From Flavobacteriaceae bacterium (GTDB lineage Bacteria > Bacteroidota > Bacteroidia > Flavobacteriales > Flavobacteriaceae): 38,774 nucleotides of DNA. The notes under the pieces are model-generated. The model worked only from the letters and a program-made list of their open reading frames with translations, was not told the origin of the DNA and ran no database searches. This document shows, piece after piece, positions 1-38,774 of the stretch. Each line of letters begins with the position of its first letter. Positions within the stretch are counted from its first letter, which is position 1. The translations under genes and the position numbers were made by a program. The stretch is from assembly GCA_018646605.1 (NCBI GenBank), contig JABGUL010000032.1, positions 1 to 38,774 of the forward strand. The letters are read 5' to 3'.

Positions 1-79
1 CCCATTCCGAACAGAGAAGTTAAGCCTACTAGCGCAGATGGTACTGCCATCCGGTGGGAGAGTATGTCGCCGCCTTCTT
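1..79 (+). rRNA. rrf: 5S ribosomal RNA, 3' part
   Basis: The first bases hold the conserved 5S segment CCATTCCGAACAGAGAAGTT followed by the typical 3' half with GGTACTGCC and a GGTGGGAGAGTA stretch. The 5' third of the gene lies outside the window. The 3' end is placed near 79, just before a strong rho-independent terminator, so this is the last gene of an rRNA operon transcribed into the window. The exact mature end is uncertain by a few bases. Confidence 0.93.
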
Positions 80-82
80 CGA

Positions 83-118
83 AGACCCGTTCACAATCGT
101 GAACGGGTCTTTTTTTTT
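83..118 (+). terminator. rRNA operon terminator
   Basis: A perfect 12-bp stem (AGACCCGTTCAC at 83-94 and its complement at 99-110) closes an AATC loop and is followed by eight T residues at 111-118. It lies directly behind the 5S rRNA and is a textbook intrinsic terminator for the rRNA operon. Confidence 0.93.
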
Positions 119-698
119 GTATTATCCAAAGATGAAATGGGAATTAGAGGTAGATGCTCTGTTGTTTACCTGAATCGACTCTAAAACGCCCAAAACAAAA
201 TATCTTTTGTAGGAATTTTCTTCTAGGTGTTTTTATGGAGTTAATCTAGTGGTTTTTATACTACTTTTATTTTTTTGATTACTTCACCCAGTTTTTGATT
301 TGACATTTTTGGGAACTACATAAAAAAACCCCACTTAGGGCAAGTGAGGTTTTTTCAGCATTAATCAAAAAATCAAAATAAAAAAATAAACAAAATAAAT
401 AGGTTAAGTATTAAAATAAATAGAAGTTAAGGAGGTTTTTGGATGGCTTTTAGCGTTGAAAGCAAAGGTTGAAGAGGGTGCTTGAAAGAGTTCAACAAGA
501 AGATGTAACGATCTATACCTCCGGGAAATGTTTTTAAAAAAACGGTTTGGGTTTGTATGTTGTGATATAGTTTTCAATTATATATAGTTTTATTTCTTGT
601 TACGAATTTCTATAAAAACACTTACACTGAAAATTCAAAAGTAGTTAGCAGTTAGCTAGTATTTCTTGAGTGGTCAAAAAAGTGTAATGAATGGAAAT
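119..698. other. Gene-poor intergenic region
   Basis: About 580 bases between the rRNA terminator and the end of the convergent ZIP gene. I see no credible reading frame and no tRNA. The only recognisable structure is a terminator-like hairpin at 322-355. Downstream of it the DNA is strongly A-rich (about 360-420), and a short tandem AGTTAGC repeat occurs near 645-658. Confidence 0.7.
322..355. terminator. Bidirectional terminator-like hairpin
   Basis: AAAAAAACCCCACTT (322-336) pairs with AAGTGAGGTTTTTT (342-355) across an AGGGC loop, with one C/A mismatch. The A tract on one side and T tract on the other would give a T-tailed stem in both directions. It could stop leftward transcripts from the ZIP gene about 340 bases away, or be the remnant terminator of a lost gene. 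Confidence 0.6.
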
Positions 699-1382
699 TT
701 ACAATAAATAGGAAATGGTAAATGCCACAAGGATGCTTAGTAATTTACGAATATTAAATGCGTGTCCTTGGTTACTTTCAAAAAGAATGGTTGTGGCGAT
801 GTGTAAAAGCATTCCCATAACTAGTGCAGTTATAGGGAGTTGTAGACTTTTTAAAAAGTCAAAATGTATGAATGCGATTCCTCCGAGAGGACTCATGAGA
901 GCAAAGAGAAAAAGAAAAAGTAGTTTTATTACCTTGGTATTGCTTACATTCCATACCATATAAAAAAGCACCATGCCAATTGGGATTTTATGGATAAAGA
1001 TTCCCCAAACAAGAGCTGGCTGTTTTTGTAGCGGCATTCCTTCAATAAACGCATGCAAACACAAGCTTAAAAATAAGACCTTGGGGAGTACTCCCTTTTC
1101 TTTAAGATGGGTGTGGCCGTGTTCTGCCCCTTGGGAAAGAAATTCCAGAAGTATTTGCAATACAATTCCCCCTATTATCCAAAGTCCGGCCTCAAATCCT
1201 TTATCAGAAAAGACTTCAGGCATCAGATGAAAGATGGTAATACCGAGGAGAAAGGCACCACTAAAGGCTAAAATTAATTTTAGTCCATTGGAGGTTTTAG
1301 GCTTTGCTATAAAGGCTATAGTCATTCCTAAACCGGCTCCAATAAAGGGTAAAATAAATCCCAAAGAAGATACTGTATCCAT
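699..1382 (-). CDS. ZIP family divalent metal transporter
   Basis: A 227-residue inner-membrane protein expected to import zinc or a related divalent metal. It has about eight hydrophobic segments. The ZIP metal-site motifs are visible: H110-A-F-I-E114-G in the fourth membrane helix and H131-K-I-P-I-G in the fifth. A His-containing loop (H88, H90, H92) precedes the fourth helix, as is common in ZIP proteins. The start is an ATG 62 bases from the divergent RNA methyltransferase gene. Metal specificity cannot be read from the sequence, and no metal-responsive operator was recognised. Confidence 0.88.
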   Translation of the reverse strand: MDTVSSLGFILPFIGAGLGMTIAFIAKPKTSNGLKLILAFSGAFLLGITIFHLMPEVFSDKGFEAGLWIIGGIVLQILLEFLSQGAEHGHTHLKEKGVLPKVLFLSLCLHAFIEGMPLQKQPALVWGIFIHKIPIGMVLFYMVWNVSNTKVIKLLFLFLFALMSPLGGIAFIHFDFLKSLQLPITALVMGMLLHIATTILFESNQGHAFNIRKLLSILVAFTISYLL

Positions 1383-1420
1383 CCTTTAATTGTTCTTTCT
1401 ATAAGTCAATAAATTTAAAG

Positions 1421-1428
1421 TATTTTTG
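1421..1428 (+). promoter_or_regulatory. Putative -7 element for the RNA methyltransferase gene
   Basis: TATTTTTG fits the Bacteroidota -7 consensus TAnnTTTG and lies 16 bases before the ATG at 1445. No TTG at the usual -33 spacing is visible, so the call rests on the -7 box alone. Confidence 0.38.
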
Positions 1429-1444
1429 AGGGCTAATACTGCTC

Positions 1445-2608
1445 ATGGAACAAAATTTTAAAATGCTTGCCAAAACCTTCTTTGGTTTTGAAGAGATTCT
1501 TGCAAAAGAATTAAGACAACTAGGTGCTCAAGAGGTTGAAATAGGAAATCGTGCTGTTTCTTTTGTAGGAGATAAGGGATTTATGTATAAGGCTAACCTA
1601 TGTTTACGTACCGCACTAAAAATTTTAAAACCAATCCATACCGCTACTATTGAAAGTGATAACGACTTGTATCAATTATTTTATGATTTTCCATGGACCG
1701 ATTATTTGGAGGTAGATTCCAAATTTGTAATCGATAGTGTTGTGTATGGTGAATTGTTTACGCATTCACAATATGCTTCACAAAAAGCAAAAGATGGCTT
1801 AGTAGACCGTTTTAGAGATGAATTTCAGGCACGTCCCAGTGTGGAAATGAACCGTCCTGATCTACGAATCAATTTACACATCCAAAACGATCAGTGTACA
1901 ATTTCCCTAGATAGTTCTGGTGCTTCTTTGCACCATCGTGGGTACCGCACGGCAACCAATATTGCTCCACTAAATGAAGTGCTTGCAGCGGGATTGATTC
2001 AACTTTCAGGGTGGAAAGGAAACACGGATTTTTATGACCCTATGTGTGGGAGTGGAACTATCTTGATTGAGGCAGCCCTTTTTTCATGTAAAATTCCAGC
2101 AAACATTAATCGAAAGTCTTTTGCCTTTGAAAAATGGAAGGATTGGGATGAATCATTGATGGAAACTATCAAAACCAGCCAGTTAAAGAAGATCATCAAT
2201 CCTAATGTACAGATAAAAGGTTCTGATAAGGCTCCTTCTGCTGTTGAGAAAGCAATTCAGAATGTTGAAAATGCTAATCTTAGTGATTTTATAACCATTG
2301 AGAAGAAAGATTTTTTCCAAGTTGAAAAGGAAACCAAAGGCCCCCTTCATCTGTTGACCAACCCTCCTTATGGAGAACGCCTGGAAGGGGATATGAATGT
2401 TCTTTATCAAGGGATTGGAGATTCTTTTAAGCAGAGTTTTCCGAACACACAGGCATGGATGATCAGTTCCAATATGGAGGCCCTCAAGCATGTTGGATTA
2501 CGTCCTAGTCGGAAAATTAAATTATTTAATGGAAAGTTAGAATCCCGACTGCTGCTCTATCCGATTTATGAGGGTACCAAGCGAATTCATAAACTTAAAG
2601 AAGACTAA
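1445..2608 (+). CDS. THUMP-domain class I RNA N2-guanine methyltransferase (RlmL/YpsC-like)
   Basis: 387 residues. The N-terminal ~160 residues resemble the ferredoxin-like/THUMP RNA-binding part. The rest is a Rossmann SAM-dependent methyltransferase of the UPF0020 group, with SAM motif DPMCGSG at 198-204 and catalytic motif NPPYGERL at 306-313. Family members methylate N2 of guanine in 23S rRNA (RlmL, G2445) or in tRNA. The protein is short and lacks the second RlmK methyltransferase half found in the E. coli fusion. The Asn-Pro-Pro-Tyr motif supports N-methylation. The exact target base is inferred, not shown. It ends one base from the convergent DUF6048 gene. Confidence 0.88.
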   Translation: MEQNFKMLAKTFFGFEEILAKELRQLGAQEVEIGNRAVSFVGDKGFMYKANLCLRTALKILKPIHTATIESDNDLYQLFYDFPWTDYLEVDSKFVIDSVVYGELFTHSQYASQKAKDGLVDRFRDEFQARPSVEMNRPDLRINLHIQNDQCTISLDSSGASLHHRGYRTATNIAPLNEVLAAGLIQLSGWKGNTDFYDPMCGSGTILIEAALFSCKIPANINRKSFAFEKWKDWDESLMETIKTSQLKKIINPNVQIKGSDKAPSAVEKAIQNVENANLSDFITIEKKDFFQVEKETKGPLHLLTNPPYGERLEGDMNVLYQGIGDSFKQSFPNTQAWMISSNMEALKHVGLRPSRKIKLFNGKLESRLLLYPIYEGTKRIHKLKED

Positions 2609-2609
2609 C

Positions 2610-3359
2610 TTAGTTCTTTTTTGAAGCAAAAGGGATGTTGTAGGTGAGGGTGTAGTTGAAGCCTCCCCCAAATTTATTTTCATCGGTCTTTTGATTAAAA
2701 CCCGGTATAAAAATATTATCAAAATTGTAAGGGATACTATCACTTAATAATCTATTGAGCCTTAGGCTAAGCCCCAAATAAATGTTGTTTAGTAGTTGAA
2801 CTTTAAATCCAGCAACAATTTCAAACCATTGCGCATTTAAGTTCGCTCGTTCTCCTGTTGCGAAACCAGCATTTATGGGGGTGTCGAAGTTGGGCCAAAA
2901 AGGAGTTCTATCTAGTAAGGTGTAGTTGTTGATCAAGTGGTTGTGGCTACTTGAGGCAATTCGAAAACCAAGATGGACATTATTATTCATTCCTTCCCAG
3001 TTATCATACATATTGTAGTCTATTCCGATTTTGTAATAACTCCCACTTGTCGTAAAATTTATCTGTTCGGATTGTTTTGTGGTTTTTTCATTTCCGAGTT
3101 CAATGGCGAGAAATAGTTTTTCGCGAACACGTAAATCCCCAACAAGCTCAAGGCCACTATAATCATTAGAAAATTGTGTGCGTGTGAGACGGAATAAATC
3201 AATACCAAAACGAAGACTTAAAGGTGTTTTTTCTTTTACTGGAAGCGAGTCAAGAAGTACTTCTTTTTGGGTACCAGCTGGCTGGGTTTTTTGTGTAAAA
3301 CCTAAGAATCCAATACTCCAAAAACTAATATAATATACCCAAGTGCGCAGCTTTCTCAT
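2610..3359 (-). CDS. DUF6048 family protein, probable outer-membrane beta-barrel
   Basis: 249 residues with an N-terminal signal peptide (hydrophobic segment of about 20 residues after MRKLR). The body is rich in alternating aromatic and polar strands and ends in a strand-like segment (NYTLTYNIPFA), which suggests an outer-membrane barrel. No catalytic motif is visible. The assignment to DUF6048 comes from its position after rlmD and the DUF6452 gene, a pairing I recall from other Flavobacteriaceae, together with the general look of the sequence. Its first 35 bases overlap the end of the DUF6452 gene in another frame. Function unknown. Confidence 0.78.
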   Translation of the reverse strand: MRKLRTWVYYISFWSIGFLGFTQKTQPAGTQKEVLLDSLPVKEKTPLSLRFGIDLFRLTRTQFSNDYSGLELVGDLRVREKLFLAIELGNEKTTKQSEQINFTTSGSYYKIGIDYNMYDNWEGMNNNVHLGFRIASSSHNHLINNYTLLDRTPFWPNFDTPINAGFATGERANLNAQWFEIVAGFKVQLLNNIYLGLSLRLNRLLSDSIPYNFDNIFIPGFNQKTDENKFGGGFNYTLTYNIPFASKKN

Positions 3360-3819
3360 CTGTAATGGTGTCTTTTAAAATGACAAATCCTTTAATCCAG
3401 TCATTTCCGGGGTTTAAGAGCGTTATTGCGGGTTGTTGCAGTATGAAGTTTGCACGGTAACCACACGCTCTATTAATAAATTGATCTATTCTATCATAGT
3501 TTATTTGTAGGGTGTCGATATTTTCATTCTCACTTCCTTGATTTAAAATGAATTCAAATTGAGTTACTTTCTCTTGGGTGTTAAAGGGGAGTGGAATAGA
3601 GTCGCCTCGGGATTGGAGGAGTACGTTTTCAGTGCCAATGGCTCTGATATTAAATCCAGGAGGACTTTTTCTAATATTTTCATCATTAGAATCTAACATC
3701 AGAAGAATTAAATCGGGAGTTTCCGCAACGTCTTGAATACATATATCATCTTTTTCACAACACAATAAAAGGGAAGCAAAAAGGGAGAAAAGACAATATT
3801 TAAAAACGGTTTTACTCAT
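3325..3819 (-). CDS. DUF6452 family lipoprotein-like protein
   Basis: 164 residues. The N-terminus is a short hydrophobic signal ending in LLLCC, so lipidation on a cysteine is likely and the protein would sit in the cell envelope. The remaining ~140 residues hold Cys27 (ICIQDVAETP) and a CGYRANF segment near residue 118, like the DUF6452 family of Bacteroidota. Its start overlaps the rlmD stop by ATGA, and its end overlaps the DUF6048 gene by 35 bases, so the three are probably co-transcribed. Function unknown. Confidence 0.78.
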   Translation of the reverse strand: MSKTVFKYCLFSLFASLLLCCEKDDICIQDVAETPDLILLMLDSNDENIRKSPPGFNIRAIGTENVLLQSRGDSIPLPFNTQEKVTQFEFILNQGSENENIDTLQINYDRIDQFINRACGYRANFILQQPAITLLNPGNDWIKGFVILKDTITDEKAAHLGILY

Positions 3820-5231
3820 ATTATTGTATTGCGGTGTAAAAGTACAACATTTTCTACATGGTGTGTTTGAGGAAACATATCCACTGCTTGACTTTTTACA
3901 ACGGTATACATTCCTTTCATCAGCTCTAAATCTCTGGCTTGAGTGGAACTATTACAGCTAATATAAACGATTCGTTGAGGGGCTAATTTTAATAATTGTT
4001 TTACCACATCGGGATGCATCCCATTTCTTGGCGGATCTGTGATAACAACCTCTGCTTTTCCGTGTCTTTTTATAAAGTCGTCATTAAAGCAGTCTTTCAT
4101 GTCTCCTACTTCAAATGTTGCATTTTTAATTTTATTGAATGTTGCATTTTCATTTGCAGCTTCTATTGCTTCAGGAACAGATTCTACTCCAATAATTTTA
4201 GCACATTGTTTGGCTAATGACAACGCAATGGTTCCCGTACCTGTATAGAGGTCGTATACAATTTCATTTCCCTTTAGCGCTGCAAAATCCTTGCCTATTG
4301 AATAAAGTACCTCTGCTTGTTTAGGGTTAGTTTGGTAAAAAGATTTAGCGGTAATTTTAAATTGTAAATCACCTAAATGCTCCGTGATAAAATCTTGCCC
4401 GTAATAACATAGGATATTTTGATCATAAAGGCTGTCGTTTCCTTTGCTGTTAACACAGTAAAGTAATGAGGTTATTTGTGGGAATTTTTCTTTTAAGAAA
4501 TTTAAAAGTAATTCTCTTTTCTCTTGGTCTTCTTTGAAAAACTGAATTAGTACCATGAGTTCTCCACCCAAAGTATTTCGAATCATTAAGGTTCTTAAAA
4601 AACCTTGCTGCTCTCTGGTGTCAAAAAATTCAAGTTGCTCCTGAATAGCAAAAGATCTAATTGCATTTCTAATGGCATTTGAGGGTTCTGCTTGTAAATG
4701 ACAGTGGTCAATGTCAACCACTTTATCCCACATTCCTGGCTTGTGAAACCCTAATCCATTTCGCTCAATTTCCGCTCCCCCTGAAATCTCTTCACTCGTT
4801 AACCATCGTTTGTTAGAAAAAGAAAACTCCATTTTATTTCGATAATAATAAGGGTTTTCAACCCTTGCAATGGGCAGTACTTCTTTAATATCAATTTTTC
4901 CAATGTGATTTAAATTGTGAAGTACCCCTTTTTCTTTAAACTCAAGTTGACCTTCATAGGCAAGATGTTGCAATTTACACCCGCCACAAACGCCAAAATG
5001 AGCGCAGGGTGGAGACGTGCTATGATGAGATTTTTCCAACCATTTAATAGGCTTTGCTTCAAAATATCGTCTCCCTTTTTTGTAAACTTGAACATTTACC
5101 ACATCCCCTGGGATAACATCTTTGATGAAATAGACTACTCCTTCATCGTTTTTGGCAACTCCCATTCCTTTGGCATTGATATCTACCACATGGAGTCCCG
5201 CTTCAACACGATCGATTTTTTTTCTTGACAT
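3816..5231 (-). CDS. rlmD: 23S rRNA (uracil-1939-C5)-methyltransferase RlmD
   Basis: 471 residues. An N-terminal TRAM domain (about 1-65) is followed by a [4Fe-4S] cysteine cluster, C76-x5-C82-x2-C85, with a further Cys in a DHCHL segment near 178. The C-terminal SAM methyltransferase domain holds LYTGTGT, DPPRNG and the nucleophilic cysteine C426 in ISCNSS. These are diagnostic of the RlmD/RlmCD/TrmA group. It could act on U1939, U747 or both. A TACATTTG box ends five bases before the ATG (5236-5243), which would give an almost leaderless mRNA. It leads a three-gene minus-strand cluster with two envelope proteins. Confidence 0.92.
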   Translation of the reverse strand: MSRKKIDRVEAGLHVVDINAKGMGVAKNDEGVVYFIKDVIPGDVVNVQVYKKGRRYFEAKPIKWLEKSHHSTSPPCAHFGVCGGCKLQHLAYEGQLEFKEKGVLHNLNHIGKIDIKEVLPIARVENPYYYRNKMEFSFSNKRWLTSEEISGGAEIERNGLGFHKPGMWDKVVDIDHCHLQAEPSNAIRNAIRSFAIQEQLEFFDTREQQGFLRTLMIRNTLGGELMVLIQFFKEDQEKRELLLNFLKEKFPQITSLLYCVNSKGNDSLYDQNILCYYGQDFITEHLGDLQFKITAKSFYQTNPKQAEVLYSIGKDFAALKGNEIVYDLYTGTGTIALSLAKQCAKIIGVESVPEAIEAANENATFNKIKNATFEVGDMKDCFNDDFIKRHGKAEVVITDPPRNGMHPDVVKQLLKLAPQRIVYISCNSSTQARDLELMKGMYTVVKSQAVDMFPQTHHVENVVLLHRNTII

Positions 5232-5299
5232 GATGCAAATGTAAAGGGCTTACTAAAATAAATCGTCATTTCTTTTAGGTTTTTGGAGGCTATATTTAG

Positions 5300-5307
5300 T
5301 ATTTTTG
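5300..5307 (+). promoter_or_regulatory. Putative -7 element for rocD
   Basis: TATTTTTG matches TAnnTTTG. The nearest upstream TTG is only 14 bases away, shorter than usual. A small TCGTTT/AAACGA inverted repeat (5319-5334) follows in the leader before the ATG at 5359. Confidence 0.35.
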
Positions 5308-5358
5308 AATAAATTATTTCGTTTTATTAAACGATATGTCTCAAATAAAATCTAGGAT

Positions 5359-6636
5359 ATGGAAACATTATCACATTCACAGCAGTTAATCGATCTAGAA
5401 CACGCTAATGGCGCTCACGATTATCATCCTATCCCTGCAGTGTTAGAAAGGGGAGAAGGAGTTTATCTCTGGGATGTTGATGGGAAAAAATATTATGATT
5501 TCCTTTCTGCTTATTCTGCTGTAAACCAGGGGCATTGCCATCCAAGGATAGTAAATGCTTTAAAACAACAAGCTGAAGTATTAACGCTTACCTCTAGAGC
5601 TTTTCATAATAATAAATTGGGTAAGTACATGGAGTATATTACAAGCTATTTTAATTTTGAGCGTATGCTTCCCTCCAATACGGGTGCGGAAGCTGTTGAA
5701 GCAGCAATCAAAATATCTCGAAAATGGGGATATACTCAAAAAAATATTCCCGAAAATAAAGCAGAAATTATTGTTTGCTCACAAAATTTTCATGGAAGGA
5801 CATCCACTATAATTTCATTTTCTAGTGATCCGGGGTCAAAAAATCATTTTGGACCTCACGCTTCCGGATTTATTACTATCCCTTATAATGATATTGAGGC
5901 GTTAGAATCCATTTTAGAGACCCACCCTAATATAGCTGGCTTTTTAGTAGAACCCATTCAAGGCGAAGCAGGTGTTTACACTCCCAATGAGGATTTTCTA
6001 GGTAAAGCACGTATTCTTTGTTCCGAATACAATGTTTTGCTTATCGCAGATGAAATTCAAACGGGTATCGGAAGAACGGGATCTTTGTTGGCCAGTTGTG
6101 GAAATTGTACATGTGAAGGACATTGTGAACGTCAATCTACCACCTATACAAGACCGGATATTTTAATTTTAGGGAAAGCCATAAGTGGTGGTACCTATCC
6201 CGTTTCTGCAGTTTTGTGTGATAGTCATATCATGGATGTGATACAGCCAGGACAGCATGGAAGTACCTTCGGGGGAAATCCAATGGCATGTACCGTCGCA
6301 ATGGAAGCTTTAGAGGTCATCCGAGATGAGAAGTTAACTCAGAATGCTCGAAGCCTCGGGAAACGTTTTAGAGCGGCCCTACAGGATTATATAATGACAA
6401 GCACAATTGTGAAAAAAGTAAGAGGAAAAGGCCTTTTGAATGCAATCGTTATAAATGATTCGGAAGAGAGTAAAACTGCTTGGAATATTTGTATGAAGTT
6501 GAAAGATAATGGTCTTTTGGCCAAACCTACTCACGGGAACATTATCAGATTTGCACCTCCTTTAGTAATGACCGAAGCGCAACTTGAAGAGTGTATAGAT
6601 ATTATTACTACAACATTAAAAGCTTTTGAAGTTTAA
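5359..6636 (+). CDS. rocD: Ornithine aminotransferase
   Basis: 425 residues, class III PLP-dependent aminotransferase. It converts ornithine and 2-oxoglutarate to glutamate semialdehyde and glutamate in arginine/proline metabolism. Visible motifs are the cofactor segment ADEIQTGIGRTG (230-241) and the PLP lysine K273 in LILGKAISGG. The full-length match to ornithine aminotransferases is good from the N-terminal NGAHDYHPIP segment onward. Between these motifs lies an unusual cysteine cluster, C247-x2-C250-x-C252-x3-C256, which classic OATs lack and which could bind a metal. The next gene starts 20 bases downstream. Confidence 0.93.
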   Translation: METLSHSQQLIDLEHANGAHDYHPIPAVLERGEGVYLWDVDGKKYYDFLSAYSAVNQGHCHPRIVNALKQQAEVLTLTSRAFHNNKLGKYMEYITSYFNFERMLPSNTGAEAVEAAIKISRKWGYTQKNIPENKAEIIVCSQNFHGRTSTIISFSSDPGSKNHFGPHASGFITIPYNDIEALESILETHPNIAGFLVEPIQGEAGVYTPNEDFLGKARILCSEYNVLLIADEIQTGIGRTGSLLASCGNCTCEGHCERQSTTYTRPDILILGKAISGGTYPVSAVLCDSHIMDVIQPGQHGSTFGGNPMACTVAMEALEVIRDEKLTQNARSLGKRFRAALQDYIMTSTIVKKVRGKGLLNAIVINDSEESKTAWNICMKLKDNGLLAKPTHGNIIRFAPPLVMTEAQLEECIDIITTTLKAFEV

Positions 6637-6656
6637 TAATTCTTAACAACTTTTCT

Positions 6657-7799
6657 ATGAATGTTTATTTTGACAATGCGGCAACTACTCCTCTTAGAAA
6701 AGAAGTAATAGATGTAGTTTCTAAAGTAATGGAAGAATGCTACGGAAACCCTTCTTCTGTCCATGCTTACGGAAGAACAGCAAAAACAAACCTAGAAACA
6801 GCCCGAAAGGGTATTGCCAAATTATTGAATGCAGCACCCCAGGAAATCATTTTTACATCGGGTGGAACTGAATCTGACAACATGATTCTACAGTGTGCTG
6901 TTAAGGATTTAGGGGTAACTACTATTATTTCATCAAGAATTGAACATCATGCGATTCTTCATGCGATGGAAGCGCTTGAATTGACCAATGGAATTAAGGT
7001 GTTATATGTAAATGTAAAAAAAGATGGATCCATTGATTTTGATCATTTAGAGATTTTATTACATTCTGATAATTCCAAAAAATTAGTTTCTTTAATGCAT
7101 GTAAATAATGAAATTGGAAATGTTTTAGATCTTAGTAGAGTAGGAAAGCTTTGTCATGAAAACGATGCTTTGTTTCATACTGATGCAGTGCAGGGTATAG
7201 CACATTTCACTTTTGATTTAGAACAACTTCCTGTTGATTTTCTCTCCGCAGCTGCGCATAAATTTCATGGACCAAAAGGAGTTGGTTTTTCTTTTATACG
7301 AAAAAACTCTGGCCTTCAACCTTTTATTCATGGTGGGTCTCAAGAGCGAGGATTGCGAGCAGGAACAGAATCAGTTCACAATATAGTGGGAATGCAAAAA
7401 GCACTTGAGTTGGCTTACGATAACTATGAACAAGAGAAAACACAGGTTGTTGAATTGAAAGCCTACTTCATCAAAAAAATCAAGGAGCTTTTTCCAGAAG
7501 CAATTTTCAATGGTCTTTCGGGGATTGAAAATAAAAGTACGTATACACTGATTAATGTTGCTCTTCCCATTCCTACAGATAAGGCTTTAATGCTAGACTT
7601 TCATTTAGATTTAAAAGGAATTGCTTGCTCCAAAGGAAGTGCATGTCAGTCTGGAAGTGCTTCAGGCTCACATGTTTTAAATGAAATACAAGAACCTCCC
7701 GTGAAAGATTGGCCTTCGTTGCGCTTTTCATTTTCAATTTTTAATACGAAGAAGGAAGTGGATTATTTAATAGAGGTTTTTAGGGACTTTATAAAATAA
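6657..7799 (+). CDS. Cysteine desulfurase, NifS/IscS family
   Basis: 380 residues, class V PLP-dependent aminotransferase fold. It removes sulfur from cysteine as an enzyme-bound persulfide for Fe-S or thiolation pathways. Visible are SRIEHHAIL (cofactor-stacking His), the PLP lysine in AAHKFHGPKG, and the active-site loop GSACQSGS with the catalytic Cys. The N-terminus MNVYFDNAATTP is typical. No iscU, sufE or scaffold gene is next to it, so its acceptor is not known. It may be a general desulfurase supplying tRNA thiolation. It follows rocD by 20 bases on the same strand, possibly co-transcribed. Confidence 0.9.
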   Translation: MNVYFDNAATTPLRKEVIDVVSKVMEECYGNPSSVHAYGRTAKTNLETARKGIAKLLNAAPQEIIFTSGGTESDNMILQCAVKDLGVTTIISSRIEHHAILHAMEALELTNGIKVLYVNVKKDGSIDFDHLEILLHSDNSKKLVSLMHVNNEIGNVLDLSRVGKLCHENDALFHTDAVQGIAHFTFDLEQLPVDFLSAAAHKFHGPKGVGFSFIRKNSGLQPFIHGGSQERGLRAGTESVHNIVGMQKALELAYDNYEQEKTQVVELKAYFIKKIKELFPEAIFNGLSGIENKSTYTLINVALPIPTDKALMLDFHLDLKGIACSKGSACQSGSASGSHVLNEIQEPPVKDWPSLRFSFSIFNTKKEVDYLIEVFRDFIK

Positions 7800-7818
7800 A
7801 AGATTTCAACTTTTATTT
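7794..7818. terminator. Weak bidirectional terminator hairpin
   Basis: AAATAAAAG (7794-7802) and its exact complement CTTTTATTT (7810-7818) form a 9-bp stem with a 7-base loop. It covers both stop codons of the convergent cysteine desulfurase and M23 genes. The stem is nearly all A/T, so the call is tentative. Confidence 0.4.
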
Positions 7819-9507
7819 CCTGTAAAAATCAATGGCAAAGGTTGTTTTATTTCCAACCGAGTCTTCTGCTTCTATAGTCACCTCATGGAGCGCCTGCTCA
7901 AAATCAAGATCACTGAAATCAAAAATTAAGGTATTGTTTTTAGGTTCGTATTCTAATAAAATCCATTTGCCATTAATTTCACCCCTATACGATTTGATAC
8001 CTGTATAATCATCTTCAATTTTAAATTTTAAAAAGCTGTAGTTAGAAAGCCATTGCTCATTTTTAAAATTTAAGGGTACAATTTTAGGGGCTATTGAGTC
8101 TCTACTGACTACAAATTCTCCTAGTGATTTGGATTTCCCTACCCATCTGTTGTCTTCTTTTTTTGTACTTAAAAAATATGCTTTTCCGTTTTGACTAATT
8201 TTACCTATGAAGGATTGTGCTTTTTGTAAGCTATCCATCTCAGGAATTGTAAAATTGATTTCAAACGGTTTTTTTAATGGAAGCGAATCTTCTCCTACCA
8301 CGAGTGTATCTCCATTTTGTTTTACTTGAAGAGTAGCTTTTTCAAAAAAGGAATCTTTTGGAAAATAGACAGACGTGGAATTAAAATCAAACAAGTAGTC
8401 CTTTATAGGGTCTAATAAATTTACTTGAGATTTAATTTCTTTCTGAGGCGCTTCAATTCCAGAAAGATATGCTTCTACATAGGAAGCGTTTCCGTTATAA
8501 TCAAGTAATTGGATAAGAAGCTGATATGATTTATTGGGTATTAAACTTAAAGTTCCATATAAAGGAGGTTCATCTATAAAGCTTAACTGACTTTTTGGAT
8601 GCAGTGCAAAACGTTGAATTCTACTTCTATTTTGCTTTAGATTTTTGTGATCAATAAATAAATTAATACTTTTTGAATCGTCAAAAGAAATACGATCCAT
8701 TGTATACTTAAATTCTTCTTTGCCATTGAGTCTCACCGAAGCACTATAAATTCCATTTTTATTATAGGAAAGATTTTGCCTATCAAAAAAACGGAGTCCT
8801 ACTTGGATGGAACCACCTGCATTTAATGCTGCAGTAGTATATACACTGTCATTTTTCTTAATCAGTGGATATTCTTTTTTAGAGTTAAAGTCATCTTTGC
8901 CAGAATAGAGATAGAAATTTTGAATTTGTGGGCGTAGGTTGTCCTCAATTTTTAGTGGAAATTGCATAGGGTTTAAGGGACTCTGATCTCTAGAGTCTCT
9001 AATTTCAAAATGTAGATGTGGTCCATTAGATCCTCCGGTATTTCCTGAGTAACCTATTAATTCTCCCTGTTCAATCTTTAATTCCTCCTCTTTAGGAAAC
9101 AATTGTATGGTATAGGATTCCTTTAGATATTGCTTTGCCCTTACATAGGTTTCTATTTTGGGGGCAAATTTTTTGAGATGCGCATAAACTGACGTTGTTC
9201 CATCAAAATGTTCAATGTAAAGTGCTTTACCATAACCACTGGTACTTACCCTGATTCTGTTTACTTTCCCTGACTGTACACTCTTGACTTCAAGACCTTG
9301 TCTCCCCTGAGTTTTTATATCCAAGCCAGCATGAAAATGATTGTTCCTAAGCTCTCCAAAGGTCCCTGAAAGAAGAATGGGAATATCAAGGGGAGCAATC
9401 CATTTATCCCTTTCTTGCGCGAACGAAGAAAAAAAGAAGAGGAACAAATAAAAGAAATATGTATTGGGTCTGATAATAAAAAAGGTATTGTGTTTATTTA
9501 AACGCAA
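7813..9507 (-). CDS. Secreted M23 family metallopeptidase
   Basis: 564 residues with a long N-terminal signal peptide, probably cleaved after SSFA (residue 30). The LytM/M23 peptidase domain is N-terminal (about 40-175). The zinc ligands are all visible: H59-x3-D63 in HFHAGLD, and H164/H166 in GPHLHFE, with H110 as the further catalytic His. These enzymes cut peptidoglycan cross-links or peptides in the envelope. The last ~380 residues look beta-rich and Ig-like, without a recognised motif. The only in-frame start before the signal is TTG at 9507, because a stop lies four codons upstream. The reading is otherwise intact. Confidence 0.87.
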   Translation of the reverse strand: MRLNKHNTFFIIRPNTYFFYLFLFFFSSFAQERDKWIAPLDIPILLSGTFGELRNNHFHAGLDIKTQGRQGLEVKSVQSGKVNRIRVSTSGYGKALYIEHFDGTTSVYAHLKKFAPKIETYVRAKQYLKESYTIQLFPKEEELKIEQGELIGYSGNTGGSNGPHLHFEIRDSRDQSPLNPMQFPLKIEDNLRPQIQNFYLYSGKDDFNSKKEYPLIKKNDSVYTTAALNAGGSIQVGLRFFDRQNLSYNKNGIYSASVRLNGKEEFKYTMDRISFDDSKSINLFIDHKNLKQNRSRIQRFALHPKSQLSFIDEPPLYGTLSLIPNKSYQLLIQLLDYNGNASYVEAYLSGIEAPQKEIKSQVNLLDPIKDYLFDFNSTSVYFPKDSFFEKATLQVKQNGDTLVVGEDSLPLKKPFEINFTIPEMDSLQKAQSFIGKISQNGKAYFLSTKKEDNRWVGKSKSLGEFVVSRDSIAPKIVPLNFKNEQWLSNYSFLKFKIEDDYTGIKSYRGEINGKWILLEYEPKNNTLIFDFSDLDFEQALHEVTIEAEDSVGNKTTFAIDFYRK

Positions 9508-9618
9508 GATAGAAAATCAATTTTTTTGAAGGGGCTTAATAGAGTAAATATATCTAAAGAGGATTGTTAAAATTTTTAAAACTCTTGATGTATACGATAC
9601 TTTTATCAAAAGATTGAA

Positions 9619-9626
9619 TAACTTTG
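9619..9626 (+). promoter_or_regulatory. Putative -7 element for the zapB-like/zapA genes
   Basis: TAACTTTG is a full match to TAnnTTTG. Transcription would start a few bases downstream, giving a leader of about 20 bases to the ATG at 9653. This argues against the upstream TTG at 9614 as a start, since it lies before the promoter box. Confidence 0.45.
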
Positions 9627-9652
9627 TGTATGAAGTAGGTTATTACTTTTTA

Positions 9653-9952
9653 ATGATGGAGAAAAACGAAACTGGGATTGTTGTTTTGGAGCAGAAAATT
9701 ATTGATCTTCTCAATAAGCTAAAAGGAAACCACCTTGATTTAGTTACATTTCAAGACGAAAATGAAGTGTTGAAAACACAAAATATTTCCTTGGAACAGC
9801 AATTATCTTCTTTACAGGAAGAAAATAAATCATTAAAGATTGCAAATAATTTACTCGGCAGTAATGAAGGAACACAAGAAACAAAAAGTAAAATAAATAA
9901 TTTGATTAAGGAAGTTGAGAATTGTATTCAACAGGTGTCAGAAATGAATTGA
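9653..9952 (+). CDS. Small coiled-coil protein, ZapB-like
   Basis: About 99 residues, almost entirely charged and heptad-patterned (LEQKIIDLLNKLK, then LEQQLSSLQEENKSLK), with no membrane segment. It sits four bases before zapA and looks like the small coiled-coil partners found beside ZapA, so a role in FtsZ-ring organisation is plausible but inferred. The start is placed at ATG 9653 (a second ATG follows at 9656). The in-frame TTG at 9614 lies upstream of the probable promoter. It could be an unrelated coiled-coil protein. Confidence 0.72.
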   Translation: MMEKNETGIVVLEQKIIDLLNKLKGNHLDLVTFQDENEVLKTQNISLEQQLSSLQEENKSLKIANNLLGSNEGTQETKSKINNLIKEVENCIQQVSEMN

Positions 9953-9956
9953 TTTT

Positions 9957-10253
9957 ATGAGTGATTTATTAAAAATAAAGCTTACCATAGCAAATAGAGT
10001 ATATCCATTGTCTGTTGCCCCCGAACAAGAAGCTTCACTTAGAGCTTCAGCAAAGAAAATTGAAACAACAATTCTTCAGCTTGAAAAGAATTATGCAGTA
10101 AGAGACAAGCAAGATGTTCTTGCGATGTGTGCCCTCCAATACGCAGCTCAATTAGAACAATTGAAAGCAAAAGATGCTCCTAAAAATGATGATAATCATG
10201 AAAAAGTATCAGAGCTTATCAATATGATAGATGTTCACTTAGCTGCATATTAA
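9957..10253 (+). CDS. zapA: Cell division protein ZapA
   Basis: 98 residues. It has the ZapA pattern: an N-terminal strand region (KIKLTIANRVYPLSV), a short helix with EASLRASAKKIE, then a long C-terminal helix that dimerises (AMCALQYAAQLEQLK). ZapA binds FtsZ and bundles protofilaments at the division site. It lies four bases after the coiled-coil gene and just before a probable 6S RNA. The zapA-6S RNA neighbourhood is well known in other bacteria, which supports both calls. Confidence 0.87.
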   Translation: MSDLLKIKLTIANRVYPLSVAPEQEASLRASAKKIETTILQLEKNYAVRDKQDVLAMCALQYAAQLEQLKAKDAPKNDDNHEKVSELINMIDVHLAAY

Positions 10254-10278
10254 GTTCTAATTACAACAATACAACACT

Positions 10279-10443
10279 GCCTGTATTAGTATTTTTTTGA
10301 TAAACTCAACGAGCTTTTAATTCAGAGAGGTGAGTTTTCATTGCAAAAGCAAGCTGCCTTGAGCAGATCCTTGACCAGTGATGTAGCCTCAAACTTGATT
10401 TTTTAGGAGTTTATACAAGAAGCAAGCTAATATGGGCTTTTTT
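10279..10443 (+). ncRNA. ssrS: Probable 6S RNA (6S-Flavo type)
   Basis: The 209-base gap between zapA and rny has no reading frame but strong pairing. GCCTGTATTAG (10279-10289) pairs with CTAATATGGGC (10427-10437) over 11 bp with two wobble pairs. Inside it ATAAACTC (10300-10307) pairs with GAGTTTAT (10407-10414). Six T residues follow at 10438-10443. This is one long, interrupted rod with a central open region of about 100 bases, the 6S RNA layout, which mimics an open promoter and binds RNA polymerase. The position after zapA matches 6S RNA genes elsewhere. Ends are approximate. Confidence 0.7.
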
Positions 10444-10462
10444 AATATTTTAAAAAATAAAA

Positions 10463-12028
10463 ATGGAATCAATCATACTATATATCGCAATTGCTCTTGG
10501 GGCATTAGTTGTCGGATTACTTCTAGGGAGCCTTTTGGGACGCGGTAAAAATAAGGAGCGTATTGAAAGTGCTAATAAAGAAGCGAAAGATATTCTCCGA
10601 AAAACAGAACTTGAAGCTGAGGCTTTGAAGAAAGAAAAAATGTTTCAAGCAAAAGAGCATTTCATTGAATTAAAGTCCACCCATGAGCGTGATATAAATG
10701 CTAGAGAGCGCAAAATGGCAGAGGCTGAAAATCTAGTGCGAGAAAAAGAAAATAAAGCTCAAAAAGATTATAAGAGTAACACAGACTTTAAAAAGAATTT
10801 AGAGCGTAAAGATGAAATTTTAACTCAAAAGTTATTCAAAGTTGAGACAAAAGAAGAACAATTGGAAGCCAAGTTGAAAATACAACTTGAAAAATTAGAG
10901 TCAATTGCTAACCTTTCTGCTGATGAGGCAAAAAATGAGATGATGGAGAGTCTCAAGGACAAAGCACGTACCGATGCTATGGGGTATATCCAAAATAGCG
11001 TTGAAGAAGCCAAATTAACCGCTCAACAGGAGGCTAAGAAAATTGTAATAAATACTATACAACGAATTGGTACCGAAGAAGCTATAGATAACTGTGTTTC
11101 AATTTTCAATCTCGAGTCTGATGATGTTAAAGGAAGAATCATAGGAAGAGAAGGACGGAATATTCGAGTTTTAGAAGCGGAAACAGGAGTGGAAATTATT
11201 GTTGATGATACTCCAGAGGCAATCATCTTGTCTTGTTTTGATCCCGTGAGAAGAGAAATTGCACGATTGGCAATGCATCGTTTGGTAAGTGATGGAAGAA
11301 TACATCCTGCACGAATAGAGGAAGTCGTTAATAAAACACGCAAGCAAGTTGAAAATGAAATCATAGAAGTGGGTAAACGGACAATCATTGAATTAGGAAT
11401 TCATGGCTTACATCCTGAATTGGTCAAAATAGTTGGCCGTATGAAGTATCGTTCCTCCTATGGTCAGAATCTTTTGCAGCATTCGCGTGAGGTAGCTAAA
11501 CTTTGTGGTGTTATGGCCTCTGAATTAGGATTAAACCCAAAACTTGCAAAGCGAGCAGGATTGTTACATGATATTGGAAAGGTGCCTGAAGAAGAAGTGG
11601 AAACACCTCATGCATTACTGGGTATGGAATGGGCAGAAAAGTACGGTGAAAAAGGAGATGTTTGCAATGCGATAGGGGCTCATCATGATGAAATTGAAAT
11701 GACCTCATTGCTTTCACCTATTGTACAGGTATGTGATTCTATCTCTGGGGCTAGACCTGGAGCAAGACGTCAAGTTTTAGACAGTTATGTTCAACGTTTA
11801 AAAGACCTTGAAAAAATTGCTTATGACTTTAATGGGGTAAATAAAGCGTATGCAATTCAGGCAGGAAGAGAGTTGCGTGTTTTTGTTGAAAGTGAACGTG
11901 TTTCTGATGATCATGCGGCACGTCTTTCTTTTGAGATTTCTCAAAAAATTCAAACCGACATGACTTATCCTGGTCAAGTTAAGGTAACTGTCATTAGAGA
12001 AACTAGAGCCGTTAACGTTGCCAAATAA
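10463..12028 (+). CDS. rny: Ribonuclease Y
   Basis: 521 residues. An N-terminal membrane anchor (about 3-25) precedes a long charged coiled coil to about residue 190, then a KH RNA-binding domain with [10 protein letters not shown] near 223, and an HD nuclease domain with LLHDIGK near 368 and AHHDE near 410. This is the full RNase Y architecture at its usual length. RNase Y is a membrane-bound endonuclease that starts mRNA decay. It lies about 20 bases after the 6S RNA terminator region. No terminator stronger than an AAATAA/TTATTT stem at 12023-12039 separates it from the convergent glpF. Confidence 0.95.
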
Positions 12029-12037
12029 CGAAATTAT

Positions 12038-12784
12038 TTAAAGCACTAAAAGGGTATATGCTAAGCCAGCGATTGTTCCTCCAGTTAAAGGACCAATTAT
12101 CGGGACCCAACTGTATGACCAATCTGCATTTTTATTTTTTCTAGGGAGCATTTGATACATTAAACGGGGACCAAAATCACGAGCAGGATTGATTGCATAT
12201 CCAGTAGTTCCTCCCAAGGCTATCCCAATTACCCATACAACAATTCCTATGGGTAATGCATCAAGAGCTCCAAGGCCAAAATTTTGAACTTCCGTTCCGC
12301 TTATTTCGATATTGGGACCTACAATAAATAAGGCTCCAAAAACCAACATGAAAGTTCCTAAACCTTCACTAAATAAGTTGTTTTTAATATTTCTTATCGC
12401 TGGTCCTGTACAGAAAGTACCTCTTACTGTGTTCTCGTCTGTAGTTTGACGATAATGATCGATATAGGTTAAGTAGGCCAACCAACTTCCGAACATAGCT
12501 CCTAAAACTTGAGCAATAAAGTAATAGGGTAATAATGACCATGAAAATTTACCAGCCACTGCTAGACCTAGTGTGACAGCAGGATTGAGATGTGCGCCAC
12601 TGGATTGAGCGGTCACAAAAACCGCTACAAAAACAGCAAATCCCCAAGCACTTGTAATTAAGACCCACGGACTTTCTGCCTCTGCCAGTGTTTTTTTTAA
12701 GCTAACATTTGCATTTACTCCAGCGCCCAAAAGTAGGATTATAGCTGTTCCAATAAATTCTGCTATATAAGGATGCATTATCAT
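12038..12784 (-). CDS. glpF: Glycerol uptake facilitator (MIP family)
   Basis: 248 residues with six membrane helices and the two half-helix pore motifs, HLNPAVTLG and INPARDFGPR. The aspartate after the second NPAR is the mark of glycerol facilitators rather than water-only aquaporins. It would let glycerol diffuse across the inner membrane, to be trapped by GlpK. Its start overlaps the glpD stop by ATGA, so the two are translationally coupled. It is the last gene of a glpK-glpD-glpF run. Confidence 0.92.
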   Translation of the reverse strand: MIMHPYIAEFIGTAIILLLGAGVNANVSLKKTLAEAESPWVLITSAWGFAVFVAVFVTAQSSGAHLNPAVTLGLAVAGKFSWSLLPYYFIAQVLGAMFGSWLAYLTYIDHYRQTTDENTVRGTFCTGPAIRNIKNNLFSEGLGTFMLVFGALFIVGPNIEISGTEVQNFGLGALDALPIGIVVWVIGIALGGTTGYAINPARDFGPRLMYQMLPRKNKNADWSYSWVPIIGPLTGGTIAGLAYTLLVL

Positions 12785-14331
12785 AATTGATATTTTTTTA
12801 TTAAAGTATTGAATCGTGAAAGTTCATTTTCTTCCCATGACTTATTAAGGCCTAAGTTTTTTGCCATAATTGACACCACTTGTGGTGCTATTTTTTCAGT
12901 TTCAAATGCATCTAAAAACAAACACCTTGTTCTTCTTGCAAGGACATCTTCTAAGCTAATCGCCATTTCTTTTTGTATGGCCCAGATGATTTGATTTTCA
13001 GTAATAAAGAATTTTGAAGATAAGGAAAGGTTTGCTTTTTCGTGGTCTATTGCTTTTATTTTTTTTGATTCAGTTCCATAGTAATGCATTGGATCTTCCC
13101 AATCAGAATGAGGTTCGTAACCAAATATTGGGAGTGTTTTAGTATTGCATTGTCTTTCTGGCAATCCACCTACTGCTTGTAAAGTGTCAACGGTGTCTTC
13201 AGCGATTTTCCTATAAGTTGTCCATTTTCCTCCTAAAACACTTATTAAACCACTCGTACTTACATTGATTTTGTGATGTCTTGATACTTCTTTTGTGCTT
13301 TCTTTATTATCTTCTGATGCAGCCAGAGGGCGTAATCCTGCAAAAACACTTTTTATATCTTTTCGAGTTGGTTTTTTAGTCATGTAAGTTCCCGCATTTT
13401 GTAAAATGAATTCAATCTCGCTTTCTAGCGCTACGGGCTCCTCTAAGGTTTCGTTAATGGGTGTATCCGTGGTTCCCACAACAACATAATCATTCCATGG
13501 GACAGCAAAGAGAACTCTCCCATCTGAAGTTTGTGGAACCATAATAGCATGGACTCCATTTAAAAATGACTTTTCTAAAACTAAATGAACCCCTTGTGAG
13601 GGACGTATCATTGGCTTTGCTTCTGGTTGATCTAATAAAATGATAGCATCCGAAAATACACCAGTAGCATTGACAACTACTTTACTTTTTATTATCTTCT
13701 TTTCACCACTTATTTTATCTTCAAAGCATACTCCAGTGATTAGGTCGTTTTCTTTTATTAGATTTTCAACATTAACATAGTTGATTAAGGTTGCTCCCTC
13801 TTGATCAGCTGTTAATGCCAAACTAATTGCCATTCGTGCATCGTCAAATTGTCCGTCATGATAAATAACACCTCCTTTAAGTCCGTCTTGATTTACATTG
13901 GGGATCAATGCTAATGTTTCCTCACGATCCAGAATAGTGGAAGGACCTAGCCCTAACTTGCCCGCCATCATGTCATAAACTTTTAATCCTAAGCCATAAA
14001 AAGGGCTATTCCACCAGTCGTAGGAAGGGATAACAAAACTCAAGTCTCGTACTAGGTGAGGCGCGTTTTTTCTCATAATACCCCGTTCTTTCAAGGCCTC
14101 AATAACTAAAGAGATATCTCCGTTTTGGAGATAGCGGACACCACCATGTACTAGCTTTGTACTCCTAGAGGAAGTTCCTTTGGCAAAATCATTTTTTTCT
14201 AAAAGTAATGTCTTGTATCCTCGATTTGCAGCATCTACTGCAACGCCAAGGCCTGAAGCACCACCACCTATAATAACAACATCCCATTCATTTACTTGAT
14301 CTAGCTGTTCTAGGTTGGACTTTCTATTCAT
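12781..14331 (-). CDS. glpD: FAD-dependent glycerol-3-phosphate dehydrogenase
   Basis: 516 residues. The N-terminal FAD-binding motif is VVIIGGGASGLG, followed by the family segment RSTKLVHGGVRYLQ. A C-terminal helical domain follows residue ~390. The enzyme oxidises glycerol-3-phosphate to dihydroxyacetone phosphate and passes electrons to the quinone pool at the inner membrane. It starts three bases after the glpK stop and overlaps glpF by four. Length and motifs match aerobic GlpD. Confidence 0.94.
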   Translation of the reverse strand: MNRKSNLEQLDQVNEWDVVIIGGGASGLGVAVDAANRGYKTLLLEKNDFAKGTSSRSTKLVHGGVRYLQNGDISLVIEALKERGIMRKNAPHLVRDLSFVIPSYDWWNSPFYGLGLKVYDMMAGKLGLGPSTILDREETLALIPNVNQDGLKGGVIYHDGQFDDARMAISLALTADQEGATLINYVNVENLIKENDLITGVCFEDKISGEKKIIKSKVVVNATGVFSDAIILLDQPEAKPMIRPSQGVHLVLEKSFLNGVHAIMVPQTSDGRVLFAVPWNDYVVVGTTDTPINETLEEPVALESEIEFILQNAGTYMTKKPTRKDIKSVFAGLRPLAASEDNKESTKEVSRHHKINVSTSGLISVLGGKWTTYRKIAEDTVDTLQAVGGLPERQCNTKTLPIFGYEPHSDWEDPMHYYGTESKKIKAIDHEKANLSLSSKFFITENQIIWAIQKEMAISLEDVLARRTRCLFLDAFETEKIAPQVVSIMAKNLGLNKSWEENELSRFNTLIKKYQL

Positions 14332-14334
14332 TAT

Positions 14335-15816
14335 TTATGATTGTGTTATTTGAGAAATTCTTTGACGCCAGGAGTCAATTATTTTGTCATTTTGTGTATC
14401 TACTTTAGGTGTAAATTTTTTGTCAATTTTCCAAATGGAAGATAGGCTTTCTATGGAGGGCCAATATCCGGTTGCTAATCCAGCAAAAAATGCAGCTCCT
14501 AGTGCAGTAGTTTCCGTATTTTCTGGTCTTATTACCTGTGCCTGAAGAAGGTCAGATTGGATTTGCATCAATAGGTCGTTTGTACTCCCTCCACCATCAA
14601 CCTTAAGTGTTTTAAAAGTAGTGTTCGCATCTTTTTGCATTTCGACAACAATCTCTCTTGTTCTCATGGCAATTGCCTCCAGGGCTGCTCTAGCAATATG
14701 GCCTTTTTCTGTTCCTCGTGTAATTCCCATTATAGAGCCTGTTGCATGTGGGTCCCAATAGGGAGCTCCTAAACCTGCGAGAGCAGGAATGAAAGTTACC
14801 CCACCATTATTTTTAACCGTTTTAGCTAGTGCTTCGATTTCAGGAGCAGATTGTATAATACCCATTTGATCACGTAACCATTGAACTACAGCACCTGCTA
14901 CAAATACACTTCCTTCAAGTGCATAGGTTACTTTTCCATTGATTTGATAACCAATGGTGGTGAGCATTCTATTTTTTGAAATTACCGGTTTTTCACCTGT
15001 ATTCATAATGCAAAAACATCCTGTACCATAAGTGTTTTTTACATCTCCGGGATGAATACACATTTGTCCGAAGAGTGCAGCCTGTTGGTCACCTGCAATT
15101 CCTGCAATTGAAATATCATGATCAAAAAGCCCTTCAATAGTTTTTCCCACAACTTCAGAAGAGGATACTACCTTAGGAAGCATAGATTCTGGGACTTCTA
15201 AGATTTCTAGAAGTTCTTTGTCCCATTCTAACGTATGAATATTGTACAAAAGGGTTCTACTTGCGTTGGTTACATCCGTAACATGAACTTCTCCACCCGT
15301 TAAGTTCCATATTAACCAGCTATCAATTGTTCCAAATGCAAGTTCACCGTTCTGTGCTTGTTTTCTTAATTCTGGATCTTGATCTAAAATCCATTTGACT
15401 TTTGTACCTGAAAAATAGGCGTCCAACAAAAGCCCTGTTTTCTTATAGAATATTTCCGATTTATCCTGTTTTGAAAGTGAATCACAAATTGAAGAGGTTC
15501 TCCTGTCTTGCCAAACAATAGCTTTATGAACAGGTTTCCCCGTCTTTTTATTCCAAATAACAGTAGTTTCTCTTTGGTTAGTAATACCCATTGCATGAAT
15601 TTGAGATGCTTTGGTGTTTGTCTTTTCCAAAACTTCATTTATGGCCATTAATTGGGTGTTCCAAATCTCAATGGAATCATGTTCCACCCAACTTTCCTTG
15701 GGAAAGTATTGAGTGAATTCATGTTGAGCAACACCAATTGTAGCTCCATTTTGATCGAAAATAATAGCCCTGGAACTTGTGGTTCCAGCATCTATCGCAA
15801 GGATATATTTATTCAT
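14335..15816 (-). CDS. glpK: Glycerol kinase
   Basis: 493 residues, FGGY kinase family. Seen are the N-terminal ATP-binding AIDAGTTSSRAIIFD, substrate segments such as GITNQRETT and WQDRR, and the second-domain GDQQAALFGQ. It phosphorylates incoming glycerol to glycerol-3-phosphate, the substrate of the adjacent GlpD. The length is that of E. coli GlpK. The preceding dehydrogenase subunit gene ends only 33 bases upstream with no clear promoter between, so glpKDF may be read from further upstream. Confidence 0.95.
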   Translation of the reverse strand: MNKYILAIDAGTTSSRAIIFDQNGATIGVAQHEFTQYFPKESWVEHDSIEIWNTQLMAINEVLEKTNTKASQIHAMGITNQRETTVIWNKKTGKPVHKAIVWQDRRTSSICDSLSKQDKSEIFYKKTGLLLDAYFSGTKVKWILDQDPELRKQAQNGELAFGTIDSWLIWNLTGGEVHVTDVTNASRTLLYNIHTLEWDKELLEILEVPESMLPKVVSSSEVVGKTIEGLFDHDISIAGIAGDQQAALFGQMCIHPGDVKNTYGTGCFCIMNTGEKPVISKNRMLTTIGYQINGKVTYALEGSVFVAGAVVQWLRDQMGIIQSAPEIEALAKTVKNNGGVTFIPALAGLGAPYWDPHATGSIMGITRGTEKGHIARAALEAIAMRTREIVVEMQKDANTTFKTLKVDGGGSTNDLLMQIQSDLLQAQVIRPENTETTALGAAFFAGLATGYWPSIESLSSIWKIDKKFTPKVDTQNDKIIDSWRQRISQITQS

Positions 15817-15849
15817 TAATTTTATTTAACTAATTAAAAAAGGAATGGT

Positions 15850-16548
15850 TTAGGATATCAAATTTCCCTCATCATCCCATATAGCTTGATCATTCCTCTT
15901 TGATTGATCAACAAATTTTGTCATCCAGGATTCATCATAAGACATTCCATGATCTTTAAGTACTTCATCAGGAACACCATCCCATACATTGGGTTGATTT
16001 CCTTTATACCCCAATTCTTTAATACCTGCTGGAGAGGTAAAGTATCCGGTCATGACCAAATTTCGCATAAGGGAAAAGAATTGTACTTCTTGTTTTTGTC
16101 TTCCTGCATCTGGGTCAGGAAATGCTATTTGATCCAATACTTCATGTTGTTGGTCTTCAGTGCTATTGATGAAATCAGTTCCAAAAGTTCTGTTGGTGTA
16201 ACTGTCTAACCACATCAACCCACCTCTTAGGGGAGTTTGTAATCCTGGAAAATCCTTTGCCATAAATTCAATAAATTCTGGCACTCCTGCTTCTTCAATT
16301 GTGCCTTCGGGAGTAGGAGGCAGGATAAGGTTTGCTAAACGTGTTATGGTGTTTAGTTCTGTGTTTTCAAAATATTTTTGACCCAATAAGGCTTCATCTC
16401 TAGCAGCTTCTTTTGGTGTTCTACCATACTGATATTGCCAGATTTTTTCATTGATAACCTCTTCTGGAGCACTTATACAACTTTCAAGGGCTAATCCACC
16501 CGCCATGCTTCCTAAAAATAAGGAACGTATGCTATCTCTTCTGTTCAT
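15850..16548 (-). CDS. Gluconate 2-dehydrogenase subunit 3 family protein
   Basis: About 232 residues. The start MNRRDSIRSLFLG carries a twin-arginine and a hydrophobic stretch, so Tat export is likely, and a cysteine follows (LESC). The body matches the small subunit (subunit 3) of membrane-bound GMC dehydrogenases, with NLILPPTPEGTIEEAGVPEF as its family-like segment. The start at 16548 is preferred over a longer in-frame ATG at 16623, because that one would overlap the GMC gene by 73 bases and bury the signal. It likely carries the GMC flavoprotein across the membrane. The oxidised substrate is unknown. Confidence 0.85.
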   Translation of the reverse strand: MNRRDSIRSLFLGSMAGGLALESCISAPEEVINEKIWQYQYGRTPKEAARDEALLGQKYFENTELNTITRLANLILPPTPEGTIEEAGVPEFIEFMAKDFPGLQTPLRGGLMWLDSYTNRTFGTDFINSTEDQQHEVLDQIAFPDPDAGRQKQEVQFFSLMRNLVMTGYFTSPAGIKELGYKGNQPNVWDGVPDEVLKDHGMSYDESWMTKFVDQSKRNDQAIWDDEGNLIS

Positions 16549-16550
16549 GA

Positions 16551-18269
16551 CTATATGTTTTGTTTTTTTAATTGTTCGATTATAAATTCTGATGTTCTCC
16601 ATGAAAGAGCAAGTATAGTCCAAGTTGGATTTTTATCTGCTTGTGAAACAAATGGTCCCGCATCAACTATGAATACATTGTCAACATCGTGCAATTGTTC
16701 AAATTCATTTACAACTGATTTTTTAGGATCACTACCCATTCGGGTTGTTCCTACCTCATGAATAATTCTACCTGGATTTAATAAACCGTAATCTTTATCT
16801 TTTCCTGGCTTGTCACCTAAAACGACACCACCCATGTTATGTATAATCTCTTCAAAAGTTTCATGCATATGTCTGGCTTGTTTTCGTTCGTAATCAGACC
16901 AGCTATAGTTGAATCGTAATACTGGGATTCCAAATTCATCTACCGTTGTAGGATCAATCTCACAGTAGTTGTCTACGCTTGCGATAGATTCCCCACGACC
17001 AGACATTCCCATTACAGAACCATAGAATTTTTTGACATCTTCTCTCAGTCCATTTCCATATCCACCTACTTTCAGTCCTAGGTATTTATTTAGACTATTC
17101 GGATCAAATCCAGAGCCGTAGCTAGGCATACCTAGACCACCCCAAACTTCAATGTGGTAACCTCTAGGAAAGTCTAATTTTTTATTGTCTAACCACCATG
17201 GGGAATATAGGTGCATTCCACCTACACCGTCTTCGTTATAGCGTTTTCTATTCATCATTTCTGGAACAAAAGCCATTCGGTCACTTCCCGTGGAATCATG
17301 TACATATTTACCAACCATGTTGCTACTATTCCCCAACCCGTTCGGGTGTTGTGCACTTTTTGAATTAAGTAAAATACGTGCAGTACTACACGCAGAGGCT
17401 GCCAGTACTACCACCTTTCCAGAAACTCTATATTCCTTGCGGTCTTCTTTATTGATGTATAATACTCCAGTAGCTTTCCCTTCTTCATTAGTAGTCACTT
17501 CGCGTACCATGCTGTTCACATAAAGGTCAACTTGACCCCCAGATTTTTGAGCAGGGAAAATCAAACAAGACCCAGCAGAAAAGTCTCCATAGACAGAACA
17601 TGATCGACTACATTGACTACAGTAAAAACAGATGCCACGTTCGTTGTTAATTCTCTTGGTTAAAATAGAAAGACGAGAGGGCATAACTTTTACCCCTGCT
17701 TTTTCAGCACCTTTTTTATAGTATAATTCATGTAGTCGAGGTTTGGGTGCAGGTAAAAAATAACCGTCAGGTTCATTGTACATTCCTTCTTTACTTCCAA
17801 AAACCCCGATCAGTTTGTCTACTTTATCATAATAAGGTTTAATATCTTCATAACCAATGGGCCAGTTTTCACCCAAACCATCTCGATCTTTTCCTTTAAA
17901 ATCTCGAGGCCCAAAGCGCAAAGAAATTCTTCCCCAGTGGTTGGTTCTTCCTCCTAGCATTCGAGATCGAAACCAATCAAATTGAGAATCTCCCACTTGA
18001 TTATAAGGTTCGCCATCAATTTCCCAGCCACCGTAAGCCATGTCAAATTCTCCAAAAGCACGAGTGGTACCAGCTCCTCGACGTGGTGATTCATGCGGCC
18101 ATTTCAGTTGAGTTTGTTGCGCTGGATTAGCAGGATCAAAAAAGGGTCCTGCTTCAATTACAGCAACTTTTAGTCCTGCGTCTGCCAGAACTTTGGTGGC
18201 CATTCCACCTCCAGCTCCCGATCCAACGATTACTACATCGTATTTCTTTTCGTTTTCGATTATTTGCAT
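16551..18269 (-). CDS. GMC family oxidoreductase (dehydrogenase large subunit)
   Basis: 572 residues, FAD-dependent glucose-methanol-choline family. The FAD motif is VIVGSGAGGGMA (14-25), with a GGRTNHWGR segment at 107-114 and a C-terminal GTTRMGSDP segment. There is no signal peptide, so export would depend on the Tat-bearing subunit 3 encoded two bases downstream. A cysteine cluster at C214, C217, C220, C224 and C235 sits where related sugar dehydrogenases hold a 3Fe-4S cluster, so an Fe-S centre is plausible. The substrate could be a sugar, polyol or sugar acid. The location upstream of glpKDF hints at polyol use. Confidence 0.88.
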   Translation of the reverse strand: MQIIENEKKYDVVIVGSGAGGGMATKVLADAGLKVAVIEAGPFFDPANPAQQTQLKWPHESPRRGAGTTRAFGEFDMAYGGWEIDGEPYNQVGDSQFDWFRSRMLGGRTNHWGRISLRFGPRDFKGKDRDGLGENWPIGYEDIKPYYDKVDKLIGVFGSKEGMYNEPDGYFLPAPKPRLHELYYKKGAEKAGVKVMPSRLSILTKRINNERGICFYCSQCSRSCSVYGDFSAGSCLIFPAQKSGGQVDLYVNSMVREVTTNEEGKATGVLYINKEDRKEYRVSGKVVVLAASACSTARILLNSKSAQHPNGLGNSSNMVGKYVHDSTGSDRMAFVPEMMNRKRYNEDGVGGMHLYSPWWLDNKKLDFPRGYHIEVWGGLGMPSYGSGFDPNSLNKYLGLKVGGYGNGLREDVKKFYGSVMGMSGRGESIASVDNYCEIDPTTVDEFGIPVLRFNYSWSDYERKQARHMHETFEEIIHNMGGVVLGDKPGKDKDYGLLNPGRIIHEVGTTRMGSDPKKSVVNEFEQLHDVDNVFIVDAGPFVSQADKNPTWTILALSWRTSEFIIEQLKKQNI

Positions 18270-18280
18270 TTAGTTCATTT

Positions 18281-19258
18281 TTAGTACACCGCTTTAGAAG
18301 CAATGTTTTGATTAAGATTATTTTTATATTGTGTATAAGTGAAACCTTTGTGGATACTGTATGATCCTATTTCACCTTTTTTGTTTGTAGCCAAATAGGC
18401 AACTTGAAAATCAGGCTTGCTTATTTGTTTCTCTAAAATTCTGCTGACAGCTTCTTCACAGGCCTCTTGAGGGGTTTTTCCTTGACGCATTAGTTCAACA
18501 ATAAGAAAACTTCCTACCGTTTTTATCACCTCTTCCCCCAAACCTGTGGCAACAGCGCCCCCTACATTGTTATCTATAAATAGCCCCGATCCAATTATAG
18601 GTGAATCTCCAACGCGACCTTTCATTTTATATGCTAAACCACTAGTTGTACAAACTCCTGAGAGGTGTCCATTTTGATCTGAACAAAGCATTCCGATTGT
18701 ATCATGATTTTCAACATTAATTTCGGGCTCGTATCTTCCTTTTTTTAGCCACTCTTGCCAAGCTTTTTCACTTTCAGGTGTAAGAAGGTTTTCAGAAATA
18801 TAACCCTGGCTTAAGGCAAATTTTTTAGCCCCTTCTCCGGCTAAGATCACATGAGGTGTCTTTTCCATTACATCTTTTGCTAAAGCAGCAACATGTGTAA
18901 TATTTTGAACAGCTAGCACTGCACCACAATCTCCTTTGTGATTCATGACACATGCGTCGAGGGTAACTTCTCCATCTCTATCTGGTGCGCCTCCTTTTCC
19001 AACGGTAGTGTTTAAAAGATTGGCTTCTTCATAAGCAACACCAAGTACAGCAGCGTCCAGAGCATTAGAACCTTTTTCCAGTGCTTCACCTGCAATTTCA
19101 TTGGCCCTTGGAACATTCCAGGTGCTAATGGCATAAGGGGTATGTGACGAAATATTTTTTTTTATTAAGCGATCCTCTTTTACGTGAAAAAAAGTGGGCG
19201 AAATAAGAATGCCTCCTGCCAATAAAGAACTTTGATGAATGAAAGTTTTTCTTTTCAT
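18281..19258 (-). CDS. N4-(beta-N-acetylglucosaminyl)-L-asparaginase (glycosylasparaginase)
   Basis: About 325 residues, Ntn-hydrolase family. It cleaves the GlcNAc-Asn bond left after N-glycan trimming. The autocatalytic site is H-D-T-I-G with nucleophile T187, so the chain should split before T187. Further family segments are CTTSGLAYKMKGRVGDSPI and a GAVATGLGE stretch. An N-terminal signal-like segment (residues 12-24) suggests envelope or periplasmic location, as in flavobacterial homologues. The start is MKRKTF at 19258 rather than the in-frame ATG at 19279. The GMC gene follows after 11 bases. Confidence 0.88.
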   Translation of the reverse strand: MKRKTFIHQSSLLAGGILISPTFFHVKEDRLIKKNISSHTPYAISTWNVPRANEIAGEALEKGSNALDAAVLGVAYEEANLLNTTVGKGGAPDRDGEVTLDACVMNHKGDCGAVLAVQNITHVAALAKDVMEKTPHVILAGEGAKKFALSQGYISENLLTPESEKAWQEWLKKGRYEPEINVENHDTIGMLCSDQNGHLSGVCTTSGLAYKMKGRVGDSPIIGSGLFIDNNVGGAVATGLGEEVIKTVGSFLIVELMRQGKTPQEACEEAVSRILEKQISKPDFQVAYLATNKKGEIGSYSIHKGFTYTQYKNNLNQNIASKAVY

Positions 19259-19294
19259 GAGCCACCAATATAATAACATTTTATATTAAATGGA

Positions 19295-19320
19295 AATAAG
19301 TAATTCATTAATTACTTATT
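19295..19320. promoter_or_regulatory. Perfect palindrome between divergent genes, candidate operator
   Basis: AATAAGTAATT (19295-19305) and its exact complement AATTACTTATT (19310-19320) are separated by CATT. The 11-bp arms lie between the divergent glycosylasparaginase and cutC starts. No T tract follows on either strand, so it is more likely a protein-binding site than a terminator. Confidence 0.45.
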
Positions 19321-19333
19321 CTTTAAGTTATTT

Positions 19334-19341
19334 TAAATTTG
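19334..19341 (+). promoter_or_regulatory. Putative -7 element for cutC
   Basis: TAAATTTG fits TAnnTTTG, 22 bases before the cutC ATG and 13 bases after the palindrome at 19295-19320. No clear TTG lies at -33, where the palindrome would overlap. Confidence 0.42.
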
Positions 19342-19363
19342 TTTAAGTTTTTAATAAAAAATT

Positions 19364-20089
19364 ATGCTTTTAGAAGTTTGTGTTACCTCAATTTCCTCAA
19401 TCAAAAAAGCTGCTTTAGCTGGTGCTGATCGCATTGAATTATGTTCTGCACTTGGAGTAGGAGGAGTCACCCCATCTTATGGATTGATTGAAGAAGCGGT
19501 ACATCTTGATGCGTTACCTATTCATTGTTTAATTCGTCCAAGAGAGGGACATTTTATTTACACTTCTGAGGAGGTAGAGATTATTGATCAAGATATTTTA
19601 GCAGCAAAAAAACTAGGCTGTAGAGGGGTAGTTGTTGGAGCACTCACACCTCAATTTCACCTAGACATAAAACGATTGGAGAGATGGAAAGAGCTGGCAG
19701 GGTCTATGTACATGACCTTTCATAGAGCATTTGATGTGGTTCAACATCCCCATCAAGCACTTAAGGAATTGATTGCCTTGGGTTTTGATTGTGTGTTAAG
19801 TTCCGGACAGGAAGAAAAGGCAATGGACGGTTTTAATAATCTAGATGATTGGAACAATAAGTTTGGGGATCAAATTGGAATTATGCCTGGAAGCGGTATA
19901 AACGATAAAAACTGTAGCTACTTTAAGGAAGCTGGTTTTAAAGCTATTCATCTTTCGGGATCAGTTCCATTAGAGCCTATTTCAATTCCATCAGGTGTCA
20001 ATCAAGAAATGTCTTTTTTAAATCAAGAAATTTTGGAAAGTAATTCTTCTGTTTTGAAAAAGGTTATACAACAAATAAGGGTCAATTGA
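19364..20089 (+). CDS. cutC: CutC family protein
   Basis: 241 residues, TIM-barrel CutC family. Typical segments are the N-terminal MLLEVCVTS, AGADRIELCSALGVGGVTPS, HCLIRPREGHF, TFHRAFDV and IMPGSGIN. The family was named for copper homeostasis in E. coli, but its biochemical role is unsettled. In Bacteroidota it is often found near glycan-degradation genes, which fits the divergent glycosylasparaginase here. The last eight bases overlap the convergent permease gene. No copper genes are nearby. Confidence 0.9.
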   Translation: MLLEVCVTSISSIKKAALAGADRIELCSALGVGGVTPSYGLIEEAVHLDALPIHCLIRPREGHFIYTSEEVEIIDQDILAAKKLGCRGVVVGALTPQFHLDIKRLERWKELAGSMYMTFHRAFDVVQHPHQALKELIALGFDCVLSSGQEEKAMDGFNNLDDWNNKFGDQIGIMPGSGINDKNCSYFKEAGFKAIHLSGSVPLEPISIPSGVNQEMSFLNQEILESNSSVLKKVIQQIRVN

Positions 20090-20795
20090 AGAGTATCGCG
20101 ATTCCTCCAAGCGCAGTAAAAATCAAGATTAGCTTACGATAACTGTCATCTTTGATTTTTTTTACGATGAATACACCTGAGATCAATCCCAATAATAAAA
20201 AGGGTACTAACTCCAAGCTTTTTAGAATTGAAGTATTATTAATCGTTTCCCAACTCCATATGTGAAAAGGAATTTTAAACGTGTTTATAATAAAGAAAAG
20301 CCAAGCAGCTGTACCTATAAAGGTGTTTTTTGGAAGTCGCATGGCCAAAAAGTAAATGTTTGAAAATGCACCAGCCAAATTCCCAACCATGGTGGTAAAT
20401 CCTGCTAAAATCCCCATAGAGCTTGCAAAGGTCCAATGTGAGGGGATGGTTTTATCTTTTTTATTTTCCCAATACCACATCAAGGCTACGCTGAAAAGAA
20501 TAATTCCTGCCATCCCAAATTTAAAAAGGCTATCAGAAATAAATTTTCCTCCAACGACTCCTACTAGGACTCCAGTAACCATCCATGGTAATAGCTTGAC
20601 GATATAGCTCCATTGCACATGTCTTCTGTAATAAGTAACAGCAAAGACATCTCCTACAATAAGAAGCGGCATCAAAACACCCGTAGAGTTTTTTGCATCA
20701 TAAACTAAGGCAAAACCAGTAACAATAAGGGCTGCGATACCTTTTAACCCTGATTTGGAGACCCCTAGTAAAAAGGCGCAAAAAGCGGCAATCAA
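20082..20795 (-). CDS. Sulfite exporter TauE/SafE family (TSUP) permease
   Basis: 237 residues or slightly more, with about eight membrane helices. It resembles TSUP transporters with a GVSKSGLKG motif near the start and GNLAGAFSNIYFLAMRLPK in the middle. The substrate (sulfite, sulfoacetate or another anion) cannot be told. The start is unusual: no ATG precedes the first helix. TTG at 20795 is the best start, but the frame stays open and plausibly coding (GTLSHLDF) up to CTG at 20822, with a stop at 20835-20837. It overlaps cutC tail-to-tail by eight bases. Confidence 0.85.
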   Translation of the reverse strand: MIAAFCAFLLGVSKSGLKGIAALIVTGFALVYDAKNSTGVLMPLLIVGDVFAVTYYRRHVQWSYIVKLLPWMVTGVLVGVVGGKFISDSLFKFGMAGIILFSVALMWYWENKKDKTIPSHWTFASSMGILAGFTTMVGNLAGAFSNIYFLAMRLPKNTFIGTAAWLFFIINTFKIPFHIWSWETINNTSILKSLELVPFLLLGLISGVFIVKKIKDDSYRKLILIFTALGGIAILFN

Positions 20796-20926
20796 AAAAT
20801 CTAAATGCGAAAGCGTTCCCAGATTGAATGTTTTTTATTTACAAGCTTCGAATATAACACTAATTTTATCTTTCATTTAGAAGATGTCGAATTGACACAT
20901 TTGCTCATCTTTGCAAAAAAAAACAT

Positions 20927-21778
20927 TTGAATTCTTCCTTTTTCAGAGCGGTCAGATTTATGTTGCTAAGTACATTTTCTTTTGCGTTGATGAACGCATT
21001 AGTCAAATATTTAGTTGATTATCCAACCTTGGAATTGGTTTTCTTTCGATCCATAGGATCTCTTGCAATTACGTTTAGTTTTTTGAAAGTCAAAGGGATT
21101 CCTCAATGGGGCAATCAAAAAAAACTACTCATTCTTCGTTCTTTAGTTGGCGTTACTTCAATGGTATTGTTTTTTTGGGGTGTCCACTATATAACCATTG
21201 GCAGTGCAGTTACCTTGCGTTATGTCTCACCAATTTTTGCTGCTTTGTTGGCTGTGTTTTTTTTAAGAGAAGTAATAAAACCCATTCAATGGTTGTTTTT
21301 TATTATGGCTTTTGTAGGTGTTTTTTTAATTAAAAGCTACGACACTTCTGGGTCTAATTTTGGTGTTTTTCTCGTTTTATTAGCCGCGTTTTTCTCTGCC
21401 ATAGTTTATATTTTGTTATCTAAAATAGGCAAAGGAGATCATCCTGTTGTAGTTGTTCATTATTTCATGCTATTAGCTACTATTGTTGGGGGAATTGGCA
21501 GTTTTTTTAATTGGGTAACACCAACAATAACGGACTTGTTTTTACTTTTAAGTTTAGGGTTATTTGGTTTTTTTGGCCAGTTATTCATGACCAAAGCATT
21601 TCAAAACGGAGAAGCACACATGGTTGCACCTTTCAAGTATGTTGAAGTCTTATTTACCCTCTTATTTGGAGTTTTTGTTTTATCAGAAAGCTATGATTTC
21701 CTTCATCTTTTGGGTACTTTTTTAGTAATTTTTGGACTTGTACTTAATGTATTATATAAGTCTAAAATAAAATCATAA
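20927..21778 (+). CDS. EamA-type DMT family transporter
   Basis: 283 residues with ten hydrophobic segments arranged as two EamA repeats. The first begins FALMNALVKYL and the second begins near FGVFLVLLAAFFSAIVYILLSK. This is the drug/metabolite transporter fold of inner-membrane exporters, with unknown substrate. Residue PIFAALLAVFFLRE is typical of the repeat end. The start is probably TTG at 20927, which adds an 11-residue cytosolic tail. ATG at 20960 is the alternative. A terminator shared with the convergent DUF2911 gene follows. Confidence 0.87.
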   Translation: MNSSFFRAVRFMLLSTFSFALMNALVKYLVDYPTLELVFFRSIGSLAITFSFLKVKGIPQWGNQKKLLILRSLVGVTSMVLFFWGVHYITIGSAVTLRYVSPIFAALLAVFFLREVIKPIQWLFFIMAFVGVFLIKSYDTSGSNFGVFLVLLAAFFSAIVYILLSKIGKGDHPVVVVHYFMLLATIVGGIGSFFNWVTPTITDLFLLLSLGLFGFFGQLFMTKAFQNGEAHMVAPFKYVEVLFTLLFGVFVLSESYDFLHLLGTFLVIFGLVLNVLYKSKIKS

Positions 21779-21781
21779 TGC

Positions 21782-21807
21782 AAAAAAAAACCACCCGAAG
21801 GTGGTTT
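21782..21807 (-). terminator. Terminator for the DUF2911 gene
   Basis: Read on the minus strand, AAACCACC, a TTCG tetraloop, GGTGGTTT and a run of T form a classic intrinsic terminator, 18 bases after the DUF2911 stop. On the plus strand the same stem lacks a T tract, so it would stop the EamA transcript only weakly. Confidence 0.88.
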
Positions 21808-21825
21808 GTGTTATCCCAATTAATC

Positions 21826-22662
21826 TTACTTAGACCATTCTTCAATAGCGTTGGTGTTTAGGCGAACATAATCTTGATTTCCAGCTTCTTTTGCAAGCTT
21901 TAATGACTCTTTTGCGGCATTAATAGCACCTTCTTTGTCATTTAACTCTGCAAGAATTAAAGATTGTTGTCGGTACATCCAGTATTTACCCGAATCCATT
22001 TCAATTGCTTTTGCTATCCAGTTTTTGGCTTGTTTAAGATCTTGGTTTGATTGTCTAAAATAAATGGCTGCATTATAATAATCGCCAGATTTAGGATTTC
22101 CTTTCATTGTTTCCTGGATTGAAGCCATGGTTTTAATATGTGTAGGAACTTCCAGGAGAATACTTGCTTGAGTATTTTCCCATTTAAAATTAATTGTAGC
22201 CCCGTTATTATTCAAGTTTTCCAGAGCAATTGTGAAAGATTCAATACTTTCACTTAATTTTTTTGTTTCGACTTCCACAGTAGCTGCGATGGAATCAGGA
22301 TTCCATTTTGCTGGAAGACCAGAGTTTTCTATTTCCGTATAAAAGAACACTTCCCACATTGATTCACCTGGGCGGATAAATATTGAATACGTTCCAGCGT
22401 CTAAATCAATTCCTCCCACCTTTACAGCATCAGAAAAAGTTATTAATGAATTTTTGTTTGCACCTGCTCTCCATAATTCTCCCATGGGAACTAACTCTCC
22501 CATGATACTTCTTCCTCTCATAGCAGGACGGGAATATTCTATGGTAACTTGAGTAAGTCCGATCTCTTGTTCAACTTTTGCCAAGGGACTGGGTTGTGGT
22601 GTTTGAATTTGCGCTATACCATAAGTACAAACGAATAAGAACATATATTTTAAGTACTTCAT
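21826..22662 (-). CDS. DUF2911 domain protein with C-terminal TPR-like helices
   Basis: 278 residues with a Sec signal peptide (cleavage near YGIAQ). The DUF2911 domain spans about 25-165 with the family segments IEYSRPAMRGR, LWRAGANKN and DLDAGTYSIFIRP. The last ~90 residues carry helical repeats (YYNAAIYF, AKNWIAKAIEMD, KEGAINAAKESLKLA) that look like tetratricopeptide repeats. It is expected in the periplasm or outer envelope. The family has no known function. A TATATTTG box lies on the same strand at 22685-22692, and a strong terminator follows the gene, so it is a single-gene unit. Confidence 0.9.
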   Translation of the reverse strand: MKYLKYMFLFVCTYGIAQIQTPQPSPLAKVEQEIGLTQVTIEYSRPAMRGRSIMGELVPMGELWRAGANKNSLITFSDAVKVGGIDLDAGTYSIFIRPGESMWEVFFYTEIENSGLPAKWNPDSIAATVEVETKKLSESIESFTIALENLNNNGATINFKWENTQASILLEVPTHIKTMASIQETMKGNPKSGDYYNAAIYFRQSNQDLKQAKNWIAKAIEMDSGKYWMYRQQSLILAELNDKEGAINAAKESLKLAKEAGNQDYVRLNTNAIEEWSK

Positions 22663-22684
22663 TTTTTTGGGTTTTAAGATTTAT

Positions 22685-22692
22685 CAAATATA
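22685..22692 (-). promoter_or_regulatory. Putative -7 element for the DUF2911 gene
   Basis: Reverse strand TATATTTG matches TAnnTTTG and sits 22 bases before the ATG at 22662. No clear -33 TTG is visible. Confidence 0.45.
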
Positions 22693-22749
22693 ATTTTTTA
22701 GTCCTTAGTTTAAAGATTTTTTTCTTTTTAAAACATTAGCCGTAAATTT

Positions 22750-22779
22750 TGTTTAACAAATAGCTTTAATAGTTAAACA
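22750..22779. promoter_or_regulatory. Paired TGTTTAAC boxes, candidate operator of the photolyase operon
   Basis: TGTTTAAC (22750-22757) and its complement GTTAAACA (22772-22779) face each other across 14 bases, with centres 22 bp apart, about two helical turns. The left box lies in a longer palindrome TTTGTT-T-AACAAA (22748-22760). The pair ends six bases before the -7 box of the photolyase operon and covers the -33 position, so a dimeric activator or repressor site is likely. The regulator is not in the window. Confidence 0.5.
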
Positions 22780-22784
22780 TTTTG

Positions 22785-22792
22785 TAAATTTG
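22785..22792 (+). promoter_or_regulatory. Putative -7 element of the photolyase operon
   Basis: TAAATTTG matches TAnnTTTG, 22 bases before the SRPBCC ATG at 22814. No TTG occurs at a normal -33 distance, where the paired boxes lie instead, so the promoter may need an activator. Confidence 0.5.
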
Positions 22793-22813
22793 AATCACTA
22801 AATATTTATCCCT

Positions 22814-23281
22814 ATGAAACTATATCGTCTTGAGACGGTTCAGAATTTGCCAATCTCTCAAAAAGAGGCGTGGGATTTTTTGTCAGACCCAAAAAATTTA
22901 AAGCGCATCACTCCAGAATACATGGGTTTTGAAATATTAAGTGGTGCTTCAGATAAAATGTATGCGGGTCAGATAATTCAATATATAGTTACACCAGTAA
23001 TGAGTATACCTACTAAATGGGTTACTGAAATAACCCATGTTGACGAGGGTAAATATTTTGTAGATGAGCAGCGATTTGGTCCTTACGCACTTTGGCATCA
23101 CAAGCATTTTATAAAACCCATTCACAAGGGTGTTGAGATGATTGATATTATTGATTACAAAATCCCCTTTGGGATTTTAGGCCAACTGGTTCACCCAATT
23201 ATAGTCGCACCCAAGCTTAAGGAAATTTTTGAATTTAGAAAACACGCTCTTAATGAAATGTTTGGAGAATACAAAGTATGA
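22814..23281 (+). CDS. SRPBCC family protein, first gene of the photolyase operon
   Basis: 155 residues with a START/Bet v1-like pattern: VQNLPISQKEAWDFLSDPKN at the start, LKRITPEYMGF, and a long C-terminal helix (LKEIFEFRKHALNEMFGE). SRPBCC proteins form a deep cavity for hydrophobic ligands. No catalytic residue is known for this subgroup. Its stop overlaps the SDR-like gene by ATGA, tying it to the photolyase operon. Binding of a chromophore, flavin-related or lipid ligand is possible but is only inferred from context. Confidence 0.83.
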   Translation: MKLYRLETVQNLPISQKEAWDFLSDPKNLKRITPEYMGFEILSGASDKMYAGQIIQYIVTPVMSIPTKWVTEITHVDEGKYFVDEQRFGPYALWHHKHFIKPIHKGVEMIDIIDYKIPFGILGQLVHPIIVAPKLKEIFEFRKHALNEMFGEYKV

Positions 23282-23979
23282 TTGAAAACAAAAACATATT
23301 AATAATAGGGGGAAGTTCTGGAATTGGACTTGCGCTAGCAGAATTATTATCATCGAGGAATTCGGTTTATGTAGCTTCAAGAAGCAGTGAGTCACTTTCA
23401 CAACTCAAAGTGAATCACATCGCTTATGATGCCACTTCGGATGAACTTGATGTATCACAACTGCCTGATAATCTTCATGGATTTGTGTACTGTCCAGGAT
23501 CTATAAACCTCCGACCTTTTAAAGGGCTAAAAACAGAAGCCTTTATAAAAGACTTTGAGCTAAATGTAATTGGTGCTGTTAATGCCTTAAAATCTGTCTT
23601 GAACTTACTGAACGCAAGTGGAAATGCTTCGGTGGTATTTTTCAGTACAGTTGCTGTTCAGACAGGAATGCCTTTTCACAGTTCAGTGGCTGCTTCTAAA
23701 GGAGCTATTGAGGGATTAACAAGATCATTAGCTGCAGAATTTGCGCCAAAAATACGAGTTAATGCAATTGCCCCTTCGTTAGTGGACACTCCTTTAGCTT
23801 CAAAGTTTCTAAACAATGAATTGAAGTTAGAAAAAGCTAATGAACGTCATCCTATGGGTAGAGTTGGTAATGCGCAAGAAATCGCTAAAGCAACTGCATT
23901 TTTATTGGGTGAAGAAAGCGGTTGGATGACAGGAAATATAGTACAATTAGACGGAGGAATAGGGAATTTAAAAACCTAA
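23278..23979 (+). CDS. SDR-fold protein lacking the catalytic tyrosine
   Basis: 233 residues, short-chain dehydrogenase/reductase fold. The NAD(P)-binding motif GGSSGIG (11-17), N96 and the C-terminal ending QLDGG are present. The active-site serine region is FFSTVAV, but the YxxxK motif reads V137-A-A-S-K141, so the catalytic tyrosine is replaced by valine (GTG codon at 23686). A normal SDR reaction is therefore doubtful, and it may act as a nucleotide-binding or sensing protein. It overlaps the SRPBCC gene by four bases and precedes the photolyase gene by six. Confidence 0.85.
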   Translation: MIENKNILIIGGSSGIGLALAELLSSRNSVYVASRSSESLSQLKVNHIAYDATSDELDVSQLPDNLHGFVYCPGSINLRPFKGLKTEAFIKDFELNVIGAVNALKSVLNLLNASGNASVVFFSTVAVQTGMPFHSSVAASKGAIEGLTRSLAAEFAPKIRVNAIAPSLVDTPLASKFLNNELKLEKANERHPMGRVGNAQEIAKATAFLLGEESGWMTGNIVQLDGGIGNLKT

Positions 23980-23985
23980 GACAAC

Positions 23986-25290
23986 ATGGAAAAAGTCACA
24001 CTATTTTGGTTTAGAAGAGATTTGAGAATCCAAGATAATTGTGGACTTTATCATGCTTTGAAGGGAGAAAATAGGGTAATTCCTATTTTTATTTTTGACA
24101 AAGAAATACTTAAAAAACTACCCAAGCAGGATGCTCGAGTAGAGATGATTTTATTAGCCTTGGGTGCCATTGATATTGCTATGAAGAGGAACCGATGTAA
24201 TGTTGGAAAGTATCATGGTACCCCGAAGGCTATTTTTTCAAAGCTAATTAAGCAGTGGAATATTGAAAAAGTAATCTGCAATGAAGATTATGAGCCCTAT
24301 GCTTCAGAGCGTGATAGTGAAATTAAAACTTTATTAGAAGCTGCAGGAATTCAGTTTGAATGTTATAAGGATCAAGTGATTTTTGAAAAAGAGGAGGTAG
24401 TTAAAGGTGACGGCACTCCCTACAAAGTTTATACTCCTTATTCCAGAAAATGGTTGGAAAAATATCAAGAAACACCCCTTCAATTTTATCCTTCAGAAGT
24501 AGAGCTCGATTCTTTAGCATCAAATGAAAGCCTCCCTGATTTAAACCTTTCTGACTTGGGTTTTGAAACGAGTGGTATTGCTCAGCCTGAATATCGATTT
24601 GATGACACACTCATTGATCAATATGAGGCGACACGAAATTTTCCAGCATTAGATCAAACTTCTCGATTGGGTGCCCACTTGCGTTTTGGAACTGTAAGCA
24701 TACGTCGGCTAGTTAATCAGGCATCCTCACGTTCTAATAATACATTTTTAAAAGAGTTGATTTGGAGAGAATTTTTCATGCAAATCTTGTGGCATTTTCC
24801 ATATACCCAGCAAAAAAGCTTTAAACCTCAATACGAAAGGATAATTTGGAGAAATAATCCTGATGAGTTTGAGAAATGGTGTGCGGGTGAGACCGGCTAT
24901 CCCCTTGTAGATGCGGGAATGCGTGAATTGAATGAGACTGGATTTATGCATAATAGGGTTAGAATGCTAGTAGGTAGTTTTTTGTGTAAGCATCTTTTGA
25001 TTGACTGGCGTTGGGGGGAATCCTATTTTGCTGAGAAACTATTGGATTATGAGATGTCAAGCAATGTCGGCAACTGGCAATGGGTTGCGGGTTGTGGTGT
25101 AGATGCAGCCCCTTACTTTCGTATTTTCAATCCTTCGGAACAGATAAAAAAGTTTGATAAACAGCTTCAGTATATCCAGAAATGGGTCCCTAACTTTCAA
25201 GAACTCGACTATCCTTCACCAATAGTAGATCACAAATATGCACGAGAACGTTGCTTGACGACCTACAAAGAAGCCTTAAATACTTTATGA
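23986..25290 (+). CDS. phrB: Class I CPD deoxyribodipyrimidine photolyase
   Basis: 434 residues. The N-terminal antenna domain starts with [13 protein letters not shown]. The FAD domain carries ELIWREF (with the Glu and Trp used for lesion contact in E. coli PhrB), [20 protein letters not shown] with the Met typical of CPD photolyases, LIDWRWGE, and GNWQWVAG near 361-368 followed by [11 protein letters not shown]. It uses blue light and reduced FAD to split cyclobutane pyrimidine dimers. The Trp electron-transfer positions appear intact. It is followed by DUF2256 with an ATGA overlap. The symbol phrB is by analogy with E. coli. Confidence 0.92.
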
Positions 25291-25421
25291 AAGGGGTTTT
25301 AAAACAGAATCTCCCTGAGAAAATTTGTTCAACCTGTATGCGTCCTTTTAGCTGGAGAAAAAAATGGGAGCGGGATTGGGAAGCTGTAAAATATTGTAGT
25401 CAAAAATGTAAAATGCGATGA
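25287..25421 (+). CDS. DUF2256 small four-cysteine protein
   Basis: 44 residues, missed by length filters. The ATG overlaps the photolyase stop (ATGA at 25287-25290) and the TGA overlaps the Cry-DASH start (ATGA at 25418-25421), so it is fully embedded in the operon. It has C14-x2-C17 and C37-x3-C41, likely a zinc or other metal knuckle, around a basic/aromatic core ([18 protein letters not shown]). This matches DUF2256, a family often found beside photolyase or cryptochrome genes. Function unknown. It could aid DNA or partner binding by a photolyase. Confidence 0.88.
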
Positions 25422-26719
25422 AGACTGCCTTGGTATGGTTGCGTAATGATCTTCGATTTGAAGATCAAAATTCATTCTTTACGGCTTGTCAAGAGCATGA
25501 AAGAGTAGTGGCTTATTTTTCTTTTGAACCAAAGGATTATGATAAAACAATGTGGGGATTTACAAAAACAGGAAAATTCAGAACTCACTTTCTTTTAGAA
25601 ACATTACGTTCTTTACAAACAGAGCTAGAGAATAAAAATATTTCACTTATTGTGGAAAATAGATCTGCAGCAACAGGGATTCCTTTCTGGTTAGACCAGC
25701 TTAAAGCGACAGCACTCTTTTTTCAAGAAGAATGGACATTTGAGGAGAAGATGATTTCAGATGCAGTTGTCAATCAAATCTCTAATGATATAAATGTCTA
25801 TTCTCATTACGATCAATTCCTATACCATCCAGAGGATGTTTCCATGGAAATTCAATCCATTCCTAAGGTGTTTACTGAATTTAGAAAAAAATGCGAAAAA
25901 TTTAGCAACATCAGGCCTTGTTTTAGTGCCCCAAAAGTTTTGAATAAAAGCTCTTTGTTATCCGAAACTCCAGCTATGCCTGTTCTAGAAGACTTTGAAT
26001 TTACACCTTTTACTCATCATGCCAATTCAGCATTCCCTTTTAAAGGGGGAATGGTTTCAGGTCTCGATCATTTGCAAAATTACTTTTGGAATACCAAACG
26101 ACTCTCGTATTATAAACAAACAAGAAATGGCTTGGTGGGTGTAGGTTATAGTTCAAAATTTTCTCCTTGGTTGGCAAATGGATCACTGTCTGCAAGAGTA
26201 ATCTACTGGGAAGTTATGCGCTACGAAAAAGAAGTTAAAAAAAACGAATCCACCTACTGGCTTATTTTTGAGTTACTTTGGAGAGACTATTTTAAGTATA
26301 TTTCTTTAAAGCATGGTAATTCAATCTTTCATTTAGGTGGGATTCTTAAGAAAGAATACACATGGAATTCTAAACAAGAGGATTTCCTCAAGTGGGTTGA
26401 AGGAGAAACAGCAGAGCCTTTTGTAAATGCAAACATGATTGAGTTGAAAAAAACAGGTTTCATGAGCAATCGCGGAAGACAAAATGTAGCGAGCTATTTT
26501 GCTAAAAACATGATGATGGACTGGCGTATGGGCGCTGCTTATTTTGAACGGCAACTTGTAGATTATGATGTGCACAGTAACTGGGGTAATTGGATGTATG
26601 TCGCTGGAGTTGGAAATGACCCAAGAGACAGAAAATTCAATATTAAACTTCAGGCAGAACGTTATGATTCTAATGGAAAATATCAAAACCTGTGGCTGCA
26701 AAATTCTTTATTTGAATGA
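25418..26719 (+). CDS. Cryptochrome DASH
   Basis: 433 residues. DASH-type signatures are clear: [32 protein letters not shown], and the run [19 protein letters not shown] followed by PRDRKFNI. An N-terminal antenna-like domain begins [13 protein letters not shown]. Cry-DASH proteins bind FAD and usually a folate, and repair CPDs in single-stranded or looped DNA or signal blue light. The C-terminus ends soon after the [12 protein letters not shown] segment with no extension. It overlaps DUF2256 and the Fe-S photolyase gene by four bases each. The sequence cannot tell whether it is a repair enzyme or a sensor. Confidence 0.93.
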
Positions 26720-28248
26720 TTTTAAGACTACTCCTTGGCGATCAATTAAATTTAAACCACTCTTGGTTTGAAAAAGTGGATGATTCTGTTTGTTATGTCA
26801 TAATGGAAGTGCAACAAGAAACTAATTATGTCAAACATCACATACAAAAAGTCATTGCCTTCTTCAATGCGATGCGACAGTTTAAAACTGATTTAGAACA
26901 AAGGGGACACCGTGTTCACTATATAGAATTAAATGACAAGACCAATTCACAAAGCTTAACTAAAAATCTACTTCATCTCATTGATGTCTACCAAGCGAGG
27001 GTGTTTGAATATCAATATCCAGATGAATATAGGCTTGATAAACAATTAGAAGATTTTTGTAAAACACTTTCAATCCGAACAAATACGATAGATACAGAAC
27101 ATTTTATGACATCGAGAACTTTTTTGTCCTCCTTTTTTGAGGGAAAAAAACAATTGGTGATGGAGTATTTTTATCGTAGAATTCGAAAAGATTTTAACCT
27201 ACTCATGGAAGGGGAAAATCCATTGGGTGGTGCCTGGAATTTTGATAAAAATAATAGGAATAAATGGAAAGGATCTCCCATTATACCAAAAGCTTATAGG
27301 GTTGATTCTTCTAATCTAGATTCATTAACAACAATGTTGCGAGAAGAGGAGGTCACTACCTTAGGAACGATAGATTCTACTTCTTTTTTATATCCTGCTT
27401 CACGAAAGGAAGCCCTTTTGCAGTTAGAATATTTTAATAAAAACCTACTAAGGTATTTTGGTTTTTATCAGGATGCGATGCATACTGAAGAAGTTAATTT
27501 ATTTCATTCTCGTTTGTCTTTTGCTTTAAACACAAAAATGGTCACTCCATTAGAAGTTGTTCAGTCTGTGATTGATTACCACCATCAAAATGAAGATGAA
27601 ATCGACATTTCACAAGTGGAAGGTTTTGTTCGTCAAATTATTGGATGGAGAGAATATATGCGTGGTATTTATTGGAGAGAAATGCCAGCGTATGGGCAAA
27701 AAAATGCTTTGGATAATCACAATACCCTTCCAAACTTTTATTGGACAGGTGAAACAAACATGAATTGTTTAAAGCAGAGCATTAAAAATTCTCTAGATCA
27801 TGCTTATGCCCATCATATTCAGCGTTTAATGGTTACAGGTAATTTTGCACTGCTTGCACAAGTTCATCCTGATGAAGTTGACCGCTGGTATCTGGGGGTA
27901 TATGCTGATGCGGTAGAGTGGGTTCAACTTCCCAATACACGTGGAATGAGTCAGTGGGCAGATGGTGGAATTGTAGCTACAAAGCCATATGTTTCTGCGG
28001 CAGCTTACATTCATAAGATGAGCAATTATTGTGAGGGTTGTAAGTACGATAAGAAAAAGCGTGTCGGTGATGATGCTTGCCCATTCAATAGCCTTTATTG
28101 GAATTTTCTAGATGATAAAAAACAATATTTTGCAAAAAACAACCGTATGGCAATGATGCTTAGATTGCTAGAAAAAATTCCACCAACAGAATTGGCGGAC
28201 CTTAAAGAAAGGGCCTATAAAATCATTTCTAATCCAGATGAGTATTAA
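26716..28248 (+). CDS. Fe-S bacterial cryptochrome/(6-4) photolyase (PhrB-like, FeS-BCP)
   Basis: 510 residues. The four iron-sulfur ligands known from Agrobacterium PhrB are all present, at C351 (MNCLKQS), C439 and C442 (NYCEGCKY) and C455 (DDACPF). The [12 protein letters not shown] segment (365-376) carries the conserved histidine used in (6-4) repair. The N-terminus [12 protein letters not shown] is typical. Family members bind FAD, a [4Fe-4S] cluster and the lumazine antenna, and repair (6-4) photoproducts. Its start overlaps Cry-DASH by four bases and its end overlaps the next gene by eleven. All key residues look intact. Confidence 0.93.
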
Positions 28249-29710
28249 TAAAAAGGAACTTGCTGTTGTTTGGTTGAAAAGAGATTTGCGTCTTTCTGAT
28301 CATGAGGCGTTACACAATGCTTTAGCAACTAAAAAGCGATGTCTTTTGATGTATGTTTTTGAAGACATATTACTCAGTGATTTTCATTACAGCGCAAGAC
28401 ATTTTGATTTTATTAAGCAATCTATTGTGGAAATGAATAATCAGTTGAAGTTATTCAACACCCGAGTGCTTTGTTTGAAAGGATCAGTTATAGAAGCTTT
28501 AGATACACTTTCAGAACAGTATTCTATTGCTTTGTATTCTCATCAAGAAACAGGAATAGGTCTCACTTTTGAACGGGATAAATCAGTAAAGCAATGGGCA
28601 GATAAGAATGGTGTTCATTGGAATGAATTTTTACAGCAAGGAGTGTTCAGAGGATTGCCAAATCGGAAAAAATGGATTCATTTATGGACTGCTCATATGA
28701 ATCGTCCACTTTTTAATTTTTCTCCGGAAGACGATCAGTTCATTTCTGCGGAGTTAATTTGTGAATTTGAAAAAGAATTTGAAGTCATGGAACTTAACAC
28801 TCCCAAATCTCAATGGTTTCAACCGGGGGGTGAACAAAAGGCAAGCCGCTATCTCAATTCGTTTTTTGAAAGGCGGTATTTAAATTATCAAAAACATATT
28901 TCAAAACCCGATCTAGCAAGAAAGAGTTGCAGTCGACTGTCTCCTTATATCGCCTGGGGTAATATTTCCATGCGTCAAGTATTGCAAAGAACACAAGAAG
29001 AAAAGGAAAGAGGGAATAAAAGTAGAGCACTTGTTTCTTTTGGTTCACGATTGCGATGGCAGGCTCATTTTATACAGAAGTTCGAAATGGAATGCAGTAT
29101 GGAATACAAAAGTATTAATAAGGGGTACCATGCGTTGGTAAAGGAAAAAAGGGTCGATTATCTAAAAGCATGGGAAACAGGACATACAGGAATCCCAATG
29201 GTAGATGCAGCCATGCGCTGTTTGGTCACGACAGGCTATTTGAATTTCAGAATGCGAGCCTTGGTAGTTTCTTTTGTTATCCACCAGTTATGGCAACCTT
29301 GGCAATCAATTTCAGGATTTTTGGCACGACAATTTCTTGACTTTGAACCCGGTATACATTTTCCTCAAATTCAAATGCAGGCAGGGGAAACTGGTATTAA
29401 TACCTTACGTATATATAACCCTGTAAAAAATGGACTTGAGCATGATCCTCAAGGAAAATTTGTGTCAAAATGGATTCCAGAGCTACAGAAACTTCCAGAG
29501 CGTTTTCTGCATACTCCATGGGAAATTACGCCACTAGAATCTTCCTTATATGATTTTAAATTAGGGGAGGATTATCCACATCCAATTGTGGATATTGATA
29601 CGACAAGAGATAAGGCAAGTCAAATTCTCTGGAACCTTCAAAAAAATAGTTTGGTAAAAAAAGAAAGTAAACGAATTTTAAATAGGCACACGCTACCCAA
29701 TAGAAAATGA
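28238..29710 (+). CDS. Divergent photolyase/cryptochrome-family protein
   Basis: 490 residues. The antenna domain starts [16 protein letters not shown], and the FAD domain has [17 protein letters not shown] and [10 protein letters not shown]. Several canonical residues differ: the ELIWREF lesion-contact motif reads SRLRWQAHF (Glu to Arg), MHNR reads LNFR, and the FAD-side NNGGWQW reads as a GIHFPQIQ stretch near 372-379. Thus the FAD-proximal Trp and the Asn facing FAD N5 appear absent, while the two outer Trps (in PWQSISG and KAWETG) remain. By-eye alignment only. The protein may bind FAD but act other than as a standard photolyase. It overlaps the upstream gene by eleven bases. Confidence 0.86.
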
Positions 29711-29997
29711 TGATGAAAAATAAAATTGAACTAGATGCAATTCAAATTGACCGTATTATTGAAATGGCCTGGGAAGACAGAACTCCTTTTGATGCTATAG
29801 TACTCCAATTTGGATTAAAAGAACAAGATGTCATTTCTCTAATGCGAAGAGAAATGAAACCCTCTAGTTTTAAAATGTGGCGAGCCAGAGTGCAGGGGAG
29901 AAAAACAAAACACAGTAAGAGTCGTTCTGAAACGGTTGCTCGTTTTAAGTGTTCCCGTCAGCGCAATATCAGTAATAATAAAGTGTCTAAGCGTTAA
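29707..29997 (+). CDS. TIGR03643/DUF2805 family small HTH-like protein
   Basis: 96 residues. The family core runs from [17 protein letters not shown] to [15 protein letters not shown]. The middle ([22 protein letters not shown]) reads like a helix-turn-helix, and the last 35 residues are strongly basic ([15 protein letters not shown]...KVSKR), so DNA binding is plausible. It overlaps the previous gene by ATGA and is the last gene of the photolyase operon. Three consecutive ATG codons occur at 29707, 29710 and 29713, so the exact start is uncertain by two residues. Function unknown. Confidence 0.86.
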
Positions 29998-30022
29998 TTT
30001 TTGTAACTTAAATACAAAAATT
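29996..30022. promoter_or_regulatory. Perfect inverted repeat just before the DUF1801 start
   Basis: AATTTTTGTA (29996-30005) and TACAAAAATT (30013-30022) are exact complements around a 7-base spacer. The repeat begins in the TAA of the TIGR03643 gene and ends one base before the ATG at 30024. It could be an operator, a leader hairpin that affects translation, or a weak operon end. No T tract follows it. Confidence 0.4.
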
Positions 30023-30023
30023 C

Positions 30024-30440
30024 ATGTCTTCAAATAAAACAAAACCTACTGCAACATCGATACCTCTTTTCTTAAACTCAATTGTTCCAGAACAAAAGCA
30101 AAAGGATAGCAGGAAATTGTATACCCTTATGGAGAGAGTTACAGGTGCTCATGGTATTTTATGGGGAACTTCTATTATTGGTTTTGGTGATTATCATTAT
30201 AAATATCAAAGTGGGAGAGAGGGGGATTGGTTTTTGATAGGCTTTTCACCAAGAAAAAAGGCCTTAACAGTCTATCTAATGTGTGATGTTTCTCATGAAA
30301 AAATTGCTTTTGAAGGACTTGGCAAGTTCACAAAAGGAAAGGGATGTCTATATATAAAAAAGCTTGAAGATATAGATTTGGCTATTTTAGAGAAAATTTT
30401 AAAAACCAGTATTTCACTAACCGTTAGAAGAAATCAGTAG
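30024..30440 (+). CDS. DUF1801 family protein
   Basis: 138 residues. The DUF1801/YdhG-like pattern is visible: an N-terminal helix (DSRKLYTLMERVTG), then GFGDYHYKYQSGREGDWFLIGF, a strand pair KKALTVYLM, and LGKFTKGKGCLYIKKLEDID. The family has a frataxin-like fold of unclear function. It follows the photolyase operon by 26 bases across an inverted repeat, so it may be the last gene of that unit or separately controlled. Its end overlaps the convergent gene by seven bases. Confidence 0.84.
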   Translation: MSSNKTKPTATSIPLFLNSIVPEQKQKDSRKLYTLMERVTGAHGILWGTSIIGFGDYHYKYQSGREGDWFLIGFSPRKKALTVYLMCDVSHEKIAFEGLGKFTKGKGCLYIKKLEDIDLAILEKILKTSISLTVRRNQ

Positions 30441-31270
30441 CTTACGTCTAAATTCATACCTACACTTACATTTCCTATTTTTATCCAATTGCCTTGACTT
30501 ACTTCTCTAGCGTAAAGGGGTGCTCCAAAAAAGCCTCCAGAGAAAAATAATTTTCCAGGACCTAAATCTTCTATCCATTCTATAGTGATGAAAAATTCTT
30601 TGTCTATTACAATTTCATAGGGGGTTAAATCAAGACTCACAATTCCTGAGCTAACATCGGTTTCAAGGAAAATATTTTTCTTAAGTATTGTTTTATTTGG
30701 AAGACCGTTTAAAACATCATACAGATTAACACGAAATTTTATGGGTCCATAATCATTTTCTACAATTGAAATATTGAACTTTTTTAAAATCATTGGACGT
30801 TTCCTAGCTCTAACAATAAAGCCCATTTCATTACCAAGCTTGTTTGAAGTAAACGAAGCATAAATTGTCTTTGAGGTTGTTTTGTTTCCAAGTTTTTTAA
30901 TTTGAAACTCTCGTCTGGCTGAGGTTAAAATGACTTCCTCTAAAGCTGTTGTCTCTTCGGAAAGATAAATTTCAAGAGGATTTTGTTTTAAATAATCACT
31001 TAAAATATAAGTTTTAGATTCAAAGCCAATCATCGAAAAGCGAAGGGTGTCTTTTCCATTTTGCTGTGCGTTGACCTCAAATTGAAAATAACCCTCATCA
31101 TCTGATACTGTTCCAATATTTTTGTTTAGTACCCCAATATTTACATAGGGAATGGGCTCTTTAGTAGCTGAATCTAGTACCTGGCCAATTAGTGAAGTTT
31201 GAGCCCATATGGGCAGAACAAAAAACACACTTAGAGCGAATATTAGTAGGGAAAGAATTTTCTTTTTCAT
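30434..31270 (-). CDS. Secreted protein with carboxypeptidase-regulatory-like domain
   Basis: 278 residues with a Sec signal peptide (cleavage near PIWAQ). Residues ~25-105 match the CarboxypepD_reg-like/Ig-like domain: LIGQVLDSATKEPIPYVNIG followed by a GTVSDDEGYF stretch. In Bacteroidota this domain also starts TonB-dependent receptors, but no plug or barrel follows here. The rest (FKVNLYDVLNGLPNKTIL-type region) is unassigned beta-rich sequence ending in a strand. It lies 18 bases after murA on the same strand. Function unknown. Envelope or outer-membrane location is inferred from the signal. Confidence 0.82.
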   Translation of the reverse strand: MKKKILSLLIFALSVFFVLPIWAQTSLIGQVLDSATKEPIPYVNIGVLNKNIGTVSDDEGYFQFEVNAQQNGKDTLRFSMIGFESKTYILSDYLKQNPLEIYLSEETTALEEVILTSARREFQIKKLGNKTTSKTIYASFTSNKLGNEMGFIVRARKRPMILKKFNISIVENDYGPIKFRVNLYDVLNGLPNKTILKKNIFLETDVSSGIVSLDLTPYEIVIDKEFFITIEWIEDLGPGKLFFSGGFFGAPLYAREVSQGNWIKIGNVSVGMNLDVSY

Positions 31271-31288
31271 GGGGTTTAAAAGAAAAAT

Positions 31289-32602
31289 TTATGTTTTTAT
31301 TCGTTTTATTTTTGCGCCAATTTTTTTCAATCGATTTTCAATATCTTCATAACCACGGTCAATTTGTTCAATGTTATGAATAGTACTTGTTCCTTTTGCA
31401 GATAGTGCTGCAATAAGTAAAGAGACACCTGCTCTAATGTCAGGCGAAGTGAGGGTTGCTGCACTAAGTTTGGATTCAAAATCATTACCAATTACGGATG
31501 CTCTATGAGGATCACATAAAATAATCTTGGCCCCCATGTCAATTAATTTATCGACAAAAAATAATCTGCTTTCAAACATTTTTTGATGTACCAACACACT
31601 CCCTCTTGCTTGTGTAGCAACAACTAAAATAATACTTAGTAAATCAGGTGTAAATCCTGGCCAGGGAGCATCAGATATGGTAAGGATAGAACCATCAATA
31701 TAACTTTGCACTTCATAACCATTGGTGTGTGCAGGAATATAAATGTCATCTCCTTTTTTCTCAATTGTTATTCCTAGTTTTCGGAACACATTGGGCATTT
31801 GTCCTAAATATTCCCAACGTACATTTTTGATAGTGATTTCACTTTGCGTCATTGCAGCTAGTCCAACCCAACTACCTATTTCAATCATATCGGGAAGAAG
31901 TGTGTGTTCTGTTCCTCCTAAGGTTTTTACTCCCTCTATGGTTAATAAATTTGAGCCAATCCCCTCAATTTTTGCTCCCATCCTGTTGAGCATGAGACAA
32001 AGTTGCTGTAAATACGGTTCACAGGCAGCGTTATAAATTGATGTTGTTCCTTCCGCTAAAACAGCTGCCATTAGTATGTTTGCAGTTCCTGTTACCGAAG
32101 CCTCATCAAGAAGCATGTCGGTACCGATTAATTTTTTAGCTTCAACACTATAAAAATAATCTTCTTTATTGTAGTTAAACGATGCTCCTAGTTTTATCAA
32201 ACCTTCAAAATGAGTATCTAATCTACGTCTTCCAATTTTATCTCCCCCGGGTCTTGGAATGCTACCTTTGCCAAATCGAGCTAAAAGAGGACCAACAAGC
32301 ATGATTGAGCCACGAAGCCCTTTCCCGTCAATTTTGAACTGATCTGAGGTTAAATAATCTAAGTCAACAGCATCTGCTTTAAAGCGATAACTACCCTTGC
32401 TTATTTTTTCAACTTTCACGCCAAAATTTTTGAGAAGTTGAATTAGCTTGTTGACATCTACAATGTCAGGAATATTGTGAATATTAATCTCTTCGGAGGT
32501 AAGTAAAACGGCACATAGGATTTGTAACGCTTCATTTTTTGCTCCTTGTGGAGTAATTGAACCTTTTAAAGGTTGGCCGCCTTCAATAACAAATGATTCC
32601 AT
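31289..32602 (-). CDS. murA: UDP-N-acetylglucosamine 1-carboxyvinyltransferase
   Basis: 437 residues, EPT (inside-out barrel) family. It transfers enolpyruvyl from PEP to UDP-GlcNAc, the first committed peptidoglycan step in the cytosol. Visible are the N-terminal Lys site QGAKNEAL (K22), a PRPGGDKIGRRRLDTH loop and KMFESRLFF near the C-terminus. The loop residue equal to E. coli Cys115 is aspartate here (D121, codon at 32242-32240), a change known to make MurA insensitive to fosfomycin in other bacteria. It lies eight bases after the DUF4290 gene, likely co-transcribed. Confidence 0.95.
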   Translation of the reverse strand: MESFVIEGGQPLKGSITPQGAKNEALQILCAVLLTSEEINIHNIPDIVDVNKLIQLLKNFGVKVEKISKGSYRFKADAVDLDYLTSDQFKIDGKGLRGSIMLVGPLLARFGKGSIPRPGGDKIGRRRLDTHFEGLIKLGASFNYNKEDYFYSVEAKKLIGTDMLLDEASVTGTANILMAAVLAEGTTSIYNAACEPYLQQLCLMLNRMGAKIEGIGSNLLTIEGVKTLGGTEHTLLPDMIEIGSWVGLAAMTQSEITIKNVRWEYLGQMPNVFRKLGITIEKKGDDIYIPAHTNGYEVQSYIDGSILTISDAPWPGFTPDLLSIILVVATQARGSVLVHQKMFESRLFFVDKLIDMGAKIILCDPHRASVIGNDFESKLSAATLTSPDIRAGVSLLIAALSAKGTSTIHNIEQIDRGYEDIENRLKKIGAKIKRIKT

Positions 32603-32609
32603 GGATTAT

Positions 32610-33251
32610 TTAGTATCGTTTTCTGTTGTTTCTTTTAGGGTTTTTCTTCATGTTACTTTTGGGACCATTACCATTTTTGGTTTTGAATTTCAATAATTCA
32701 CCAGAGTCAGTCAAGGGAAGTTGTGCTGCTGCTACTTTGAGTTTTCCATTGGAAAGTTCGTCTAGATGAGCCAATATGACTGCATCTTCAACGGTGTCTT
32801 TATTCCAACCTAGAAAACACTTTTTCATGTGGTTTGCAATAGTAAATATCAAAACCTCTTTAAGTTCATTTTCTTCCCAACTCGAAGCTACATCAATCAT
32901 GCGTTTGATGTTATTTCCATAAAAGCGATATTTGGGAAAATTTTGAGGATAGGCTAATTTACCTGGCTTTGCTGCCAATACTTCGGCTTGTGGCTTCTCA
33001 AAAGGACTGTCTACATCGATATCAAAATTGGCCATGATAAAGAATTGATCCCATAGTTTATGCTGGAAATCAGGAACATCTCGTAAATGTGGATTGAGAT
33101 TTCCCATTACACCAATAATGGCTTTTGCTTTTTTGTTGCGTTCAACAGCATCAGATTCAGCCATGGCTTGTTCAATCATGATGTGTATGTGTCTTCCGTA
33201 TTCCGGGATAATTAATTGCTTGCGCTTTGTGTTGTACTGCAAGGTTTCCAT
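32610..33251 (-). CDS. DUF4290 domain-containing protein
   Basis: 213 residues, no signal peptide, probably cytosolic. The family start METLQYNTKRKQLIIPEYGR and the MGNLNPHLRDVPDFQHKLWD segment are clear. The C-terminal ~25 residues are low-complexity and strongly basic (KNGNGPKSNMKKNPKRNNRK), suggesting contact with nucleic acid. DUF4290 is a Bacteroidota family of unknown function, and its adjacency to murA is usual in Flavobacteriaceae as far as I recall. The gene is first in a DUF4290-murA pair. Confidence 0.88.
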   Translation of the reverse strand: METLQYNTKRKQLIIPEYGRHIHIMIEQAMAESDAVERNKKAKAIIGVMGNLNPHLRDVPDFQHKLWDQFFIMANFDIDVDSPFEKPQAEVLAAKPGKLAYPQNFPKYRFYGNNIKRMIDVASSWEENELKEVLIFTIANHMKKCFLGWNKDTVEDAVILAHLDELSNGKLKVAAAQLPLTDSGELLKFKTKNGNGPKSNMKKNPKRNNRKRY

Positions 33252-33337
33252 AAAAAAGGGTTGCTAGTTGCTAAGTGTAGTGTAATAATGCTGCAAAATA
33301 ATAAATTCAATTGAATCAACACTACTTTTGGTTAAAA

Positions 33338-33631
33338 TTACAAAGCCATTACACCTTCAAGTGTACTTGACTTTTTATAAATATTGATGACCTCTGTGGG
33401 GGAATTTACGTTTATTTTGATGGTCAAACTAGTAAACGTTTTTTTTGAAGATAATTTTTCTGAAAAATTAGCTTTTGTTGAATCAAAAAGTGCCTTTAAC
33501 GCATTTAAATTTGGTGACTCTGATTTCACTACAAATTTAAACATATAAATTCCAGGCCATGATTGCGATTCAGCTAGGTGTTCGCTAAATCTTAAATAAA
33601 ATTCTTCTGACTTAGTATCGTTTTGCGACAA
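33338..33631 (-). CDS. DUF493 (YbeD-like) family protein
   Basis: 97 residues. The ferredoxin-like ACT-type fold of DUF493 is suggested by SWPGIYMFKFVVKSE and KKTFTSLTIKINVNSPTEVINIYKK. E. coli YbeD sits beside lipoate genes, but here its neighbours are DUF4290/murA and a divergent ATPase, so the role is unknown. It begins 54 bases from the divergent ATPase start. Small and soluble. Confidence 0.84.
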   Translation of the reverse strand: MSQNDTKSEEFYLRFSEHLAESQSWPGIYMFKFVVKSESPNLNALKALFDSTKANFSEKLSSKKTFTSLTIKINVNSPTEVINIYKKSSTLEGVMAL

Positions 33632-33637
33632 GGCGAT

Positions 33638-33645
33638 TACTTTTG
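33638..33645 (+). promoter_or_regulatory. Putative -7 element for the AAA ATPase/recQ/fmt genes
   Basis: TACTTTTG matches TAnnTTTG and lies 40 bases before the ATG at 33686. No -33 TTG at normal spacing. It supports the shorter start of the ATPase. Confidence 0.42.
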
Positions 33646-33685
33646 TGTAAAGATACTTGTTTTAAAGTTGTTAAAAAATGCTTTT

Positions 33686-34240
33686 ATGCGGAACATAAAA
33701 ATAGTCATTAGCGGAAGTCCGGGAGCAGGTAAAACAAGTGTTATTGAAGTGCTTAGTGCTAATGGATATAATGTTTTTGAAGAGTTCTCTCGAACGATTA
33801 TAGAAGAAGGAAAGGCGAAAGGGAAAGCCAATTTTTTCCTTTCAGATCCACATGAATTCAGTGAGCGTCTTTTTTTAGGTCGAAAAGAGCAGTTTGAAAC
33901 AGCAAATACATTAAAAGTAGAACCCACAAAACCGTATGTATTTTTCGATCGTGGTATACATGACACCTATGCATATCTAAATGCATTAGGGGAAGCTAGC
34001 ACATATTGGGAAGAGTTGGTGGGAGCGTTTAAGTATGATCTTGTTTTTTTATTAGAACCCTGGGAGTCAATTTATAAATCGGATGCCCAAAGAATGGAAA
34101 CTTTTGATGAAGCGCAATTGTATTTTTCGTTTATTAAAAAAATTTATTTTCAAGATCATCCTGTAGTTTTTGTTCCTAACGTTAGTATTGAAGAACGTGT
34201 CTCTTTTATTTTGGAATATTTAAATGATTGGAATGGATAA
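33686..34240 (+). CDS. AAA_28-type P-loop ATPase (kinase-like)
   Basis: About 184 residues. The P-loop is GSPGAGKT at residues 10-17, preceded by a strand (IKIVIS), with FFDRGIHDTYAYL as a Walker-B/lid-like segment. It resembles the AAA_28/NadR-like group, which includes nucleoside or nicotinamide-riboside kinases, but the substrate is not readable. The start is ATG 33686, giving the P-loop at the usual place; an in-frame ATG at 33623 would sit before the -7 box and inside the divergent gene. Its end overlaps recQ slightly. Confidence 0.8.
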   Translation: MRNIKIVISGSPGAGKTSVIEVLSANGYNVFEEFSRTIIEEGKAKGKANFFLSDPHEFSERLFLGRKEQFETANTLKVEPTKPYVFFDRGIHDTYAYLNALGEASTYWEELVGAFKYDLVFLLEPWESIYKSDAQRMETFDEAQLYFSFIKKIYFQDHPVVFVPNVSIEERVSFILEYLNDWNG

Positions 34241-36125
34241 GAAGGAACTCCTAAAAAGATACTGGGGTTACTCAACTTTTAAGCCCTTGCAAGATGAAAT
34301 TATAACCTCTGTACTGGAAGGAAATGACACCCTAGCTTTATTGCCAACAGGTGGAGGAAAATCTTTATGTTATCAACTGCCCGCACTCCTTAAGGAAGGC
34401 ACAGTTCTAGTAGTATCTCCTTTGATTGCTTTGATGGAAGATCAGGTGAAAAGTTTAGAAAATAAAGGGATCAAGGCAATGTATTTTGAATCTCATTCAA
34501 ACAGTTTGCCTCTTTCACAACAATTAGACAATTGTATTTATGGTAATTATAAGGTGGTTTACACTTCCCCAGAAAGACTTACAAACGAACTATTTCTTGA
34601 GCAGATTTCCAGAGCACCTTTGTCACTTATAGCGGTAGATGAGGCGCATTGTATTTCTGAATGGGGGCATGACTTTAGACCTGCCTATCGAAAAATAAGT
34701 AAAATAAGAACTGTATTTCCTGATCTTCCCATTTTAGCCCTTACCGCATCTGCAACCCCCAAGGTTATAATTGATATTCAAAGTCAATTAGCGTTTCATG
34801 CTCCTCATGTATTTCAACAATCTTTTGAGCGCCCTAATTTGGCATATAAAATTTGGAAAACAGAAGATAAATATAATACAGCTGCTCAGATTTTGAAATA
34901 CCATAAGGGGAGTAGTATAACTTATTGTAATACCCGGAAACAATCTGAACAACTTTCTCGTTTTTTTTCAGAATCAGGCATTTCTTCTGACTTTTTTCAT
35001 GGAGGTCTGTCTGCTGAAGATAAAAAATTAAAGCTTCAACATTGGCAACAAGGTTTAACACCACACATGACTGCAACCACTGCATTTGGAATGGGGATTG
35101 ATAAAGCAGATGTGAGAACTATTATTCACATGCAGCTTCCGGAAAGTCTTGAAAATTACTGTCAAGAAACAGGTAGGGCAGGAAGAGACGGTAAAAAGGC
35201 GAAAGCTTTTTTATTATTGCATGACGGTGATTCCGAAGAACTAAAAAATCAATTTTTAAATTATCTCCCTACCGACAAGGAACTTACCTCTACTTACAAA
35301 GACGTGTGCAATTTTTTTCAAATCGCTTATGGAGAAGGGGCAGACGAATTATTTATCATGGATTTTGATCGTTTTTGTTCGCGATACCAGCGAAATAGGC
35401 GTAAGACCTTTCATTGTTTGGAACAATTTGATCGTGAGGGAATTATCTCTTTTAAAACGATTCAAGAAAAGTATATTCAAATTAAATCTAAGTGTTCGAC
35501 TAACCAAGCGACTGATTTTATTAGTCAACAAGTCACTTCGGCTCAGGTATTGGAACTGTTGATGCGACAATATCCCTACTTTTTTACAGAAAGTGTTCTG
35601 GTAGAACCCGCTAGAATATGTACTCCCCTAAAACTTTCAAAAAGTAGATTTTCAGCTATACTGGAGCAGCTTCAACAAGATGGTTTTATTGAGTATTCAA
35701 TTCCTAGTGCTCATTTTTATATTGTACCTCAAACACCAAGAGAGGATCAATACACAATTAAACCGGTATTAGAGAATGCGAAAATCCTTTATAATCAAAA
35801 GAAATTGAAGGTAGAGGCAATGATCTCTTTTGCGTTTAATAATGATTCGTGCAGGCGTAACCAAATTTTGAACTATTTTGGAATGAACCCTTCAGAAAAT
35901 TGTCATCAATGTTCTTCTTTATCCTGTGTTCAGGAATTTGAGGTTGAACCTGATTTTAAAAATAAATTAATTGATTTGTTGAAAGTGCAACCACACACTA
36001 TTCAAGAACTTAAGCAAAAGTTGTATTTTGAACCTTTGGCGTTGAAAAATGTTTTGGAAACACTTTTGAGCCAACAACAAATTAAACAAGTAGAAATGCA
36101 AAAATACTATTGGAACCATGAGTAA
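34233..36125 (+). CDS. recQ: RecQ family ATP-dependent DNA helicase
   Basis: About 630 residues. Helicase motifs run LPTGGGKSLCYQLP (Walker A), VDEAHCISEWGHDFRP (motif II, DEAH), LTASATP (III) and QETGRAGRDG (VI). The RecQ zinc-binding region shows CRRNQILNYFG and CHQC/SSLSC, then a winged-helix region. No HRDC domain is evident, so it is a short RecQ of the type seen in Bacteroidota. It unwinds DNA 3'-5' in repair and replication restart. ATG 34224 is an alternative start three codons upstream; 34233 gives the typical MDKKELL start. It overlaps the ATPase and fmt. Confidence 0.93.
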   Translation: MDKKELLKRYWGYSTFKPLQDEIITSVLEGNDTLALLPTGGGKSLCYQLPALLKEGTVLVVSPLIALMEDQVKSLENKGIKAMYFESHSNSLPLSQQLDNCIYGNYKVVYTSPERLTNELFLEQISRAPLSLIAVDEAHCISEWGHDFRPAYRKISKIRTVFPDLPILALTASATPKVIIDIQSQLAFHAPHVFQQSFERPNLAYKIWKTEDKYNTAAQILKYHKGSSITYCNTRKQSEQLSRFFSESGISSDFFHGGLSAEDKKLKLQHWQQGLTPHMTATTAFGMGIDKADVRTIIHMQLPESLENYCQETGRAGRDGKKAKAFLLLHDGDSEELKNQFLNYLPTDKELTSTYKDVCNFFQIAYGEGADELFIMDFDRFCSRYQRNRRKTFHCLEQFDREGIISFKTIQEKYIQIKSKCSTNQATDFISQQVTSAQVLELLMRQYPYFFTESVLVEPARICTPLKLSKSRFSAILEQLQQDGFIEYSIPSAHFYIVPQTPREDQYTIKPVLENAKILYNQKKLKVEAMISFAFNNDSCRRNQILNYFGMNPSENCHQCSSLSCVQEFEVEPDFKNKLIDLLKVQPHTIQELKQKLYFEPLALKNVLETLLSQQQIKQVEMQKYYWNHE

Positions 36126-37080
36126 AAAAAGAACATTACCTAAGATCATATTTTTTGGTACCCCGGAGTTTGCTCAGTTTTGTTTAGAAAAATTAGTGGC
36201 TGAAGGTTTTCCTATCCTTGCAGTTGTTACTGCTCCAGATCGAAAATCTGGACGTGGTAAGAAAATAAATGCTTCTGCAGTAAAGATTTATAGTGAAGCG
36301 CAACAGTTGCCCATTTTACAACCTGAGAATCTAAAGGATCCTTCTTTTTCAGAACACTTAAAAAAACTCTCTCCAGACATTCAAGTGGTGGTTGCTTTTA
36401 GAATGCTACCTAAGTTAGTTTGGCAAGTTCCTTCTGTAGGAACGATTAATTTACACGCGTCATTACTTCCAAATTATAGGGGTGCAGCTCCAATTAACTG
36501 GGTATTGATTAATGGTGAATCAAAAACGGGCGTAACCACGTTTCTAATTAATGAGCAAATCGATACGGGATCTATATTACTTCAAAAAGAAATTGAGATT
36601 GAAACGGAGGATACTTTAGGAGTCTTGCACAACAAGTTGTTGAGTATAGGAGCTCCTTTGATAATAGAAACCTTAATTGGATTAACCGAAAAGAGTTTGT
36701 TGCCTCAGGCGCAACAAATCACTGGAAACGAAAATGAAGCTCCAAAGTTAACTTCTGAGAATACATGCTTGAATTGGAACGATTCATTAGTCAATCTGGT
36801 TAATAAAATAAGAGGATTAAGTCCTTACCCAGGAGCTTGGTCCTTTTATAGTAATAAAGGAGAAGAGGGAAGAATTAAAATTTTCATGGCTTCAGCTTTG
36901 CATGAAAGCCACTCAGACTCATTAGGAACTATCTTGATAAAAGAAAATAAAATCTTGATTGCAACCAAGGAAGGGTACCTAAATTGTATCGAAGTTCAAC
37001 TCCCCAATAAGAAACGCATGTCCGCAGCTGCCCTGTTAAATGGCTATTCCTTTGATCAAAATGCGAGGGTTTTAGCCTAA
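36118..37080 (+). CDS. fmt: Methionyl-tRNA formyltransferase
   Basis: 320 residues at the normal family length. The N-terminal formyltransferase domain has FFGTPEFAQF and the signature HASLLPNYRGAAPINW near 118-133; a C-terminal OB-like domain follows from ~205. It formylates initiator Met-tRNA with 10-formyl-THF. Its first eight bases overlap recQ, so translation is likely coupled. No def gene is adjacent in the window. Confidence 0.96.
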   Translation: MSKKRTLPKIIFFGTPEFAQFCLEKLVAEGFPILAVVTAPDRKSGRGKKINASAVKIYSEAQQLPILQPENLKDPSFSEHLKKLSPDIQVVVAFRMLPKLVWQVPSVGTINLHASLLPNYRGAAPINWVLINGESKTGVTTFLINEQIDTGSILLQKEIEIETEDTLGVLHNKLLSIGAPLIIETLIGLTEKSLLPQAQQITGNENEAPKLTSENTCLNWNDSLVNLVNKIRGLSPYPGAWSFYSNKGEEGRIKIFMASALHESHSDSLGTILIKENKILIATKEGYLNCIEVQLPNKKRMSAAALLNGYSFDQNARVLA

Positions 37081-37092
37081 ATATGGCTGCCA

Positions 37093-37124
37093 TTATCAAC
37101 AAAACCCCTTACTTATCAACAAAA
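37093..37124 (+). repeat. Two TTATCAACAAAA direct repeats upstream of the HU gene
   Basis: TTATCAACAAAA occurs at 37093-37104 and 37113-37124, exactly 20 bases apart, about two helical turns. TTATCAACA is one base from a DnaA box (TTATCCACA). The repeats sit 25-55 bases upstream of the HU promoter, so they may be activator or DnaA sites. Confidence 0.5.
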
Positions 37125-37147
37125 TCGTATATTTTTTTCAGATTTTG

Positions 37148-37177
37148 TTTGCTCCTACCAAAATCCATATAAATTTG
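37148..37177 (+). promoter_or_regulatory. Promoter of the HU-family gene
   Basis: TTTG (37148-37151), an 18-base spacer, then TAAATTTG (37170-37177) match the Bacteroidota -33/-7 promoter. Transcription would begin near 37184, leaving a leader of about 20 bases before the ATG at 37205. It is the best promoter match in the window. Confidence 0.65.
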
Positions 37178-37204
37178 TTTAATAACCTTATAAAATAAAA
37201 CATT

Positions 37205-37477
37205 ATGAACAAAACAGAATTAATAGACGCAATGGCAGCCGACGCTGGCATTTCAAAAGCAGCAGCAAAAAAAGCATTAGAATCTTTTTTAGGCAGCGTA
37301 GGTGGAACTCTTAAAAAAGGAGGACGTGTTTCTCTAGTTGGATTCGGATCTTGGTCAGTATCTAAAAGAGCTGCTCGTGACGGAAGAAACCCTCAAACAG
37401 GAGCTACTATCAAAATTGCAGCTAAAAACGTTGTGAAGTTTAAAGCAGGTGCTGAATTATCTGGTTCAGTAAACTAA
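37205..37477 (+). CDS. hup: HU family DNA-binding protein
   Basis: 90 residues, classic HU. The N-terminal helices MNKTELIDAMAADAGISK and the DNA-contacting arm GRNPQTGATIKIAAK with RAARDGRNP are present. It bends and packages the nucleoid. Strong promoter upstream and terminator downstream make it a single-gene, probably highly expressed unit, with codon use leaning to frequent codons (GCA, AAA, GGA). It could be HU or an IHF-like relative, but the length and homodimer-like sequence favour HU. Confidence 0.93.
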   Translation: MNKTELIDAMAADAGISKAAAKKALESFLGSVGGTLKKGGRVSLVGFGSWSVSKRAARDGRNPQTGATIKIAAKNVVKFKAGAELSGSVN

Positions 37478-37498
37478 ATCATCACATTTGATTTATAT

Positions 37499-37524
37499 AA
37501 AAGCTCCCTTGTGGAGCTTTTTTT
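37499..37524 (+). terminator. Terminator of the HU-family gene
   Basis: AAAAGCTCC (37499-37507), loop CTTGT, GGAGCTTTT (37513-37521) and further T residues form a good intrinsic terminator 21 bases after the HU stop. It also rules out a start for the next gene upstream of it. Confidence 0.9.
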
Positions 37525-37538
37525 ATACCTTAGAATTA

Positions 37539-38084
37539 ATGAATGTAGGAAAATTTCTTATTGCAACCCCCTCTATAATTGGAGATGCTAATTTCCAAAG
37601 GTCTGTTGTGCTTCTGGTAGATCAAAAAGAATCTGGAACGGTTGGATTTATTCTCAATAAAAAATTAGACTATACTTTGGACGAAGTCATGGATGGAATA
37701 GCTATAAAAGTTCCTGTCTATTTTGGAGGCCCTGTAGAACAGGATAGTCTTTTTTTTATTCACCGTGCTGCTGATTTGATTCCAAATAGCATACCTATCA
37801 ACAAAGATTTTTATTGGAGCGGTGATTATAAGACAGTCATCGAGTTAATTAATTGTAAGAAACTTGAAGAAGATCAGATTCGTTTCTTTTTAGGATATAC
37901 AGGATGGGGAGAGAAGCAGCTGGAAGAAGAAATCGAAAGTGAATCTTGGATACTGGGAGATGCCTCATTAGAATCTAAATGGATTAAAAACCCTTCCTCA
38001 GACTTGTGGAGGGATCAAATGAACGCCTTAGGGGGTAAATACTTAATCTGGTCTAACGCTCCAGAAAATCCCAGTTGGAATTAA
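37539..38084 (+). CDS. YqgE/AlgH family protein
   Basis: 181 residues from the ATG at 37539, typical for the family. Family segments are GKFLIATPSIIGDANFQRSV, VGFILNKKL, PVYFGGPVEQDSLFFIH, and FLGYTGWGEKQLEEEIE. AlgH was first linked to alginate control in Pseudomonas, but its molecular role is unknown. An in-frame start at 37488 is rejected, because the HU terminator would then lie inside the coding region. Its stop overlaps the convergent aminotransferase by four bases. Confidence 0.9.
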   Translation: MNVGKFLIATPSIIGDANFQRSVVLLVDQKESGTVGFILNKKLDYTLDEVMDGIAIKVPVYFGGPVEQDSLFFIHRAADLIPNSIPINKDFYWSGDYKTVIELINCKKLEEDQIRFFLGYTGWGEKQLEEEIESESWILGDASLESKWIKNPSSDLWRDQMNALGGKYLIWSNAPENPSWN

Positions 38085-38774
38085 TCTAACTTTTCTAAGA
38101 AAATTTTAAAAACAGAGCTCACATTTTCTTGGGTGTATGCCGTTTTTCGATAATGGGTAACATTCTGAGCTCCTTTTTCAATTGAGAGAAGAATAAGTCC
38201 ATCTGATTTTTGAAGTTCAAAAGGATTGATGGCTTTTTCAATCAAAGTAAATTTGTTGTTTTCTTTTCCAACCCACTGATTGAAAGCAGTTCTGATTGCA
38301 AAATCTTGACATCCAGAATCTAAATTAGGAGTTAATATTTCAGCACCTTGAATTAGGTATAGTGTTCCTGAAGTAGCTTCTACAAGATTTTTTTGATCAT
38401 TGAGCATTACACAATCTTCCAAACCATTTTCAAATGCATAGGCATCAGCAATTATTCGTAAGGACTCATTGGTTTTTGATAAATTAGAGAAAAAGCCGCT
38501 AGCGATCCATTCTTCTTTATACAAATCTATAGCAAAGGTAGTTTCAGGATTTTTAAAAAAAGAAGTAGCCTCTTCCACCATAATGATAAAAAAGACACTT
38601 TTGTCACTTTTTATAAATTTAAAATGGATCAAATGTTCCTCAAACGAAGAGTTGATTTGTTCAATTGTTTTTTGAATTTCGTTTTTCAAATATTCCATGG
38701 TAAATTCCATTGGAATCCTAAAGCGATGTCTTCTAAGGGCAGCAATAATTCTGAAATAATGGGTTTCCCAGAGC
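38081..38774 (-). CDS. Class IV aminotransferase, 5' end beyond the window
   Basis: About 230 residues are visible; the frame stays open to the window edge. Translation past the apparent ATG at 38710 gives LWETHYFRIIAALRRHRF, a family-like segment, so that ATG is not the start and the gene is incomplete only because the window ends. Family signs are FFSNLSKTNE with the likely PLP lysine, ENGLEDCVMLN, and EATSGTLYLI. This group covers branched-chain aminotransferase, 4-amino-4-deoxychorismate lyase (PabC) and relatives. PabC-like is most likely, but this is not settled. Confidence 0.85.
   Translation of the reverse strand, partial: LWETHYFRIIAALRRHRFRIPMEFTMEYLKNEIQKTIEQINSSFEEHLIHFKFIKSDKSVFFIIMVEEATSFFKNPETTFAIDLYKEEWIASGFFSNLSKTNESLRIIADAYAFENGLEDCVMLNDQKNLVEATSGTLYLIQGAEILTPNLDSGCQDFAIRTAFNQWVGKENNKFTLIEKAINPFELQKSDGLILLSIEKGAQNVTHYRKTAYTQENVSSVFKIFLEKLD

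Follow-up and report, generated by a model that had tools for sequence, protein, structure and literature searches.

Why should a bacterium with a small genome keep four different members of the photolyase/cryptochrome superfamily in a single operon, and what do the four genes packed between and around them contribute? The question is raised by eight plus-strand genes read at positions 22,814 to 29,997 of the window, i.e., the whole stretch of 38,774 nucleotides analysed, from a Flavobacteriaceae bacterium. With a probability of about two thirds, we consider them to be the photorepair core of a light regulon of the LitR/CarH type, compacted by streamlining. In the dark, a MerR-type, B12-binding repressor of this family would probably occupy the inverted repeat TGTTTAAC-N14-GTTAAACA upstream of the operon. 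In the light it would release this operator and allow a single transcript of translationally coupled genes, whereby the CPD, (6-4) and DASH flavoproteins and the divergent homologue, here called PHR4, would be made at the same time as their helpers. Of a larger cluster known from flavobacteria, the small genome would have retained the core as one unit.

Anatomy and conservation of the operon

The features are, in order:

22750..22779, no strand: inverted repeat TGTTTAAC-N14-GTTAAACA, proposed light-regulon operator, exact, 34 nt before the first gene
22785..22792, plus: TAAATTTG, resembles the Bacteroidota -7 element (read from the sequence)
22814..23281, plus: SRPBCC-like protein, 155 aa; PF03364 19.2 bits, cut-off of 23.4 not reached
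23278..23979, plus: short-chain dehydrogenase/reductase (SDR), His-x6-Lys replacing Tyr-x3-Lys, 233 aa; PF13561 131 bits
23986..25290, plus: class I CPD photolyase, 434 aa; PF03441 251 bits, PF00875 133 bits, 1owl 278 bits
25287..25421, plus: DUF2256, four-Cys zinc-finger-like, 44 aa; PF10013 74 bits
25418..26719, plus: cryptochrome DASH, 433 aa; TIGR02765 484 bits, 1np7 406 bits
26716..28248, plus: Fe-S (6-4)-type photolyase (FeS-BCP), 510 aa; PF04244 246 bits, 7ykn 496 bits
28238..29710, plus: PHR4, divergent photolyase/cryptochrome homologue, 490 aa; PF03441 205 bits, best PDB match 140 bits
29707..29997, plus: TIGR03643/DUF2805, 96 aa, predicted helical, helix-turn-helix-like; PF10985 127 bits (cut-off 22.5), TIGR03643 123 bits (cut-off 66.55)
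30024..30440, plus: DUF1801 protein, 138 aa; PF08818 45.8 bits, 26-nt gap after the DUF2805 gene

The eight genes are packed as tightly as the first-pass annotation had described, with five ATGA overlaps of 4 nt (at 23278, 25287, 25418, 26716 and 29707), one overlap of 11 nt (28238-28248) and one gap of 6 nt (23980-23985). The DUF1801 gene may be a ninth and last member; in 6 of 17 same-genus loci, no more than 300 nt separate it from DUF2805. No fusion of a small gene to a photolyase is apparent from the listed open-frame lengths. Consensus scans for promoters and terminators stayed near the level of shuffled sequences (35 versus 32.3 and 10 versus 6.3, respectively) and, therefore, no such site was taken from them.

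Profile and PDB matches agree with the families originally named, which are CPD photolyase, cryptochrome DASH, the Fe-S (6-4) type, a divergent member, DUF2256 and TIGR03643; the label SRPBCC, the score of which stays below its cut-off, survives as a likeness. The catalytic glutamate, the asparagine at flavin N5 and the tryptophan triad of class I CPD photolyases are present in 60/60 sequences (gene 3 and its homologues), the positions in gene 3 being those that we presume from the customary CPD numbering. Gene 5 reaches 483.6 bits with TIGR02765, the curated cut-off being 317.05, and is a DASH protein. In gene 6, four cysteines and a His-His pair align with 7ykn, 9hnk and 5kcm; we take the former to be the ligands of the 4Fe-4S cluster and the latter to be the active-site motif. 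By its residues, gene 6 is thus predicted to encode a (6-4)-type photolyase of the FeS-BCP group.

The SDR was said to lack its tyrosine, and this is correct: valine or isoleucine takes the place of Tyr (position 137) in 76/76 sequences. The classical Tyr-x3-Lys site is not found in gene 2; Ser123 and Lys141 are retained and, like an invariant His134 seven residues before the lysine, occur in all 76. In Burkholderia, relatives with the same histidine lie near the genes for DUF2256 and GTP cyclohydrolase I, and in Mesorhizobium they belong to an RpoE-ChrR cluster that also holds two photolyase-family genes. Together with FolE and flavin reductase, where these are present, the SDR presumably acts in cofactor or photo-oxidative chemistry. 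Of the 38 genome-contig loci with the SRPBCC-like gene, 31 have it at a distance of 300 nt or less from the CPD gene, and its product may carry a ligand in connection with the CPD enzyme.

The order of the eight genes is preserved in all 17 same-genus loci fetched, drawn from the 29 of 36 same-genus relatives that have a DUF2805 match; PHR4 is missing in three. The close junctions recur, the 11-nt overlap in 10/14, in a comparison in which the choice of starts is biased toward those near -4 nt. One spacing of 1121 nt between PHR4 and DUF2805 fits locus L138, where the PHR4 frame stops early. Similar clusters had been said to exist in other marine bacteria, and comparison of gene neighbourhoods indeed reveals them in other Flavobacteriaceae. 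The larger version comprises TetR, ABC1 kinase, flavin reductase, DUF2867, DUF2256, DASH, Fe-S, PHR4, DUF2805, FolE, SDR, SRPBCC and CPD genes; in our organism the TetR-ABC1 pair and two FolE genes sit away from the operon. A viral origin was considered and rejected: DUF2805 had no phage match and PHR4 matched phage proteins with at most 26.6% identity (best 5 of 8 records).

Operator and regulator

The inverted repeat TGTTTAAC-N14-GTTAAACA was not matched once in 100 shuffles. It is followed by TAAATTTG, which we liken to the -7 element motif TAnnTTTG of Bacteroidota. In the form TGTTTAA-N16-TTAAACA the operator is exact in 13 of the 17 same-genus loci and has one mismatch in three more, at a nearly constant position. 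Among 174 Bacteroidota loci there are 67 exact copies, and the spacing is strict: when gaps from 6 to 26 were allowed, 67 copies had a gap of 16, five of 17, one of 10 and none any other. The control with 104 permuted half-sites in the same 174 loci yielded a mean of 0.19 and a maximum of 3. These counts omit L175, L199 and L251, contigs that duplicate other loci, and may still include other near-duplicates. Fifty-four of the 67 exact copies are found no more than 120 nt upstream of a gene of the photorepair set; others stand beside MerR-B12 (LitR/CarH) genes, and a few lone DUF2805 genes are preceded by the operator, too (exact in L181 and L216, one mismatch in L231). The own genome has a further exact copy 157 nt upstream of a unit of unassigned, amine-oxidase and Caroten_synth genes; an ion-channel gene flanks this copy on its other side in divergent orientation. 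A scan of this genome with up to two mismatches gave a count not above that of the reversed control. A third exact copy that lacks a link to light, together with a network result on DUF2805, slightly lowers our confidence in the main reading.

Which protein binds there? The own genome holds one gene with both MerR_1 and B12-binding_2 domains (on contig C44), followed by a gene of the squalene/phytoene synthase family. Seven of ten loci with a LitR homologue carry the operator within 1.5 kb (up to one mismatch, gap 16 or 17), and Pfam finds both domains in L179, L163 and L165. The competing candidate is a TetR-family protein, the product of the gene paired with that of the ABC1 kinase; it would bind the operator and control the set in place of LitR, the trigger being a ligand, e.g., an oxidised lipid or pigment, and not light itself. 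The operator precedes TetR in 26 of 35 testable cases, a one-mismatch copy lies 27 nt before the TetR-ABC1 pair of the own genome, and in many relatives the large cluster begins with TetR. However, G005 (one mismatch), G017 (exact) and G183 retain operator and LitR in the absence of a TetR homologue at E 1e-10, and in L179 the operator sits between LitR and amine-oxidase (desaturase-like) genes, with a matching place in L081, L208 and L234. We consider control by TetR unlikely. In G001 neither regulator is present and the operon has no operator. Most likely, a LitR/CarH-type protein regulates the operon, the operator is probably part of a light-sensor system based on vitamin B12, and the operon would be induced by light.

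The nearest known system is the LitR/PplR regulon of Pseudomonas putida and P. mendocina. There, units with phrB, cryB, an SDR gene and folE are light-induced under the control of a LitR-family protein, and their start and stop codons overlap or lie close, as far as the accessible part of the report tells (PMC9758184). The LitR/CarH-family regulator would be a further likeness, the one of our operon being deduced. By the same partial source, the Pseudomonas system differs in its operator, TGTACA-N12-TGTACA, in having fewer photolyases in separate units and in not naming TIGR03643, DUF2256 or SRPBCC (PMC9758184). The Pseudomonas class II operator is absent from the promoter region read here; TGTTTAAC-N14-GTTAAACA stands there instead.

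Tentatively, and with somewhat less than even confidence, we extend the picture to a light regulon of Bacteroidota that has TGTTTAA-N16-TTAAACA as its own operator and unites genes for photorepair, carotenoids and pterins. DUF2256 and DUF2805 would serve in it as dedicated partners of photolyase-family proteins other than the CPD type. PHR4 would form a class of its own among the photolyases/cryptochromes, with histidine at flavin N5 and no proximal tryptophan, and hence a different photochemistry or another lesion. The operator offers a search motif for Bacteroidota.

DUF2256 and DUF2805

That the proteins work as a set had been suggested from their tight coupling. The shared operator, the conserved order and the co-occurrence at the level of genomes support this. 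The more specific roles first suggested for the helpers, i.e., to supply an antenna ligand, to assemble a repair complex or to relay a light signal, are conjectural. In 217 Bacteroidota genomes, the own one excluded and weak partial matches omitted, DUF2256 is accompanied by PF03441 in 67/67 and DUF2805 in 57/57 cases. The omissions concern five genomes having only a DUF2805 paralogue of about 75 bits and partial DUF2256 matches in G070 and G140, the latter of 22 residues in a genome without PF03441. PF03441 was counted at E 0.001, which gave 134 genomes including the own one; 122 exceed the curated cut-off. At least two PF03441 genes are found in 63/67 genomes with DUF2256 versus 7/150 without, and DUF2256 is present in 52 of the 57 genomes with DUF2805.

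Physical proximity splits the two families. If the accessory genes lay mostly away from photolyases in other genomes, the idea of a set was meant to fall; this applies to DUF2805 and not to DUF2256. Of 60 Bacteroidota loci with DUF2805, drawn evenly, 19 have a photolyase at a distance of up to 9 kb and 41 have none, which counts against a strict coupling. DUF2256 has one within the same distance in 14/20 loci centred on itself, and in 15/17 and 33/38 of those DUF2805-centred loci in which it occurs.

Are the small genes, then, mere passengers? Only the photolyases would be functionally linked, and the small genes would ride along in UV-gene islands of sunlit bacteria, brought together by streamlining. 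The 41 lone DUF2805 loci suit this idea, as do plasmids of Pantoea, Thioclava and Salipiger with DUF2256 and of Vibrio with TIGR03643, which have no photolyase within the stretch (Proteobacteria were sampled through plasmid records). But the genome-wide co-occurrence without exception, the operator on some of the lone DUF2805 genes and pairs of neighbours that have come together anew, in other orders and other phyla, speak against it, and we regard it as quite improbable. DUF2256 and DUF2805, for instance, are neighbours in other orientations on Acinetobacter plasmids and in six Bacteroidota loci.

As to their functions, text searches found no paper linking DUF2256, TIGR03643/DUF2805 or SRPBCC to photolyases and none on the Polaribacter operon; papers on TIGR03643/DUF2805, in the parts available, make no such link. 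The cysteines C14, C17, C37 and C41 of DUF2256 are kept in 97-98% of 97 sequences, and the protein may bind zinc and act as a partner of the DASH, Fe-S and PHR4 proteins. DUF2805 has predicted helices at 11-22, 28-35, 39-49 and 52-62, gave no Foldseek match at E 0.001 and is possibly a small DNA-binding protein. Together with the His-x6-Lys SDR, these hitherto unexplained small families become testable members of a light-response set.

PHR4 and related systems

In PHR4, arginine replaces the CPD glutamate, histidine occupies the flavin N5 position and the flavin-proximal tryptophan (Trp382) is absent, each in 68/68 distinct sequences. It thus lacks the Glu and Trp382 of class I CPD photolyases, and it retains the full photolyase fold with its alpha/beta and FAD-binding parts. 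PHR4 might be a blue-light receptor instead of a repair enzyme, signalling via DUF2256 and DUF2805. Its altered sites, the helix-turn-helix-like look of DUF2805 and the adjacency of PHR4 and DUF2256 in Salinivibrio and Tritonibacter fit such a role; the three of 17 same-genus operons that lack PHR4 still keep both small genes, however, and the full fold, being preserved, leaves room for the repair of some lesion. A receptor function appears improbable to us. Either way, PHR4 is a conserved photolyase-like group, the active site of which departs from the CPD and DASH enzymes compared.

The authors of the UV-B-inducible photolyase operon of Synechococcus PCC 7335 cite, in the text at hand, only two earlier examples (PMC9649867). 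Like ours, it has coupled photolyase genes and an 11-nt overlap; according to the same incomplete text it differs in having no helpers and two photolyase genes, of which the second is a homologue of the bifunctional PhrSph98, and is conserved in one other genome (PMC9649867). The RpoE-ChrR-type cluster on a Mesorhizobium terrae plasmid shares two photolyase-family genes and the His-x6-Lys SDR with our operon. It differs by its ECF sigma/anti-sigma pair, MsrPQ and a cyclopropane-type lipid gene, and neither DUF2805 nor DUF2256 is annotated in the stretch. Great Lakes Nitrospira, as described in the available portion of the paper, have an FeS-BCP photolyase beside an uncharacterised FAD-binding protein, another photolyase-family gene (PMC9239080). 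PHR4, with its full photolyase fold, is a different protein from this partner. A short FAD_binding_7 family, which fits what that portion says of the Nitrospira partner, stands beside DUF2805, DUF2256 and Fe-S genes in several Bacteroidota loci.

A conserved photolyase operon

The operon is real, well conserved and no artefact. Re-read on the window, its eight open reading frames and all seven junctions match the first-pass annotation. Light-induced photolyase units are a known kind; what is new, as a variant of it, is the operon with four photolyase-family members, together with its operator and the membership of the helper genes (SRPBCC, SDR, DUF2256, DUF2805). The genome (1.98 Mb, 44 contigs, 98% complete) has three PF03441 matches, every one inside the operon; the remaining photolyase-family member of the operon, the Fe-S protein (FeS), is of PF04244 type.

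The order SRPBCC-SDR-CPD-DUF2256-DASH-FeS-(PHR4)-DUF2805 is retained in all 17 same-genus loci fetched, drawn from the 29 of 36 relatives having a DUF2805 match. PHR4, the divergent photolyase homologue, is absent from three of them (G001, G005, G017), and in two loci DUF2256 and DASH are spaced by 448 and 1650 nt. A DUF1801 gene (30024-30440) lies 26 nt downstream of DUF2805 and has a 7-nt overlap with the end of a convergent gene. It may be a ninth member of the operon; 6 of the 17 loci have DUF1801 no more than 300 nt from DUF2805.

Many larger Flavobacteriaceae have a wider cluster: the same genes plus TetR, ABC1 kinase, flavin reductase, DUF2867, c144, FolE and DUF6435. In the window genome, a TetR-ABC1 pair is on a different contig from the operon, and two FolE genes are located outside it. 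c144 is a 140-aa family without Pfam match (e.g., L072:10179-10598 and homologues); in many Flavobacteriaceae it stands directly upstream of DUF2805, often as first gene of an operator-bearing unit. The nearest 80 DUF2805 loci in named genomes are mostly Flavobacteriaceae by title, including the largely marine genera Polaribacter, Winogradskyella, Tenacibaculum, Aquimarina and Maribacter.

The proposed operator

Exact operator copies in the genome
22750-22779: inverted repeat TGTTTAAC-N14-GTTAAACA, 34 nt upstream of the first ATG of the operon, just ahead of a TAnnTTTG-like element
C36, L286:3081-6614: copy upstream of a unit made up of an unassigned gene (229 aa), an amine-oxidase/desaturase-like one and Caroten_synth; ion-channel gene on the opposite side
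C37, L287:8698-8727: copy between TonB-receptor-like and Rieske-domain genes; no link to light seen

Of the 17 same-genus loci, 13 carry TGTTTAA-N16-TTAAACA exactly and 3 with one mismatch, at nearly constant distance within diverged surroundings. Among 174 loci, exact copies number 67 at gap 16, five at gap 17, one at gap 10 and zero at the remaining gaps of 6-26; 104 permuted half-sites gave a mean of 0.19 and a maximum of 3 copies. As these loci were selected around DUF2805/DUF2256, the enrichment applies to the surroundings of the gene set, not to whole genomes. Within 120 nt upstream of a gene of the set lie 54 of the 67 copies (c144 17, TetR 15, SRPBCC 15, flavin reductase 3, DUF2805 2, DUF2256 1, DUF6435 1); the other 13 do not, and some further-inspected copies precede amine-oxidase (desaturase-like) or fasciclin genes.

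Besides the three exact copies, the genome has one with a single mismatch, 27 nt upstream of TetR-ABC1; copies with two mismatches are at background. The C36 copy suggests that carotenoid genes are under the same switch as the operon. A two-mismatch copy (L266:9047-10197, contig C28), of the kind found at background, overlaps the start predicted for a methionine sulfoxide reductase gene, which FolE directly follows.

LitR or TetR as regulator

Of the 10 loci having a LitR homologue, 7 have it no more than 1.5 kb from the operator, and the three LitR homologues submitted to Pfam each contain MerR_1 and B12-binding_2. In 20 genomes tested, TetR was found in 16 and LitR in 19. G005, G017 and G183 lack TetR and retain operator and LitR; G001 lacks both regulators, and its operon is without operator. 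These few cases favour LitR over TetR. The genome itself has one gene with MerR_1 and B12-binding_2, followed by squalene/phytoene synthase and hydroxylase genes; no operator with 0-1 mismatch is present in that stretch. Its sequence contains ENEIHELG, in line with the ExHxxG B12 motif, although for the B12 part Pfam gives only B12-binding_2. Elsewhere, in L165, a MerR-B12 gene (8826-9701) directly adjoins DUF2256 (at 9971), with no photolyase detected in the stretch.

In the dark, LitR would sit on the operon promoter; light would release it, and a single coupled transcript would deliver repair flavoproteins and helpers together. The individual functions of the helpers are inferred. A precedent is Pseudomonas, where LitR-family control of phrB, cryB and folE and an SDR within a light-induced unit are described (PMC9758184). 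The literature searched, which included passages of PMC11417400, PMC4406064, PMC3597751 and PMC9649867 and had most subscription journals outside its scope, yielded no description of this operator or of these helpers linked to photolyases.

Helper genes and photolyases elsewhere

The claim that the accessory genes keep company with photolyases holds at the genome level; local adjacency is weaker. The survey covered 217 genomes of Bacteroidota with a completeness of at least 90%, the own genome excluded. Each of the 67 genomes with DUF2256 has one or more PF03441 matches, and 63 of them have at least two; for the 150 without DUF2256 the numbers are 66 and 7. DUF2805 (low-scoring paralogue excluded) occurs in 57 genomes, all with PF03441 and 52 with DUF2256. 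The p-values reach 2e-41 and overstate independence, since the genomes have common ancestry. G140 has a partial 22-residue DUF2256 match and no PF03441.

Locally, tblastn with window-type queries, which other photolyases could escape, detected a photolyase no further than 9 kb from DUF2805 in 19 of 60 loci drawn evenly and in 49 of the 80 nearest-relative loci; for DUF2256 the count is 14 of 20 DUF2256-centred loci. The DUF2805-centred loci divide into 65 with a photolyase in the stretch, 14 with an operator but no photolyase and 58 with neither. Of the 38 genome-contig loci having SRPBCC, 31 have the CPD gene no more than 300 nt away from it; in the genus of the window the SDR is placed between the two. 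Six loci (L092, L202, L220, L240, L246, L249) have DUF2256 and DUF2805 in head-to-head arrangement; in Acinetobacter plasmids the two are tail to tail, adjoining a cryptochrome/photolyase gene. No photolyase is present in the stretches around TIGR03643 on Vibrio plasmids or DUF2256 on Pantoea, Thioclava and Salipiger plasmids.

On a Burkholderia anthina plasmid (L262), in a stretch without photolyase annotation, DUF2256 clusters with a cyclopropane-type lipid gene, GTP cyclohydrolase I, a sigma-70 family factor and an SDR with His-x6-Lys. A short FAD_binding_7 family adjoins DUF2805, DUF2256 or Fe-S photolyase genes (L094:8817-9944, L154, L158, L224, L229); it fits the photolyase-related family described for Great Lakes Nitrospira (PMC9239080). 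In two Acinetobacter plasmids (L034, L258), nudC, encoding NAD(+) diphosphatase, adjoins photolyase, DUF2256 and TIGR03643 genes; a rare DUF2805-NADH-diphosphatase domain architecture is listed in PMC6856373.
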